This document shows, one piece after another, positions 1 to 64,000 of a stretch of DNA of 64,000 nt. Where the stretch lies: assembly GCA_029882355.1 (NCBI GenBank), contig JAOUKV010000012.1, positions 1 to 64,000 on the forward strand, read 5' to 3'. This DNA comes from Gammaproteobacteria bacterium (GTDB lineage Bacteria; Pseudomonadota; Gammaproteobacteria; SZUA-229). Position 1 is the first letter of the stretch, and every line of letters begins with the position of its first letter. The position numbers were made by a program, and so were the translations under genes. The notes under the pieces were generated by a model. The model made no database searches. It was given only the letters and a program-made list of their open reading frames with translations, and had not been told where the DNA came from.

Positions 1-239
1 ACCAACCCCAGGGCCTCGCGTAAAGTACTTATACCAAGTTGATCTAGCTCGTCTGAATTCCAGGCCGAAATAATGTACGGCATGTAATCCACATTCTGCT
101 TCGTCTGGGTAGCAATTCTGGAATATTCCTGCATATCCTGCTGTAGTGATTCAAGCACTTCAGGATCACCCATATCATCAGCATGCAGCGGCATAGAAAA
201 CAGTAATATTGACAAAATATAAACGATATTTTTATCCAT
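1..239 (-). CDS. TonB-dependent receptor, N-terminal plug fragment (runs off the window)
   Basis: Open reading frame that begins with ATG at 239-237 and leaves the window at base 1. The first 21 or so residues form a Sec signal peptide (MDKN, then a hydrophobic run, ending MPLHA before DD). After a short linker comes a stretch reading YMPYIISAWNSDELDQLG followed by STLREALGLV. This matches the start of the plug domain of TonB-dependent outer-membrane receptors, where the phrase is followed by PGV and the barrel. Only 79 residues are visible, so the substrate cannot be judged. The complete receptor at 13372-15510 has a comparable plug. An outer-membrane location is inferred from the family. 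Confidence 0.6.
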   Translation of the reverse strand, partial: MDKNIVYILSILLFSMPLHADDMGDPEVLESLQQDMQEYSRIATQTKQNVDYMPYIISAWNSDELDQLGISTLREALGL

Positions 240-536
240 GAACATTCCGTATGTCTTTTATTATTTAACAGTTATTTATAAATTCAACTTGCATAGATAT
301 CATGCTTATAACCACAGTTATAATATAGGTAATTCAATACTTATAAAACATAAACATGTAAAAACACTACGATTTTTATAGATTAACTTATTAAATGATA
401 TTTATTCGCAATAACATGATCATTTATCATTAGAATCAAGGACTCACTGAAAGATATTTTCTCTTCTAGTTCAATCTTTTCAACGTATAATTCAATTTTT
501 TATAAATACACCCCTAACCTTCTCGGAATAATAAAC
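240..536. other. AT-rich divergent intergenic region
   Basis: Very AT-rich spacer between the leftward receptor gene and the rightward phosphatase. It contains two TATAAT hexamers on the + strand (319-324 and 486-491). The second is about 45 bases before the phosphatase start and could be its -10 element, but I see no convincing -35 partner. No coding potential or strong hairpin was recognised. Confidence 0.4.
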
Positions 537-1013
537 ATGGTAAAAGTATTATTTGTTTGCATGGGCAACATCTGCCGATCACCCAGTGCTGAAGGTGTAT
601 TTCGCGACAAGATTTCTGCCGCTGGCCTCAGTGACAGAGTGTTTATCGATTCAGCGGGTACACATGCCTACCACATAGGCAACCCACCCGACCCTCGCTC
701 ACAGGAAGCCGCCATCAAGCGTGACTATGATTTAAGCTCCCAGCGTGCCCGCAAAGTAGCCGTCAGTGATTTTGACGAGTTTGATTATGTTATTGCCATG
801 GATATGAGCAATGAGGATGATTTACAGACAATCTGCCCTGCCGGTCTGGAAGACAAAATTCACCTGTTCATGAAGTTCTCAGACAACAGCAATGCTAAAG
901 AAGTACCTGACCCCTATTACGGCGGTGGCAATGGTTTTGAAACAGTGCTGGATTTGATTGAAGACGCTGCAGACGGGCTGATAGCCCATCTGCAAAAACA
1001 TCATTCGATTTAG
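537..1013 (+). CDS. Low-molecular-weight protein tyrosine phosphatase
   Basis: 158 residues, the usual size for the LMW-PTP family, which removes phosphate from phosphotyrosine (and is related to arsenate reductases). The signature P-loop CMGNICRS lies at residues 8-15: C8 is the nucleophile and R14 binds the phosphate (C-x5-R). The general-acid loop is also present as VPDPYYGG near the C-terminus, with Asp before Pro. It is a soluble cytoplasmic enzyme. A weak GGAA lies about 10 bases before the ATG. No tyrosine kinase or exopolysaccharide gene is next to it, so its partner is unknown. Its TAG stop abuts the stop of the convergent rne gene with no spacer. Confidence 0.9.
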   Translation: MVKVLFVCMGNICRSPSAEGVFRDKISAAGLSDRVFIDSAGTHAYHIGNPPDPRSQEAAIKRDYDLSSQRARKVAVSDFDEFDYVIAMDMSNEDDLQTICPAGLEDKIHLFMKFSDNSNAKEVPDPYYGGGNGFETVLDLIEDAADGLIAHLQKHHSI

Positions 1014-3479
1014 CTATTCACCTAACGGTGTTTTTTCTACATTTTCCTTAACAGGTGCTGGAACAGAGGTTGTTGCTGGTGCTGCTATAGGCGCTGGCTT
1101 GGATAACACTGCTTCAGGTGCAGGCTTGGGTGCCGGAGATACCGCTGAGACATGTACCGCTGCCACAGGCGAAGACATAGGCGTCGCCACCGGTACAGAG
1201 GCTCTAGCTGATGGAGAAATATTTCCACTAATCTCACGTTTAGTTTTTTCTATTATATTACCTGAATCAGGTGAAGACTTAGCTGACGCCTTTGACGAAG
1301 ACGATATTTGTGCATCGGACTTATTCTGCACAGCCGGAGCAGAAGATTGTTCAGGTTTAGACTGCGTTGGTTTGCTCTGACTTTGGGCGGCCACACTCTG
1401 AACAGCATCAGTTTGATTAGCTGAAACCTGATTTTGTGAACCCTGCCCCTGCTGACCCTGACCTTCCTGTGCAGCCGCTGGTTTATTACGTGTATCTCGA
1501 TTACGGCGACCACCACCTCGGCGGCCACGGCGACTTGACTGACCTTGCTCGGCATTTTCACCTTTCCCTGCTTCAGACTGTTTACCCCCCTCTTTCACAG
1601 CCTGTTTATTACCACTTTTCTGCGTCTGCTGTTTATTTCCCTGCTGCTTATTCTGTGCAGAATTACGATTACCGCGCTGAGCATTTCTACCACGTCCGCC
1701 ACGATTACCACGGTTAGCATTTTGTGATGAACGCTGCGGAGCTTTACCCTTAGCAGGTTTTTTCTCTTCTTCATCACCGGTAAATAAAGCAACAATAGAA
1801 GCCCAAAGCCCCTTCGATTTCTCTTTTTTCACAGGCGCTTTAGCCTTTGCTTTTGTCGCCGGCGGCTTAGGACTTGCAGGTGTAATTGAGGCTACCGCTG
1901 GTTTTTCAGGCTGTATCAATTTTTCTTTATTATGCTCAGGATTATAACTTTGGTCAGCCACCTCTGCTTGCAGGTAGCTTGGTTTGTCGTCAGTTTCTGG
2001 CATATCAACTTTACGAACACGATCAACACGATATTGAGGTGTTTCCAGCGCAGTGCTGGCAATGATCAATATATGTACACCAGTCTGTGCTTCTACATCG
2101 GCAATTGCTTTACGTTTTTCATTCAGCATGAAGGTAGCAACATCAACCGGCACATGTATTTCAACACGACCGGTACTTTCTTTGAGTGCTTCTTCTTCAG
2201 CAATACGAACCAGTGATAGAGCCAGTGACTCAACGGTACGGATGGTACCGTTACCAGTACAACGTGGACAGACAATTTGCGTGGCTTCGCCCAGAGAAGG
2301 TTTCAGGCGTTGACGTGACATTTCCATCAAACCAAAGCGTGAAATACGGCCTGTCTGTACACGAGCACGGTCAATTGCAATGGCATCGCGTAAACGGTTT
2401 TCAACATCACGCTGATGTTTGTTTGACACCATATCGATAAAATCGATAACCACCAGGCCACCTAAATCGCGTAAACGCAATTGACGGGCGACTTCATCAG
2501 CCGCCTCAAGGTTGGTGTTATATGCGGTATCTTCAATGTCAGTGCCTTTGGTGGCACGCGCTGAGTTGATATCGATAGAAACCAAGGCTTCAGTATGGTC
2601 AACAACAATCGAACCACCCGATGGCAGTTGTACTTCGCGACGGTAAGCCGATTCGATCTGGTTCTCAATCTGGAAACGATTGAACATCGGCACAGTATCT
2701 TCGTAGAGCTTGATTTTGCTGATGCGATTAGGCATCACCTGCTCGATGAACTGCTTGGCGGTTTCAAAGACCTCTGGTGAATCGATCAGTACTTCCGTGA
2801 TGTCATTTCTGAAATAATCGCGCAAGGCGCGGATAATGACATTGCTCTCCTGATAAATCAGGAATGGAGCAGGTCGATCTTTCGAGGCTTCCTCGAATGC
2901 ATCCCAGAGCTGTAATAGATAATCCAGATCCCATTGCAGTTCTTCAACTGAACGACCAATACCACCGGTACGCACGATCATACCCATACCATCGGGGATG
3001 TTGAGCTGGCTCATGGCTTCGCGAATGGTGTTGCGATCCTCTCCTTCGATACGGCGTGAAACACCACCAGCGCGAGGATTGTTTGGCATTAGAACGAGGA
3101 AACGTCCGGCGAGACTGATGAAGGTGGTTAAGGCAGCGCCTTTATTACCACGCTCTTCTTTCTCAATTTGCACAACCACTTCGGTGCCTTCAGCAATAGC
3201 GGTACGGATATCCGGACGACCACTGGCTTTAAGCCCTTCTTCGGTGAAGTAACTGCGTGATATTTCTTTAAAAGACAGGAAACCGTGCCTATCTGCGCCG
3301 TAATCGACGAAACAGGCCTCTAAACTGGGTTCTACGCGGGTAATTTTACCCTTATAGACGTTGGATTTCTTTTGTTCCTGTGAAGGGACTTCGACATCTA
3401 GATCGTAGAGTTGCTGGCCATCGACCATCGCTACGCGAATCTCTTCTTTCTGAGTCGCATTGATTAAAATTCTTTTCAT
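1014..3479 (-). CDS. rne: Ribonuclease E
   Basis: 821 residues. This is the endoribonuclease that starts mRNA decay, matures rRNA and tRNA, and scaffolds the degradosome at the inner membrane. It opens with [17 protein letters not shown] and an S1 RNA-binding domain (about 35-120). The DNase I-like catalytic core follows, with metal-binding aspartates in [13 protein letters not shown] and [10 protein letters not shown], and then the Zn-link CPRCTGNG. The C-terminal 300 residues are low complexity: Lys/Pro segments, Arg/Gly-rich RNA-binding stretches ([10 protein letters not shown]) and an Ala/Pro tail. The tail is shorter than in E. coli (1061 residues), so degradosome contacts may differ. 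The gene is divergent from rluC, as in enterobacteria, with a long leader region upstream. Confidence 0.96.
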
Positions 3480-3982
3480 TTTTCATTAAACCTGAGGTTG
3501 ATCCCAGTGCTAATTTACCGATGGCGGCCATTTTTGGTAGGCGCACATAACTTATAGCCTGAACAAATAGCGTGCTGAATAGAGCGACAAAGGCTCCCAA
3601 CACGGCTAGTTCAGGCAATGTGAAATTGATTCCGGCAAATAAAACTGAGGTATACATTAAAATTTGTTTTCTCTTATTAACACTATCCGCAACCAAAATA
3701 GTAATGCGAATAGGTGAATTCAGTGTGCTGACTCCCCAATGGAGCCTGCTAGCCACGCGCTTCGTGGCATTTTCCCCGCTATCACAGCCTGGGAATTATC
3801 CTTAACAACTGGCCTTAAATTGATTCAGTCGAAAAATCCTTAACGGTTATACTAGCTTGCGCTGGTATAAACGGGGTCAAGTCTGTCAAAATGCAACGCT
3901 ACGGTCAACCTGAAACCCCACTAATCACTTAAAAATTAACTATTTACCCCCTATTTCTATCAGAGTATCAACCTTAAGCCAC
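3480..3982. promoter_or_regulatory. rne-rluC divergent control region with inverted repeat
   Basis: A 503-base region between divergent rne and rluC. At 3847-3870 an inverted repeat (TTATACTAGC, spacer TTGC, GCTGGTATAA) places a -10-like element on each strand. Rightward, TGGTATAAA (3863-3871) looks like an extended -10 for rluC. Leftward, a start near 3840 would give rne a leader of roughly 360 bases. E. coli rne also has a leader of about that length, used for autoregulation, so the spacing fits. The promoter roles are inferred. A 60-codon hydrophobic reading frame on the minus strand (from 3657) overlaps the rne start but has no good ribosome-binding site. Confidence 0.5.
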
Positions 3983-4930
3983 ATGGAATCAGACCATCAG
4001 AAAGCTAAAATAGTTCAAATTGATGCTAACAACGTTGGCCAACGCATCGATAACTTCCTCATGACCCAGCTCAAGGGCGTACCTAGAAGCCATATATACC
4101 AGCTGTTACGCAGTGGTCAGGTACGCGTTAACAGTGGCCGAAAAAAACCACTATACAAGCTTAAACTTGATGATAATGTGCGCATTCCTCCTGCACGCAT
4201 CAACAGTGGTGACGAAGTTGTCATTCCTGAGTCAGTGATCAAACTGATCGAATCATCAGTACTTTTTGAAAATGATGATTTGATGGTACTCAACAAGCCT
4301 TCAGGAATCGCGGTGCACAGCGGCAGTGGTCTTGCCTTCGGTGTTATCGAAGTGCTGAAACAGCATAATCCTGACCAGTTTCTTGAACTAGTTCACCGCC
4401 TCGATCGAGAAACCAGTGGCTGTTTAATTATTGCAAAAAGCAGAGTCGCATTGACCAAATTACACGACTTATTTCGCGACGAAAATAGATCAGGTATCGG
4501 CAAGTACTACCTGGCTTTAGTTGCAGGCCAATGGCAAGACGTGAACACTATCAATGCGCCATTAAAAAAAGCCATGCGTGCTGGCGAACACATTGTTGAG
4601 GTTAATGAGGAAGGCAAGCATGCCATCAGCCATTTCGAAACGAAAAAAGTCTATCCGCAATCCAGCTTGATGGAAATCAAAATCGAAACTGGTCGTACCC
4701 ATCAAATTCGCGTACACGCTTTGCATGCTGGCCACCCTGTTGCTGGTGATAAAAAATATGGCGACCACAAATTCAATCAGATTATGAAAAAAGCCGGACT
4801 GAAACGTCTATTTTTACACGCTGCGCGAATTGAATTACCCGGGCTTAACCCAACCTCTAATCAATCTCTAATCATCGAGGCACCACTGGGCGATGAGCTA
4901 CAACAGGTTTTAAACAAACTAGAATTATGA
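3983..4930 (+). CDS. rluC: 23S rRNA pseudouridine synthase RluC
   Basis: 315 residues. It isomerises uridines 955, 2504 and 2580 of 23S rRNA (E. coli numbering). An S4 RNA-binding domain lies at about 20-80 (RIDNFLMTQLKGVPRSHIYQ onward). The RsuA/RluA-family catalytic domain carries the motif HRLDRETSG, whose Asp is the catalytic nucleophile, and the later family motif GRTHQIRVH. The location opposite rne matches the E. coli arrangement and supports RluC over RluD. The last bases form ATGA with the next gene, so translation is coupled to the HAD phosphatase. Confidence 0.95.
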   Translation: MESDHQKAKIVQIDANNVGQRIDNFLMTQLKGVPRSHIYQLLRSGQVRVNSGRKKPLYKLKLDDNVRIPPARINSGDEVVIPESVIKLIESSVLFENDDLMVLNKPSGIAVHSGSGLAFGVIEVLKQHNPDQFLELVHRLDRETSGCLIIAKSRVALTKLHDLFRDENRSGIGKYYLALVAGQWQDVNTINAPLKKAMRAGEHIVEVNEEGKHAISHFETKKVYPQSSLMEIKIETGRTHQIRVHALHAGHPVAGDKKYGDHKFNQIMKKAGLKRLFLHAARIELPGLNPTSNQSLIIEAPLGDELQQVLNKLEL

Positions 4931-5592
4931 ATAATATAAACATGCCCTATTCACTGCTAGTCTTCGATTGGGACGGCACACTGATTGACTCCATTGAGCA
5001 GATCACCACCAGCCTACAGGCAGCTAGCAATATTATTTGTAACGAGCCAGTTACCGAAGAGGCTGCACGCGGAGTGATTGGCCTAGGTTTGCAGGAGGCC
5101 ATCAAACAATTACACCCCGAAAAAGAACAAACGCTAATAGAAAAAATGGCTGATACTTATCGACATCATTATCTGCACGAAAATAAGGTGCCCTCGCCTT
5201 TATTTGAAGGTGTTACTGATATGCTCGATGAATTAAAAAAAGCTGGTTTTACTTTGGCTATTGCCACCGGCAAAAGTCGACGTGGTTTAGATCACTCAAT
5301 TACCGAACACGATGTTGCGCATTATTTCAGCACGACACGTTGCGCTGGTGAATATTTATCGAAGCCACACCCTGAAATGCTATTAGGTATTGTTAATGAT
5401 ACACAGACAAAGACGGGGCAAACATTGATGATTGGTGATAGCGAACACGACTTAATGATGGCCAATAATGCTGGTGTGGATTCAATCGCTGTTAGCCATG
5501 GTGCTCATTCTGCTGAAAAACTGATGGAACACAAACCATTATTGTGTTTGGATAGAGTCACCGATTTGACAAAATTCTTATCTACCAATTAA
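4927..5592 (+). CDS. HAD-superfamily phosphatase (phosphoglycolate phosphatase-like)
   Basis: 221 residues, HAD subfamily IA. Motif I is DWDGTL near residue 14 (nucleophile Asp plus acid/base Asp). Motif II is the Thr of IATGKSRRGL. The Lys of motif III is in LSKPHPEML, and motif IV is MIGDSEHDLMMA. An alpha-helical cap follows motif I. The start overlaps the rluC stop (ATGA), and this rluC-HAD pairing is common in gammaproteobacteria. The family hydrolyses small phosphorylated metabolites. It resembles Gph, but the substrate cannot be fixed from sequence. Confidence 0.9.
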   Translation: MNNINMPYSLLVFDWDGTLIDSIEQITTSLQAASNIICNEPVTEEAARGVIGLGLQEAIKQLHPEKEQTLIEKMADTYRHHYLHENKVPSPLFEGVTDMLDELKKAGFTLAIATGKSRRGLDHSITEHDVAHYFSTTRCAGEYLSKPHPEMLLGIVNDTQTKTGQTLMIGDSEHDLMMANNAGVDSIAVSHGAHSAEKLMEHKPLLCLDRVTDLTKFLSTN

Positions 5593-5598
5593 ATCAAT

Positions 5599-6582
5599 AT
5601 GAATCTATTTCGCTACTTCAAACAGAAACAAACTAATAATATGAATGAACAAGATACCGGTTGGGAAAAAAAGATCATCACCAAACTGGCTGAATCCAGC
5701 TTGCGCGAACAGAAACGCGCACGTCACTGGAGCATCTTTTTCAAGTTGCTCACATTCGCTTATCTCGTCACTTTGCTGATGATGTTTTCAGACAGTGATA
5801 TGGCTACAAAAAAATTAACCTCTAAACATACTGCACTGGTCGAGTTAACCGGCTTAATTGCTGAAGGCGAAAAAGCCAGCTCAGATAATATCGTCACCGC
5901 TTTGCGTAATGCATTTGAGGATAAAAATACGGTAGGCATAATTCTGCGCATCAACAGTCCCGGCGGTACACCGGTACAAGCAGGTTACATTTATGACGAA
6001 ATCATTCGCCTGCGTGAAAAATATCCTGACATACCTTTACATGCAGTCATCAGCGACATGTGCGCTTCTGGCGGTTATTACGTTGCAGCAGCTGCCGATA
6101 AAATTTATGCTGATAAAGCCAGTATTGTTGGCTCTATTGGTGTGCGCATGGACAACTTCGGTTTTGTCGATGCCATGAAAAAGCTGGGCATTGAGCGTCG
6201 CACACTTACCGCAGGTAAAAATAAAGCCCTACTCGACCCCTTTGCACCTGTTGATAAAACCGTCAACAAACACATGAGCACTATGCTGCAAAGTATTCAT
6301 CAACAATTCATCAGCGCGGTGAAAAAAGGCCGTGGTGATCGTTTAAAAACCGACGTTGATGGCTTATTCTCCGGACTAATCTGGACCGGCGAACAAAGCC
6401 TTGAAATTGGCCTAATCGACGAACTGGCAAGTGCGGGCTATGTTGCTAGAGAAGTGATTGGTGAGGAAGATATTGTCAAATTTACCGTTACCGATGATTT
6501 ACTGGATAGAATAGCAAAACGTGTGGGCGCCACCATGGCCAGCATTTTAATAAAAAATGAGAGCCAGCCTTATATGTACTGA
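5599..6582 (+). CDS. sppA: S49-family signal peptide peptidase (SppA type)
   Basis: 327 residues, the short single-domain SppA form rather than the 618-residue E. coli protein. A cytoplasmic tail is followed by one transmembrane helix at about 48-66, so it is anchored in the inner membrane with the protease domain outside. The nucleophile Ser lies in MCASGGYYVAA, and the catalytic Lys in the segment around TAGKNKALLDPF. ClpP-like fold signatures (INSPGGTP; KASIVGSIGV) surround them. The role is breakdown of cleaved signal peptides in the membrane. It is third in the rluC-HAD-sppA group, 6 bases after the HAD gene. An internal ATG at 5641 is a possible alternative start. Confidence 0.88.
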   Translation: MNLFRYFKQKQTNNMNEQDTGWEKKIITKLAESSLREQKRARHWSIFFKLLTFAYLVTLLMMFSDSDMATKKLTSKHTALVELTGLIAEGEKASSDNIVTALRNAFEDKNTVGIILRINSPGGTPVQAGYIYDEIIRLREKYPDIPLHAVISDMCASGGYYVAAAADKIYADKASIVGSIGVRMDNFGFVDAMKKLGIERRTLTAGKNKALLDPFAPVDKTVNKHMSTMLQSIHQQFISAVKKGRGDRLKTDVDGLFSGLIWTGEQSLEIGLIDELASAGYVAREVIGEEDIVKFTVTDDLLDRIAKRVGATMASILIKNESQPYMY

Positions 6583-6799
6583 TGTGCGAAGCATTTCAGA
6601 GCAGGACAAGTTCGCAAGAATGGGTTATGCTGAGAAATATCAAAAATAGTGTGTAACGAGAATTACAGGGCGATATATCAAGATATTTGGACAATTTTCG
6701 ACTATAAGACAGGAAATAATAAGCCTATAAAAAATTGTCTGACATTTCTTAGACAGGGAAACCCCGCTTGAAAACAACAAAAATAAAACGAGTGCCAAT

Positions 6800-9358
6800 A
6801 TGAAACAAGCAGTTTGGAAGAGCGACTGGTTTGTCAGCCTCATCATTACTCTCATATTCCTTTTCTTTATACAGTCCGATTTCATACAAAGCATCGAACG
6901 TGATGCCTATGATTTTGGTGTACAGTCATCAAGTCGCACTGCCAGTGACAAAATTGCCATTATTGCTATTGATGATGAAAGTATTGCTAATATAGGTCGC
7001 TGGCCCTGGTCACGCAATATGCACGCACAAATGCATGAGCTACTCACCGATGGCGGTGCCAAAGCCATTGGCCAGACCGTCCTGTTTACAGAGCCGCAGC
7101 TCGATCCTGGCTTAGCATTTATTCAAGAACTTAAAACTACTTTTGAAAATAGTCGCATTGCCACCATTTCTGAGCATGCCGAAGAAATTTATCAGATAAA
7201 AGAATATCTCTCCTCAGCTGAAATCACGTTAGATAGTGATAAAACACTGGCAGAAAGCATGCAGCAAACAGGTAATGTTGTGCTGGCCATGCCCTTTGTC
7301 CTGGGTGAACCTATTGGCCGCCCTGATCAGGCGCTTCCTGAGTACGTACAGCGCAACAAACTACCAGAAAATAATATTATTGATGACCCGACTAACAATC
7401 CAGATGGCTGGCGACCTTTACCCATGGTTGAGGCTCTATCACCGATCCCAGCCATTGGCGAAGCCGCCTTAAATATTGGTTCACTGGTTAGTGTTCTTGA
7501 TGTCGATGGTGGCATACGTAGCGAACCATTGATCGTTGATTATTATGGAAATCTTTATCCTTCTGTCGCTCTAATTCTTGCAGCTAAAAGTCTAAACCTG
7601 GATATTAGCGACATCAAAGTAACCGTTAGTTCTGATGTTCAATTGGGTCGTCTAACAATTAAAACCGATGAAGAATCTCAGATGAAGACCTTCTTCTACA
7701 ACAGTAATGGCTATGAGAGTGCTTTCCAGATAGATTCATTTTACGATGTTATTCAAGGAAAAGTCCCCGCCAGCAAATACAAGGATAAAATTGTACTCAT
7801 AGGTGCAACTGCCTTTGGTGTAGGAAATACCATGGTAACCCCTATCGATCCAGCCATGTCGCCAGTAATCACTCTGGCTCACTCAGTCTCAAGCATTCTT
7901 AATGAGGATTTCTTTATTGAACCTGCATGGTCAAGTTATGCACAGTTAAGTGGGCTGTTGTTAGTCGCGCTTTATCTGATGTTGTTATTGCCACGCATGG
8001 GCGCTGCCGCTGGTTTTATCGTTACTATTTTCCTATTTACTGCGTTCTTTGTTACGCATTATATATTGATGACAACTCAGGGTATGTGGGTACAATTAAT
8101 GTCACCCTCCTTGCTGCTTGTTGCAGGCCATATCTTATTAACAACCAAACGCTACCTGCTCACCGAGCGAGGCAAAGCTCGCCTGGATATTGAATCCGCT
8201 GAAAGTAATCGCATGCTAGGTCTTTCTATGCAAGGTCAGGGGCAACTCGATATGGCATTCGAAAAATTCCGTAAACTGCCTGCTGACAAATCTGCACTAG
8301 AGCTCATATACAACCTGGCTCTGGACTACGAACGTAAGCGCCAATTCAATAAAGCTAAATCTGTTTACGATTACATTAGCGATCATGATGCTAATTTCCG
8401 TGATATTAAGACACGCTCAAATCGTGCTACAGCTATGGATGAAACCGTAATGCTCGGCGGTGGTAGCGGATCTTCACCCGGTGGCACTTTAATGCTTGAT
8501 GATGGCAGTATCGAAAAGCCCATGCTGGGTCGATATCAAATTGAAAAGGAATTAGGTAAAGGCGCAATGGGTGCCGTTTATCTCGGTAAAGACCCAAAAA
8601 TCTCACGCGTTGTCGCCATCAAAACTATGGCTCTCTCGCAGGAATTTGAAGACGATGAGTTAGAAGAAGTAAAAGAGCGTTTTTTCCGCGAAGCCGAGAC
8701 AGCGGGACGCCTCAATCATCCCAACATAGTCACAATTTTTGATGCCGGTGATGAACATGATTTAGCTTATATCGCTATGGAATATTTGAAGGGTTCCGAC
8801 CTCGTCAAATACATCAAGAAAGATAAATTGCTGCCAGTAACTAAAGTTCTTTCACTAATACAACAAACTGCTGACGGCTTAGGTTATGCGCACGGTTTCA
8901 ATGTTGTTCATCGTGATGTTAAACCTGCCAACATTATGTGGGATCCTGAAACCGATATAGTAAAAGTCACTGATTTCGGTATCGCACGTATCACTGATTC
9001 AAGCAAAACAAAAACGGGCATGGTATTAGGTACCCCCTCTTATATGTCACCTGAGCAATTAGCAGGCAAGAAAGTTGAAGGGCAGTCTGACTTATTCTCA
9101 TTAGGTGTGATGTTATTCCAGATGGTCACAGGCCAGCTTCCTTTTGTTGGTGATTCTATGGCTGCACTGATGTACAAAATTGCCAACGAAGCTCACCCTA
9201 ATCCAAACTCCATTAATCCTGACCTGCCAAGATGTGTTAGCGTAATTATCAACAGAGCTTTGCAAAAAGACATTGAAAAACGCTATCAAACTGGAAAGCA
9301 AATGGCTGATGACATTGCAAAATGTCTGAGAATTATAGCGGCTGAAAACAAGGCTTGA
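6800..9358 (+). CDS. CHASE2-domain transmembrane Ser/Thr protein kinase
   Basis: 852 residues. One N-terminal membrane helix (about 14-30) leads to an extracytoplasmic CHASE2 sensor (about 35-370), then three hydrophobic segments (about 375-450). A helical linker with TPR-like character (about 460-550) precedes a Hanks-type kinase domain (about 576-845). The kinase has the Gly-rich loop GKGAMGAVY, the Lys of VVAIKTM, catalytic HRDVKPANIMW, DFGIAR and the activation segment GTPSYMSPEQ, so all key residues are present and it should be active. The linker contains Thr-rich repeats (ETVMLGG and GTLMLDD) that could be phosphorylated docking sites. The stop overlaps the region before the PP2C gene, and an FHA gene follows. 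Confidence 0.93.
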   Translation: MKQAVWKSDWFVSLIITLIFLFFIQSDFIQSIERDAYDFGVQSSSRTASDKIAIIAIDDESIANIGRWPWSRNMHAQMHELLTDGGAKAIGQTVLFTEPQLDPGLAFIQELKTTFENSRIATISEHAEEIYQIKEYLSSAEITLDSDKTLAESMQQTGNVVLAMPFVLGEPIGRPDQALPEYVQRNKLPENNIIDDPTNNPDGWRPLPMVEALSPIPAIGEAALNIGSLVSVLDVDGGIRSEPLIVDYYGNLYPSVALILAAKSLNLDISDIKVTVSSDVQLGRLTIKTDEESQMKTFFYNSNGYESAFQIDSFYDVIQGKVPASKYKDKIVLIGATAFGVGNTMVTPIDPAMSPVITLAHSVSSILNEDFFIEPAWSSYAQLSGLLLVALYLMLLLPRMGAAAGFIVTIFLFTAFFVTHYILMTTQGMWVQLMSPSLLLVAGHILLTTKRYLLTERGKARLDIESAESNRMLGLSMQGQGQLDMAFEKFRKLPADKSALELIYNLALDYERKRQFNKAKSVYDYISDHDANFRDIKTRSNRATAMDETVMLGGGSGSSPGGTLMLDDGSIEKPMLGRYQIEKELGKGAMGAVYLGKDPKISRVVAIKTMALSQEFEDDELEEVKERFFREAETAGRLNHPNIVTIFDAGDEHDLAYIAMEYLKGSDLVKYIKKDKLLPVTKVLSLIQQTADGLGYAHGFNVVHRDVKPANIMWDPETDIVKVTDFGIARITDSSKTKTGMVLGTPSYMSPEQLAGKKVEGQSDLFSLGVMLFQMVTGQLPFVGDSMAALMYKIANEAHPNPNSINPDLPRCVSVIINRALQKDIEKRYQTGKQMADDIAKCLRIIAAENKA

Positions 9359-9366
9359 GGAACATT

Positions 9367-10191
9367 ATGAGTTTGAAAGGTAAAATTGAAATCACGGGGC
9401 AAACAGATGTTGGTTCTGTACGTGATCATAATGAAGATGCCATCAGCACTGAAACGTCATTGGGTCTTGCCATATTGGCTGATGGTATGGGTGGACACCG
9501 CGGCGGCGAGGTCGCCAGCGCCATTACCGTTAGCACCGTATTCGAAACCCTTTGTGAAAAATTAAAAAACGTCCCTGAAGGTGGCATTGAAGAAGCGACA
9601 GGTTACAGCCTGGAAAGCATGAATGTTCACAATGCCATCGCGCTTGCAAACAGCAATGTTTTTGAATCATCCAACGAAAATGCACAATATCGCGGTATGG
9701 GTACCACCGTGGTCGTTGTGTTATTTTACGACAACCGATTTACGGTAGCACACGTCGGTGATTCACGACTGTATCGAATCAGAGATGGCGTACTCGAGCA
9801 GGTTACCCGTGATCATAGCTTGATGCAGGAATTAGTCGACAGAGGTTTTTATACTCCTGAACAAGCCAGAAAATCGCTCAACAAAAACCTGGTCACTCGG
9901 GCTATTGGAATTGAGGAAAAAGTAGTCATTGATATTCAGGAAGATGCTACACAGGTTGGTGACATCTACCTACTATGCTCCGATGGCCTAAGTGACATGA
10001 TCGAAGATGATTTAATTCATGAAATCATCAAAAGAAACGCGGATAATCTTGAAATAGCAACAACAGAACTAATAGCAGCAGCAAACAAGCATGGCGGTAA
10101 AGATAATATTTCTGTGATTTTAGCGAGACCTTTAAAATCATTTCCTGCCAAAAATAGCTTGTTTTCTCGTTTTTTTGATTTATTCTCATAA
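9367..10191 (+). CDS. PP2C-family protein phosphatase
   Basis: About 274 residues, PPM/PP2C fold. It removes phosphate from Ser/Thr using two metal ions. Metal-binding motifs are visible in order: TDVGSVRDHNEDA (RxxNED type), ILADGMGGH, HVGDSRLY, LCSDGLSDMI and GGKDNISVI. I chose ATG 9367 because GAGGAA lies just before it; a TTG at 9355 would overlap the kinase stop (TGA 9356-9358). It has no membrane segment, so it is cytosolic. Its position directly after the receptor kinase makes it the likely antagonist of that kinase. Confidence 0.93.
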   Translation: MSLKGKIEITGQTDVGSVRDHNEDAISTETSLGLAILADGMGGHRGGEVASAITVSTVFETLCEKLKNVPEGGIEEATGYSLESMNVHNAIALANSNVFESSNENAQYRGMGTTVVVVLFYDNRFTVAHVGDSRLYRIRDGVLEQVTRDHSLMQELVDRGFYTPEQARKSLNKNLVTRAIGIEEKVVIDIQEDATQVGDIYLLCSDGLSDMIEDDLIHEIIKRNADNLEIATTELIAAANKHGGKDNISVILARPLKSFPAKNSLFSRFFDLFS

Positions 10192-10228
10192 GTATAATAT
10201 TACATATATAGTGCATTAAGGAACAAAA

Positions 10229-10945
10229 ATGGCAAAACTAATACTCAGCTTTGACGGCAAGCCTGTAAAAGAATTCGAGCTAGACCAGGAAATTATTACC
10301 ATCGGGCGAAAACCTGGTAATGATATCCAAATCGATAATCTCGCTGTCAGTGGTACTCACGCCAAGATCCTGACTATTCTCAACGACTCTTTTATCGAAG
10401 ATTTGAATAGTACAAATGGAACGCTAATTAATGGCCAACGTATTAGCAAACATGCTTTACATAATGGTGAAAAAGTTATCATCGGCAAACATTCTCTGGA
10501 ATATGTGAATGAGGCCGAAGAAGCTGGTGAAGGTGAATTTGAAAAAACCATGATTATTCGCCCGGGTGCAAACGACGCACCCGTTTCAAGTGAAACCAGC
10601 AAGAAACTCGAAAAATCAATTGGAAAAATTGCCGCCGAGCTTGCCTCTGCTGGTGCTGCAGGTGCAAGCAACCAAAGCGAAGCTTATTTGGAATTAATGA
10701 GTGGAGCCAATAGTGGTAAAAGAATGAAGATCACCAAGATCCTGACCACACTAGGTAGACCCGGCATACAAGTTGCCGCCGTAACACGGCGTCCATTAGG
10801 TTTCTTCCTGATTGTTGTCGATTCAGGCTCTTATGAAACACGCCCTATGGTCAATGAAAAAGAAGTCGGTACTCAAGCACACCCTTTAATGGACAGCGAT
10901 GTTATTGAAGTTGCTGGTGTAAAAATGGGCTTTTATCTCGAATAA
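10229..10945 (+). CDS. FHA-domain protein
   Basis: 238 residues. The N-terminal forkhead-associated domain (about 5-95) binds phosphothreonine. It has the conserved GRKPGNDI, SGTHAKI (Ser and His contacts) and LNSTNGTLING. An Ala-rich linker follows. A second, FHA-like but degenerate region lies at about 150-238, without the SxxH and NG contacts. Between them is EFEKTMIIRPG, a Thr-containing motif that the adjacent kinase could phosphorylate. A good AAGGAA site lies 5 bases before the ATG. A TATAAT at 10193-10198 might give an internal promoter. It is probably the adaptor of the kinase/phosphatase pair. Confidence 0.9.
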   Translation: MAKLILSFDGKPVKEFELDQEIITIGRKPGNDIQIDNLAVSGTHAKILTILNDSFIEDLNSTNGTLINGQRISKHALHNGEKVIIGKHSLEYVNEAEEAGEGEFEKTMIIRPGANDAPVSSETSKKLEKSIGKIAAELASAGAAGASNQSEAYLELMSGANSGKRMKITKILTTLGRPGIQVAAVTRRPLGFFLIVVDSGSYETRPMVNEKEVGTQAHPLMDSDVIEVAGVKMGFYLE

Positions 10946-10981
10946 AAATAACGCATGCTGAGTTTTACCCAGCATGCGTTA
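10943..10981 (-). terminator. Intrinsic terminator after rlmD
   Basis: A perfect 12-bp stem (TAACGCATGCTG / CAGCATGCGTTA, 10949-10960 with 10970-10981) has a 9-base loop. Read leftward it is followed by TTTTT (10948-10944), so it terminates the cysM-rlmD transcript. It lies directly after the FHA stop codon and may also stop rightward transcription, but there is no T run on that side. Confidence 0.82.
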
Positions 10982-11002
10982 CCTTGCATGACTCAATCAA
11001 TA

Positions 11003-12346
11003 TCACTTAACAAAAACAGCAATAGATTCCACGTGTTTGGTATGTGGAAACATATCCATAATTCCCGCATCGGTTAATCGATAACCCAATTCATTCACCA
11101 AAACACCAGCATCACGTGCCAGCGTGGCCGGATGACATGAAACATAAACAATACGCTCTGCACCCATTTTCCCCAAATATCTAAGCACAGCATCCGCACC
11201 TGAACGTGGTGGATCAAGCAATATTTTATTGTATTTTTTCTTCAACCAGGGTGCTGCTGCAATTTCTTCACTGTACAAATCGGCCATATGAAATTCAATG
11301 TTATCGATATTATTTTTAGCCGCATTTTCACGCGCTTTTTTCACCATAGCCAACGAACCTTCAACCGCCGTCAACTGCGCACATTGCCTTGCCATCGGTA
11401 AAGAAAAATTACCCAGACCACAAAATAAATCCAGTACCTGATCGTTTTCATTCAACTGCAAAAAATTAATGGCACGATCCATCATATCGCGGTTTATTTC
11501 AGGATTAACCTGAGTAAAATCAGAAGACTGAAATTCGACTCGTACATTATGTCTGGGTAATTCGTAATAAAGCATTTCCGGCTGCAAAGGATGCAAAGCC
11601 TCAAGCTCATCAGGTGCGCCAGCCTGCAAATAAATCACAAAGTCATGCTTGATGGCTAATTCACGCAAAATATCTCTATCTGCTTCCGGTAGTGGCACTA
11701 GATGCCTGAACACCAATACAGTCTGATTATCACCGACGGCTACTTCAATTTGCGGAATATGCTGATTCTGCTCCATTCGCGTAATAAACTCGGACAGCTC
11801 CGTCAGTAAAAGTCCCACGCTCGGATGCAAAACCTCGCACTGCTCGGTATCAGTGATAAATGCCGAACTACTCTCGCGAAAACCCACCATGATGCGCTTT
11901 TTTTTGTGCACATAGCGAACACCTAAACGTGCTTTATGTCGATAGCCCCAAAGTGGGCCTATCAATGGTGGCAGCAGATTCTCCGCCTTAACCTTACCAA
12001 TATGCTCCAGATGATCTAAAAAAGTTTTCTGTTTCAACTCAAGCTGCATATCTGTACTCATATGCTGCAAGGAACAACCACCACACATCTCAAAGGCACT
12101 GCATCTGGCTTCAACTCGGTCAGGCGATGCCTTTAATATCTCAACAGCCCGTCCTTCAGCAATATTCTTGCTCAGCTTGGTGTATTTAAATAAGACAGTT
12201 TCCCCCGCCAAAGCCTGATCAACAAAAACAATTCGATCATTAACATGGGCGATACCACGACCTTCTGCGGATAGCGACTCAATTTCAACCTGAACGGTTT
12301 CTTCTGGTAGTCGCGGAGAACGACGTCTACGACGATTATTAGGCAT
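11003..12346 (-). CDS. rlmD: 23S rRNA (uracil-1939-C5)-methyltransferase RlmD
   Basis: 447 residues. It uses S-adenosylmethionine to methylate U1939 of 23S rRNA. After a basic start (NNRRRRRSPRL) comes a TRAM RNA-binding domain (about 14-75). The [4Fe-4S] cluster cysteines are in ARCSAFEMCGGCSLQH, with a fourth Cys later at TEQCEV. The SAM domain has VLDLFCGLGNFSLPMA. The catalytic motif LDPPRSGAD and the Cys of YVSCHPATLARD are intact. The gene is 20 bases downstream of cysM. Linkage of rlmD and cysM to barA/gacS is seen in other gammaproteobacteria and recurs here. Confidence 0.95.
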   Translation of the reverse strand: MPNNRRRRRSPRLPEETVQVEIESLSAEGRGIAHVNDRIVFVDQALAGETVLFKYTKLSKNIAEGRAVEILKASPDRVEARCSAFEMCGGCSLQHMSTDMQLELKQKTFLDHLEHIGKVKAENLLPPLIGPLWGYRHKARLGVRYVHKKKRIMVGFRESSSAFITDTEQCEVLHPSVGLLLTELSEFITRMEQNQHIPQIEVAVGDNQTVLVFRHLVPLPEADRDILRELAIKHDFVIYLQAGAPDELEALHPLQPEMLYYELPRHNVRVEFQSSDFTQVNPEINRDMMDRAINFLQLNENDQVLDLFCGLGNFSLPMARQCAQLTAVEGSLAMVKKARENAAKNNIDNIEFHMADLYSEEIAAAPWLKKKYNKILLDPPRSGADAVLRYLGKMGAERIVYVSCHPATLARDAGVLVNELGYRLTDAGIMDMFPHTKHVESIAVFVK

Positions 12347-12366
12347 AGGTAATTACTCTGAAATTA

Positions 12367-13254
12367 TTAGGCAGGGAAAACACCGGTGGACATATATCGA
12401 TCACCGCGATCACAGATAATTGATACGATGACCGCATTTTCCACTTCCCTGCTCAGCTGCAATGCGGCGGCCACAGCGCCGCCTGATGATATACCGCAGA
12501 AGATACCTTCTTTGGCAGCCAGATCGCGTGTTGTCTGCTCTGCGTCGGCCTGGCTAACATCCCGCGTGCTATCGACACGACTAGCTTCAAAAATACCGGG
12601 CAGATAAGCCTCTGGCCAGCGTCGAATACCAGGAATACTCGCGCCCTCCTCGGGCTGCACACCAACAATCTGAACATCCGGGTTCTTTTCCTTGAGGTAA
12701 TGGGAAACGCCCATAATGGTGCCTGTGGTACCCATGGCACTGACAAAATGGGTGATTTTACCATCGGTTTGCTGCCAGATTTCAGGCCCGGTACTAATGT
12801 AGTGCGCATTGGGGTTATCGGCATTATTGAACTGGTCAAGCACCTTGCCCTTACCTTCCTGCTGCATCTGTAGCGCCAGATCGCGCGCACCTTCGATACT
12901 TTGTTCCTGCGTTACCAGAATCAGTTCGGCACCGTAAGCTTTCATCGCCGCCCGGCGCTCCTCACTCATATTTTCCGGCATAATCAAAACCATATGATAG
13001 CCTTGAATAGCGGCGGCCATCGCCAGAGCAATACCGGTATTTCCGCTGGTCGCTTCTATCAAAGTGTCTCCGGGTTTAATATCCCCTCTCTTCTCCGCCT
13101 GAAAAATCATATTCAAGGCAGGACGATCTTTCACCGAACCCGCTGGATTATTACCTTCGAGCTTGACCAGCAAGGTATTTGTGGTCTCTCCCGCTAACCG
13201 CTGCAAACGAACCAACGGAGTATGACCAATATAATCAGCCAGTGTTTTATACAT
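12367..13254 (-). CDS. cysM: Cysteine synthase B (O-acetylserine sulfhydrylase)
   Basis: 295 residues, PLP-dependent fold II. It makes cysteine from O-acetylserine and sulfide or thiosulfate. The PLP lysine is in NPAGSVKDRPALNM (near residue 42), the substrate-binding loop is EATSGNTGIALA, and the phosphate-binding Gly loop is SAMGTTGTIMG. Length and the missing C-terminal extension fit CysM rather than CysK. It is transcribed with rlmD and is divergent from the TonB receptor operon, with about 115 bases between the starts. Confidence 0.94.
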   Translation of the reverse strand: MYKTLADYIGHTPLVRLQRLAGETTNTLLVKLEGNNPAGSVKDRPALNMIFQAEKRGDIKPGDTLIEATSGNTGIALAMAAAIQGYHMVLIMPENMSEERRAAMKAYGAELILVTQEQSIEGARDLALQMQQEGKGKVLDQFNNADNPNAHYISTGPEIWQQTDGKITHFVSAMGTTGTIMGVSHYLKEKNPDVQIVGVQPEEGASIPGIRRWPEAYLPGIFEASRVDSTRDVSQADAEQTTRDLAAKEGIFCGISSGGAVAAALQLSREVENAVIVSIICDRGDRYMSTGVFPA

Positions 13255-13371
13255 TGAATTTCACCAATTTTTAGATACCATGACCAGAAGCCATAACAAG
13301 ATAATAATATTTACTACTCAGGTTTGAGAGTATATATTACAAGCTCTCTGTTGCCACTAACGATAACAATA

Positions 13372-15510
13372 ATGTATTTTTACAAGCTGCATTCTGACAA
13401 CACTAAACGCCATAGATATTTACCCGCAATTACCTCAGCAGTAGCTCTAACACTCTCCATGCCACTACTGGCTAGCGAGGAAGACGTATTCTTTGAAATG
13501 CCCGTCGTGCTCTCTGCCAGCCGCCTGGAGCAACCTGTTTCAGAAACACCCATGGCCGTAACCAGTATCGACAGACAAATCATCGAAGCGAGCGGTGCCA
13601 GAACCATCCCGGAAGTTCTCAGACTGGTACCCGGCATCATTGTTGGTAATAGCAATAATGAATGGGGTGAAGAAGCCAAACCAGTAGTTGCTTACCACGG
13701 TCATACCAACCAGTTTTCAAAACAAATGCAGGTTTTGATTGATGGCCGCTCCATCTACGAACCACTACTCGGTGGTGTTAACTGGAATATGATCCCCATC
13801 AACATAGATGATATTGAACGTATCGAGGTCTCACGCGGCCCCAACGCTTCAACCTATGGCTCCAATTCATTTTTAGCCGTGATCAATATCATCACCCGAC
13901 ACGCCTCTGAAGATCCGGGACACTATATCAATCTCAAGGCGGGTAATCATGACATTGCCGACCTGACTTATCGATACGGAGGCAGTGGTGACGACCTTGA
14001 CTACAGGGTCACCGTGTCATCACAAAAAGATAACGGATTAGATGCCAGAAAAAACATCAGTAGCTATGATGCCAATGGCGGTGTAATAAATTTTCTGTAC
14101 TCAGATGAATCCGCTGACAACCATGATGACATCAATACAGGCGCCATAGATTACCGTGTTGATTACCAGCTTAACAACAGCAGCCATCTAACCTATCAAG
14201 GCGGTTATGGCAGAACAGGGCTGGATATTAACGAAAACTTCACCCTTAACGGCATAAGACCAGTGCGCGATAGTGACACCATCAATGCACACCAATTCTT
14301 AAAACTTGAAAATATCATAAACAACAAAAATTCTGTCGTCATGCAATATTATTACAACCTGCAGGACAAAACTGACCAGTCCCTATCAAAAATTATTCAG
14401 GTGGGTGGGGGCATTGATGATTTCACCTTAGATCTTGATTTTGGCCTTAAGTCAGAAAGACATAATCTCGAATTTACCCATTTCAATCAAACCACAGACA
14501 ATCTTCGACTGATATGGGGTTTAAGTGCTCAACAGGACATTTCAGAATCACCATTCTTCCTAACAAACCAGGGCACAATCAGACGAGAGACATATCGATT
14601 ATTTGCTAATGCCGAATGGCACATCAATCAAAAAAACCTGCTCAATTTAGGCGCACTGATTGAGGAAAATAAAACACTGAATACAGAGATATCACCCAGA
14701 CTGGCACTGATCCATAAATTCAATAATAAGCACAGCGTGAGAGCCGGTATTTCACAGGCAATTCGCAGTCCATTTATCGCTGAAGAATTTGGCAATACAG
14801 TTTTCAGTCATGAGTTAACCATTGGTGGCTCACCCATTGGTTTCAACCTTGTCGAACAACAGTCCGTACCCAATGACAACCTTGAGCATGAAACTATCGT
14901 CAGCCAGGAGATTGGTTATTTTGGTCAATTCGCAGATGATAGATTATTCCTCAATGCCCGTATTTTCCACGATCAACTCAATGATTTAATTCAAGCAGGA
15001 AGTTTTGCATCAACAATAGACACCTTTGATGGTGTAACAAGCATGCAGATAAATCGTGGTAGTACAGACGTAACTGGCATAGAAGTCGAATTTGACATTC
15101 GCCCTGATACTTCACTCCGTTTTTTCGGCAATGCCACTTATTTAGAGATAGAAAGTACCGATAATCCAAGAGATAGCTTATCCATAGAACTTGAAAACTC
15201 AGCACCAAAACGGTCAGCCTCACTATTAACCATAAAACAGTTTAATGAGCTCTATAGTGGTAGCTTAGGTATTTATTATGCTGGTGATATGTCGTGGCTA
15301 GATGTGCCCAACAGGGCTCCCAGCAGCTATACCACAATGGATCTTCGCCTTTCAAAATCAATCAGGCAAAGTGGCAGCACATCTAAACTATCACTAGTAT
15401 TAAAAAACTTACTGGATGAATACAACAACTATCACCAATTACCTGACCGCGGCCCACTCGTTGAGAACAACCTAACCGGTTACGTAGAGTATTCAGTTTT
15501 ATTTAATTAA
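13372..15510 (+). CDS. TonB-dependent outer-membrane receptor
   Basis: About 712 residues from ATG 13372. The frame extends upstream to a TTG at 13324, but the ATG gives a normal signal peptide (basic start, hydrophobic LPAITSAVALTLSMPLLA). The plug domain (about 35-165) reads VVLSASRLEQPVSETPMAVT and later QVLIDGRSIYEPLLGG, IERIEVSRGPNASTYG and FLAVINIITR, all typical of the family. A 22-strand barrel follows, ending in YVEYSVLFN with an aromatic terminal region. Energised by TonB, such receptors import chelates or vitamins. No substrate-specific motif was recognised. It is followed 33 bases later by a periplasmic binding protein gene and then the BarA kinase. Confidence 0.92.
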   Translation: MYFYKLHSDNTKRHRYLPAITSAVALTLSMPLLASEEDVFFEMPVVLSASRLEQPVSETPMAVTSIDRQIIEASGARTIPEVLRLVPGIIVGNSNNEWGEEAKPVVAYHGHTNQFSKQMQVLIDGRSIYEPLLGGVNWNMIPINIDDIERIEVSRGPNASTYGSNSFLAVINIITRHASEDPGHYINLKAGNHDIADLTYRYGGSGDDLDYRVTVSSQKDNGLDARKNISSYDANGGVINFLYSDESADNHDDINTGAIDYRVDYQLNNSSHLTYQGGYGRTGLDINENFTLNGIRPVRDSDTINAHQFLKLENIINNKNSVVMQYYYNLQDKTDQSLSKIIQVGGGIDDFTLDLDFGLKSERHNLEFTHFNQTTDNLRLIWGLSAQQDISESPFFLTNQGTIRRETYRLFANAEWHINQKNLLNLGALIEENKTLNTEISPRLALIHKFNNKHSVRAGISQAIRSPFIAEEFGNTVFSHELTIGGSPIGFNLVEQQSVPNDNLEHETIVSQEIGYFGQFADDRLFLNARIFHDQLNDLIQAGSFASTIDTFDGVTSMQINRGSTDVTGIEVEFDIRPDTSLRFFGNATYLEIESTDNPRDSLSIELENSAPKRSASLLTIKQFNELYSGSLGIYYAGDMSWLDVPNRAPSSYTTMDLRLSKSIRQSGSTSKLSLVLKNLLDEYNNYHQLPDRGPLVENNLTGYVEYSVLFN

Positions 15511-15543
15511 ATTGTTGTTAAAAAAAGGACGCACGCTTAATAA

Positions 15544-16479
15544 ATGGATATAAACCCACTCAACTGGACTCTTAGTACAGCGACAATCTTTTTCAGTCGC
15601 TTTGCTCTATTTGTCTGCCTTTTTGGTACGGCAACCAATACCTTTGCAGATCAACAGCCTATTATTATCAGTTCTGCTAGCAGTAACTACCAGAAATCAC
15701 TGGTGCAAAGCATCCTTTCAAACCTCAAAAACACAAATATTGAGGCAAGAACAATCGACATTGATCAAAAAAAATCTCCCGAAAAGACCAACCAATTAAT
15801 TATCAGCATCGGCAACGAAGCAGCATCACTTCTGAGCGAAAAGAACATAGCAGCACCACAATTACGCCTACTAACGAGCATTAACCAAAATAAAAAAACG
15901 CCCTCTATAAAAGGCTCATACTTATCAATGACTCAACCAGTATGCCAGCAGTTTTTATTGATAAGCTTGTTAAATGAGAAATGGAAAAATGTCAGTGTGC
16001 TTTTATCAGAACCAAATCCACCTCTGAGTCAGGAACTAAAAGAATGTGCTGCGCAAAACAAGCTGACACTACAACCTGTAATAATTAATCAGTTCGTAAA
16101 TGTCATTGATGCGCTCAATACCACTTTAAAAAATAGTGATGTGCTATTGGCGCTTCCGAACCCTTCTATTTATAACGCTAAAAACATTAAAAGCATCCTG
16201 CTCACTACTTACAGACACAGAGTACCGGTTATTGGTTTCTCGGAAAACTTTGTTCACGCAGGCGCTTTGGCGGCCTTACATAGCTCAACAGATCAATTGG
16301 CAAAACAAATCAAAGAGCTGATCATAAAACACTACAATAACGAAAACATAACAAAACATTATATTTACCCAAAGTATTTCGATATAGCAATAAACAAGGA
16401 CGTTGCCAAATCCCTTGGCATAATTATTCCAGACAGGAAGACACTAATAGACAAACTAAAGAATAACAATCATGACTAA
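15544..16479 (+). CDS. Periplasmic ABC-type substrate-binding-like protein
   Basis: 311 residues with an N-terminal signal or membrane segment (about 12-35, ending NTFADQQP). The rest resembles the uncharacterised periplasmic binding family of COG2984 type: alternating strands such as QLIISIGNEAASLL, NVSVLLSEPN, DVLLALPNPSIYN and VPVIGFSENFVHAGALAAL, which form the two-lobed fold. No ABC permease or ATPase is encoded nearby, so transport is unlikely to be its job. It overlaps the barA start by 8 bases (16472-16479). A role as the ligand-sensing partner of that kinase is inferred from this coupling only. Confidence 0.75.
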   Translation: MDINPLNWTLSTATIFFSRFALFVCLFGTATNTFADQQPIIISSASSNYQKSLVQSILSNLKNTNIEARTIDIDQKKSPEKTNQLIISIGNEAASLLSEKNIAAPQLRLLTSINQNKKTPSIKGSYLSMTQPVCQQFLLISLLNEKWKNVSVLLSEPNPPLSQELKECAAQNKLTLQPVIINQFVNVIDALNTTLKNSDVLLALPNPSIYNAKNIKSILLTTYRHRVPVIGFSENFVHAGALAALHSSTDQLAKQIKELIIKHYNNENITKHYIYPKYFDIAINKDVAKSLGIIIPDRKTLIDKLKNNNHD

Positions 16480-19153
16480 CTGGGGAATAAGAAAACAAAT
16501 TATCGCACTTGCACTGCTACCCGTTCTCGTCATTTCAATAATACTGACTAGTTACTTCACCTTGTCACAACTTGACTTTATTTCAGCATCACAGGTTCGA
16601 CATGGACATACCATTGCTCAGCAATTGGCGCCCGTTTCAGAATACGCCGTTTTCTCTGGCAATATAAACAGCCTGCTTCCTATACTGAACAATGCTCTTT
16701 CTGATAAAGATGTTGTTGATATTAAAATCACTAATACAAATAACGAAGTGCTTGCAGCAATTAGTGATTATGACCCTTCAGAAAAACAGGCGTCTATTTG
16801 GTACCAACTAACTACTGAAGAGCTAAGCACGTTCAGGGCACCCATCAAAACTCAAACACTAGACATTGAACCTCTAGATGAAAAAGACAATACAAATAAA
16901 AGTGATGACATAATTGGCCATATCGAAATTACTCTTACATCAATAAATATCAATGCAAAAAAACTTCAAACTGCAACCGAAGGCGGTCTTGTAACATTAG
17001 TTATTATCATCATAAGTATAATTCTTGCCCTACAATTAAGCCGACAAATTTCAAGCCCCATACAGAACCTCACTACCGCTGTTAAAAAAATATCTTCCGG
17101 CGACTATAAATCACGAATTAATCAACAGGCACAGGGCGAGCTAGGCATTCTTGAAACTTGCGTCAATATCATGGCTGAAGAGTTACAGAGCTCTCATGAA
17201 AATCTCGAAGCGAAAGTTGAGGAGGCAACCAAAGAGCTCAATGAAACAATGGAGGAATTAGAAGTAAGAAACATTGAACTAAATATGGCACGCAGCAGCG
17301 CTATAGCGTCAAACAAAGCAAAAACTGAATTCCTGGCCAGTATGAGTCACGAACTCAGAACACCTCTAGGCGGGATTCTTGGTTTCTCAGAATTACTCGA
17401 CAGTACAAGCCTGGAACCGCAGCAACGTGATTATTCAGAAATCATTAAAAAATCAGCCCATAATCTACTTCATATTATTGATGACGTACTAGATCTTTCT
17501 AAAATTGAATCAGGGAAATTAGAAATCCATTACTCAGAATTCAACATTATCGACATCATCGAAGATGTTGTCGATTTATTAATCACCATTGCCTACGAAA
17601 AAGATCTTGAACTTTTTTATCATATTGATAAAAACACACCACACATCATTAATAGTGACCCGGATCGTGTTAGACAAATCCTCATCAACCTAATTGGAAA
17701 CGCCATTAAATTTACCGAAAAAGGATCCATCTCATTACACATCAGTTCATCTCAGGAAAGCGACACATCTACGCAAATAATATTTTCCGTGGTAGATACT
17801 GGAATTGGTATGACCGCCTCACAACAAGAGCGTTTATTTAACGCCTTCACTCAAGCGGATAAAACCATAGAAAGAAAATTTGGTGGCACCGGGCTCGGTT
17901 TAGTTATATCAAAAAAACTTGCCAAACTTGTAAATGGCGACATAAATTTTAATAGCCAATATAACAAAGGATCAATTTTCACACTAAATATTTCTGTAGA
18001 AACCATAAAGCAACCACATGCTCCCAGTACCATTCTAAACAATAAAAACATATGCTTCATAGACCCACAATGCTGTTGCGAGAAAGGCATCCAGAGTATG
18101 TTGTTATCCTGGGGTTGCACCGTAAGCAAACATACGACAATGCCGGATGAATCATCAGGTTGTGACCTCATAATTGTCAGCATCTGCAGAAACAGTATGG
18201 AAAAAGAAAAGATAAAATCACTGATCCCATTGAAAAACACAAAGCCGCCAATCCTTGCGATTGTTAGCACCCGTTCGCACAAGGAGCTCATTGACATTAA
18301 AAACCAGGGCTTTACTGATGCTATTTTCCGATCATCAAAACGTGAATTTATTCATCATTCAATAGCGAATCTTATTAACCAGGATATTCTACCAATAGAG
18401 CCAAAAATACTGAATATCGCAGCACCTTTTGACTGGTCAGGTTTAAACGTTCTTATCGTTGATGACAACGACATCAATCTTAAACTTGCCGAAATAATTC
18501 TGACAAAAAACGGTGCTCAGGTATCTACCGCATCAACGGGACAGGAAAGTATAGAGTTATCAAACAATCAATTATTTGATCTAATATTCATGGATCTTCA
18601 AATGCCTGATATGGATGGCTATGAAAGCTCTATGCTGATACGTAAAAACAACAAAAACACCGTTATCATTGCATTGACCGCCAATGCGATGGCCTCTAGA
18701 GAATCAAGCAGAATAGATCAATGTGGGATAAATGATATTTTAATCAAACCCATTAATGAATCGAGCATTCAAAATATGATTGATCATTGGCTATTAGAAC
18801 AAACCCAGGATGGGATTGAATTATTCTCAAAAGAAGAAGCTAAAGAACTTGCAGCTGGCAACATCCAACTTGCCAACGAATTAACCAACATGCTGATCAA
18901 TGAACTACCTGAACACTTACAAAATATTAATGATGCATTCAAAAATAATGATATAGAACAACTTAGACTACACACACATAAATTACATGGCGCCACTCGC
19001 TGTGGTGGTGCCCTGGCACTAAGAAATGCTGCGCAACTACTGGAATCGAATATCGATAATAAAATTTTAGAAAAGTACGAATCAAGTACTCTTCTACTCG
19101 TAGATGAAATAGAAAGATTACTTAGTACCGATATAACCGATCTTATAATTTAA
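16472..19153 (+). CDS. barA: BarA/GacS-type hybrid sensor histidine kinase
   Basis: 893 residues. Domains in order: membrane helix (about 9-31), periplasmic sensor (about 32-165), second helix (about 170-190), HAMP, coiled coil, HisKA with phospho-acceptor H293 in ASMSHELRTP, HATPase (DTGIGM, GGTGLGL), a degenerate receiver (about 515-635, no phospho-Asp pattern), a true receiver with Asp near 708 in FMDLQMPDMDG, and a C-terminal Hpt with H836 in HKLHGATRCGG. This matches BarA/GacS in order and sequence, and the rlmD-cysM neighbourhood agrees. The known role is phosphorelay to UvrY/GacA, which drives CsrA-sequestering sRNAs. Its cognate regulator is not in the window. It is coupled to the upstream binding-protein gene. 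Confidence 0.9.
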   Translation: MTNWGIRKQIIALALLPVLVISIILTSYFTLSQLDFISASQVRHGHTIAQQLAPVSEYAVFSGNINSLLPILNNALSDKDVVDIKITNTNNEVLAAISDYDPSEKQASIWYQLTTEELSTFRAPIKTQTLDIEPLDEKDNTNKSDDIIGHIEITLTSININAKKLQTATEGGLVTLVIIIISIILALQLSRQISSPIQNLTTAVKKISSGDYKSRINQQAQGELGILETCVNIMAEELQSSHENLEAKVEEATKELNETMEELEVRNIELNMARSSAIASNKAKTEFLASMSHELRTPLGGILGFSELLDSTSLEPQQRDYSEIIKKSAHNLLHIIDDVLDLSKIESGKLEIHYSEFNIIDIIEDVVDLLITIAYEKDLELFYHIDKNTPHIINSDPDRVRQILINLIGNAIKFTEKGSISLHISSSQESDTSTQIIFSVVDTGIGMTASQQERLFNAFTQADKTIERKFGGTGLGLVISKKLAKLVNGDINFNSQYNKGSIFTLNISVETIKQPHAPSTILNNKNICFIDPQCCCEKGIQSMLLSWGCTVSKHTTMPDESSGCDLIIVSICRNSMEKEKIKSLIPLKNTKPPILAIVSTRSHKELIDIKNQGFTDAIFRSSKREFIHHSIANLINQDILPIEPKILNIAAPFDWSGLNVLIVDDNDINLKLAEIILTKNGAQVSTASTGQESIELSNNQLFDLIFMDLQMPDMDGYESSMLIRKNNKNTVIIALTANAMASRESSRIDQCGINDILIKPINESSIQNMIDHWLLEQTQDGIELFSKEEAKELAAGNIQLANELTNMLINELPEHLQNINDAFKNNDIEQLRLHTHKLHGATRCGGALALRNAAQLLESNIDNKILEKYESSTLLLVDEIERLLSTDITDLII

Positions 19154-19167
19154 TTTTTCAGCAGATC

Positions 19168-19193
19168 AAAAAATAGAAACCAGGCCTATTTTT
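19168..19193. terminator. Possible AT-rich bidirectional terminator
   Basis: AAAAATAG (19169-19176) and CTATTTTT (19186-19193) form an 8-bp stem around a 9-base loop between the convergent barA and acpS genes. The arm overlaps the acpS stop codon. The A and T runs suit termination on both strands, but the stem has little GC. Confidence 0.45.
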
Positions 19194-19563
19194 CCATAAC
19201 CACGAAGGCCGTCGCATAATGTTTTTCATCTGAAATGCTCAGCCAGGAGGCAACCACTCCCAACTGATCGGCACGAGCCTTCGCTGCCTGAGAAAGCTCA
19301 ACCAGTGGTCTACCCGATTCATCGTGACCTACGCCTATCATCTTCATTTCTATGCCTGCAGAAAAGCCCGTACCTAATGCTTTAGCTACGGCCTCCTTAG
19401 CTGCAAAACGCTTAGCTAGAAAACGTACCGGATAATTACTTTTACCATATTCCCGCATTTCACTTTCGCTCAGAATCCTTTCTGCAAACTTAACAGAATG
19501 GCGATCATGCATAAGTTGAATACGATTAATCTCAACAATATCCAGACCGGTACCAACGATCAT
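19186..19563 (-). CDS. acpS: Holo-[acyl-carrier-protein] synthase
   Basis: 125 residues, the normal length. It transfers 4'-phosphopantetheine from CoA to apo-ACP and so activates fatty-acid synthesis. The N-terminal [16 protein letters not shown] carries the Mg-binding Asp, and the second signature [19 protein letters not shown] carries the Glu and Lys of the active site. Its start overlaps the pdxJ stop by 4 bases (ATGA). The pdxJ-acpS order is conserved in proteobacteria. Confidence 0.95.
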
Positions 19564-20297
19564 GCACGCGCCTCATACATAGCCTGCTTATAAGCTACCA
19601 CTGACTGCTCCAGCCCCATAAACACAGCATCCGCAATAATTGCATGGCCGATATTCAACTCGCAGATAGCGTCCAACCCAGCAATTGCTTTAATATTTTG
19701 TAAATTCAAACCATGACCGGCATTAACCTGCAGCCCTATTTCATTGGCATAAATTACAGACTCTTTAATCTGTGCAAACAACTGCGCACGTTGCTCAGGC
19801 ATTTTTGCATCCGCATAATGTCCGGTATGAATTTCGATGACAGGTGCACCCGACTCCATTGCAGCATCTATTTGTTTTTTATCGGCGTCAATAAACAATG
19901 AAACTCTGATGCCCGCCCCAGCCAGTCGACTACAGGCATCCCGAACCGATGCCATATGCGAGACCACGTCCAAACCACCTTCCGTCGTCAATTCTTCACG
20001 GCTCTCCGGCACCAGACAGCAATCTTCCGGTTTGACATCCTCAGCGATCTTGATCATTTCATCAGTCACCGCCATTTCAAGATTCATTCGTGTCAACATT
20101 CGCGCTTTCAGATCATAAACATCTCTATCCTGAATATGGCGACGATCTTCGCGCAAATGCAGAGTAATACTATCTGCACCGGCCTGCTCTATTTGTAAGG
20201 CAGCATGTACTGGATCAGGGTAACGTGTTCCCCTCGCCTGCCGTAATGTCGCCACATGATCAATGTTCACACCCAATAAAATATTCTTTTGACTCAC
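19560..20297 (-). CDS. pdxJ: Pyridoxine 5'-phosphate synthase
   Basis: 245 residues, TIM barrel. It condenses 1-deoxyxylulose 5-phosphate with 3-amino-2-oxopropyl phosphate in vitamin B6 synthesis. Signatures: [18 protein letters not shown] at the N-terminus, [18 protein letters not shown] (substrate-binding His and Arg), the Glu of [11 protein letters not shown], and VNAGHGLN near the C-terminus. It is the first gene of the two-gene pdxJ-acpS unit. The spacer to the divergent cyclase gene is about 140 bases. Confidence 0.95.
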
Positions 20298-20438
20298 TCA
20301 TCTACCCCCTTTAATCACATCGCGAATATTACATAAAATCAACCAGTAATGTCTGAGTTATAGCTTTCAGTGTCTATTTTTGCTATTTTCCACCTACCAA
20401 CAATAAAAATAGCGCAGGAAGCGCATTCAGGAAGAAAC

Positions 20439-22661
20439 ATGCGAGAAATTCAACGTTATATTCGATACGCTCTGGGCCTTGCCCTGACACTGATGTTTTT
20501 GCTGCACGTCGGTGATAAATATCCACTGACGGCACTGACGGTGTTAGAAAATCTTACCTATGACGCGCGCCTCAAATTCACCGTACCCAATAAGCAGGAT
20601 AATCAGGTCATCATCATTGATATCGATGAAAAGAGCCTTGGTGAAATTGGCCACTGGCCATGGAATCGTAACGTTATTGCAAACATGAATAACCAGCTAT
20701 TTGACCACTATAAAATTAAAGAAATTGGTTACGACATGGTGTTTGCAGAAGAAGATATCGATGCAGGCGGTAAGCTGCTGGATCAGATGTCACAAGGCCC
20801 TCTCAAAGGAGACAAGCTCTTTCAAAAAGAATATCAAAAAGTTAGAAGCACTCTGCAACGCGATGAGCTATTTGCAGAAAGTCTTCGTAACAGGAAAACC
20901 ATCATGGGTGTTGTCTTTCTCAATGATGAAACTTCGGTAGCCAAAGGCAGCCTGCCAAAACCAGTGGCACATCTTGGTGACAGTATGAGGGGACGCATAG
21001 ATTTCTTCACACCTAAGGCCTATACCTCGAATCTTAAAATATTGCAGGATAGTGCCTTTGCAGGCGGTTTTTTTGATAACCCTGCACTTGATGATGATGG
21101 TGTCTTCCGACGTGTTCCCCTCCTGCAGGAGCACAATGGCCAGCTACACGAATCACTTGCCTTAGCACTGGCACGCACCGCCATTGGCTCACCCCAAATT
21201 GAACTCATCGTCGAGACCAATCCCGAAAATAACAATGAACTTTTGCTCGAATGGGTCAAAATTGGTGACCTACATATCCCTGTCGATGACAGAGGTAATG
21301 CACTCGTTCCCTATATTGGCAAGCAAAGAAGTTTTGACTATATCTCTGCTGCTGATGTAATCAATAAAACTGCCGACATCAATCGTCTCAAGGACAAAAT
21401 TGCACTTTTTGGTACTTCTGCACCCGGTTTACTGGACTTACGTACCACGCCGCTTGAGACATCCTTTCCTGGTGTTGAAATTCATGCCAATATCATTCAG
21501 GGCATTCTTGATCAACGTATCATGCAGAAACCTGGTTACACCATGGGTTTCGAATTTATACTGCTCGTCATATTAGGTTTATCTCTCACCGTCCTGTTAC
21601 CCAGGCTTTCAGCCACCTGGGGCGTGGTCGTTTCATTCTCTGTAGTCAGCCTGATTGTCGCCACTAACTTGTTTGCCTGGACCCAGCACAATACGGTGCT
21701 ACCCCTGGCCACACCTGTATTACTGACCGTTGTGTTGTTTACCCTGCAAATGATTTACGGATTTTTCATCGAATCACGAGGCAAGCGACATCTAGCACAC
21801 CTGTTCGGGCAATACGTACCACCCGATCTGGTCAATGAAATGAGTAAAAAAATGGAAGAGATCAATCTCGATGGTGAAATCAAAAATATGACGGTGCTCT
21901 TCTCCGATGTGCGTAATTTCACCACCATCTCGGAGAATACAGAACCTAAAGAACTCACCGAACTCATCAACGGCTTTTTGACACCGATTACCGAAATCAT
22001 CCATCACCAACGCGGTACCATCGACAAATACATGGGAGATGCCGTTATGGCCTTCTGGGGAGCGCCTCTAGATGATGATCAACATGCTCTACATGCAATG
22101 AATGCTGCCATGTTGATGACCGAACGCATGCACAACCTCAGGCAGGAATTCGCTGCCCGTGGCTGGCCTGAAATCAGGGTGGGTGTCGGCGTAAACACCG
22201 GTGATATGAACGTCGGCAACAAAGGCTCAGAATTCCGGGTTGATTACACCGTTCTGGGCGATGCGGTGAATCTCGGCTCACGACTGGAAGGTCTAACCAA
22301 AATTTACGGTGTCGATATCATCGTCGGTGAAGCCACCAAATACGCCGTACCTGAATATGAATACCGTGAACTTGATCTGGTTAAAGTCAAAGGCAAAGAT
22401 GAGCCTATTGCTATCTATGAACCCATCGGCCTGGTGGAAAATGTCGACAAATCAATTCGTCAGGATCTGAAACGCTTCAACATCGGCCTTAAACATTACC
22501 GGTCACAACATTGGGATGAAGCCGAACGGGAAATTTTTGCACTTAGCTCACTCGATAAAGATCGTAAAATTTATCAGATCTATCTCGATAGAATCATGCA
22601 GCATCGAAAAAATCCACCAGCAGCAGACTGGGATGGTTCCTTCACATTCACCAGCAAATAA
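20439..22661 (+). CDS. CHASE2-domain class III adenylate/guanylate cyclase
   Basis: About 740 residues from ATG 20439. An AGGAAG lies 5 bases upstream, and the frame's earlier start at 20370 lacks one. Layout: one N-terminal helix (about 10-28), an extracytoplasmic CHASE2 sensor (about 35-345), three hydrophobic helices (about 350-430), then a class III catalytic domain (about 475-655). Metal-binding aspartates are in TVLFSDVRNFT and in YMGDAVMAFWG. VGVGVNTGDMNVGN and DYTVLGDAVNLGSRLE complete the site. It probably makes cAMP, but cGMP cannot be excluded. The adjacent HD hydrolase gene suggests paired synthesis and breakdown. The sensor type is shared with the kinase at 6800. Confidence 0.93.
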   Translation: MREIQRYIRYALGLALTLMFLLHVGDKYPLTALTVLENLTYDARLKFTVPNKQDNQVIIIDIDEKSLGEIGHWPWNRNVIANMNNQLFDHYKIKEIGYDMVFAEEDIDAGGKLLDQMSQGPLKGDKLFQKEYQKVRSTLQRDELFAESLRNRKTIMGVVFLNDETSVAKGSLPKPVAHLGDSMRGRIDFFTPKAYTSNLKILQDSAFAGGFFDNPALDDDGVFRRVPLLQEHNGQLHESLALALARTAIGSPQIELIVETNPENNNELLLEWVKIGDLHIPVDDRGNALVPYIGKQRSFDYISAADVINKTADINRLKDKIALFGTSAPGLLDLRTTPLETSFPGVEIHANIIQGILDQRIMQKPGYTMGFEFILLVILGLSLTVLLPRLSATWGVVVSFSVVSLIVATNLFAWTQHNTVLPLATPVLLTVVLFTLQMIYGFFIESRGKRHLAHLFGQYVPPDLVNEMSKKMEEINLDGEIKNMTVLFSDVRNFTTISENTEPKELTELINGFLTPITEIIHHQRGTIDKYMGDAVMAFWGAPLDDDQHALHAMNAAMLMTERMHNLRQEFAARGWPEIRVGVGVNTGDMNVGNKGSEFRVDYTVLGDAVNLGSRLEGLTKIYGVDIIVGEATKYAVPEYEYRELDLVKVKGKDEPIAIYEPIGLVENVDKSIRQDLKRFNIGLKHYRSQHWDEAEREIFALSSLDKDRKIYQIYLDRIMQHRKNPPAADWDGSFTFTSK

Positions 22662-22720
22662 ACCATATTTCAGCTATAACTACCCTTAAATAAGAAAAAA
22701 TGGCTGGATAATTGCGCGAC

Positions 22721-23722
22721 ATGACCGAAAGACGATCACAATACGATATCAGCAATACTATCGATATCTCGGATACCTATCAGGTACAGCAAGCTGTACT
22801 TGATGTTTTTGCTGACGTCTATCCGACGTTTAATCGTCAAACACTCCAGAGAGCATTTGAAGACTGCAATCAGCTGTTTGATGGTGAACACCCAGACTAC
22901 CTGCCCTGCGACACCCTCTATCACGACAAACAGCACACAATGGATATGACGCTTGCTCTATCGCGTCTAATCAATGGTCATGACCGGAGCGTGGCAGAAA
23001 GTGAACGTATTGGTCCTGACAGAGCCATGCTCGGCATTATCACTGCCCTGTATCACGATTCAGGCTACATGCGCCGCAAATATGATCGCAAACATCATAA
23101 CGGTGCCGAGTACACGCTCACGCACGTCAGTCGAAGCGCCGAATATCTGAAGCGCTACTTTCATAAAATTGACATGGGAGAACTCGCGCAACATTCAGCC
23201 AACATGGTTCACTACACCGGCCTGGAGGTCTCCCCGGCACAGATAACACTACCAGACGAAAAAACCCATAAGGTCGGCCATATGCTGGGCACATCAGATC
23301 TCATAGCCCAAATGTCAGATCGTTGCTATCTGGAAAAATGTTATCAGCGCCTCTACATCGAATTTGTACTTGCCGGCATTGCCGTACAGATTGATAAACA
23401 AGGTAAAGAACATATTATTTATGATTCAGCCGAAGATCTGTTAAGAAAAACACCGAGCTTTTTCGAACACGAAATTAAAATTCGTCTCGACAAACTGTTC
23501 AACAAAGTTTATGAATACGAAACCGCATATTTCAAGGGAGAGTTTAGCTATATACAAGGGATAAATAAAAACCTGGAGCTGCTGCAAAAAATCCTGGCGA
23601 CTAACAACTTCGAAATACTGAACAGAAAACCACCGGAAAACTACGGTACAGAAAATTTTCCGGGGCTGGAAGAATACCTGAATCAGTATCCTCAACAAAA
23701 GGCACGGTTCAAAGCAAAATAA
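22721..23722 (+). CDS. HD-domain metal-dependent hydrolase, candidate cyclic-nucleotide phosphodiesterase
   Basis: 333 residues from ATG 22721; a TTG at 22712 is possible, and neither has a strong ribosome site. The catalytic region starts with LYHDKQHTMDM (H68, H72, D75) and continues with the HD pair H112-D113 in ALYHDSGY, then KHHNGAEYTLTH. The first block closely parallels the YHNxxHxxDV block of class I phosphodiesterases, and H...HD...D metal ligation is typical of the HD superfamily. It has no signal peptide or membrane segment. It lies about 60 bases behind the CHASE2 cyclase on the same strand. A role in degrading the cyclase product is my inference; a different phosphoester substrate is possible. 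Confidence 0.65.
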   Translation: MTERRSQYDISNTIDISDTYQVQQAVLDVFADVYPTFNRQTLQRAFEDCNQLFDGEHPDYLPCDTLYHDKQHTMDMTLALSRLINGHDRSVAESERIGPDRAMLGIITALYHDSGYMRRKYDRKHHNGAEYTLTHVSRSAEYLKRYFHKIDMGELAQHSANMVHYTGLEVSPAQITLPDEKTHKVGHMLGTSDLIAQMSDRCYLEKCYQRLYIEFVLAGIAVQIDKQGKEHIIYDSAEDLLRKTPSFFEHEIKIRLDKLFNKVYEYETAYFKGEFSYIQGINKNLELLQKILATNNFEILNRKPPENYGTENFPGLEEYLNQYPQQKARFKAK

Positions 23723-23735
23723 AAAATAGGAACAA

Positions 23736-25703
23736 TTACTTTTTCTTAATTAAATTAAGGTATTCATCCTCAGTCAACACCTTAACGCCCTTTGCCTCTG
23801 CCGCTGCTATTTTAGTCATACCCACTTTTTCACCAGTGACAAGATAATCTGTTTTACCGGTTACAGAACTAGCCACTTTCGCACCCAGTTTTTTTGCTTC
23901 AGCCTGCATTTCTGGTCGTTTGCCATGAAGCATCGAACCAGTAAATACAATTTGTTTGCCCGCAACAGGACTTAGCAAACCAGATTCTTTTAGCTCTGTT
24001 ATTAGCGGTGTTTTTTCCAAATTAAAACCCAGTTCATATATCTTAAAAAACTGATCTCTAATTTTTTGCAAACCTTCGGTTATCTGCCTGGCCGTTATTT
24101 CAGCAAAGCCATCTATAATCACAAAATCATCAACCTTCAAATCAAAAATAGATTCAATATTGTGATGTTGTAAAAGTTTTTCCGCGACACCCAAACCCAG
24201 ACGATTGACTCCAAACGCAGCCAAAAAACGCCAATCTTCTATTTTTACTTTTCGACTGTTAGACAATGCTTCAATTAGATTTTTAACTGTCTTTTCTTTG
24301 TAACCTATATCAGCTAATTTCTCAGGATGCTTTTCTAATTGATAAACATCATAAACGCTTGAGATACCGTGTTCATTCAATATAGATATAGTCGCCGCAC
24401 CAAAACCATCATTATTACCCAGAGTATCAAAGAAATGGATAATGGTTTTTTCAATCTGATCTTTACAGGCAGTAGAATTTAGACAAAACAAATTATCATC
24501 TACCCACTCAAGCTTTGAGTGACAGGAAGGACATTCAATTGGATATTCTGGTGTAACTGGCTCAATAACTTCTTCTATCTTAGGTATAACCAGACCTGAG
24601 CGTACCAGACGGATAACAGCACCTTTACCAATACCTTTATCTCTCACCATGCCATAATTATGCGCTGTAGCCCGACTAATTTCCGCACCTGAAAGCTTTG
24701 TCGGCTCAAACTGAGCAACTGGCGTAACCTTGCCATTTCTTGACGTTTGCGGTTTGACGGAAACAACAACCACTTCTGCGGCTTCATCGTTAGACTTTAG
24801 CGCAATCTGCCAACGATGATGATGATTGGTTGCGCCCATGTATTTTTTTAATTCATCATCGGTGATTTCAAAAATCACACCATCAACATCATAATCAACA
24901 GAATTCCAGATTTCCTCGACCACGTCATCGTAGTCATCCATCAATTCAACCGCCAAACCTGACCATGAAGGCAGTGAAGCAAAAGGAAAAAATACTGCTG
25001 CTTTATCCCTAATGGCTTTGGCGGCGTGTTCTTCCAGTTCCTTTTCCTTGACCACACTCGCCTGAAAGTTTCTGGTATTTTCAAAATAGGGAGAAAGATG
25101 CTCTGAAAAATATTTTTTTGAAACAACGATTTCACCCGCGCCAAGACCACGAGTACCGTTACCTGCAACCGTTAAACCGCGCTCGAAAACACGACTGATA
25201 TCAGTTCCACGCTTACCATCACCGCGTGTATAAAATTTTTCACCATCATCATAAGCAGCAAAGCCGTCCAGTTTTGGCGTTAACCTAAACACTAAATCAT
25301 CAAAGTTTTTACCGATATCGTCGGCGGCCTTTCTGACTCTATTTATCCAGTTTTTTATACCTTCATCATCGTAAGTCTTATCGGTAGATAACATACGAGC
25401 AGGTAACTCGACCGTTTTTCCTTCAAAGCCAGCTTCCGGTTCAACAGCATGTAGAAAAGGGTGATCTGGTTCCCGATTCTTTAATTCGGCTAAAAATATA
25501 AAATCATATCCATCATCACTGACAATCTGGTCACCGCCACGATACAAGGCATTAGCCACTGTCAAAAAATCAACCAGCTCGGCAGTATCAAGTGATTTAA
25601 CATCCAGAATATTATTTGCGATATTTAAGATGCGTTGCTGTTGATGATCACTTAGAACCACATTTGAACGTTCTAAAATTTCTTTTTGATTTTTAGTAAA
25701 CAT
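23736..25703 (-). CDS. Divergent NAD-dependent DNA ligase (LigA-like)
   Basis: 655 residues. The LigA domain order is kept: Ia-like N-terminus, adenylation domain with catalytic K144 in KLDG and RGDG at 160-163, OB fold (GKVTPVAQFEPTKLSG), four-Cys zinc finger (CPSC ... CLNSTAC, about 400-425), helix-hairpin-helix repeats, and a C-terminal BRCT domain (about 575-655). However, the usual Glu two residues before the catalytic Lys is Thr (LTPKLDG), the SPTQxVG block is absent, and the NPRNAAAGSLRQ block reads NTRNFQASVVKEKE. It occupies the usual ligA position after smc and zipA. It may be the main ligase or a specialised paralogue. Confidence 0.8.
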   Translation of the reverse strand: MFTKNQKEILERSNVVLSDHQQQRILNIANNILDVKSLDTAELVDFLTVANALYRGGDQIVSDDGYDFIFLAELKNREPDHPFLHAVEPEAGFEGKTVELPARMLSTDKTYDDEGIKNWINRVRKAADDIGKNFDDLVFRLTPKLDGFAAYDDGEKFYTRGDGKRGTDISRVFERGLTVAGNGTRGLGAGEIVVSKKYFSEHLSPYFENTRNFQASVVKEKELEEHAAKAIRDKAAVFFPFASLPSWSGLAVELMDDYDDVVEEIWNSVDYDVDGVIFEITDDELKKYMGATNHHHRWQIALKSNDEAAEVVVVSVKPQTSRNGKVTPVAQFEPTKLSGAEISRATAHNYGMVRDKGIGKGAVIRLVRSGLVIPKIEEVIEPVTPEYPIECPSCHSKLEWVDDNLFCLNSTACKDQIEKTIIHFFDTLGNNDGFGAATISILNEHGISSVYDVYQLEKHPEKLADIGYKEKTVKNLIEALSNSRKVKIEDWRFLAAFGVNRLGLGVAEKLLQHHNIESIFDLKVDDFVIIDGFAEITARQITEGLQKIRDQFFKIYELGFNLEKTPLITELKESGLLSPVAGKQIVFTGSMLHGKRPEMQAEAKKLGAKVASSVTGKTDYLVTGEKVGMTKIAAAEAKGVKVLTEDEYLNLIKKK

Positions 25704-25764
25704 AACTCAACTTGATCCGGCAGATAACGAGATATAGAAGACTATTTCTTAATGCTTATGAAAA

Positions 25765-26592
25765 TTATTGACTTTCTTTCTCTGAAATCAGATTTCGATA
25801 ATACTCTGCATCAGCCTGAGTAATAGGTTGACGATTTTGGTTGCACAGACTGGCGCCCAGCATTTCTGACATATGATATGCACTGCGCAACATTTCGTCA
25901 AAATCATCCGCAGGGTGCGTCAAATTGGACAACTGCATAAACACCGTCAATCCAGAAGTGGTCATTTCGTGAATAGTATCAGGGTCAAAATTTCCCGGCT
26001 CATTCATATTGGCCAAACTAAAAATAGTTTGGCCATTACCATCCTGACGATGAAAAATATTCATACTGCCAAAAACAAAACCATTGGCTTGCGCAACACT
26101 ATTTATTTTTTCGCCCGAAAGCAAGTTAGAGGACTTTGCCATGATATATAAAACGATGATATCAACACTAGAGCTAGCCTTTTGCGGGGAACCTGTATCC
26201 ATACTTTCAATTTCTACTTGCTCAACTAATGGCTCCTCAACCTCTTCCGTCAGCACAAACAAATCATCACTCGTGACTAATTCAGGCTCCAGATTATCTT
26301 CTTCCTGAAACTCATATGACTCAAACATTCTTTCTGAATCATGCAACGAGACCTGATCATCAGACAAGTCATCGTCATAATCATCAATATAATTCTCGCT
26401 TGCAACCACGCGCACCTCGCCAACACCCTCGTCAAGATCATCCCAGTCTCGCGCGCTGAACTCTGGTAGCTCATCTTTGGTATCAAGCAGATCAGAGTTA
26501 TTATTGTGGCGATGGCGTTGACGCCCGGCAAAATAAATAGCGAGAATAAAGAAGATTCCAGCGGCAAGTAATATCCAGCGCAGGTTATCCAT
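25765..26592 (-). CDS. zipA: Cell division protein ZipA
   Basis: 275 residues. A single N-terminal membrane helix (about 5-22, DNLRWILLAAGIFFILAIYF) is followed by a basic stop-transfer, an acidic unstructured linker rich in Asp and Glu (about 35-140), and the C-terminal FtsZ-binding domain (about 145-270: VDIIVLYIMAKS, NGFVFGSMNIFHR, MNEPGNFD). ZipA anchors FtsZ to the inner membrane at the division site. The gene sits between smc and the ligase gene in the order known from gammaproteobacteria. Confidence 0.9.
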   Translation of the reverse strand: MDNLRWILLAAGIFFILAIYFAGRQRHRHNNNSDLLDTKDELPEFSARDWDDLDEGVGEVRVVASENYIDDYDDDLSDDQVSLHDSERMFESYEFQEEDNLEPELVTSDDLFVLTEEVEEPLVEQVEIESMDTGSPQKASSSVDIIVLYIMAKSSNLLSGEKINSVAQANGFVFGSMNIFHRQDGNGQTIFSLANMNEPGNFDPDTIHEMTTSGLTVFMQLSNLTHPADDFDEMLRSAYHMSEMLGASLCNQNRQPITQADAEYYRNLISEKESQ

Positions 26593-26603
26593 TAGCGTAC
26601 GAC

Positions 26604-29600
26604 TTAAACAGCTGCCAGCGTTGCAGCTTCAGCAACATCAACAGAAACTAATCGGGATACACCTGCCTCACGCATGGTCACACCACTGAGATGCTCAGAG
26701 ATTTCCATAGTGGTCTTGTTGTGCGTAATATAAATGAACTGTATCTGATCAGACATTTCCTTCACCAACTGACTAAATCGGCCTACATTGGCTTCATCCA
26801 GTGGTGCATCAACCTCATCCAGCATACAGAAAGGTGCGGGATTAAGTTCAAAAATAGCGAACACCAGCGCAACCGCGGTCAATGCTTTCTCACCACCCGA
26901 CATCAGATGAATATTAGAAATACGTTTACCTGGAGGCTTGGCCATCACGGTAACACCCGTATTCAATAAATCATCACCGGTCAATTCAAGATAGGCAATA
27001 CCACCACCAAATAAACGCGGGAACATTTCTTTGAGTCGGCTGTTGACGTGGTCATAAGTATCTTTAAAGCGGGTACGTGTTTCACGATCAATTTTAGCAA
27101 TCGCTTCTTCCAGTATTTCCAGAGCTGAAACAACATCCTTATGCTGCTCATCCAGATACTCTTTACGCTTCAGTTGTTCCTGATACTCATCAATCGCCGC
27201 CAGATTAATCGGACCTAATCTTGAGATACGCGCACCGATAGCCTGCAGCTTCTGTTCCCATGCATGACTATTAGCACCCTCTTCCATCGCTTCTAATAAA
27301 GTCTCAACATCGCGATCCATTTCTGTTAATTGTTCGAGAGCAGTCTTACTGCGCACACGAACTTCCTGGCTATCGAGTTTCATTTTTTCTAGTTGACTAC
27401 GAACATCCTGGCTACGTCTTTCATGTTCGGAACGCTGCTGCTCAAAACTTCTCAATTGTTGCGCAATGGCATCGACCTTACGACGTGCATCAGTCAGCAC
27501 CTGCTCAGTTTCAAGACGCTTCTCTAACAACACTTTCAGTTCTATTTCTAATTCTTCAACCGGCTTATCAGTTTGTGAAAGCGCTGCCTGCAATTCCTGC
27601 TTGCGTTGAATCTGATACTGCTGCGCTTTTTCCATGCGCTCTATATTCTGTTCCAGGCTTTGCTTGCGAGTATTAAAGCCTTCGATTCTAATCGCCAGTT
27701 CATGTGCTTTATCACGCTGCTGCTGAAGTTCGCTACGATTTTGTTGCAGCTGAGCCAGCAAGACTTCACGCTGGCCTTCCTGCTGATCACGCTCGCTACC
27801 AATCGTTTCAATCTGCTGCAAGGACTCATTACGACTTAACGTCGCTTTTTCAATGTCTGCATTTTCATTGGCTAGTAACTGTTCAATTTCAGCCTTTTCC
27901 GCATCAAGATTCTGACCACGATTGCTGATGTGTTCTTTACGTGTTTGACGTGCACTGATCTGTGTTTTCAGCTGATTCATTTGTCCATGAACCGCATTCA
28001 AAGATACCTGCAGTTCTTCACGTTGCCTTTCTTTTGTCTGCAAGTTTTCGCGCTTATCGATCAACTCATCATTCAAGGCAGCGGCTTGTTGTTCCAGTTC
28101 TTGCAAGCGTTCCTGTAATTCGCGAATCTCAGTTTCACGCGCCAGTACACCCTGTCGTGCATCCTTATCATTACTAATACGTAACCAGTGCTTACCAATC
28201 CAGACACCATCGCGGGTAACAATGCTTTCGCTATCAACCAATGAACCTCGCATTTGCAAAGCGGCATCCAGAGTCTCAGCAAAACGAATACCATGTATGA
28301 ACTGATCCAGTTCAACCGATGACTGTACTTTTTCCTGTAAATAACCCGACGTACCACTTGCCGCAGAGTTTGAAGACTGCGTTTCTATCAAAGAGAGGTT
28401 ACTTTTTTCCAGATCAGAAAGCGTGGAACACAGACTATCAATCTGATCAACACAAATCGCTTCAAGGGTATCACCCAGTACAGTTTCAACCGCGGTTTCC
28501 CAACCAGCATCCACTTTCAATTTTTCTGCGAAACGCGCCTGACTCGCTAAACCCTGACGATCCAACCACTGATTTACTGCCTTATCGGTTTTACCCAGAG
28601 CAGACTGCTGCAAGGCCTCCAGTGAAGACAACCGTCCCTGGGCGTCATGAATACCACGACGATGTTCGGCGGACTTCTGTTCAGTAACAACAATTCTTTC
28701 ACGCGTTTCTCGAATCGATGACAAGGCGGCAGATAACTGTTCTTCCTGAGCTGTTTTCTGCTGCTCAACTTCATTCAACTTTGCCTGAAACTCAGCTATC
28801 TGACCTTCAATATCTTCACCACTTAAGGCCTGCTGCTCAACATCAATACGTTGTAAACGTTGATCCAGCTGCCCAACATGACGATCCAGCTGTTCCATGC
28901 GTGAACGTTCAACCTGTGCTTTTTGACTGGCTTCAGAATATTGACGATTAATCTCATCCCAGGAAGACTGCCAGTTCTGCATAGCTTCTTCTGAACTCTT
29001 AAAACGTTCTGCTATCGACTGCTCCTCCGCTTTCAGTGCTGCCAGCGCAGGTTGATCAGCACTTAACTGTGAGCTTACTTCTTCAATCGCATTGCGATCA
29101 CTTTGCAAGGTTGTCGTCGCCTCAATCAGTGCAGTTTCAACCTGCTCAAGATCGGTCTTCTGGCGCTGCTGCAAATCCTGTTGATGCTTGATGCTCTGCT
29201 CAACGCGAGAAATATCGCTACCTAAACTGTAGAACTCAGCCTGCACCTTATTGAGCGCATCATTTGATTCAGTATGTAACTGACGATCTTCTTCGATTTT
29301 GGATTCTGCTGCACGCTGCTCAGCAATAATCTGTTCCAGTTTGGTTTCAGTTTCTGCAATAGCCTTATCGCGCATATCCAGATTCTTCTTCAAATCGCGC
29401 CAGTTAAGCGCCAGCATTTCAGCTTTTACCTGGCGTTCTTCAGTTTTGTATTCTTTATAACGTTCAGCAGAACGGCTCTGGCGTTGCAAATGTGATAACT
29501 GCTTATCAATTTCTTCACGCAGATCATCCAGTCGATCCAGATTATCGCGAGTATGTCGAATTCGATTTTCAGTTTCACGACGACGCTCTTTGTATTTAGA

Positions 29601-30116
29601 AATGCCGGCCGCTTCTTCAAGGAACACACGCAGTTCTTCAGGCTTGGCTTCGATCAGGCGGGAAATCATGCCCTGCTCGATAATTGCATAACTACGTGGA
29701 CCCAGACCGGTGCCAAGGAACAGATCCGCAATATCACGACGACGGCAGCGTGTACCATTCAGGGAATATTTGGATTGACCATCACGGCTAACTTGACGTT
29801 TAACCGAAATTTCATCGTACTGTGCGAACTGACCACCGACTTTACCGTTGGCTTCACTGTTATCAAATACCAGCTCAACCGCAGCCATACCCACCGGTTT
29901 ACGTGAAGACGAACCATTGAAAATAACATCTTCCATGGAGCTACCGCGCAAATGCTTGGCAGAAGATTCGCCCATCACCCAGCGTACAGCGTCGATGACA
30001 TTGGATTTACCACAGCCATTCGGGCCGACGATACCGGTCAGATTGCTGGGTAAATTAATCGTAGTGGGGTCAACAAAAGACTTGAAACCGGCGAGTTTAA
30101 TCTTGCTAAGGCGCAT
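26604..30116 (-). CDS. smc: Chromosome segregation ATPase SMC
   Basis: 1170 residues, standard SMC length. The N-terminal head has Walker A GPNGCGKSN (about 32-40). Two long coiled coils (about 170-500 and 650-1000, rich in Gln, Glu, Leu and Arg) flank a hinge (about 510-640). The C-terminal head has the ABC signature MSGGEKALTAVAL and Walker B FCMLDEVDAPLDE. SMC with ScpA and ScpB organises newly replicated DNA. The start follows the AGGATC at about 11 bases. It leads the smc-zipA-ligase group, with gaps of 11 and 61 bases. Confidence 0.97.
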   Translation of the reverse strand: MRLSKIKLAGFKSFVDPTTINLPSNLTGIVGPNGCGKSNVIDAVRWVMGESSAKHLRGSSMEDVIFNGSSSRKPVGMAAVELVFDNSEANGKVGGQFAQYDEISVKRQVSRDGQSKYSLNGTRCRRRDIADLFLGTGLGPRSYAIIEQGMISRLIEAKPEELRVFLEEAAGISKYKERRRETENRIRHTRDNLDRLDDLREEIDKQLSHLQRQSRSAERYKEYKTEERQVKAEMLALNWRDLKKNLDMRDKAIAETETKLEQIIAEQRAAESKIEEDRQLHTESNDALNKVQAEFYSLGSDISRVEQSIKHQQDLQQRQKTDLEQVETALIEATTTLQSDRNAIEEVSSQLSADQPALAALKAEEQSIAERFKSSEEAMQNWQSSWDEINRQYSEASQKAQVERSRMEQLDRHVGQLDQRLQRIDVEQQALSGEDIEGQIAEFQAKLNEVEQQKTAQEEQLSAALSSIRETRERIVVTEQKSAEHRRGIHDAQGRLSSLEALQQSALGKTDKAVNQWLDRQGLASQARFAEKLKVDAGWETAVETVLGDTLEAICVDQIDSLCSTLSDLEKSNLSLIETQSSNSAASGTSGYLQEKVQSSVELDQFIHGIRFAETLDAALQMRGSLVDSESIVTRDGVWIGKHWLRISNDKDARQGVLARETEIRELQERLQELEQQAAALNDELIDKRENLQTKERQREELQVSLNAVHGQMNQLKTQISARQTRKEHISNRGQNLDAEKAEIEQLLANENADIEKATLSRNESLQQIETIGSERDQQEGQREVLLAQLQQNRSELQQQRDKAHELAIRIEGFNTRKQSLEQNIERMEKAQQYQIQRKQELQAALSQTDKPVEELEIELKVLLEKRLETEQVLTDARRKVDAIAQQLRSFEQQRSEHERRSQDVRSQLEKMKLDSQEVRVRSKTALEQLTEMDRDVETLLEAMEEGANSHAWEQKLQAIGARISRLGPINLAAIDEYQEQLKRKEYLDEQHKDVVSALEILEEAIAKIDRETRTRFKDTYDHVNSRLKEMFPRLFGGGIAYLELTGDDLLNTGVTVMAKPPGKRISNIHLMSGGEKALTAVALVFAIFELNPAPFCMLDEVDAPLDEANVGRFSQLVKEMSDQIQFIYITHNKTTMEISEHLSGVTMREAGVSRLVSVDVAEAATLAAV

Positions 30117-30267
30117 GTGTGATCAGAGATCCTTTCGGCGTAAAAATTAGAATAAATTGGTGCTAAAAACTGGCGCTCAGTATACATGAGAAGTCGCAAA
30201 AATCGACAGGGAATTTATGGATTTTGACAGGTATAATTGGCCTTTTTTTAAAACACGAAAAACTATT

Positions 30268-30657
30268 ATGTCGACCAAACCTACAAAAGAGCTAGAAGTC
30301 TTTGATAATCCACAACCTGAGCGTGATTACACCATTCGCATCAGCGTGCCTGAATTCACCTGCCTGTGCCCGAAAACCGGACAGCCTGACTTCGCCACGC
30401 TTGAAATTGAGTATGTTGCCGATAAAGCCTGCATCGAACTCAAAGCACTGAAGATGTACGTCTGGTCCTTCCGTGAAGAAGGCGCTTTCCACGAAGCCGT
30501 GACTAATCAGATCCTGGCTGACCTGGTCGCCGCCTGCAATCCACGCTTTATGCGCCTGACTGCTGAGTTCAACGTACGCGGCGGTATTTACACCACCGTG
30601 GTGGCCGAGCACCGGGCACCTGACTGGACTGCCCCTGAGCTAGTTCAACTGCCTTAA
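30268..30657 (+). CDS. queF: NADPH-dependent 7-cyano-7-deazaguanine reductase QueF
   Basis: 129 residues from ATG 30268 ([14 protein letters not shown]), the short single-domain QueF form. It reduces preQ0 to preQ1 in queuosine synthesis. The active-site Cys is the second Cys of [15 protein letters not shown], and the catalytic Asp follows. The [16 protein letters not shown] stretch carries substrate-binding Glu and His. The frame opens earlier (ATG 30217), but a TATAAT at 30232-30237 and the typical start of relatives favour 30268. It diverges from smc, and the sugar kinase follows after 19 bases. Confidence 0.93.
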
Positions 30658-30676
30658 GCAGGATTGCACACCCGCT

Positions 30677-32005
30677 ATGTCATCTGAAGTCGCCGCTGCC
30701 GATTGCCTGTTTCTGGGCATCGATATCGGCACTTCGGGCGTACGTGGCAGCCTCATTGGTGATGAAAGAGAGGAACTCTTCTCCTATCAAATCGACCTCG
30801 AGGCACCGAAGATTAAGGGTGCTCGCACCGAGCAGAACCCGCTTATCTGGAAGCAAGCCACATTTAAAGTAATCAAAGCATTACAGCAAAAACTTCAGAA
30901 CTGTTCCGACGAAAAAACCATTGCTGCCTTAGCGATTGATGGCACCTCGGGTACGGTACTGGTGTGTGATCAAACAGGCACACCGCTAGCCAACGCCTTA
31001 ATGTACAACGACCAGAGTTGCCTCGAAGAAGCGGCGCAAATCGCTGAAATTGCGCCCGCCGATTGTGCTGCCCACGGTGCCAGCTCGTCACTGGCCAAGG
31101 CCATGTTTTTACTCAAACATCATCCCGAAGCCAGCCACCTATGCCATCAGGCAGACTGGGTTGCCGCTACACTGACGGGGAAATACGGCATCAGCGATGA
31201 AAACAACTGCCTGAAACTGGGCTACAATTCACTTGAAGAAACATGGCCTAACTGGTTGAATGAATTAGATATAGGAAACAGAACCCTCCCACGTGTTTTA
31301 AAACCCGGCAGCCTCATCGCCAACATTAACCCCAAAGCCGCCAGCGAACTCGGCCTCACCGAAAGCTGCCAGATTATCGCCGGCACCACCGACAGCATTG
31401 CTGCCTTTATCGCCACCGGCGCGAATAAAATCGGCGATGCGGTCACCTCATTGGGCAGCACACTGGTACTTAAAATCATCGCCGACAAACCTGTTTTTGC
31501 GCCCGAGTTTGGTATCTACAGCCACCGTCTCGGTGAACACTGGCTGGCGGGCGGCGCGTCCAACAGCGGCGGCTGCGTGCTCAAAAAATACTTCAACCAG
31601 CAACAACTCGATGCCATGACACCCCTGCTCAAAGCCGAACAAAAAACCGGTCTGGATTATTACCCACTTCCTTCGACGGGTGAACGTTTTCCCCGCAATG
31701 ACGCCAACTTAGCGCCGAAACTTGAACCCAGACCGGATGATGATGTGAGCTTCTTTCAGGCCATACTCGAAGGCATTGCCAACATCGAAGCCGAAGGCTA
31801 CCAGCAACTCAGCAAACTCGGCGCACCAGCACCACAAAGAGTTTTCACAGCCGGTGGCGGCAGCAAGAATTCTGCATGGCGTCAAATACGCCAGACCACA
31901 TTAAACACCCCCGTTATCATAGCCGGGCAAACCGAAGCCAGTTACGGCAGCGCCCTGCTGGCGAGACAGGGTTACATGAAAACTATAGAAGAGAATGCAA
32001 CATGA
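30677..32005 (+). CDS. FGGY-family carbohydrate kinase (D-ribulose kinase-like)
   Basis: 442 residues, shorter than typical xylulokinases (about 490). The N-terminal FGGY domain has the phosphate-1 loop GIDIGTSGVRGSL, and AIDGTSGTVLVCD carries the conserved Asp and Thr. The C-terminal domain has the ATP-binding GTTDSIAAFIATGA and TAGGGSKNSAWRQIR. FGGY kinases phosphorylate sugars. The overall pattern resembles the short ribulokinase type known from cyanobacteria and plants, but I cannot fix the substrate. No sugar transporter is close by. The stop overlaps the cysZ start (ATGA). Confidence 0.85.
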   Translation: MSSEVAAADCLFLGIDIGTSGVRGSLIGDEREELFSYQIDLEAPKIKGARTEQNPLIWKQATFKVIKALQQKLQNCSDEKTIAALAIDGTSGTVLVCDQTGTPLANALMYNDQSCLEEAAQIAEIAPADCAAHGASSSLAKAMFLLKHHPEASHLCHQADWVAATLTGKYGISDENNCLKLGYNSLEETWPNWLNELDIGNRTLPRVLKPGSLIANINPKAASELGLTESCQIIAGTTDSIAAFIATGANKIGDAVTSLGSTLVLKIIADKPVFAPEFGIYSHRLGEHWLAGGASNSGGCVLKKYFNQQQLDAMTPLLKAEQKTGLDYYPLPSTGERFPRNDANLAPKLEPRPDDDVSFFQAILEGIANIEAEGYQQLSKLGAPAPQRVFTAGGGSKNSAWRQIRQTTLNTPVIIAGQTEASYGSALLARQGYMKTIEENAT

Positions 32006-32727
32006 ACAATTATCTGAAAGGCCTCGGCGATATTTTCGGCAGCTTCGGGCTGATCTTCCAGCCGGGCATCCGCCGGTTCATCATCATTCCGCTATTCATC
32101 AACATCAGCCTGTTCAGCGCTGCCATTTATCTACTCAGCCAGCAAATGAACCAGTGGATAGAAAGCCTGCTCCCGGACTGGCTCAGCTGGCTGGAATGGC
32201 TGCTCTGGCCATTATTCATGGCAACCGCCCTGCTATTTGTGTTTTACACCTTCTCGCTGGTCGCCAACCTGATCGCCGCACCCTTCAACAGCCTGCTATC
32301 AGCGCGCGTTGAACAGCACCTCACTGGTGTGCCGCTAGAAAATATAAGTGAAGAGAAATGGTGGGCTATGGCCGCTCGCAGCATCGCCGCAGAAATCCAC
32401 AAAATGTTTTACTTCATCAAATGGCTAATTCCACTAATCATCCTTACCCTAATTCCCGGGCTCAACCTCGCCGCGCCTCTCGCCTGGTTCATCTTCACCG
32501 CCTGGTCATTCTCACTGGAATACATGGATTATCCGCTCGCCAACCGTGGCCTGTTATTCAAGGAAATTCGCCAGTACAATCGCCTGCTACGAATGCGCTC
32601 ACTGGGGCTGGGCAGCGGCATATTCATCATCACCAGCATCCCGGTACTCAACTTCTTAGCCATGCCACTCGCTGTTATCAGCGCAACCCGATTAACGACA
32701 GCAGTAAAAGCTTCACCTGAGAAATAA
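32002..32727 (+). CDS. cysZ: CysZ-like sulfate transporter (EI24 family)
   Basis: 241 residues from ATG 32002, which overlaps the kinase stop. An earlier start in the frame (31876) would lie wholly inside the kinase gene. There are several hydrophobic helices (about 25-48, 68-95, 140-175, 205-230) and the family phrases IKWLIPLIILTLIPG and AWSFSLEYMDYPL. CysZ feeds sulfate for cysteine synthesis across the inner membrane, which is functionally related to the cysM gene elsewhere in the window. slyX follows 4 bases downstream. Confidence 0.88.
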   Translation: MNNYLKGLGDIFGSFGLIFQPGIRRFIIIPLFINISLFSAAIYLLSQQMNQWIESLLPDWLSWLEWLLWPLFMATALLFVFYTFSLVANLIAAPFNSLLSARVEQHLTGVPLENISEEKWWAMAARSIAAEIHKMFYFIKWLIPLIILTLIPGLNLAAPLAWFIFTAWSFSLEYMDYPLANRGLLFKEIRQYNRLLRMRSLGLGSGIFIITSIPVLNFLAMPLAVISATRLTTAVKASPEK

Positions 32728-32731
32728 CCTA

Positions 32732-32935
32732 ATGGAAAATCGAATTACCGAACTCGAAATAAAACTGGCACACATGGAGAATACGATTGATATTCTCGAC
32801 ACAACCATCATCACCCAGCAAAACCAGATTGATTTACTAATGTTGAAAATGTCGCTTCTTGAGAAAAAATTGAAAGCGGCGGCAGAGTCTCAGATTGCGG
32901 ATGAAAAAGATGAGACGCCGCCACCGCATTATTGA
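32732..32935 (+). CDS. slyX: SlyX family protein
   Basis: 67 residues, matching the small SlyX family: a parallel coiled coil (IDILDTTIITQQNQIDLLML) with an acidic and Pro-rich tail ending ETPPPHY. The function of the family is unknown. It is last in the queF-kinase-cysZ-slyX run. Its stop codon lies at the edge of the palindromic repeat at 32932-32996. Confidence 0.85.
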   Translation: MENRITELEIKLAHMENTIDILDTTIITQQNQIDLLMLKMSLLEKKLKAAAESQIADEKDETPPPHY

Positions 32936-32996
32936 TTATCCGGGGTTGTTCACTGTGGTTTATCCCTGATTACGTTACACTTCATCCGGGCTACGG
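32932..32996. repeat. Palindromic repeat cluster (ATCCGGG / CCCTGAT units)
   Basis: Three alternating half-sites occur within 53 bases: ATCCGGG (32938-32944), CCCTGAT (32964-32970) and ATCCGGG (32984-32990). Neighbouring units can pair as stems with one mismatch. On the minus strand the sequence reads CCGTAGCCCGGATGAAG followed by TGTAACGTAATCAGGG. It resembles the short GC-rich REP/BIME-like intergenic palindromes widespread in gammaproteobacteria; that family link is from memory. It fuses with the 3' end of the truncated gene at 32975-33271 and supplies its stop codon. Confidence 0.65.
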
Positions 32997-33271
32997 TACT
33001 GATCTTCTAGTAGCCATTCCTGCGTCAATCCTCCAAGGGGTTTTCCCGCATCAAAATCTGTGCCCCAGTAGAGAAGCTGTTCTGCGGAAATATTCGTATC
33101 CTTATTTGGATCATCCTTATAAATATCTAAATAATTATCAGTAGAATCAGTATTTTTTATCAACTGTGCGATTTTTGCAGTTATTAATGGATGAATATGG
33201 GTTGTGTCATGTGCATACACAACATTAGCAATAGATAACGCGCAGAAAAAAACAGTCCATTTAATTATCAT
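32975..33271 (-). pseudogene. 3'-truncated phospholipase C-like gene (copy B)
   Basis: 98 residues: a signal peptide (MIIKWTVFFCALSIANVVYA) followed by HDTTHIHPLIT and YWGTDFDAGKP. This N-terminal part aligns closely with the longer gene at 33911-34648. After EWLLEDQ the similarity ends and the last residues (YRSPDEV) are encoded by the palindromic repeat. The catalytic HxxxDxxxxxH region of the longer copy is missing, so it should be inactive. It overlaps the lipoprotein gene before it by 11 bases. Confidence 0.75.
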
Positions 33272-33914
33272 TGTATTTCTCCCAGTATTCGCGTTGCCAA
33301 CTTTTTTCTATGTATTTTTCAGCGCTTGGTGCATTCAGGTATGATTTATCATGTTTTTTTAATTCAGGTAGCAGCTTTTTATAACAATTCAGAACATGGT
33401 CATAATAGGTTTCTTTAAAGTAATCGTAATCTATTTTTTTCACCTCTCGATAATAATCAAAGTATTGATGACCAAAGCCACATACTGGTTTTATACTCTC
33501 TACATATAGTGAACTCGGCCATTTAAACTTATCCCAAAACCCCGCCTCAAACTTTTCTTTCTGTTTGTCCAGATAATCCAATATGGTCTCTGTGTAACGA
33601 TAGATAGTTACATCCTCTTCCTCAGTGATGGTTGGATTCAGGTATATGGGATGCATCACTGAGACACTGGGGTGCCCTCCAAATGGCGACATACCACATG
33701 GAGTATCTTCACCAGATTTGGCAACAATAGGGACACGGTTATAAATACTTCTACCGCCATGTATTTTGTACCATGGGCTATGCGCCCAATCGCACAATAA
33801 AAGAAAATCCTCCGCCGGTTCCGGAGTCTCAATCCTCACAGTCGGCCCAAACGAAGCACACCCAGAATTCAACAAAACAATAAGCAGTGGTATCAGTAGT
33901 TTTAATTTATTCAT
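33261..33914 (-). CDS. Putative lipoprotein (copy B)
   Basis: 217 residues. Signal peptide II with lipobox LLNSGC (Cys near residue 19), so it is probably anchored to a membrane facing the periplasm. The first 37 residues are identical to copy A at 34645-35289, and a central segment (LDYLDKQKEKFEAGFWD) is identical too. The mature part between and after these is divergent (for example LLLCDWAHSPWYKIH here, VVVCGWYSGAGFFHG in A). Conserved Cys, Tyr and Trp positions suggest the same fold. I recognise no family. It overlaps both neighbours in the array, so it was part of a coupled unit with the phospholipase-like genes. Confidence 0.75.
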   Translation of the reverse strand: MNKLKLLIPLLIVLLNSGCASFGPTVRIETPEPAEDFLLLCDWAHSPWYKIHGGRSIYNRVPIVAKSGEDTPCGMSPFGGHPSVSVMHPIYLNPTITEEEDVTIYRYTETILDYLDKQKEKFEAGFWDKFKWPSSLYVESIKPVCGFGHQYFDYYREVKKIDYDYFKETYYDHVLNCYKKLLPELKKHDKSYLNAPSAEKYIEKSWQREYWEKYNDN

Positions 33915-33997
33915 ACAACCACCCCTGAAAAGGAACCTGTTTGTTTCCAGCCTGTGCGTGGTTCTTCGAAAAAACGGAGCGTAGAGTTTGCTACGTG
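33804..33997. repeat. Direct repeat, copy 1 (pairs with 35179-35372)
   Basis: This 194-base segment aligns without gaps to 35179-35372 (offset 1375 bases) with about ten mismatches by eye. It covers the 5' end of the lipoprotein gene, its upstream region, and here also the last 28 or so codons of the phospholipase-like gene at 33911. It marks the duplication unit and its junction. Confidence 0.85.
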
Positions 33998-34648
33998 AGT
34001 ATTTTGAGAAGGTTCACAACACCGGCTGGGAGCAAACAGGACGTTTTCAGCGTCGTTATGGATGTGTGCGGGAAAAGCTATATCCTCCACATGATGCAAT
34101 GCCTGACCAAAAACAAAAAACGCCACCTGCTTTGCACTCTCGTCATACATACTGAAATATTCAATCGCACGATTAAAAAAGTCCATGGCACGACCACTAC
34201 TAGGAACTCCGTTAACAACATCCGTATTAAATTTGGTTAACAGTCCTTCACCACTAGTTGCCTGATAGAAATGATTCTTTACCTTAGAATCAGGGATGTC
34301 TTCCTGTACAACGCCGTTGATTACGTTAAGTGGTGCGGTGAATTTAGAGAGCTGGTCTTTGAGTAGCCACTCCTTTGTTAGCTCATTTGATGGTTTTCCC
34401 GCATCAAAATCTGTGCCCCAGTAGAGGCGTTGGGTTAAATCCGCAGGTAATGTTTTGTTCTTTAACTCATTTGGTGCTTCAATATAAACATCTTTGTATG
34501 CACCTAGTGAATTATCATCAACTGCAATAAGCCTCGCTATTTTTTCAGTAATTAATGGATGAATATGTGTTGTATCATGAGCAATTGAAACATTGACGCA
34601 TAAAGTTGTAAGAGCTACGAAGAGCAGTAAACATTTTATTAATTTCAT
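33911..34648 (-). CDS. Secreted zinc-phospholipase C / S1-P1 nuclease-like protein (copy A)
   Basis: About 245 residues from ATG 34648, which overlaps the lipoprotein A stop (ATGA). A signal peptide (MKLIKCLLLFVALTTLCVNVSIA) precedes mature HDTTHIHPLIT. The segment HHVEDIAFPAHIHND fits the H-x3-D-x5-H metal signature of zinc phospholipase C and P1-type nucleases, including the Pro before the last His. The usual later HxxxE ligand pair is absent. The C-terminus (NSTLRFFEEPRTGWKQTG onward) is encoded by the duplicated segment, so the true end may have been lost. A periplasmic or secreted location is likely; activity is uncertain. Confidence 0.65.
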   Translation of the reverse strand: MKLIKCLLLFVALTTLCVNVSIAHDTTHIHPLITEKIARLIAVDDNSLGAYKDVYIEAPNELKNKTLPADLTQRLYWGTDFDAGKPSNELTKEWLLKDQLSKFTAPLNVINGVVQEDIPDSKVKNHFYQATSGEGLLTKFNTDVVNGVPSSGRAMDFFNRAIEYFSMYDESAKQVAFFVFGQALHHVEDIAFPAHIHNDAENVLFAPSRCCEPSQNTHVANSTLRFFEEPRTGWKQTGSFSGVVV

Positions 34649-35289
34649 TTGTATTTGTCCCATCCTTCAGACTCCCACAAGTTATTCATTGATTCTTCAA
34701 CATTTGGTCGACTACCACTGTAAGTATGAGCAGAATATTTGTTTAATATTGGAAGAATGCGCTTATTGCACTCCAGCATTGATTCGTGATAAAGCCGCTT
34801 AAAATGATCTTTATCCACTTTTTTAACTTCGCTATAATATTCAAAATATTGGTGCGGAAAACCACAACGAACTATGTCATTTGCATACTCAAACCCTGGA
34901 TTCCTGTGATTATCCCAAAACCCCGCCTCAAACTTTTCTTTCTGTTTATCCAGATAATCCAGTTTGGTGCCAGTGTAACGGTAGACAGTAATACCCTCCT
35001 CTACAGTTTTAGTACCATCCCAATAAACAGGGTGCATGACTTGAACCTGATTATCGGCTTCAAAACCCAGACCGCATTCCACCACTTCACCACTGTTTGC
35101 GATAAGCACCTTGTGACTTTGCTCACTGCCACTTCCATGAAAAAAACCTGCTCCGCTATACCAACCGCACACCACCACAAAATCCTCCGCAGGCTCAGGC
35201 GTCTCAATCCTCACAGTCGGCCCAAACGAAGCACACCCAGAATTCAGCAAAACAATAAGCAGTGGTATCAGTAGTTTTAATTTATTCAT
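34645..35289 (-). CDS. Putative lipoprotein (copy A)
   Basis: 214 residues with the same lipoprotein signal and lipobox (LLNSGC) as copy B at 33261-33914. The signal peptide and first mature residues through ETPEPAEDF are identical between the copies, but the rest is only moderately similar (shared VMHPVYW, YRYTGTKLDYLDKQKEKF, CGFPHQYFEYYSEVKK). I do not recognise the family. It is coupled to the phospholipase-like gene by an ATGA overlap. A protective or partner role for the enzyme would fit the gene pairing but is only a guess. Confidence 0.75.
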   Translation of the reverse strand: MNKLKLLIPLLIVLLNSGCASFGPTVRIETPEPAEDFVVVCGWYSGAGFFHGSGSEQSHKVLIANSGEVVECGLGFEADNQVQVMHPVYWDGTKTVEEGITVYRYTGTKLDYLDKQKEKFEAGFWDNHRNPGFEYANDIVRCGFPHQYFEYYSEVKKVDKDHFKRLYHESMLECNKRILPILNKYSAHTYSGSRPNVEESMNNLWESEGWDKYK

Positions 35290-35372
35290 ACAACCACCCC
35301 TGAAAAGGAACCTGTTTGTTTCCAGCCTGTGCGTGGTTCTCCGAAAAAGCGGAGCGTAGAATTTAGTACGTG
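35179..35372. repeat. Direct repeat, copy 2 (pairs with 33804-33997)
   Basis: Near-identical to 33804-33997. It includes a small hairpin at 35339-35354 (CTCCG, AAAAAG, CGGAG) that is imperfect in copy 1. On the minus strand, 35372-35286 could encode NSTLRFFGEPRTGWKQTG and the same FSGVVV end as the phospholipase-like gene. This may be the 3' remnant of a third, lost copy, or non-coding leader that became fused in copy A. Confidence 0.8.
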
Positions 35373-35462
35373 GAAAACCCGAGCCAGAGAGAAATCCCTC
35401 CTAATATGCCCTGGTATTTTTTGACTATTATATTTGACCATCCTTTTCCCCCTTCCTCGAAC

Positions 35463-35500
35463 AATGCTGTTCGTGCATCGTCTCATCCTACAACAGCATT
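35463..35500. repeat. Inverted repeat downstream of the glycosyltransferase gene
   Basis: AATGCTGTT (35463-35471) and AACAGCATT (35492-35500) form a perfect 9-bp stem with a 20-base loop, just past the stop of the gene at 35516. No T run follows on the minus strand, so it may be a weak terminator or an mRNA 3' end structure for the arsS operon. Confidence 0.45.
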
Positions 35501-35515
35501 AAAACATCTATCAAG

Positions 35516-36130
35516 TTAAACTTTATACCGCCAATAATCCTCAACCCGATCAATATCCCAGCACGTTTCCAGTTCATAGCTGGTTAGGTTGTTTCTAATG
35601 ATCTTGTCGCGCGTGGTTTCAAGCACTGCATCGCTGCCCCACGGTACTGATTGAAAAACAGCATCACAGTGTCGACTCATGCCGACCAGTACATAACCAC
35701 CATCTTCAGCGGGCGCAATAACTATGTCGTTATTACTGAGTTTGTTTATTGCGTTTTCTATCTGATCCACCGTCAATGACGGTGCATCGGTTCCAATCAA
35801 CACGACGCGTTTGAAGGTTTCCAGACTTAGCTTTATTGCTGATGACATGCGCTCACCAAGATCAGCGCCCTGTTGCGCGAATAGCTCAATATCATATTGT
35901 GCTCGGCAGCTTTGAAAAAAATCATGTGTAACATCAGGCGCACACCAAAGCTGGGTGGTGTATAAATTATTTTTCTGGAGGTTTTCCAGCCTTGAATGAA
36001 TTAATTCAGCCTGGAGTTCGGTTGCCGCTTCAACACCGATATCAGGTATCAATCGTGTATTAACTTCACCGGCGATGGGGGCTTTGGCAAAGACAAGAAC
36101 AACAGTATCTTTACGTTTTAAAGCAGTCAT
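35516..36130 (-). CDS. TIGR04282-type glycosyltransferase (arsenosugar cluster, DUF2064)
   Basis: 204 residues, nucleotidyl/glycosyltransferase-like GT-A fold. Typical motifs: VLVFAKAPIAGEVNTRLIPDIG near the start, RVVLIGTDAPSL in the middle, and IVIAPAEDGGYVLVGMSR followed by VPWGSDAVLETT. This family (TIGR04282, DUF2064) is recurrently linked to radical-SAM ArsS and a TIGR04283 glycosyltransferase, as it is here. It overlaps the preceding gene by 4 bases. Its exact substrate is not established from sequence. Confidence 0.8.
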   Translation of the reverse strand: MTALKRKDTVVLVFAKAPIAGEVNTRLIPDIGVEAATELQAELIHSRLENLQKNNLYTTQLWCAPDVTHDFFQSCRAQYDIELFAQQGADLGERMSSAIKLSLETFKRVVLIGTDAPSLTVDQIENAINKLSNNDIVIAPAEDGGYVLVGMSRHCDAVFQSVPWGSDAVLETTRDKIIRNNLTSYELETCWDIDRVEDYWRYKV

Positions 36131-36801
36131 CGATAATATTGTGCGTGCAACTTATCAGCTGATACGCCAAAGAAATGCAGCAACCTTAATCGCCACATCA
36201 ATAATACAGTTTTGACGATGCCGTTCTTTTCCCATTTACGGCTGGAGGTAATGACTCTTGTTTTTATACAGGCGGGTTTCCCGAAAGACTTTAGGCGTTT
36301 ACTCAGTTCAATGTCTTCCATCAACTTTATCTCAGGATAACTACCAACTTGTCCAAACGCTGCACGCTGAACAAATATCACTTGATCACCTGTAGCGATT
36401 CCAGTTAAACAGGAACGCCAGTTCATCATGTTTTCGATTACTCTAAACAGAACATGCTGACCTGAAAGTTGCACATTAAACCGTCCCCATTGATGCTTGT
36501 TTTTCATAACATCAATAATCAGTTTATTTACCTGCTGAGGCAATTCGGTATCTGCATGCAAAAAAACCAGTACATCACCCGTCGCCTGCTCTGCACCAAT
36601 ATTCATTTGCATGGCTCTGCCCGGCTTTGACATTAACAGTTTATCGACCAGACCCACGGCGCAGTCAAAAGTATTATCGCGGCTGCCACCATCAACAACG
36701 ATAACTTCATGGCCTTGCAGCCGGTAGTTCTGCAATCGCCTGAGCGCCGCTACTATGTGTTCGACTTCGTTATAAACAGGAATGATAATAGATAGTTTCA
36801 T
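36127..36801 (-). CDS. TIGR04283-type family 2 glycosyltransferase (arsenosugar cluster)
   Basis: 224 residues, GT2 family. N-terminal LSIIIPVYNEVEHI and VIVVDGGSRDNTF bind the nucleotide sugar. FLHADTELP holds the DxD-like metal site (HAD). It lacks a long membrane anchor, with only a hydrophobic C-terminal stretch (TVLLMWRLRLLHFFGV). It lies between arsS (21 bases upstream) and the DUF2064 gene (4-base overlap), the arrangement expected for the arsenosugar-associated TIGR04283 family. Confidence 0.82.
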   Translation of the reverse strand: MKLSIIIPVYNEVEHIVAALRRLQNYRLQGHEVIVVDGGSRDNTFDCAVGLVDKLLMSKPGRAMQMNIGAEQATGDVLVFLHADTELPQQVNKLIIDVMKNKHQWGRFNVQLSGQHVLFRVIENMMNWRSCLTGIATGDQVIFVQRAAFGQVGSYPEIKLMEDIELSKRLKSFGKPACIKTRVITSSRKWEKNGIVKTVLLMWRLRLLHFFGVSADKLHAQYYR

Positions 36802-36822
36802 TGTGAAAAGTTTGCTAAATTT

Positions 36823-37779
36823 TTACGATACAGCGCCACCACAGGAAGAACCCTGTCCTGCAGTGCAGCCATAACAGTGTTGCATGACGACAATCGGTGA
36901 CTGATTAAAATCAAAGTTCATAAGATCGACAAGATTGACTTTACCTTTGTTGATTTTCGATTTTAAATGCAGCATTTGATTGAAATCACAGTCGTAGACA
37001 TTACCCTGCCAGTCAACACTGATCATTGTCCGGCACATCAAGCCTTCAAGATTTCCATCATCATGAGAATTTTTTAATAGCTTCATATAATCATCAAAAG
37101 TGCCTTTTGATAACAGGCTACTGCCAAAGCGTTTAATCGGCATGTTGGTGATGGTAAACAGATGATTAAATTCAATACCAAATTTATCGAGCAGTATTTT
37201 TTTATAATCCTGCTCCAGTGCGTTTTGTGGTGGCGGCAGGTTTGCACCCTGGGGATTAAACACCAGATTAAGTTTTAAATTATCCTGCTTGCCATAACCA
37301 AGCGTATTTAACCTGATTAATCCTTTTATGCTGTTGTCAAAAACATCTTTGCCGCGTTGCGCATTAACGTTCTCTTCCAGATAACAGGGCAATGATGCGA
37401 CTACTTCAACATCGTTATCTGCCAGAAAAGAAGCCAGCCATTCATAACCCGGTTCTTCAAGAATGGTTAAGTTACAACGATCAATGACGTGAACATCTAA
37501 AGCTCTTGCCGCCAGAATTAACTCACGAAAATGTGGATTCATTTCCGGCGCACCACCGGTTAAATCCAGTATTTTTATTTTGTGACTTTTAATAAAACGA
37601 ATAACTGCTTCGATGGTGTCAGCAGACATCAACTCGGTTCGCCTGGGGCTGGCATCGACGTGACAATGCAGACATTGCTGATTGCATAGGTAACCTAAAT
37701 TAACTTGCAGTGTTTCCAGTCCAGCACGTGTGATGGCTGGGAAATCTGTTTCTATTAAAAACTCAAGAGTTTCTTTCAT
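36823..37779 (-). CDS. arsS: Radical SAM protein ArsS (arsenosugar biosynthesis)
   Basis: About 318 residues. Radical SAM cluster motif CNQQCLHCH (C-x3-C-x2-C), then LDLTGGAPEMNPHF (SAM-binding GGAP). A Cys-rich C-terminus reads HCYGCTAGQGSSCGG, the DUF3641-like end typical of ArsS. ArsS is thought to attach a 5'-deoxyadenosyl group to methylated arsenic. I chose ATG 37779 because the frame's earlier start (37803) directly abuts a terminator hairpin. No arsM methyltransferase lies in the window. Some relatives are selenoproteins; here the C-terminal positions are Cys and the stop is TAA. Confidence 0.88.
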   Translation of the reverse strand: MKETLEFLIETDFPAITRAGLETLQVNLGYLCNQQCLHCHVDASPRRTELMSADTIEAVIRFIKSHKIKILDLTGGAPEMNPHFRELILAARALDVHVIDRCNLTILEEPGYEWLASFLADNDVEVVASLPCYLEENVNAQRGKDVFDNSIKGLIRLNTLGYGKQDNLKLNLVFNPQGANLPPPQNALEQDYKKILLDKFGIEFNHLFTITNMPIKRFGSSLLSKGTFDDYMKLLKNSHDDGNLEGLMCRTMISVDWQGNVYDCDFNQMLHLKSKINKGKVNLVDLMNFDFNQSPIVVMQHCYGCTAGQGSSCGGAVS

Positions 37780-37804
37780 CTGTCTTGCTATTACCGTTAA
37801 CATT

Positions 37805-37832
37805 AAAAAGGCTGACGATTGTCAGCCTTTTT
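37805..37832. terminator. Strong intrinsic terminator
   Basis: A perfect 12-bp stem AAAAAGGCTGAC / GTCAGCCTTTTT with a GATT loop. Read leftward it ends in TTTTT and terminates the SCP2-like gene. It is symmetrical and would work in both directions. It lies just before arsS. Confidence 0.88.
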
Positions 37833-37860
37833 AGCTACAAAAATCTGTCTGTAAATCTAA

Positions 37861-38259
37861 TTAAGAAATCCTGGACATTAGGGCAAATGATTTAACAAAG
37901 GCACCAGCCAAGCTTGGATCTTTAACCATGGTGGCATAATCTCCTTTTTTAAATCGAATTTTACGCGATGTATAAGCAATACCTAACTTCATTAAACCAG
38001 GAGGCTTGACTACCAGTGAAAGCCAGTTTTCCTGGGTTGCACGAATATCCCATTCGATCTCATTTTCTGGTTTCAGATCAATTGATGCAACAAAACCATC
38101 GTCAATACTCATAACAAATCGTGGTGCATCCTCATCCTGAAGCCCAAAAGCTACGATGGAGGTAAAGCTCGCTTTATGCAAGGCTGAGGTAATCTCCTCA
38201 TCTGCATTCCAGGCATCCTTATAAGCCTGAGCCCATTCTTTGGAAAATAATTCTGACAT
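37861..38259 (-). CDS. SCP2 sterol-carrier-like protein
   Basis: 132 residues, small and soluble, without signal peptide. The fold pattern is that of SCP2-like proteins: amphipathic start (LFSKEWAQAYKDAWNADEEI), central strands (FVMSIDDGFVASIDL), WDIRATQENWLSLVV, and the end YATMVKDPSLAGAFVKSFALMSRI. SCP2 domains bind lipids or other hydrophobic ligands. No partner enzyme is encoded in its immediate surroundings. It is monocistronic: a terminator follows, and about 200 bases without recognisable features lie upstream. Confidence 0.7.
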   Translation of the reverse strand: MSELFSKEWAQAYKDAWNADEEITSALHKASFTSIVAFGLQDEDAPRFVMSIDDGFVASIDLKPENEIEWDIRATQENWLSLVVKPPGLMKLGIAYTSRKIRFKKGDYATMVKDPSLAGAFVKSFALMSRIS

Positions 38260-38457
38260 TCTTTAAAACCCTTTGTTTTTTGTTATTCTCAAATCATTAA
38301 CGTGTTGAGTTTCAAGCATTAGTTCCTTTATGTCAAAGAATTCAATCACTTCCGAAACCAGAAAAAACACTAAGTTGGTAGAGCAAACTCATTATGAAAG
38401 TCGGACAATTAAAAACTTAACTATAACAATCAATAGCTTATAAAGGTAACATTTCTT

Positions 38458-39102
38458 TTAACGGGATTGAAGCATTAATGTATTCCCTGCTTTCTCAACT
38501 TTTAAATCACCTAAAAAAGACATTCCTAATAAAATAGGTCCCGGATGCACACCGTCAATCACCATAGCCTCAATATTTCGACGCTTGATTTTACCCAGAG
38601 ATATTGATTTAAGGCGTACTCGATACGCCTTAACAAAACCTGATGCAGTACTTGCGGTCGATGCCACCCCTTCTTTTTCATAGCGCACACCCAGGCGTTT
38701 CGCCTGCGTTGAATTCATAGCGACAGTACTAGCGCCTGTATCGACTAAAAAACGCACGCTCTGACCATTGATACTACCAACGGACATAAACATGCCGTTA
38801 TTATTAGCAAATATTTTTTCCTGGATACTTTTCGCTTTTGTAAAATTTAATGAGACGGTTCCACCCAAGGAATAGTTTTTTGGTTTACCGTCAATTTCCA
38901 AGGTAGCCTGTTTAGTATCTGCAGCGATTAGCTTCACACCTTCAGGACTAATATCACCGATGGCCAAGATTCGACGTTGACCATCGATCATAACAACGGC
39001 TTTACCTGAAAAAAGTCCCTGAACGACAATATCCTGGCCTGCCCATGCATTTTCAACAGCCATCAAAAATAATATAACAGTGACAGAAGATAAATATTTC
39101 AT
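38458..39102 (-). CDS. Retropepsin-like aspartic protease (TIGR02281 type)
   Basis: About 214 residues from ATG 39102 (an upstream TTG at 39123 would extend into pgpA). A signal peptide MKYLSSVTVILFLMAVENAWA is followed by a small domain and then the clan AA protease region with the catalytic motif FLVDTGASTVAMN, and later IDGVHPGPILLGMSFLG, the second family signature. Such single-domain proteases act as dimers. It is probably periplasmic. It lies directly behind pgpA, and its target is unknown. Confidence 0.85.
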   Translation of the reverse strand: MKYLSSVTVILFLMAVENAWAGQDIVVQGLFSGKAVVMIDGQRRILAIGDISPEGVKLIAADTKQATLEIDGKPKNYSLGGTVSLNFTKAKSIQEKIFANNNGMFMSVGSINGQSVRFLVDTGASTVAMNSTQAKRLGVRYEKEGVASTASTASGFVKAYRVRLKSISLGKIKRRNIEAMVIDGVHPGPILLGMSFLGDLKVEKAGNTLMLQSR

Positions 39103-39104
39103 AA

Positions 39105-39605
39105 TTAAATGAACCAGTACCAATAGGCCTGCAACAACGACATAGAGACAAGGCCTGCTACAACGTCATCAATCATGATACCAAAACCTCCATGTATATT
39201 TTTATCCAACCATGAAATTGGCCAGGGTTTGAGTGCATCAAAGAATCTGAAAAGAATAAAACCCGCCAATACCCACTGCCAACCGCTCGGCGCTGCAAAC
39301 ATGGTAATCAAAAACCCGGCGACTTCATCAATCACGATTGCGGGATGATCGTGGACACCCAATTTTTTTGATGAATAGGAGCAAATCCAGATACCTGATA
39401 ATGTTATCAATATAGTTATCGCGGCGTAGGCCATCAATGGCAAATCCTGAATTAATAAAAATAAAGGAATAGTCATGACAGTACCCGCAGTACCCGGCGC
39501 TTTAGGCGACAAACCACTACCCAGGCCTAAAGCAAGACACACTACAGGATCTTTCAGCGCTTTAAACTGAATTCGGTCTATCATTTGATCTTCAGTTTCA
39601 TTCAT
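39105..39605 (-). CDS. pgpA: Phosphatidylglycerophosphatase A
   Basis: About 166 residues from ATG 39605 (a TTG at 39611 is in frame). It dephosphorylates phosphatidylglycerol phosphate in the inner membrane. The motif GLGSGLSPKAPGTAGTV, the acidic VIDEVAGFLI and FRFFDALKPWPISW are characteristic. There are about four membrane helices. It overlaps thiL by 8 bases, the usual thiL-pgpA coupling. Confidence 0.94.
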   Translation of the reverse strand: MNETEDQMIDRIQFKALKDPVVCLALGLGSGLSPKAPGTAGTVMTIPLFLLIQDLPLMAYAAITILITLSGIWICSYSSKKLGVHDHPAIVIDEVAGFLITMFAAPSGWQWVLAGFILFRFFDALKPWPISWLDKNIHGGFGIMIDDVVAGLVSMSLLQAYWYWFI

Positions 39606-40581
39606 GCGCAAAGTGCTCGTAACCTGAAAGGTTTAATTCAATCGATTCACCGCTAGTATTTATAACACTTAATTCACCGGAGTTATCTATAACGCCAATA
39701 TGAGTAAGTAATACATCCATAGATTCAGCCAGTAAAAGAAGCGCTTCTTCATTATCAGCAGGGATAACTAAACATAGCTCATAATCATCACCGCCAGCAA
39801 GTAACATTTTTTTATAATCTAAGTCGTTAAGATATACAGCACATTTATGAAATGCTTTAGATCTTGGCAGTTGGTCAAAATAAATTTTAGCGCCGCAGGC
39901 ACTGGCCTTGAGAATATGCCCCAGGTCTGCAATCAACCCGTCCGATATATCGATAGCACAAGCACAATACTCAACCGCTTTTTGTGCAAACCCTACGTGA
40001 GCAAGAGGCCGATTTAGTTTTTTTACGCTGGCATATCTAATCGTTGGATCAGGCAATTCAAAAACATTCAATAAATTTAAACCTAAAGCAGCATCACCCA
40101 AATATCCGGTAACATAAATTTTATCACCCACTTTTGCGGCATCACGACGCATGGTTTTTTTAGCATCAACAAAACCGGTTAATTGAACAGTTATTGAAAG
40201 AGGACCTTGTGTGGTATCACCACCAACTAACTGGACACCGTAATCATGCAAGGTTTTTTTAAAACTCATCGAAAATTCTTCTAGCCATGCTTCACTACTG
40301 TTTGGCAAGGTCAAGGCCAGCGTTGCCCAGGCAGGCTCCGCACCCATGGCGGCTAAATCACTCAAGCTAACTGCCAGTGATTTATAAGCAACATCTTCAG
40401 GGGAAGTATTTTCAGGAAAATGAACACCACAGACTAGTGTATCAACCGTAACCGCTAATTGTTTGCCTGCTGGAGGATTTAGCAGTGCACAATCATCGCC
40501 CACACCAAGTACAACATCATTACGATTAGTACTGTAACTAAAATATTTATTGATTAGATTAAATTCAGTAGCAGCTGTCAT
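39598..40581 (-). CDS. thiL: Thiamine-monophosphate kinase
   Basis: 327 residues from ATG 40581, with AGGAG 7 bases upstream (GTG 40584 is also possible). It phosphorylates thiamine monophosphate to the active cofactor. Signatures: DVVLGVGDDCALL near the N-terminus (Mg-binding Asp), VTVDTLVCGVHF, LSDLAAMGAEP, VGGDTTQGPLSI, CAIDISDGLIADL and LLAGGDDYEL. It belongs to the nusB-thiL-pgpA run, 30 bases after nusB. Confidence 0.95.
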   Translation of the reverse strand: MTAATEFNLINKYFSYSTNRNDVVLGVGDDCALLNPPAGKQLAVTVDTLVCGVHFPENTSPEDVAYKSLAVSLSDLAAMGAEPAWATLALTLPNSSEAWLEEFSMSFKKTLHDYGVQLVGGDTTQGPLSITVQLTGFVDAKKTMRRDAAKVGDKIYVTGYLGDAALGLNLLNVFELPDPTIRYASVKKLNRPLAHVGFAQKAVEYCACAIDISDGLIADLGHILKASACGAKIYFDQLPRSKAFHKCAVYLNDLDYKKMLLAGGDDYELCLVIPADNEEALLLLAESMDVLLTHIGVIDNSGELSVINTSGESIELNLSGYEHFAHE

Positions 40582-40613
40582 CACACTACTCCTGGAGGAC
40601 GCTGATTAATAAC

Positions 40614-41057
40614 TCAAGATTTCGATATTTCTGTGGTGCGCAATTCATGTGCAACCTTATCCAAAACAGCATTCACAAATGTATGACTTTGTGCCGCACA
40701 AAACTTTTTAGTCAAAGTTACCGCTTCATTCAGAACAACACGGTACGGCACATCAAGTCGTTTTAAAAACTCATAACAGGCCAAGCGTAATATAGCTCTT
40801 TCTACAGGATCAACTGAGTCAATGGCGCGCTTAGTATATTGAAGCAATGTTTTATCAATCACTTCTAAATTTTCTTCAACACCAAAAAACAATTCTTTGA
40901 AATAATCAAAATCTGCAGTCGCCGATCTGTTTTCATCAATGTATTGCTGTGCAATACCCTGGGTTTCATCGCTGGTCATTTGCCACTGATAAGTTGCCTG
41001 CATGGCAAATCGCCTTGCCATACCTCGCGCTTTAGCAAGACTTGTATTTTGTGACAT
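40614..41057 (-). CDS. nusB: Transcription antitermination factor NusB
   Basis: 147 residues, all-helical RNA-binding protein of rRNA antitermination. Signatures: ARGMARRFAMQATYQWQ at the start, VDPVERAILRLACYEFL, VPYRVVLNEAVTLTKKF and HTFVNAVLDKVA near the end. It stands between ribH and thiL, the usual gammaproteobacterial place. Confidence 0.95.
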   Translation of the reverse strand: MSQNTSLAKARGMARRFAMQATYQWQMTSDETQGIAQQYIDENRSATADFDYFKELFFGVEENLEVIDKTLLQYTKRAIDSVDPVERAILRLACYEFLKRLDVPYRVVLNEAVTLTKKFCAAQSHTFVNAVLDKVAHELRTTEISKS

Positions 41058-41114
41058 ATTATTGCTTAACCTATAAAAACGAATTGATGCTCTAAAGAAC
41101 TAAAGTTCAAGGCT

Positions 41115-41585
41115 TTAAGCCAGCTTCTGAAACAAGCTAACCATTTCAATAGCTGAAGCTGCCGCCTCTGAACCTTTATTACCCGCTTTTGTGCCGGCAC
41201 GCTCGATAGTTTGCTCTATAGAATCAGTGGTAAGAATGCCATTGATAACAGGCAGACCATGATCCAGTGCTACAGCAGATAAACCTTTGGCTGATTCATT
41301 GGCAACAATATCAAAATGTGGTGTCGCACCACGAATCACAGCACCCAGTGCGATGATGGCACTGTACTTACCGCTCTGTGCCAAATTCTGCACAGTCACT
41401 GGTACTTCGAATGCACCTGGTACTTTAACAACAGTAATATCACTCTCAGCAACACCACTACGTTTCAGTGTATCCATTGCACCGGCTAATAAACTTTCAA
41501 CAATAAATCCATTAAAACGCGCGCATACAATGGCAAAACTTCCTTTATTGTACTGCAAACTACCTTCTATATTATTTTCACTCAT
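41115..41585 (-). CDS. ribH: 6,7-dimethyl-8-ribityllumazine synthase
   Basis: 156 residues. It makes the direct riboflavin precursor and forms pentamers or 60-mers. Conserved parts: [46 protein letters not shown] (catalytic His follows) and [19 protein letters not shown]. It lies between ribB and nusB, with a spacer of 57 bases on each side. Confidence 0.95.
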
Positions 41586-41641
41586 GACATTTACTCTATA
41601 GTTATACTTTTATATTTTAACGAAACTTTTAAACAGTCAGC

Positions 41642-42742
41642 TTATTCTTCGCCGCTGACATATTCAACGACTTCAAGACCAAAACCAGCCAGACCATGAA
41701 TGACTTTCGGCGCTGACAGCAGTCGCATTTTTTTCACACCTACGTCCATCAATATCTGCGCACCAACACCATCAGTACGAATATCTGTTCGCGGCTGCTG
41801 TTTAGATTCACCAACAGCAAGATGACTCATCATCCATTGCAGCATGGCTTTTTCTTCATTGTTTTTTCTAAGAATAACCACCACACCCTGATCAGATTCA
41901 GCAACACGCTTAATCGCATCATTCAACGGCCAGCCTTTGGTATGCATTGATCCCATAACATCGACCAAGGTGTTAACCATATGCACACGAACTAGCGCGG
42001 GTTTGTCACCATCGATCTCTCCTTTAACCAGAGCAAAGTGTGTGCTTTCATCAATACTGTTCTGAAAAGCCAGCAATCTGAGCTTGCCGTATTCTGTTGT
42101 TAAATCTGTTTCAGCGACACGTTCAACAGTTTTTTCATTTTTAATACGATAACTAATCAAGTCTTCAATCGTACCAATTTTCAAATCATGTTCGACTGCA
42201 AATTTTTCGAGGTCCGGACGACGCGCCATGGTTCCATCATCATTGAGAATCTCAACAATCATTGCACTCGGATCCATGCCAGCTAAACGCGCAAGATCAC
42301 AGCCTGCTTCGGTATGACCGGCACGACTCAGCACGCCGCCAGGTTGTGCCATCAGGGGAAAGATATGACCAGGCTGTTCGATATCTTCCGGGGCAGCATC
42401 TGCCTTGACTGCGGCCAAAATAGTCACCGCACGATCGGCCGCAGAAATACCAGTGGTCACACCTTCTGCTGCTTCAATCGAAACGGTAAAGTTAGTGCTT
42501 TGCATAACATCAGTACCACCAACCATTAACGGTAAGCGTAACTGCTTACAGCGTTGTTCAGTTAAAGTCAGGCAAATTAATCCACGGCCATAACGCGCCA
42601 TATAATTAACGGCATCGGGTGTCACCGCACTAGCCGCCATTAATAAATCACCTTCATTCTCACGATCTTCATCGTCCATGATAATCACCATCTTACCCTG
42701 GCGAATATCCTCAATAATTTCTTCTGTAGTATTTAGTTTCAT
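41642..42742 (-). CDS. ribB: 3,4-dihydroxy-2-butanone-4-phosphate synthase with degenerate GTP cyclohydrolase II domain
   Basis: 366 residues. The N-terminal DHBP synthase (about 1-200) is complete: [19 protein letters not shown], the loop [10 protein letters not shown] and [13 protein letters not shown]. The C-terminal region follows the GTP cyclohydrolase II fold ([19 protein letters not shown]) but lacks the three zinc cysteines: where an active enzyme has HSECLTGDVFGSLRCDCG, this one reads [18 protein letters not shown]. It should therefore make only the butanone phosphate, as described for RibBX-type proteins, with the cyclohydrolase (ribA) elsewhere. I saw no FMN riboswitch upstream. 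Confidence 0.92.
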
Positions 42743-42764
42743 AATAAATAATCATTAGCTATTG

Positions 42765-43418
42765 CTAGCCGATAAACCCCGCCTTTGATAACAGATCCAG
42801 ACTAAGCCCTTCCTTTTTCTCATCTGACGAATGTAATAATAAACTTTCCAGATAGCGTGCAACCAGATCAACTTCCAGATTGACTTCAGTACCTGACTTG
42901 TAATTTTGGATAATTGTTCTTTCCTGTGTATGTGGCACAATATTAATATCAAAACGATTATCGTTCACCGCATTAACAGTAAGGCTGGTACCATCGATGC
43001 AGATCGATCCCTTGACTGCAATGTATCGCTTTAAATCGGCAGGCACTTGAATGGTGTACCTAATTGATCGACCATCATCGGCAACATTAATCACTTTCCC
43101 CAGACCATCAACATGACCGCTTACCAGATGACCGCCCAGTCGAGTCGTTGGCAACAAGGCTTTCTCTAGATTAACCGGGCTGCCCGACTTCAATAATTTG
43201 AGTGAGGTTAATGAAATCGATTCATTCGAAACATCGGCAACAAAAGAATGCGCATCAAATTCAACAGCAGTTAAACACACTCCATTAACGGCGATACTAT
43301 CGCCGAGTTTTACGTCACTCATATCCAGTGATTGAACATCAACAGTTAAACGCATGTCACCACCAACGGGTTCAATACGTTTAACTTTTCCAACTGCTTC
43401 AATAATTCCGGTAAACAT
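42765..43418 (-). CDS. ribE: Riboflavin synthase, alpha chain
   Basis: 217 residues with the expected internal duplication of the lumazine-binding domain: repeat 1 begins MFTGIIEAVGKV and includes GDSIAVNGVCLTAV, and repeat 2 includes GGHLVSGHVDGLG and GSICIDGTSLTV. It catalyses dismutation of two lumazines to riboflavin. It is 22 bases upstream of ribB and downstream of the HslV-like gene. Confidence 0.95.
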   Translation of the reverse strand: MFTGIIEAVGKVKRIEPVGGDMRLTVDVQSLDMSDVKLGDSIAVNGVCLTAVEFDAHSFVADVSNESISLTSLKLLKSGSPVNLEKALLPTTRLGGHLVSGHVDGLGKVINVADDGRSIRYTIQVPADLKRYIAVKGSICIDGTSLTVNAVNDNRFDINIVPHTQERTIIQNYKSGTEVNLEVDLVARYLESLLLHSSDEKKEGLSLDLLSKAGFIG

Positions 43419-43437
43419 GCTTTTAAGATACCTTCAA

Positions 43438-44010
43438 TTACTTGCTGAGCTCAATAACATAACTTGTCATAGGCATGGAAGAAGAAGTATTAAATTCCGC
43501 ACCCGCCTTAACACCTACAGCGGCAATCTCTTCAGCAGTTTCATAATTATTATAAACGGCAAACATCGCACCTAATGCATATTCTGATCCGGAACCAATC
43601 GACCAGAAACGGGTATATTCTGAAACTTCACGCAATGAATGCACACCAAAGATACCGTGTTTCGAAGCGATTAAGGCATCGATCTGTGTTGACTCATAAG
43701 GATCATCATCTTCATCTTTTGAATTCAAGAAATACTTCTCTTTCAAAATCGGATGCAAACTACGGAAAGTTTCAAAAATAGCCAGCTTCGACGAAAAATC
43801 TGTTTTAACTTTCTTATCGCTTAGAATACTTTCCATAACAAGTTGATGCGCCGCACTACCAACAATACCGATATGCGCATCTTGTTTTCTGATAATTTTA
43901 TCATGATCGGCATCGTACTCAGAAGCAAAACGCAGGTCACCGAAACTGGTTAAGCTGTCCGCCGCAATACATACTTGGTCACCTTTTTTTACAACAACAA
44001 TGGTGGACAT
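43438..44010 (-). CDS. HslV/proteasome-like Ntn peptidase with N-terminal serine
   Basis: 190 residues. The start MSTIVVVKKGDQVCIAADSL aligns without a gap to the HslV protease (TTIVSVRRNGHVVIGGD): Ser2 takes the place of the nucleophile Thr1, and the Asp17 equivalent is present. A Lys (about 37) stands near the Lys33 position after a short insertion. WSIGSGSEYALGAMFAV matches the HslV IGSGGPYA region. Some HslV relatives, such as Bacillus CodW, use N-terminal serine, so activity is possible. No hslU-type ATPase is adjacent. It lies between ribD and ribE, all on the same strand. The substrate and partner are unknown. Confidence 0.75.
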   Translation of the reverse strand: MSTIVVVKKGDQVCIAADSLTSFGDLRFASEYDADHDKIIRKQDAHIGIVGSAAHQLVMESILSDKKVKTDFSSKLAIFETFRSLHPILKEKYFLNSKDEDDDPYESTQIDALIASKHGIFGVHSLREVSEYTRFWSIGSGSEYALGAMFAVYNNYETAEEIAAVGVKAGAEFNTSSSMPMTSYVIELSK

Positions 44011-44036
44011 CTATTCTCTTCTCCTACGATTAATCT

Positions 44037-45119
44037 TTATGAATACACAGGTTTTGCGGTTATACGTAGATCTTTACCCAACATACGCACGTCCTGAATA
44101 TCCAGCGAAATTCTATCTTTCATTTTTGACAGGCCCGGCAAAGAAAATAAACCTCTTGCCTCGTCACCCATAATATGGGGAGCTATATAAACCACTATTT
44201 CGTCAACCAACTTTTGCTGCAAAAATGCGCCACTCAATATCGCACCCGCTTCAACATGCACTTCATTGATTTCCATATCAGCTAAATATTTCAAAGCAGC
44301 GTTCAAATCAACATGACCGTCCTTTTCTGCTAGCTGTACTGCATTATCAAGATCATTTTTCGATGTCGTCATAATCAAAATATCGCCATCAACTTCAGCT
44401 ATTTTTGCGTTGACTGGAAAGCGTAATTCACTGTCCAATACAACCCTCAGTGGCTGCCTGACATCATCAACATTCAAATCTTGTGCAGAAAGTCGAACAT
44501 TCATTGAAGGGTCGTCGAATAAAATCGTACCGATCCCCGTCAATATCGCCGAACTCCTGGCTCTTAATAACTGCACATCCTGTCTTGCTGCATCACCGGT
44601 AATCCATTGGCTCTCTCCCGATGCCATGGCCGTGCGGCCATCAAGACTCATGGCCATTTTTACTCGCACATAAGGCAGGCCGGTTTCCATACGTTTTATA
44701 AAACCGGGATTCAACGCTCTGGCCTGAGCTTCCATCAAACCACTTTCGACTTCGATACCGTTATCCTGTAAGCGTTTTAAACCCTGCCCCGCTACCTGTG
44801 GATTCGGGTCCTGCATCGCAGCAATGACTTTAGCGACACCTGCCTGAACCAAAGCATCGGCACAGGGTGGTGTTTTGCCTGTATGGCTACATGGCTCCAA
44901 CGTGACATAAGCGGTCGCACCTCTGGCTTTCTCACCCGCTTGTCTTAGTGCCAGTACTTCTGCATGCGGCCCACCTGCCTTTTGATGCCAGCCTTCACCA
45001 ATAATTTTTCCGCCTTTGACCAAAACGCAACCCACTCGTGGATTGGGCTCGGTACCATACAAACCTTTCTTCGCCAAACGTAAGGCTCTTTGCATAAACG
45101 AGTGATCATGATGATCCAT
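44037..45119 (-). CDS. ribD: Bifunctional riboflavin deaminase/reductase
   Basis: About 360 residues from ATG 45119; the frame extends to a TTG at 45134 that would overlap nrdR. The N-terminal deaminase has the zinc site in GGPHAEVLAL and VTLEPCSHTGKTPPCADAL. The C-terminal reductase has VRVKMAMSLDGRTAMASGES and HVEAGAILSGAFL. It carries out steps two and three of riboflavin synthesis. nrdR precedes it by about 11 bases, and the HslV-like gene follows. Confidence 0.95.
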   Translation of the reverse strand: MDHHDHSFMQRALRLAKKGLYGTEPNPRVGCVLVKGGKIIGEGWHQKAGGPHAEVLALRQAGEKARGATAYVTLEPCSHTGKTPPCADALVQAGVAKVIAAMQDPNPQVAGQGLKRLQDNGIEVESGLMEAQARALNPGFIKRMETGLPYVRVKMAMSLDGRTAMASGESQWITGDAARQDVQLLRARSSAILTGIGTILFDDPSMNVRLSAQDLNVDDVRQPLRVVLDSELRFPVNAKIAEVDGDILIMTTSKNDLDNAVQLAEKDGHVDLNAALKYLADMEINEVHVEAGAILSGAFLQQKLVDEIVVYIAPHIMGDEARGLFSLPGLSKMKDRISLDIQDVRMLGKDLRITAKPVYS

Positions 45120-45130
45120 ATCGGACTTTC

Positions 45131-45607
45131 TCAAGAAGAATGTTTTTTAGGTTTCTTCTGCTGATCCAGTCGTTCTATCGCATCACGGAATGCATTGATA
45201 TCACTGAAATCCAGATAAACAGATGCAAAACGAATATAAGCAACATGATCCATCGCCAATAATTCTTCCATCACCCAGTTACCCAATTTGCTGCTGGTAA
45301 CTTCTCTGACCCCTGCCGACATCAACTTATGTTTAACACGATTAAGCGCGTCTTCAACCTGCTCAGTATCAACCGGGCGTTTTTCTAACGCTCGCATAAC
45401 ACCAGCACGCATTTTTTCATCACTGTAAGGAACACGACTGCCATCACTTTTAACAATGCGCGGCATATTAAGCTCGGCACTTTCATAGGTGGTAAAGCGT
45501 TCACTGCAAGCAACACATTCACGTCGCCTGCGCACCTGCACACCGTCATTAGACAGGCGTGAATCAATCACGCGGGTATCAGGTTCTGAACAGAATGGAC
45601 AGTGCAT
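45131..45607 (-). CDS. nrdR: Transcriptional repressor NrdR
   Basis: 158 residues. An N-terminal zinc ribbon (MHCPFCSEPDTRVIDSR ... RRRRECVACSERFTTYE) is followed by an ATP-cone (about 48-140), which senses ATP/dATP and represses ribonucleotide reductase genes. It lies between glyA and ribD, a standard position. No nrd genes are in the window, so its targets are elsewhere. Confidence 0.96.
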   Translation of the reverse strand: MHCPFCSEPDTRVIDSRLSNDGVQVRRRRECVACSERFTTYESAELNMPRIVKSDGSRVPYSDEKMRAGVMRALEKRPVDTEQVEDALNRVKHKLMSAGVREVTSSKLGNWVMEELLAMDHVAYIRFASVYLDFSDINAFRDAIERLDQQKKPKKHSS

Positions 45608-45633
45608 GTTATTGCTCGATTATGTTTATAAAC

Positions 45634-46914
45634 TTATGCGTAAACTGGCAAACGCGCGCAAATATCACGCACTTTTTCAACAACATCGTGAATGACTTTT
45701 TCATCAGCATTGCCGTCTTTAATGCTATCGATAATGTCACACATCCAGCTGGCCAGATTTTTTGAATCTTCTTCATTAAAACCACGAGTCGTCATTGCTG
45801 GTGTACCAACACGAATACCGCTGGTCACAAAAGGTGACTGAGGATCATTCGGCACTGCATTTTTATTAACCGTAATGTGAGCACGACCTAAAGCGGCCTC
45901 AACTTCCTTACCAGTCAAACCTTGCCCAACCAGGTCCCAGAGGAACAGGTGATTATCAGTACCGCCAGAGACAACTTTAAAACCACGTTTGATAACCATA
46001 TCAGCCATGGCTTTTGCATTAACAATGACCTGTTTCTGATAAGTTGTAAATTCAGGTTCCAGTGCTTCTTTGAACGCCACTGCTTTTGCAGCAATCACGT
46101 GCATCAAAGGACCACCCTGTGAACCCGGAAAAATGGCCGAGTTTAATTTTTTAGCGATATCTTCATTCTTCATTACTGAATTCGCACCCGCTAAAATGAT
46201 ACCGCCACGAGGTCCGCGTAATGTTTTATGCGTGGTCGATGTCACCACATCCGCCACATCGATTGGATTTGGATATAAGCCTGCTGCAACCAAACCAGCA
46301 ACATGCGCCATATCTACAAACAAATAAGCACCCACAGAATCGGCGATTTGACGGAAACGTTTCCAGTCCATGATGCGTGAATAAGCAGAGAAACCGGCAA
46401 CAATCATTTTAGGCTTGTGCTCATCAGCAAGACGCTGAACTTCATCGTAATCAACTTCACCAGTAGCGTCATTAAGACCGTACTGAACCGCGTTGTAGAT
46501 TTTTCCAGAGAAGCTAACCTTTGAACCATGAGTAAGATGACCACCGTGTGCCAGTGACATACCCAAAACGGTATCGCCCGGCTGGCACAAAGCCATGTAA
46601 ACCGCAGCATTAGCCTGTGAACCAGAATGTGGTTGTACATTGGCATATTCAGCACCAAAAACCTGTTTAACGCGGTCAATCGCTAGCTGTTCAGCAACAT
46701 CCACATTTTCACAACCACCGTAATAGCGGCGTGCAGGATAACCTTCAGCGTATTTATTCGTTAATACTGATCCTTGTGCCTGCATTACTCGGGGACTGGC
46801 ATAATTCTCTGAAGCAATTAATTCAATATGCTCTTCCTGGCGCCGAACTTCGTGCTCCATGGCTGCCCACAATGCTTCGTCATAGCCCTCTATGGTCATT
46901 TCTTTGGAAAACAT
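45634..46914 (-). CDS. glyA: Serine hydroxymethyltransferase
   Basis: 426 residues, PLP-dependent. It interconverts serine and glycine with tetrahydrofolate. Conserved: [33 protein letters not shown], the substrate-binding [18 protein letters not shown], and the PLP lysine in [14 protein letters not shown]. It leads the long leftward run glyA-nrdR-ribD and onward. The spacer to divergent ettA is 268 bases, in which I found no glycine riboswitch. Confidence 0.97.
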
Positions 46915-47121
46915 CTCTACTCCCGATTAATCTAGATTCTGAATAAGTAACTTAAAAGCTACCGTTGAAAGGCCGGCAATATTAACAAAAAGCAGCCCTG
47001 ACTGCATGTATTTTGATTAAAAAGCGTCCAGAAACCAGTGATTTACCGTCACTTAAGCCCCATTTTTCTTTTCAGCTAAATAAGAAAGCACTTAATTAGC
47101 TTTTTGATTACATATCCGGCC

Positions 47122-47149
47122 TTTAATCTTTGTGCTTTCCCGATATAAT
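47122..47149 (+). promoter_or_regulatory. Probable ettA promoter
   Basis: TATAAT at 47144-47149 is preceded at 16 bases by TTTAAT (47122-47127), a fair -10/-35 pair. It starts transcription about 30 bases before the ettA ATG. Confidence 0.55.
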
Positions 47150-47182
47150 TCGGACACAATCAATCAAGTGGCAAACTGAAAT

Positions 47183-48847
47183 ATGGCTCAATATATCTAC
47201 ACGATGAATGGTGTCGGCAAGGTAGTACCACCAAAAAAGGAAATCCTCAAAGACATCAGCCTGAACTTCTTCCCCGGCGCAAAAATCGGCGTACTCGGCT
47301 ACAACGGTGCCGGTAAATCAACATTGCTGCGCATCATGGCGGGTGTTGATACCGATTACATCGGCGAAGCCCGCCCCGCCAAAGATATTCGCATTGGCTA
47401 CTTATCTCAGGAACCACAGCTGGATGACAGCAAAGATGTACGTGCCAACGTAGAAGAAGGTTTGAGCGAAATAAAAAATGCCCATGAACAGCTAGAAGCG
47501 GTGTACGCCGCTTATGCCGAACCGGATGCCGATTTTGATGCTCTCGCCACCGAACAGGCGCGACTGGAGAATATTTTGCAGGCAGCCGATGCCCATAATC
47601 TGGACCGAATCATGGAAGTGGCCGCCGATGCACTGCGCCTGCCACCCTGGGATGCCGATGTCAGCAAGCTCTCCGGTGGTGAACGCCGTCGAGTTGCCCT
47701 GTGCAAATTATTGCTGTCTTCGCCTGATATGCTAATTCTCGACGAGCCAACTAATCATCTGGATGCTGAATCTGTCGCCTGGCTGGAACGCTTCCTCAAG
47801 GATTTTCAGGGTACTGTTGTCGCTGTCACCCATGACCGTTACTTCCTCGATAATGTCGCTGGCTGGATTCTTGAACTGGATCGTGGTCATGGTATCCCCT
47901 GGGAAGGCAATTACTCCTCCTGGCTGGAACAGAAAGATCAACGACTGGCCATAGAGGAAAACAAAGAAGCGGGCCGCCAGAAAGCAATCAAAGCCGAACT
48001 AGAATGGGTTAATTCCAATCCCAAAGCACGTCAGGCCAAAAGTAAGGCACGTATGCAACGTTTTGAAGAACTCTCTTCCAGTGATTACCAGAAACGTAGC
48101 GAAACTAAATCTTTATATATTCCACCTGGTGAACGCCTTGGTGAAAAAGTTATTGAAGCTAAGCACATCAGCAAAAAATATGGTGATAAGCTGCTCTATG
48201 AAGACCTGAGTTTTAGACTGCCTCGTGGCGGCATTGTTGGAATTATTGGTGCCAACGGTGCAGGTAAAACCACCCTGTTCCGCATGCTTACCGGTGAAGA
48301 AACTCCCGATAGCGGCACCTTTGAAGTGGGTGAATCGGTTCAGATTGGATACGTCGATCAGTCACGTGATAGCCTGGACGGCAGCAAAACGGTTTGGCAG
48401 GAAATCTCCGATGGTCTCGATAACATCACCATCGGTAATTACACCGTGCCATCACGTGGCTACGTCAGTCGCTTCAATTTCAAAGGTGAAGCTCAGCAAA
48501 AATTCATCAAGGATTTATCAGGTGGTGAACGTAACCGGGTGCATCTCGCCAAACTACTCAAGAGTGGCGGTAACTTGTTACTGCTTGATGAGCCAACCAA
48601 TGATCTTGACGTTGAAACCCTACGTGCTCTGGAAGAAGCCATTCTCGACTTCCCTGGCTGCGTAGTTGTGATCTCACATGATCGCTGGTTCCTCGACCGA
48701 ATCGCGACACATATCCTTGCCTTTGAAGGCGATAGCAAAGCGGTCTGGTTTGAAGGTAATTATTCAGATTATGAAGCAGACAGGAAACTACGAATGGGTG
48801 ATGAAGCGATCAACCCGCATCGCATTAAATTTAAAAAACTGGCTTAA
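47183..48847 (+). CDS. ettA: Energy-dependent translational throttle protein EttA (ABC-F ATPase)
   Basis: 554 residues, two fused ABC domains without membrane segments. Domain 1 has Walker [10 protein letters not shown], signature [15 protein letters not shown] and Walker [13 protein letters not shown]. Domain 2 has [24 protein letters not shown] and [12 protein letters not shown]. The linker and arm between them (about 240-320) contact tRNA in the E site. EttA gates the first elongation steps depending on the ATP/ADP ratio. It is monocistronic, between divergent glyA and the convergent chemosensory cluster. Confidence 0.95.
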
Positions 48848-48860
48848 AAGGACTTTTAAG

Positions 48861-48880
48861 AAAAATCGGGCAGAGCCGAT
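48861..48880 (-). terminator. Terminator of the leftward chemosensory operon
   Basis: Read on the minus strand, ATCGG-CTCTGC-CCGAT forms a 5-bp GC-rich hairpin followed by TTTTT (48865-48861), immediately after the stop codon of the REC gene. A second small palindrome, CTTAAAAG / CTTTTAAG (48843-48860), covers the ettA stop. Confidence 0.55.
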
Positions 48881-49959
48881 CAAACAACCAGCTTTTTCCT
48901 GACATATTTGATATATGCTTCCATATGCTTTATCAATGCGTCCTCATGCATGCTATCAACAAGATGAAAATCACCATCAATAATATGAGTTAAATCAGGC
49001 CATAGATCGGCTTCTTCATCAACAACCTTACTAACCTCTACTTTACCCGGCTGACTATAACCGGCCACCTTATTACCTAACCTGATCTCTCTTGCTTCTT
49101 TCAAAGCCATATCGGCTTGCTTGCATATATCAACAAAATTTAGTTTTTTATTATCGCAATCTGCAGAAGAATAGCCAAAAACAAGTTCCTTTCTAAGCGT
49201 TCTTCCATTAATTTCAAAAACTAATTTTTTCAAACATTCACATAAACGCTCGACTGCAAGTTTAGTATTGTGAGCATCGGCATATAACAATACTGCAAAC
49301 TTATTTTCACCAATACGTGTTGCAATATCTCTTTCTCGTAACACACTGCTAATTCGCTTCACCAGTGAAACTATAATTTGCCTGACTGATTTACTGTCAA
49401 TTTCTTTCTTGATTTCCTCGATATTGGCAATCTCAATTTGCACTACAGAAAACTCTTCTTTTGTTTCCTGGGAAACAGCCAGAGCTTCTCTACCCATATT
49501 CTGAAATCCACTGGGAGTAACAAAGACTTGCTGAGAACGGTCAGCATGATCTTCTGCTCTTCGATGTGGACTAGAATTTGAACGCGCACGGCTCAATAAG
49601 TCCATCGCATCAAAAGGTTTACCAATAAAATCTGTCGCGCCAATATCAAAAACAGCGCGTTTACCTCCAGGAGAATCTGATTGCCCTGTTACCATTATTA
49701 CCGGCAAGGATGATATTCGCTGCTCATCTGATTCTCTAATTTTCAGCAACAGCTGCATGCCATTCATTACTGGCATCTGCAAGTCAGAAAAAACGACTTT
49801 GACATTTTCATTTTCGCTGATGACATTCCACGCTTCACCACCATCTTTAGCGGTGTGAACAACAAATTCTTCCTGCAACATTTTTTTCGCGGTTGCAAGA
49901 ATTGTTGCCGAATCATCAACAACAAGAATCTCGTTTTTATTATCTCCCTGACTGCTCAT
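48880..49959 (-). CDS. Response regulator with degenerate GGDEF domain
   Basis: 359 residues. The N-terminal receiver (about 11-130) has the acidic pair in ILVVDDSATI, phospho-Asp in VVFSDLQMPVMNG and Lys in FIGKPFD. After a linker comes a GGDEF-like domain (about 165-290) where the signature position reads RIGENKFAVLLY instead of GGDEF, so c-di-GMP synthesis is not expected. A C-terminal extension (about 300-359) is of unknown type. It is last in the chemosensory run, behind cheW, and may be an output or a phosphate sink of CheA. Confidence 0.8.
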   Translation of the reverse strand: MSSQGDNKNEILVVDDSATILATAKKMLQEEFVVHTAKDGGEAWNVISENENVKVVFSDLQMPVMNGMQLLLKIRESDEQRISSLPVIMVTGQSDSPGGKRAVFDIGATDFIGKPFDAMDLLSRARSNSSPHRRAEDHADRSQQVFVTPSGFQNMGREALAVSQETKEEFSVVQIEIANIEEIKKEIDSKSVRQIIVSLVKRISSVLRERDIATRIGENKFAVLLYADAHNTKLAVERLCECLKKLVFEINGRTLRKELVFGYSSADCDNKKLNFVDICKQADMALKEAREIRLGNKVAGYSQPGKVEVSKVVDEEADLWPDLTHIIDGDFHLVDSMHEDALIKHMEAYIKYVRKKLVV

Positions 49960-50037
49960 ACACTACTCACAAAATAGTTCAATCTACATAAAAGTTTTAC
50001 AGACTATATTTATCAACACATTATGTGTTATTGATTA

Positions 50038-50538
50038 TTAACCAATATCTTCAAGCACGCCAACATTAATCAACTCATCAATATCCAGTAAAATAATCAT
50101 TTTATTATTGATGGTTGCCAAACCTTTGATAAATTCCATATTAACGCTACCACCTACTTCAGGAGCATCATTAATACTATCCGCGGTGATATTATAAACA
50201 TCAGAAACAGCGTCAACGACCATACCAATAGTTCGCTCACCCTTATCATGCTCAACTTTCACCACAACTATCACTGTTTCAGCATTAAATTCAGCCTTGT
50301 CCAGATGAAAGCGTTTTCTTAAATCAAAAATTGGTACAACCACACCACGAAGATTGACCACACCCAACACGTAATCGGGTGCATTAGGAATGGAGGTTGC
50401 GCTATCCCAACCTCTTATCTCCTGGACACGTAAAATATCTACTCCGTACTCCTCATCCGCCAGCATGAACGTAAGATACTGGTCTGTGCCGGACTCCATT
50501 TCCATAGAAGTACCATTTACATCTATTGCTGCATTCAT
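50038..50538 (-). CDS. cheW: Chemotaxis coupling protein CheW
   Basis: 166 residues, SH3-like CheW fold: YLTFMLADEEYGVDILRVQ, then PDYVLGVVNLRGVVVPIFDLR and GMVVDAVSDVYNI. It links receptors to CheA. It sits 61 bases behind the receptor gene and precedes the REC gene. Confidence 0.94.
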   Translation of the reverse strand: MNAAIDVNGTSMEMESGTDQYLTFMLADEEYGVDILRVQEIRGWDSATSIPNAPDYVLGVVNLRGVVVPIFDLRKRFHLDKAEFNAETVIVVVKVEHDKGERTIGMVVDAVSDVYNITADSINDAPEVGGSVNMEFIKGLATINNKMIILLDIDELINVGVLEDIG

Positions 50539-50599
50539 AATTTTTTCTCCACTCTCAATCTACACGCTACATTTCATCACTCTGAGACACTACTTTTAA

Positions 50600-52705
50600 T
50601 TAAAAATCCTGCCATTCACTGTCGTCATTTTTATGAGGCAGAGTAACTTTCTTGTTTGATGTGCTCGCTGGTATATTAGAAAGTTTTGGTGCTGAAGCAG
50701 ACGACACTGTCTGCCGCCCTTCATGGCTTACACCTTTATGCTTCGCATAATCACTCTCATTCAATTTAAAGAATGATACCAGAGCATCCAGCTCCTGTGC
50801 CTGTGCGCCCATGGCCTCACTTGCTGCCGCTGCTTCTTCTACCAATGATGCATTTTGTTGCGTCATCTCATCCATTTGTAACAGAGCTATATTAACCTGA
50901 TTAATACCATCGGATTGCTCTTTACTGGCAGCTGCAATTTCAGCAACGATGTCACTGACTTTCTTCACTGAATCCACAATTTCAGAAAGAGCACCACCTG
51001 ATTCACTAACCAGTTTTGAGCCATTTTCAACTTTCTCTACGCTATTTTTAATCAGCCCCTTGATCTCTTTCGCAGCAGTTGCACTACGACCAGCCAGATT
51101 ACGTACTTCACTGGCTACCACTGCAAAACCGCGACCCTGCTCACCCGCACGCGCAGCCTCAACTGCCGCATTTAAAGCCAGCAGGTTAGTCTGGAAGGCG
51201 ATTTCATCAATCACACCAATAATGTCTGCAATCTGTTTGCTGGCCGCATTAATTTCACCCATAGCGGTGACTGCCTCACCGACAACCTTACCACCCAAGT
51301 CTGCCTGCTCACGCGCAGCCATCGCCAGCTGATTAGCATGCTGTGCATTTTCGGAGTTCTGGTTCACAGTACCGGTCATTTCTTCCATACTGGAAGCGAC
51401 TTCTTCAAGACTGGAAGCCTGTTCCTGGGTACGCTGACTCAAGTTGGCATTACCCTGTGATACCTGCTCGGAAGCCACACTAACTTCACTGGCGCCCGAC
51501 TTAATACCAGAGATAATTTCCAGCAGTTTCTGAATAGTCTGACCAATCGAGCCATAAACACCGACAGCATTGTTATCAATCTTGATATCCAAATCACCAT
51601 TAGCCATCGACTCGGATATGGTCATCAATTCAGCAGGGTCACGACCTAATTGCGTATTCACACTACGCAGAATCATAATGCCCATAAACGTTGAAATAAT
51701 TACCGCAATAATAATAACGAAGATAATCATAGTATTCGCAAAATCGATAACTGGGGCGATCGTTTCTTTTTCAGTTTCAACGATCTGGTCACCCGTTGCT
51801 TCGACTTTAACCAGTGTTTCCAGCATGGTTGCGGCAATTTTTTCGTAATTATCACGCGCAGTGGCATAGGTCTTAAATATTACAGATGCCTCGGCAAAGT
51901 CTGTTTTATGTTTACTAACCGCCTGGATTAAAGCGCTACTATAACTTTGCCCCTTGTAATTACCCTCGGGCACACGGGTTTTCTTGAAGCTGGGATGAGC
52001 AATCATGCCCTCGCTGGCTTCATCCAGCATCTCATTACCTACTTTGATACCTGCCAGTGATTCCTGCACATCCTTAAAAGCCAGCATGCGGCGATAAAAA
52101 TACATAGCCTTCAGCATACCAATCTGGGATTCCATGGCACCATCAGCCGCTGCCCATTTCTGCTCCAGCCCTGAATTCCAGCTGATGGTCTTATTTGGGT
52201 TGTTTTCCAGTTCCTCAACCGCGCCATCACCCAGTACCTCGGCGTGTGACATCAATACCTCAAAGGCATGGAAGTTATCTGCTAGACGCTGATCAACAGC
52301 AGAGAATTTTTCAAATTCTGAAACCACTCGTTCAGCTGCCGCCCGGTAATCATGCTCAGCCTCGATGAGATCCCTGACGATTGCGTCACTCAGCAAGCCT
52401 GCATCTCTTGCCCCCTGTAGTGATTCTTCAGCGTCTTTGACAAAAGCCTTCATCTCATCATGGGCAGTATCCATATTTGCTATACCGGCAAACATCTCTT
52501 CTATCACCAGCATTTCGGCCTGCGTTTTAATCGAGCCATTCATGGCCCCATCAGCAGTATCCCAGGCGGGTCCGGTTAAATATTCCAGTGACTCACTCAG
52601 CTTATTAACCCCAAAATAGCCGGTAATACCACAAACCAGCACCAGTGCCGTTAGTACTAAAAACGCGGCTCCAATTTTAGATGACATTCTCATATTCAGA
52701 TTCAT
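50600..52705 (-). CDS. Methyl-accepting chemotaxis protein
   Basis: 701 residues. One helix (about 12-32), a large periplasmic domain (about 33-325), a second helix (about 326-348), HAMP (about 350-402) and a signalling coiled coil with the hairpin tip [19 protein letters not shown]. Methylation-type Glu/Gln heptads are visible ([17 protein letters not shown]). The periplasmic part shows an apparent internal repeat: [12 protein letters not shown] (near 50) and [12 protein letters not shown] (near 185). The C-terminus EWQDF fits the W-x-x-F tether that recruits CheR/CheB. It is the only receptor of the cluster. Confidence 0.94.
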
Positions 52706-52837
52706 GATCTTTCCCTCACCTTATATTCTTAGTGTTAATTATGTTTACAACTATTCCAATTTATTCGTTTTATCTCAAAAGTATAATCTACAAGCAAATT
52801 TACACACGCAATTTTAATGTGAATAATCACGTATTTA

Positions 52838-53425
52838 TTAGAAAAGCTCTATGCCACCCTCTCCCATGGAGCTCTGTTTTACTGGGTTTTCTTTTTTCAA
52901 ATCCTCACTGACTTTGGCGATATCTGCCTTCATCACTGACAAAATCTGTTCAGCTTCACCCTCTGCTGTTTTTTTCAGTTCATCAACATTCTGATTAACT
53001 CGATCAAACAAATGTTCAAGATTTTCTGAACGGGTACCACAGTGGGTAACCAGCTGCTGCACAATATCCTCGAACTGGAAAGAACGAACTACGGTAGTAA
53101 TATTCTGATTAATCATCTTGCTCAAGGCATGATAGGCCTGCTGCTGCTTTGCGCTTTCAGCATCATCATTCGCAACAGACATTTGTAGCACCAATTCATT
53201 TTGCTCTTTTAGTTGTCCACTCAGACTATTCAGACTCTGCATTAATGTCGTAATTGCATCATTTACTACCGATCCCATCTGAGATAGTTCATCACTGATC
53301 TCAGCATGCTCACGCTTTATCAAAACATACAATTCACCCTCCAGATCATATAATAATGACTGGATATCAGAGGATTTATTCTGCTTTACGCTCACGCCAT
53401 ATCTCTTTGTAATTTGAAATTGCAC
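52838..53425 (-). CDS. CheZ-like protein (candidate CheY-P phosphatase)
   Basis: 195 residues, almost entirely helical and acidic. The central motif FQFEDIVQQLV (about 116-126) places D120 and Q124 in the D-x3-Q spacing of CheZ (QDFQDLTGQ in E. coli), where these residues dephosphorylate CheY. A long coiled-coil hairpin would precede it (about 25-110). Overall similarity to classical CheZ is low. Its position between cheB and the receptor gene supports a chemosensory role. No other CheZ, CheC or CheX is present in the cluster. Confidence 0.6.
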   Translation of the reverse strand: MQFQITKRYGVSVKQNKSSDIQSLLYDLEGELYVLIKREHAEISDELSQMGSVVNDAITTLMQSLNSLSGQLKEQNELVLQMSVANDDAESAKQQQAYHALSKMINQNITTVVRSFQFEDIVQQLVTHCGTRSENLEHLFDRVNQNVDELKKTAEGEAEQILSVMKADIAKVSEDLKKENPVKQSSMGEGGIELF

Positions 53426-53446
53426 ATCAAATCATACTCTTCATTG

Positions 53447-54532
53447 TTATTTTTGTTCACTAATCAGTGACAGAATCTTTTGAGCTATTTTACTCAAAGG
53501 TAACACATAATCTGCTGCTTCGAGCTTAACGGCCTCACCGGGCATACCCCAGACAACACTACTATTTTCATCCTGAGCAATGGTTTTTGAACCTGAATCG
53601 TGCATTTGTTTTAAACCGCGAGCACCATCAGCACCCATACCAGTTAATAACACACCTACCGCATTATCACCAGCAGCCTCCTCCACCGAACGAAACATCA
53701 CATCAACAGAAGGTTTATGCCGATTACAGGGCTCACCATCATCAAGTCTGATGTAGTAACGCGCACCTTCACGAACCAATATCAGGTGCTTGTCGCCAGG
53801 CGCAATATAGGCGTGGCCCGGTAACACATGCTGACCATCTTCAGCTTCACATACCGCCATTGGTGAAAGACTATTCATACGCGCGGAAAATGCAGTACTA
53901 AAAGCCTTAGGTATATGCTGAGCTATCACAATAGCTGGCGAGTCTGGCCGCATACCGATCAAAACTTCTTTGATTGCCTCAGTCCCGCCCGTCGAAGCAC
54001 CAATCGCAATAATTTTTTCAGTTGTTTTTAATTTCCCCTGCGGCTTACTTTTACGCAACTTATTCAGCGACTCAATCGATTTACGGTGCATCATTGTTAT
54101 TTCAGACAATTCAGATGAGTTAGGCAAAATTTTAGCGTGCGCTGCTACCTTTACCTTTTCAATGATTTCTTCTGAATAATTACTCAGTTCATGCGCGATA
54201 TCAATTTTTGGCTTGCTGATATAGTCAACCGCACCAATACTCAATGCTTCTAGAGCAATATCAGCACCTTTTTGTGTTAGTGAAGAAATCATCACTACCG
54301 GCATTGGCCGCAATCTCATTACATTACGCAGAAAACTAATACCATCCATTTTTGGCATTTCAACATCCAGCGTTAACACATCAGGGTGCAGTTTTTTGAT
54401 TTTATCTCTAGCGATATAAGGATCCATTGCCGTGCCGACAACTTCAATTTCTTTATCCGAAGATAATATCTCCGTTAATATCTTTCGAACAACAGCAGAG
54501 TCATCAACAATTAAAACGGTAATTTTTTTCAT
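53447..54532 (-). CDS. cheB: Protein-glutamate methylesterase CheB
   Basis: 361 residues. A receiver (about 4-125: VLIVDDSAVVRKIL, DVLTLDVEMPKMDG) and a C-terminal methylesterase (about 170-358) with the Ser in IGASTGGTEAI, His in AQHIPKAFS and Asp in GMGADGARGLKQM. It demethylates and deamidates receptor glutamates after CheA phosphorylation. It follows cheD by about 33 bases. Confidence 0.96.
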   Translation of the reverse strand: MKKITVLIVDDSAVVRKILTEILSSDKEIEVVGTAMDPYIARDKIKKLHPDVLTLDVEMPKMDGISFLRNVMRLRPMPVVMISSLTQKGADIALEALSIGAVDYISKPKIDIAHELSNYSEEIIEKVKVAAHAKILPNSSELSEITMMHRKSIESLNKLRKSKPQGKLKTTEKIIAIGASTGGTEAIKEVLIGMRPDSPAIVIAQHIPKAFSTAFSARMNSLSPMAVCEAEDGQHVLPGHAYIAPGDKHLILVREGARYYIRLDDGEPCNRHKPSVDVMFRSVEEAAGDNAVGVLLTGMGADGARGLKQMHDSGSKTIAQDENSSVVWGMPGEAVKLEAADYVLPLSKIAQKILSLISEQK

Positions 54533-54565
54533 AGCATGTTTGCAAAGTCGTATCTTTTAGCCCAG

Positions 54566-55231
54566 CTAAAAAAGATCAACTTTACCTTCAACTTTTTTCT
54601 CATTAAGACTATTAACGTATTCCAGCTCTCTTCTTCTAAGAGTGTCATTATGTAACGCATTAAGTCGTTTAACACGTACTCTTCCTGTTAAAGGAAAATA
54701 CTGAATTTTACGTGGCCATGGTCCTCTGGTATCTTCAGATTCAACATTTAAACCCTCTGTTTGCAAATAGTGTTTGACGAAATCAACATTTTTACCACCA
54801 ATATCGGTATTAATACTCAGGACTTTGCCACCGCCAAACAATTTAACTTCAAGGTTTTTTCTTTTTCCACCACCCGCAAGAATAACGTTGATTAAACGTT
54901 CCATTGCAACATTACCGTAGCGAGTTTCAGCACTAACCGGTGTATTCTCCCAGGCAGAAGAAGTCGTTCTTGCTCGATTATCAGGTAACATAAAGTGATT
55001 CATTCCACCAATGCCACTGACTCTGTCGCGAATACAGGCTGAAACACAAGAACCTAAAACAGTGGTAATTAACTCCCCATGCAAAGAAACATAAAACTCT
55101 CCCGGTAAAATTTTCGCCGCAAAAATATCGTGTTTGGTATCCCAATAACGATTGATATGCCCAAAACCTTGAAGCATGGGTGGGGCATTAGCCATATCCA
55201 CAGAAGTATTTCGATAGATAGGTTTATTCAT
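54566..55231 (-). CDS. cheD: Chemoreceptor glutamine deamidase CheD
   Basis: About 221 residues from ATG 55231, overlapping the cheR stop by ATGA; the longer frame to 55318 lies within cheR. The catalytic Cys and His are in TVLGSCVSACIRD and GGMNHFMLP, with Thr in the conserved GGKVLSINTDIG region. CheD deamidates receptor glutamines to provide methylation sites. The chemosensory run is cheR-cheD-cheB. Confidence 0.94.
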   Translation of the reverse strand: MNKPIYRNTSVDMANAPPMLQGFGHINRYWDTKHDIFAAKILPGEFYVSLHGELITTVLGSCVSACIRDRVSGIGGMNHFMLPDNRARTTSSAWENTPVSAETRYGNVAMERLINVILAGGGKRKNLEVKLFGGGKVLSINTDIGGKNVDFVKHYLQTEGLNVESEDTRGPWPRKIQYFPLTGRVRVKRLNALHNDTLRRRELEYVNSLNEKKVEGKVDLF

Positions 55232-56109
55232 CGTATTTTCCTGTGAATCGTGCGGCCAACTGTAGCAAAGCGCTGAGTTAAACCAAACAGACTTTCGGAA
55301 TGACCTACGAATAAACAACCCTCATCATCCAGGTAATCGGCAAAATTATTGAGCAACTCAATACGCGTATCCCGGTCAAAATAAATAGTAACATTACGAC
55401 AAAAAATAATATCAAAAGGTCCTTTCATGGGCCATTTATCAGTAAGATTTAGTTTGCGATACGTCACCATGTCTTTTATTTCATCAACTACCTTTATCTC
55501 ATTTTCATTTATGCCACGACCCATTTTTAACCAACGCTTGCGTCGTTCAATTGATATTTCTTTAACGTGATCTTTAGGATATACAGCTGTTTTTGCCACT
55601 TCTAAAATATTGGAATCTAAATCAGTTGCCAGAATTTTTACATCCCAACGTTCAATATCAGGAATACATTCCTTTAGTACCATGGCTATTGAATAAGGCT
55701 CTCTACCAGACGAACAACCTGCAGACCAGATTCTTAGACGCGGCTGGGATGCTGAACTTTTTTTACCAATCAACTCAGGCAGCAATGTATGCGCCATAAA
55801 TTCAAAATGATGGTTTTCACGAAAAAAGGAAGTGACGTTCGTGGTTATAGAATTAATGAAGTGTGTTCGCTCATCTTTATTCCCACCGTCTTCCTCTCCA
55901 TCTTTTAGAAGAGAGCAATAAGATTTAAAATCTTTTAAACCCAGAGCACGTAACCGTTTAACAAGTCGGCCATAAATCAATTCTCTCTTACCTGAAGACA
56001 AGCTAATACCCGCTATTTCACCAGCCAGTTTACTCAGGTAAGTAAAATCTTTATCCGTAAATAAATACTCCTTTCTATAACCCGCCTGATTGCTTGTCGT
56101 TTCAGCCAT
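55228..56109 (-). CDS. cheR: Chemotaxis protein methyltransferase CheR
   Basis: 293 residues. The N-terminal helical domain (about 15-85) is followed by a SAM-dependent methyltransferase domain with VTSFFREN, LRIWSAGCSSGREPYSIAM, ILATDLDSNILEVA and FDIIFCRNVTIYF. It methylates receptor glutamates; the W-x-x-F tail of the cluster's receptor is its expected docking site. It is coupled to cheD. Confidence 0.96.
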   Translation of the reverse strand: MAETTSNQAGYRKEYLFTDKDFTYLSKLAGEIAGISLSSGKRELIYGRLVKRLRALGLKDFKSYCSLLKDGEEDGGNKDERTHFINSITTNVTSFFRENHHFEFMAHTLLPELIGKKSSASQPRLRIWSAGCSSGREPYSIAMVLKECIPDIERWDVKILATDLDSNILEVAKTAVYPKDHVKEISIERRKRWLKMGRGINENEIKVVDEIKDMVTYRKLNLTDKWPMKGPFDIIFCRNVTIYFDRDTRIELLNNFADYLDDEGCLFVGHSESLFGLTQRFATVGRTIHRKIR

Positions 56110-56120
56110 CTAAATGTGCC

Positions 56121-56579
56121 TTACAAACCAAGTTGCTCTGTTAAACCAAGTATTGAAGCTTTGTTTAACAGATTGTCTGTCGGCTCATGCCAACTTAACT
56201 TGATATTTTTTTCTTTTAGACCTAAAGCAAAAGCAAAAAACAGTTGCAATATTGCTGTATCAATAATTTCAACCTTAGAGGCATCAATTTCAATATCCTG
56301 ACCACTTGCGGCCAATTGTTTTAGAGATTCAAACATATCACCAGCCTGGTTAATAACGATTGATGACTCAAGCTCTAAGCGATTTAATGTTTTGCCTGGC
56401 TCAGAGTCAGCCTGCTTAACCTTTTTTTTCTTAGGCTTAGTATTTTTTGGTTTGGTCTTCTTCGCAACTTTCTTATCAGAAACTTGCTTCTTCTTTTCCT
56501 TATCAGAACCTGTTCCAGCATTCAACCAGGCTAAAGGATCATCACCCAATGATCGAGATTTATTATCACTCTTGCCCAC
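56121..56579 (-). CDS. STAS-domain protein with Lys-rich N-terminus
   Basis: 152 residues. The first 65 are highly basic and low-complexity (KKVAKKTKPKNTKPKKKKVK), probably disordered. The rest is a STAS domain (about 66-150) with IEIDASKVEIIDTAILQLF, where the Thr of DTAILQ stands at the usual Ser/Thr phospho-site. STAS domains act as switches or scaffolds. It overlaps the parA gene by 14 bases and precedes cheR, so it belongs to the chemosensory operon. Its role is unknown. Confidence 0.78.
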   Translation of the reverse strand: MGKSDNKSRSLGDDPLAWLNAGTGSDKEKKKQVSDKKVAKKTKPKNTKPKKKKVKQADSEPGKTLNRLELESSIVINQAGDMFESLKQLAASGQDIEIDASKVEIIDTAILQLFFAFALGLKEKNIKLSWHEPTDNLLNKASILGLTEQLGL

Positions 56580-57330
56580 GATAGCACTCTCCGTTCATAA
56601 GATCTCTAGCCAACGACGCATAATCATATGCACCAAAATTTGCACCTTTATATTCAAAAGCCGTTTTACCAAAACTTGGGCATTCTGCTAAAACTGATGA
56701 CTCTCTAATACTGGTTGCCAACATATTATCAGGGAAATATTCAAACAATTTTTCTCTCACATCCCGCGACAAATTACGTCGACCGTGAAATCGTGTAACA
56801 ACAACCCAATAACTAAATTTTTTCTCAAGCTTCTGCTCAAATTCTCTTATTGTTTCGATAATATCAGACAAACCCCGTAAGGCTAAATAATCAGCAGCCA
56901 CAGGAATAATCACCTCATCAGCAGCTGACAATACATAATCAATCAATAAACCTGATGCTGGCGGGCAATCAATAAAAGTAAATTCCTGGGTACTGGATAT
57001 TGAAGATAATGCCTGCTTTAGGCTACTAGCCAAAAGATCACCGGCCTCTCCACGTTCAATGGTTTTAAGACCTCCACCTGCAGGAACCAGATGCAATTTA
57101 TCACGTGCAGCAACAGCAACCTGGGGTATTGTTTTCTCCCCTAACAAAACTTTATCAATACCAATATCATCTCGGCGATAACAACCCCAGTGCGCAGCCA
57201 GATGTCCTTGAGGATCCATATCAATACCGGTGACAGAATGGCCTTTTATCGCAAATGCATGAGCAAGATTAGCAGTAGTCGTGGTTTTACCAACGCCACC
57301 TTTCTGATTAATAACCGCTATAGTTCGCAT
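56566..57330 (-). CDS. ParA-family ATPase (chemosensory ParC-like)
   Basis: 254 residues. The deviant Walker A is KGGVGKTTTTANLAHAF at the N-terminus, switch I is IDMDPQGHLAAHWG, and switch II is FIDCPPASGLLID. ParA-like ATPases in che operons (ParC/PpfA class) place chemosensory arrays in the cell, and linkage to cheA and STAS here supports that role over chromosome partitioning; no parB is present. It starts 59 bases after cheA. Confidence 0.85.
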   Translation of the reverse strand: MRTIAVINQKGGVGKTTTTANLAHAFAIKGHSVTGIDMDPQGHLAAHWGCYRRDDIGIDKVLLGEKTIPQVAVAARDKLHLVPAGGGLKTIERGEAGDLLASSLKQALSSISSTQEFTFIDCPPASGLLIDYVLSAADEVIIPVAADYLALRGLSDIIETIREFEQKLEKKFSYWVVVTRFHGRRNLSRDVREKLFEYFPDNMLATSIRESSVLAECPSFGKTAFEYKGANFGAYDYASLARDLMNGECYRGQE

Positions 57331-57388
57331 TGTTTACCTTTTACCACCTCAACACTAAAATCATTCATCTGATAATTGATATCCCGGT

Positions 57389-59392
57389 TTACTTTCGAGA
57401 TGCCTGCACTAGACCTAGAACATCGATAATCAAAGCAACTGCGCCATCACCTAATACTGTTGCTCCTGCGATACCATCTACTTGCTGATAATTTTGCTCC
57501 AAACTTTTAATCACTACCTGCTGCTGACCTACTACATCATCGACATAAAGACCAATACGCCGACCACCAATATCTATCACCACTAGCAAACCTACCCTGT
57601 CTTCATCATCAGAGATAACATTAAACACCTCTCGCAAACGAATCACAGAAATATATTCATCACGATAGGGATAAAGCTCAGCTTCATTAGCAACGGCATT
57701 AATTTCTTTCTCATTAACCTGCAACGATTCAACGATAGAAAGCAGCGGTATAATGTATACCTGATCAGCAACACTGACCATCTGACCTTCTAGAATAGCA
57801 ACGGTCAGCGGCAGTCTTATAATAAACAGACTGCCTTTTCCAGCCTGCGATGTTACTTCTACAGTACCACCTAAATCATTCATGTTCCGTCGTACCACAT
57901 CCATGCCAACGCCGCGACCAGAGACATCACTTATCATTGCTGCTGTAGAAAAACCAGGACTGAAAATTAAATTCTGAATTTGTGCCTCAGTTAATTCTTC
58001 ATTTTTATCAACCAGACCTTTTTCACGCGCTTTATTAATGATTTTTTCTGTATTCAGTCCTGCTCCATCATCTGAAATTTCAATAATAATATTACCGCCT
58101 TGATGATAAGCATTAATACTGATCAGGCCTTTTTCACTCTTACCCTCAGCAACGCGCATATCCGGCGTTTCAATACCATGGTCGAGTGCATTACGCACCA
58201 GATGCATCAATGGATCACCTATTTTTTCTAATACTGTTTTATCCAGTTCAGTAGTTTCGCCAGAAAATTTAAGCTCAACTTTTTTACCTAATGACAAACT
58301 CAGGTCATGCACAATTCGGGGTAAACGCTGGAAAGCGAAATCAATCGGCAACATGCGTATACCCATAGTTTGCTCTTGCAAGTCACGAGTATTACGCTCC
58401 AACTGATCCAGGCATTCATTTAGTTTTTCATTTTTATCCATGCCAAGATCATTACACACACGACTCAAAATAGACTGAGTAATCACCAGTTCGCCGACCA
58501 GATTAACCAGGCCGTCGACCTTATTAATACCGACACGAATTGAAGTTGATTCCTGATTTGAAAGTCCGGACTTATCCGCACGACGACGTCCAGATCTTGG
58601 TTCATCCTTAGCTCGTGTTATAACTTCTACTGCCTCAGTTTCTTTCTCAGCCACTTCATTTTTCTGGACGATATCCAGATCACAATCATCCTCTACCCAT
58701 TCAAAGATCTCGGTGATTTGCCCCAGAGAAACATTGCCCTTCAGCACCATGTCCCAGCCAAGATAACAATTCTGAGCATCCATTACTGAAAAATCCGGTA
58801 AATGTTCATAGTTTACTGTAACTTCCAAATCGCCCAGACATTGAAGTTCACGGATTAAACGAAAAGGATCGTTACCCGTATAAAACATATTTTCTCGCGG
58901 ATAAAATGCAATATTCCAGATAGTTACATCTTCATGTTTTTCAGAGTTATCTGCTGATATATTTGTCGTTACATTTTCTGAGACTGGTTCAGCACTATCA
59001 CTAATAAAGGCATCCAGTCTTTCACGTAACTCAGTAACCAAAGCTTGGTCAATCGGTTTTTTATCCTTACTGCATTGCACCATATGGCGCAAACAATCGA
59101 GTGCGGCTAACAGCAACTCAACAGCCTCAGGTGTAACAGCCAGTTTACCGTTACGCATTTCATCCAGTATGGTTTCCATACCATGAGTAAAATCTGAAAT
59201 TTCAGAAAATCCGAATGTACCACCACCACCCTTAATAGAGTGTGCAGCACGAAATATGGTATTAATAACTTCAGGATCTGATTCGCTCGTTAGATTAAGC
59301 AAACCTGACTCTAAAATTTCCATTCCCTCTGAGCATTCCTCAAAGAAAACATCATGAAATTGAGATAAATCTATATTTATTTCTGAAACCAT
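57389..59392 (-). CDS. cheA: Chemotaxis histidine kinase CheA
   Basis: 667 residues. P1/Hpt domain with H51 in RAAHSIKGGGGTF. A middle domain (about 150-245) with the pattern WNIAFYPRENMFYTGNDP is typical of non-enteric CheA in place of the classical P2. Then P3 dimerisation (about 285-350), the P4 ATPase (HLVRNALDHGIE, ISDDGAGLN, GRGVGMDVVRRN) and P5 CheW-like (about 525-665). All catalytic boxes are intact. It phosphorylates CheY and CheB. cheY lies 60 bases upstream and parA downstream. Confidence 0.95.
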   Translation of the reverse strand: MVSEINIDLSQFHDVFFEECSEGMEILESGLLNLTSESDPEVINTIFRAAHSIKGGGGTFGFSEISDFTHGMETILDEMRNGKLAVTPEAVELLLAALDCLRHMVQCSKDKKPIDQALVTELRERLDAFISDSAEPVSENVTTNISADNSEKHEDVTIWNIAFYPRENMFYTGNDPFRLIRELQCLGDLEVTVNYEHLPDFSVMDAQNCYLGWDMVLKGNVSLGQITEIFEWVEDDCDLDIVQKNEVAEKETEAVEVITRAKDEPRSGRRRADKSGLSNQESTSIRVGINKVDGLVNLVGELVITQSILSRVCNDLGMDKNEKLNECLDQLERNTRDLQEQTMGIRMLPIDFAFQRLPRIVHDLSLSLGKKVELKFSGETTELDKTVLEKIGDPLMHLVRNALDHGIETPDMRVAEGKSEKGLISINAYHQGGNIIIEISDDGAGLNTEKIINKAREKGLVDKNEELTEAQIQNLIFSPGFSTAAMISDVSGRGVGMDVVRRNMNDLGGTVEVTSQAGKGSLFIIRLPLTVAILEGQMVSVADQVYIIPLLSIVESLQVNEKEINAVANEAELYPYRDEYISVIRLREVFNVISDDEDRVGLLVVIDIGGRRIGLYVDDVVGQQQVVIKSLEQNYQQVDGIAGATVLGDGAVALIIDVLGLVQASRK

Positions 59393-59435
59393 CTGGCCGC
59401 TTCTTTATCGGGTAAGTTATAAAACAAATTCAACG

Positions 59436-59457
59436 TGTAAAACATTAATGTTTTACA
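59436..59457. repeat. Perfect 22-bp palindrome between cheY and cheA
   Basis: TGTAAAACATT is followed directly by its exact reverse complement (59436-59446, 59447-59457). It covers the stop codon of cheY (59453-59455). It could be a protein-binding site or an mRNA hairpin (9-bp stem, small loop) tuning cheA expression. No T run follows, so a simple terminator is unlikely. Confidence 0.7.
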
Positions 59458-59812
59458 ACACTCTATTGATGGTACCGAGTAAATTATCAGGATCAAATGG
59501 CTTCTCTATCCAACCAGTCGCTCCTGCAACCTTACCCTGCTCTTTTCTGACCGAGCCGGTCTCCGTTGTCAAAATCAATATTGGTATAAATTTGTAGCTA
59601 TCCAGCTTGCGTAATTCAGCAGTTAACGTAATTCCGTCCATATTGGGCATATTAACGTCAGTAACAACCAAATCAACAGAAGTCGTTTTAGCAAATTCTA
59701 GCGCTTCCACACCATCTTCGGCCTCATTAACCTCATGACCTACACCCTTCAAAGTGAATGAAACCATCTCACGCATGGATGCGGAATCATCCACTAACAA
59801 TATACTTGCCAT
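59453..59812 (-). CDS. cheY: CheY-like response regulator
   Basis: 119 residues from ATG 59812 (MASILLVDDSASMREM); an earlier in-frame ATG at 59830 is less typical. It is a single receiver domain: acidic pair in LVDDS, phospho-Asp in VVTDVNMPNMDG, Thr in ILILTTETG and Lys in WIEKPFDP. It is the first gene of the leftward chemosensory operon and the likely target of CheA. Confidence 0.93.
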   Translation of the reverse strand: MASILLVDDSASMREMVSFTLKGVGHEVNEAEDGVEALEFAKTTSVDLVVTDVNMPNMDGITLTAELRKLDSYKFIPILILTTETGSVRKEQGKVAGATGWIEKPFDPDNLLGTINRVL

Positions 59813-60164
59813 ACAATTCTTCCTCATCATATTTTTGTGGAAATTAGTCTTTGAGATTCAATTATAGTCAGATACAACAATATCGCATAAAACCTGCATA
59901 CGATAGTACTATTTTTCTCATAAATGTAGTGTACATATTATTTATTGATACAGGAGCCTGGGTAATCAATATCATGTCGAGATTCAATACTCTTCGATTT
60001 TTCCAACCTCAGCCGAAGTTTACAAACTAATATGAGTGAATTTAATTCTACCCAACTTGTGTTCTGCGTGCCGCCAAAGTCCCAACAAAAATTTAAACTG
60101 GCACGCACACCAGCAGTGCTATAGAATTGATCTGGTATAGTAATGTAGTTAATTGAGGCAATAC
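59813..60164. promoter_or_regulatory. Divergent cheY/cheY control region
   Basis: About 350 bases without a supported gene between two divergent receiver genes. On the + strand TGGTATAGT (60133-60141) looks like an extended -10 for the gene at 60165. An inverted repeat, TGCGTGCC (60065-60072) and GGCACGCA (60100-60107), has a 27-base spacer and may be an operator or RNA hairpin. The leftward side is AT-rich with no clear promoter hexamers. A 30-codon frame from about 60033 lacks a ribosome site. Confidence 0.45.
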
Positions 60165-60536
60165 ATGGCTAAAACCATTTTAATCGTTGATGACACTCGA
60201 TCTATTCTCGCTGTCATGAAAACTGTTTTAAAAGTAGCAGGTTATAACACTTTAACTGCAGGTGACGGTGTTGAGGGAATGACTATTCTCAATAGCGGAC
60301 AACATGTCGACCTGATTATTACTGATTTGAATATGCCCAACATGGATGGTATCGAGTTTATCTGGGAAATTAGAAAACTGGACGATCATGCTTATACCCC
60401 GATCTGCATGCTCACTACTGAAAATGAGCAGGAAAGACTGGAAGATGGAGAGACCGTTTCAACCGATGCCTGGATTACCAAACCAATTCAGCCCAATCGA
60501 GTGCTGAATATTGTTACCAAGATACTGCCACCCTAG
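60165..60536 (+). CDS. CheY-like response regulator (second copy)
   Basis: 123 residues from ATG 60165, with GAGG 6 bases upstream. Single receiver: TILIVDDTRSIL, phospho-Asp in LIITDLNMPNMDG, Thr in MLTTENEQE and Lys in WITKPIQP. It is related to, but clearly different from, the CheY encoded divergently at 59453-59812. A strong terminator follows, so it is transcribed alone. It may be a second CheA target or a phosphate sink. Confidence 0.92.
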   Translation: MAKTILIVDDTRSILAVMKTVLKVAGYNTLTAGDGVEGMTILNSGQHVDLIITDLNMPNMDGIEFIWEIRKLDDHAYTPICMLTTENEQERLEDGETVSTDAWITKPIQPNRVLNIVTKILPP

Positions 60537-60554
60537 TCAGAAACAAAAAAGATC

Positions 60555-60595
60555 ACAAACAAAAACAGAGACTTAGCCTCTGTTTTTTTGTTTGT
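60555..60595. terminator. Bidirectional intrinsic terminator
   Basis: AAAAACAGAG (60561-60570), loop ACTTAGC, CTCTGTTTTT (60578-60587), extended by ACAAAC / GTTTGT (60555-60560 with 60590-60595) around a two-T bulge. The T run serves the rightward receiver gene and the A run serves rarA from the other side. Confidence 0.88.
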
Positions 60596-60613
60596 ACAGA
60601 ATAGTTTTACTGA

Positions 60614-61939
60614 TTACTCCTCAGACGACCTATTCTTTTCCCTGAGACGATCCAGCTTTTCCTTAATTTTAAGCTCCAGCCCTCTTTCCACCGGCTGATA
60701 ATAAATCCGCTCACCCATGCTGTCAGGGAAATAACTCTCACCAGCAGCAAAAGCCTCTTCTTCATCATGGGCATAACGATAATCCTTGCCATAGCCCATA
60801 TCTTTCATCAGATTAGTTGGCGCATTACGAATATGCAGAGGCACTTCCAGACTGCCCGACTGGCGAGCATCCGCCATCGCCTCATTCCACGCCATATACA
60901 CCGCATTACTCTTGGCGGTACTGGCCAGATAAGCTATCGCCTGTGCTATCGCCAATTCACCCTCGGGACTGCCTAAACGCTCATAGGTTTGCCAGGCATC
61001 CAGTGCGATTTGCAAACCACGAGGATCTGCATTGCCAATATCTTCCGATGCAATCCGCACGACACGCCGAGCCACATATAAGGGGTCGCAACCACCATCG
61101 ATCATACGTGCAAACCAGTACAAAGCTGCATCGGGATTACTGCCGCGCACGGATTTATGCAATGCTGAAATCTGCTCGTAAAAGGCATCTCCGCCCTTAT
61201 CAAATCGACGCAGACTATGCGCGCCAACGTCTGCCACAACGGCACGGGTAATTATCCGCTTGCCATTAGAATCTTCGGCAAGATCCGCAGCAATCTCAAG
61301 AAAATTTAAAGAACGACGCGCATCACCATCAGCCATACTCGCTAATAGCTCTAGCTCTGCATCGGCAATCTCCAGATTCACATTGACCAAACCGGCTTCA
61401 TGCTGCAAAGCACGCAGCAATAACTGCTTAATCTCATCAACCGGCAGGCTCTTCAAAACATAAGTCTTAACACGAGACAACAGCGCGTTATTCAATTCAA
61501 AAGAAGGATTCTCAGTGGTCGCACCGATGAAATAGATTGTGCCATCTTCAACGTAAGGTAAAAAGGCATCCTGTTGAGATTTATTGAAACGATGCACCTC
61601 ATCGACAAACAGAATAGTAGAACGACCTTCAGCTCGATACTGTTCAGCCTGTTCAATAGCCGAACGGATATCTTTAACACCGGAAAGCACCGCAGAAATA
61701 CTAATGAATGCCGCATTAGAACAATGCGCAATAATCCTGGCTAAAGTTGTTTTACCAGTACCGGGAGGCCCCCAAAACACCATAGAATGCAAACTACCGG
61801 CTTCAATCGCCTGCCTCAATGCACCACCATCGCTCAATATATGTTGCTGACCGAAAAACTCTCCGAGACTAGCCGGGCGCATGCGATCTGCCAGTGGCCG
61901 GTAAAGCGTTTTACTTACATCAGTCAGAAGGTCATCCAT
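60614..61939 (-). CDS. rarA: Replication-associated recombination protein RarA (MgsA)
   Basis: 441 residues, AAA+ clamp-loader-like ATPase acting at stalled forks. N-terminal RPLADRMRPASLGEFFGQQH, Walker A FWGPPGTGKTT, Walker B ILFVDEVHRFN, sensor 1 ATTENPSFELN, then the C-terminal tetramerisation region (PTNLMKDMGYGKDYRYAHD). The ATG overlaps the lolA stop by one base. The ftsK-lolA-rarA order is typical. Confidence 0.96.
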   Translation of the reverse strand: MDDLLTDVSKTLYRPLADRMRPASLGEFFGQQHILSDGGALRQAIEAGSLHSMVFWGPPGTGKTTLARIIAHCSNAAFISISAVLSGVKDIRSAIEQAEQYRAEGRSTILFVDEVHRFNKSQQDAFLPYVEDGTIYFIGATTENPSFELNNALLSRVKTYVLKSLPVDEIKQLLLRALQHEAGLVNVNLEIADAELELLASMADGDARRSLNFLEIAADLAEDSNGKRIITRAVVADVGAHSLRRFDKGGDAFYEQISALHKSVRGSNPDAALYWFARMIDGGCDPLYVARRVVRIASEDIGNADPRGLQIALDAWQTYERLGSPEGELAIAQAIAYLASTAKSNAVYMAWNEAMADARQSGSLEVPLHIRNAPTNLMKDMGYGKDYRYAHDEEEAFAAGESYFPDSMGERIYYQPVERGLELKIKEKLDRLREKNRSSEE

Positions 61940-62568
61940 TAAGAACCACCGTAAACGTCAACACCCTCCGGCGGCGTAAACTCGAACAGCTCACTGCTCA
62001 ACTTCTTATTCAACTCTAATTCTACAAAGACGATATCCGTAGTCTGTTCAAACTGGTCTTTGAGCTGCATAAATTGCAAACCCTGTTTATTCACACCAAC
62101 AATCAATTCGGAAAAATCAACATCCTTCGATTTACTGGAAAGCTTCAGCCGATAAATACCATCACGATGATCCAGCTCACTGACATCGTAGGCCTGTTTC
62201 AGTTTCAGCTTACCTTCCATTAATGCCATCGGTGTATTACCTGTCGACGTCGATTGTTTCTGTACCGTTACCTGTTTCAAATCGACATCATAAATCCAGA
62301 CTTGCTCACCATCTGAAACAATTTCCTGCTGATAAGGTGTCGCGTAATTCCAGCGAAACTTACCCGGTCGATTTAAGTAAAACCGTCCTTTCGATTCTTG
62401 CAAGACTTCATTATCATCGGCACGCAAAGTTTGCACAAAATCCGCCGACATGGTTTTTGATTGCGACAAAAAACGTTCGAGCAGCAACTCGCCTTCTCCG
62501 GCTAATACTGAAACAGGGAGAACAAGCACTGACCAAAAAATTGAATTTAAAAAATAACGATGCAACAT
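61939..62568 (-). CDS. lolA: Outer-membrane lipoprotein carrier protein LolA
   Basis: 209 residues. A signal peptide (MLHRYFLNSIFWSVLVLPVSVLA) precedes a periplasmic beta-barrel-like carrier: SADFVQTLRADDNEVLQES, GRFYLNRPGKFRWNYATPY (hydrophobic pocket Arg region) and QVWIYDVDLKQVTVQ. It ferries lipoproteins from LolCDE to LolB. It sits between ftsK and rarA. Confidence 0.94.
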   Translation of the reverse strand: MLHRYFLNSIFWSVLVLPVSVLAGEGELLLERFLSQSKTMSADFVQTLRADDNEVLQESKGRFYLNRPGKFRWNYATPYQQEIVSDGEQVWIYDVDLKQVTVQKQSTSTGNTPMALMEGKLKLKQAYDVSELDHRDGIYRLKLSSKSKDVDFSELIVGVNKQGLQFMQLKDQFEQTTDIVFVELELNKKLSSELFEFTPPEGVDVYGGS

Positions 62569-62576
62569 AAATAGTT

Positions 62577-64000
62577 TTAAAGCTCTGGAGGTGGCGGCGC
62601 AATCACTTCACGCGAACCATTAGATTGTGTACCACTGACCACACCCGAGGCTTCCATTTCTTCTATCATGCGTGCAGCTCGGTTATAACCTATCTTCAAA
62701 CGACGCTGTACATAAGAAATTGAAGCCTTACGTGTTTCGGTAACGATGCGCACCGCTTCATCATATAAAGCATCGACATCATCACCACTCGATGCAGGCT
62801 TTTCACCCGGCAAGACACCCTGATTTTCCTGAAGAATTTCTTCAATATATTCAGCTTGTCCCTGCTGTTTAAGATGGTTCACTACGTTATGCACTTCATG
62901 GTCATCAACAAAGGCACCGTGTATGCGTGTCGGTAAACTCTTGCCGCCTTCGAGATACAACATATCACCGTGACCGAGCAATTGTTCAGCACCCATCTGA
63001 TCAAGAATGGTACGTGAATCAACTCGCGAGGAAACCTGAAAAGCAATACGTGTAGGTATATTCGCCTTAATCAAACCAGTAATCACATCGACCGACGGGC
63101 GTTGCGTAGCCAGAATAAGGTGGATACCCGAAGCACGAGCCTTTTGCGTAATACGCGCAATTAGTTCTTCAATTTTCTTACCGACGACCATAAATAAATC
63201 AGCAAACTCATCGACCACAATAACAATATAAGGCAGAGGCTGTAACTTCGCTGGCTGCACACCGGGCGCTGCGTGATCAACATCAAACAAAGGATCATCG
63301 ATGGGCTCACCCGCATCAATAGCCTCCTTCACTTTCTTGTTGAAACCGATAATATTTCTCACGCCCAACGCGGACATCAATCCATAGCGATTTTCCATTT
63401 CACCGACACACCAACGCAAAGCATTGGCGGCTTCTTTCATATCTACTACCACCGGCGCTAACAAATGCGGAATGCCATCGTAGACATTCAACTCCAGCAT
63501 TTTCGGATCGATCAAAATCATACGCACTTCAGCAGGCTTGCTCTTGTACAACAGACTCATCAGCAAAGCATTCAAACACACTGACTTACCTGCACCAGTG
63601 GTACCTGCCACCAGCAAGTGGGGCATTTTAGCCAGATCGGCAACCACTGGGTGTCCACCAATATCTTTACCCAGGCCAATAGTCAGTGGCGAAGCTGATT
63701 TATCGAATGCCTTTGACATGAGTATTTCACTCAAAGAAACAATCTCTTTATTCTCGTTTGGAATTTCCAGACCGACCAGTGATTTACCGGGAATGACTTC
63801 CACTACTAGAACACTCACCACCGATAAAGAACGCGCCAGATCTTTCGATAAAGCCGTAATTTTGCTGGCTTTAACACCCGGTGCCAGGTCCATTTCGAAA
63901 CGGGTAATCACTGGCCCGGGATGAACGGCGACCACTTGAACTTCGATATTAAAATCAGCCAGTTTAATTTCAACTAAACGTGACAGAGCTTCCAGCGCTT
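62577..64000 (-). CDS. ftsK: DNA translocase FtsK, C-terminal part (5' end outside the window)
   Basis: 474 residues are visible; the frame is open to the window edge, with the preceding residues reading [20 protein letters not shown]. The GTG at 63935 is an internal codon, not the start. Beta domain, then the RecA-like alpha domain with Walker [15 protein letters not shown] and Walker [13 protein letters not shown], and [20 protein letters not shown]. The C-terminal gamma winged helix ([20 protein letters not shown]) reads KOPS sites. It pumps DNA at the septum and activates XerCD. Confidence 0.96.

Follow-up and report, generated by a model that had tools for sequence, protein, structure and literature searches.

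Gene content of the locus

The window (i.e. the whole 64,000-nucleotide stretch analyzed here) carries, on the forward strand, a gene for a TonB-dependent outer-membrane receptor (TBDR; 13372..15510, with an ATG start at 13372 and a stop at 15510, the mechanical ORF beginning upstream at TTG 13324), one for a periplasmic binding protein of the ABC_sub_bind family (SBP, PF04392; 15544..16479), and one for a BarA/GacS-type hybrid histidine kinase of 893 aa (16472..19153). The TBDR and SBP genes are separated by 33 bases, and the SBP stop and the BarA start overlap by 8 bases (ATGACTAA, 16472..16479, forward strand). All three genes are confirmed here, with the coordinates, gap, and overlap given for them by an earlier, sequence-only reading of this DNA.

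The triad is flanked by rlmD (11003..12346) and cysM (12367..13254) on one side, and by acpS and pdxJ (19186..20297) on the other, all on the reverse strand and identified with NCBIfam, which is the usual barA locus. In E. coli, barA adjoins relA and rlmD, but the interval to rlmD contains no annotated gene, and the upstream SBP and TBDR are lacking. A scan of the locus for promoters and terminators returned counts near those of shuffled sequence.

Other genes in the surroundings include a CHASE2-Ser/Thr protein kinase, a PP2C phosphatase, and an FHA-domain protein encoded consecutively at 6800-10945 (forward strand), a eukaryote-like kinase module that is conserved beside the barA locus across the family, and a CHASE2-guanylate/adenylate cyclase at 20370-22661. 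The NAD-dependent DNA ligase at 23736-25703 (reverse strand) has 25-28% identity to the syntenic LigA proteins of siblings and of other genomes of the family, among which identity is 64-79%, and the neighboring genes are 80-90% identical in siblings. LigA looks to have been replaced at its native site by a foreign ligase.

Receptor and binding protein

The receptor has a plug domain (13537-13872, forward strand; Pfam), and at E<=0.01 its Pfam domains are Plug and beta-barrel only, with no STN signaling domain at that threshold. Its best NCBIfam model is the TOL_0244 family, at 205 bits far below the cut-off of 645. Only 4 TBDR plug domains are present in this genome.

The SBP matches ABC_sub_bind at 44 bits (cut-off 25.9), and its N-terminus forms a signal-peptide-like helix; PF04392 is also matched by all 27 of the aligned relatives. 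AlphaFold predicts a type I binding-protein fold (mean pLDDT 86), whose best solved matches are VC_1101 (3LKV), CD0873 (6HNI/6HNJ), and SP1069 (3LFT), with TM about 0.6. These solved relatives bind Phe, Tyr, and Trp (PMC6816091). The coupled SBPs have a common signature, [DN]xxIYNxxTIKxILLTxYRxR, where the solved aromatic-amino-acid binding proteins have a shorter loop; in the window it covers residues 202-226 (LALPNPSIYNAKNIKSILLTTYRHR, 16147..16221, forward strand; from alignments). In the alignments, this strongly conserved stretch coincides with the binding loop of the solved relatives and, together with the binding-protein fold, suggests that the coupled SBP still binds a ligand. Although the solved relatives point to Tyr, Phe, or Trp, we assign no ligand to the window SBP, because its loop is different and it carries Asn206 at a position that is Asp in at least 90% of relatives. 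A search of the PHROGs library with the SBP gave no match.

No ABC permease or ATPase gene lies next to the triad, as had been noted from the sequence, and the genome extends this observation: a search for BPD_transp_2 permeases gave 0 matches here and was positive in 12 of 14 genomes used as a control. The known kind of ABC importer for the ABC_sub_bind family therefore appears absent from this genome. Only 2 ABC_sub_bind genes are found in it, and the second (contig C38; L076:560-4348) adjoins a gene for a HAMP-PAS-HisKA-REC hybrid kinase, without a TBDR.

The kinase and its sensor domain

The kinase presents the full BarA/GacS domain order, i.e. a transmembrane segment followed by Cache sensor, HAMP, HisKA, HATPase, REC, and Hpt. 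Specifically, Pfam places on the forward strand a periplasmic sCache_4 sensor (residues 42-164; 16595..16963), a HAMP domain (17036..17188), the HisKA dimerization/phosphoacceptor domain (17318..17515), the HATPase_c catalytic domain (17657..17998), a receiver domain (18449..18781), and an Hpt domain (18878..19123), with alignment assigning D708 to the receiver and H836 to the Hpt domain. The phosphotransfer residues H293, D708, and H836 are invariant among 24 aligned kinases. The best NCBIfam model is E. coli-type BarA (PRK11107, 629.6 bits, below the equivalog cut-off of 890), and the cut-offs for LuxQ (301 vs 1200 bits) and TorS (377 vs 676.5 bits) are missed. The sensor profile matches the solved periplasmic domain of GacS (5O7J, E 4.6e-7). 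Because of the rlmD locus, the domain architecture, and this sensor match, the kinase is a BarA/GacS orthologue that lies outside the narrow enterobacterial equivalog PRK11107.

The predicted structure of the sensor, of moderate quality (pLDDT 79.5), resembles Cache/PAS folds, and its matches include a LapD orthologue (4U64, TMt 0.73) and CitA. The LapD match, to the periplasmic output domain, may bear on what the SBP does, since LapD binds a protein, LapG, through this domain. The SBP might accordingly be a constitutive periplasmic inhibitor or scaffold, acting on BarA as YfiR does on YfiN, so that the state of the envelope or of the TBDR is sensed and not a bound small molecule. Asn206 in the window SBP would also suit such a role. 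We consider this quite improbable, however, given that a binding-protein fold is predicted with good confidence and that the conserved stretch at the binding-loop position suggests a ligand is still bound.

Conservation of the triad across Gammaproteobacteria

The sequence-only reading treated the triad as a feature of a single genome and proposed a search for the same three-gene order near rlmD/cysM elsewhere. This search shows that the order recurs in the genus, the family, and the class, so the triad, an operon-like cluster, is broad in the class, although it is missing from E. coli. Within the genus and family, cysM followed by TBDR-SBP-BarA is found at nearly every locus with a long enough contig.

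At the level of the class, we surveyed 276 genomes drawn evenly from the Gammaproteobacteria, each at least 90% complete, which yield 86 Pfam matches to sCache_4. By Pfam alone, an ABC_sub_bind gene lies just upstream on the same strand of at least 51 of these 86, and this is the conservative count; with family HMMs, which were built from family and first-pass loci and so are partly trained on the loci counted, the figure is 61 of 85. Among the 86 places, 68 encode BarA-like hybrids (defined by a profile score >500); the SBP is directly upstream in 49 of them, and the whole TBDR-SBP-BarA triad is present in 39. The 44 families with BarA-like kinases include 32 with the SBP-BarA pair and 25 with the triad. 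A scan of 84,980 genomes for DNA encoding the SBP motif K[SNG]ILLT[TS]YR returned 36 loci, mostly from uncultured Gammaproteobacteria and including Thiohalobacter, Ectothiorhodospiraceae, and Thiotrichales; all 36 have a same-strand match to the BarA profile, and 31 have a TBDR. With recurrence in the family, the survey, and the scan, a gene order confined to this genome was rejected.

Most of the family loci sit at the conserved rlmD/cysM...acpS/pdxJ site and are co-inherited, so the gene order could in principle be neutral synteny, or else chance. Two observations make this very improbable. First, the association extends beyond that site: at the syntenic barA locus, the SBP accompanies 27 of 39 BarA-like kinases and the triad 22 of 39, and away from it the SBP accompanies 22 of 29 and the triad 17 of 29, with gene order changed in others (TBDR-BarA-SBP in L178, BarA-SBP in L179). 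Second, the genome has so few ABC_sub_bind genes and plug domains (2 and 4, respectively), yet the order recurs in the genus, family, and class, which places it far above chance. Given the non-syntenic loci, neutral synteny is disfavoured.

The association is also variable in its parts. No SBP is found on either side of 17 of the 68 BarA-like kinases, and a search beside the 49 SBP-BarA pairs found no TBDR for 10 of them; in some of these a contig end may be the cause, and the TBDR may not always be needed in cis. The SBP gene runs 4 or 8 bases into the kinase gene in 27 of the 49 pairs, which suggests that the two are translationally coupled.

The binding protein follows the sensor domain

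The SBP is also found with sCache_4 proteins that have other outputs. For example, an SBP and a TBDR lie upstream of sCache_4-HAMP-PAS-GGDEF-EAL proteins at two loci (L131 and L138), which are the Pfam-confirmed cases of what is, judging by domain content, a c-di-GMP version of the SBP-sensor unit, and the SBP precedes simpler sCache_4 kinases at five others (L141, L152, L160, L164, and L183). There are, in addition, natural single-chain fusions of ABC_sub_bind to HisKA-HATPase (L204) and to GGDEF-EAL (L201 and L203, one of this pair being PAS-GGDEF-EAL). At four further loci (L106, L107, L110, and L113), the SBP lies upstream of a protein that may be of the c-di-GMP kind, as its low BarA-profile score resembles those of L131 and L138; no TBDR is seen at L113.

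Evolutionary distances of the SBP correlate with those of the sensor (r = 0.75), the kinase core (r = 0.68), and the TBDR (r = 0.84), and the partial correlation between SBP and kinase is 0.77 given cysM distances and 0.47 given rlmD distances. Because outputs swap, natural fusions exist, and SBP distances track the sensor slightly better than the kinase core, the conserved link on this sequence evidence is that of the SBP to the sCache_4 sensor, whatever the output. The earlier suggestion that the binding protein is a sensor partner thus gains support from adjacency elsewhere, swapped outputs, fusions, and correlated evolution. Gene order and correlated distances can also be explained by co-inheritance of an operon.

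Two histidines of the GacS pocket, His97 and His133, are reportedly essential to signaling by the P. aeruginosa protein (PMC8639471). In a MAFFT mapping onto GacS, reasonably sure at the position-97 column only, no SBP-coupled sensor has both histidines, and position 97 varies widely among these sensors (Glu, Arg, His, Lys, Asn, Thr, and others); three SBP-free kinases (L168-L170) retain both. A mapping with hmmalign was discarded, as its register was shifted and GacS itself was mis-mapped. The absence of this histidine pair fits an SBP-coupled sensor that does not itself bind one conserved small anion.

A proposed route for the signal

We regard it as fairly probable that the TBDR, SBP, and BarA form one sensing unit, in which the receptor imports a ligand and the binding protein captures it, docks on the Cache domain of BarA, and shifts the phosphorelay. 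Specifically, TonB-driven import across the outer membrane would deliver the ligand to the periplasm, where the orphan SBP would capture it; the SBP docked on the Cache domain would then shift the kinase/phosphatase balance of the H293-D708-H836 phosphorelay, which would reach UvrY/GacA and then the Csr/Rsm system, changing CsrA activity. This reading builds on the genes and their deeply conserved order, on the SBP-sCache_4 pairing, and on a genome that lacks a BPD_transp_2 permease; from these we infer that the SBP contacts BarA, that the TBDR imports the ligand, what polarity the signal has, and that UvrY is its target. E. coli BarA works without an SBP.

Alternatively, the TBDR and SBP could be a nutrient-scavenging pair that feeds an unlinked transporter, with the co-expressed BarA sensing something else directly, e.g. 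short-chain acids. In E. coli, the periplasmic domain of BarA itself does mediate a response to acetate and formate (PMC8639471), and the correlation of TBDR with SBP distances is the tightest of those above. We nevertheless find this unlikely, since no BPD_transp_2 permease was found in the genome, the SBP pairs with the sCache_4 sensor even where the output is GGDEF-EAL, natural fusions join it to histidine kinase and GGDEF modules, and no SBP-coupled sensor in the mapping has the GacS H97/H133 pair.

On the output side, CsrA is present in this genome. A clear UvrY/GacA was not found in the assembly, where the two best matches have 33-34% identity and each lies beside another histidine kinase gene; of 6 sibling species, 5 encode a UvrY (48-50% identity). 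The usual uvrY neighbor, uvrC, was likewise not found in this assembly (98.5% complete), in a search run without a positive control. Because uvrC was also not found and the siblings have UvrY, the uvrY-uvrC stretch is likely missing from the assembly; loss of UvrY with rewiring of the kinase was set aside, an assembly gap being simpler. In the class set, a strict UvrY threshold is passed by 39 of 46 genomes with SBP-BarA vs 89 of 213 without a BarA-like kinase.

Evolutionary history of the association

In a quick maximum-likelihood tree of 73 kinases, for which the root was not inferred, presence of the SBP requires 12 changes, at least 8 of them forced by well-supported branches, vs 17.6 in shuffles. 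In the branch of E. coli BarA, most rows (9 of 11) have no SBP and the other two retain it, and loss of the SBP in model lineages appears likely from this distribution. A further step would be that input through a TBDR-supplied SBP is the ancestral mode of BarA/GacS in Gammaproteobacteria, with E. coli BarA and Pseudomonas GacS derived by loss of the receptor and SBP; we put this forward tentatively, and with some doubt. If true, such losses in model organisms would be one reason why the GacS signal stayed elusive there.

Relation to known systems

The Gac/Csr cascade governs biofilm formation, virulence, biocontrol, and carbon storage. For a 2020 review, "The Evanescent GacS Signal" (PMC7695008), the ligand of GacS is still unidentified, and the proposal made there is that a small molecule binds the Cache pocket directly; neither TonB nor solute-binding occurs in the review's text. 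Full-text searches of a set of open-access papers found no published account of SBP or TBDR coupling to BarA/GacS. Binding-protein-coupled hybrid kinases are already known, and BarA/GacS would be a new one among them, class-wide and with a TBDR. An SBP whose gene accompanies that of the kinase lends itself to purification and ligand screening, which makes the question of the long-sought BarA/GacS signal directly testable, and the answer could inform work on BarA/GacS kinases that have no SBP. The pairing also suggests that sCache_4 can dock a protein, beyond offering a pocket for small molecules.

The window kinase resembles the tripartite hybrid kinases BarA/GacS (LetS, VarS) in its domain order, its rlmD-side locus (as in E. 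coli), its GacS-type Cache sensor, and its phosphorelay residues, and differs from them by the upstream SBP and TBDR, which are absent at E. coli barA, and by pocket histidines that are not kept. Among proteins of the same Pfam family as the SBP, TrpX, CD0873, and VC_1101 (PF04392; best structural matches 3LKV, 6HNI, and 3LFT) share about 16-20% identity with it, but the window SBP has the IYN...ILLTxYRxR signature instead of the shorter loop, and its genome differs in having no BPD_transp_2 permease. The TBDR transducers FecA and FpvA are likewise outer-membrane receptors linked to signaling; however, the window TBDR is without an STN domain, and there is no sigma/anti-sigma pair in the cluster. 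In YfiR-YfiN and LapG-LapD, too, a soluble protein of the periplasm acts on a HAMP-containing sensor of Cache/PAS-like type, and LapD is among the fold matches, but YfiR and LapG are not binding proteins of the SBP kind, and the outputs are c-di-GMP proteins, of which the triad has its own versions (L131 and L138).

Functional parallels are LuxP-LuxQ and TorT-TorS, where a hybrid kinase senses by means of a periplasmic binding protein encoded alongside it. The triad has this same layout, i.e. an SBP gene linked to a hybrid kinase with no cognate ABC importer found, while LuxP-LuxQ and TorT-TorS have another sensor domain, another binding-protein family, and no TBDR. By analogy, the best reading is that the triad would work as LuxP-LuxQ and TorT-TorS do, but with an additional receptor in the outer membrane, without being a member of those families.
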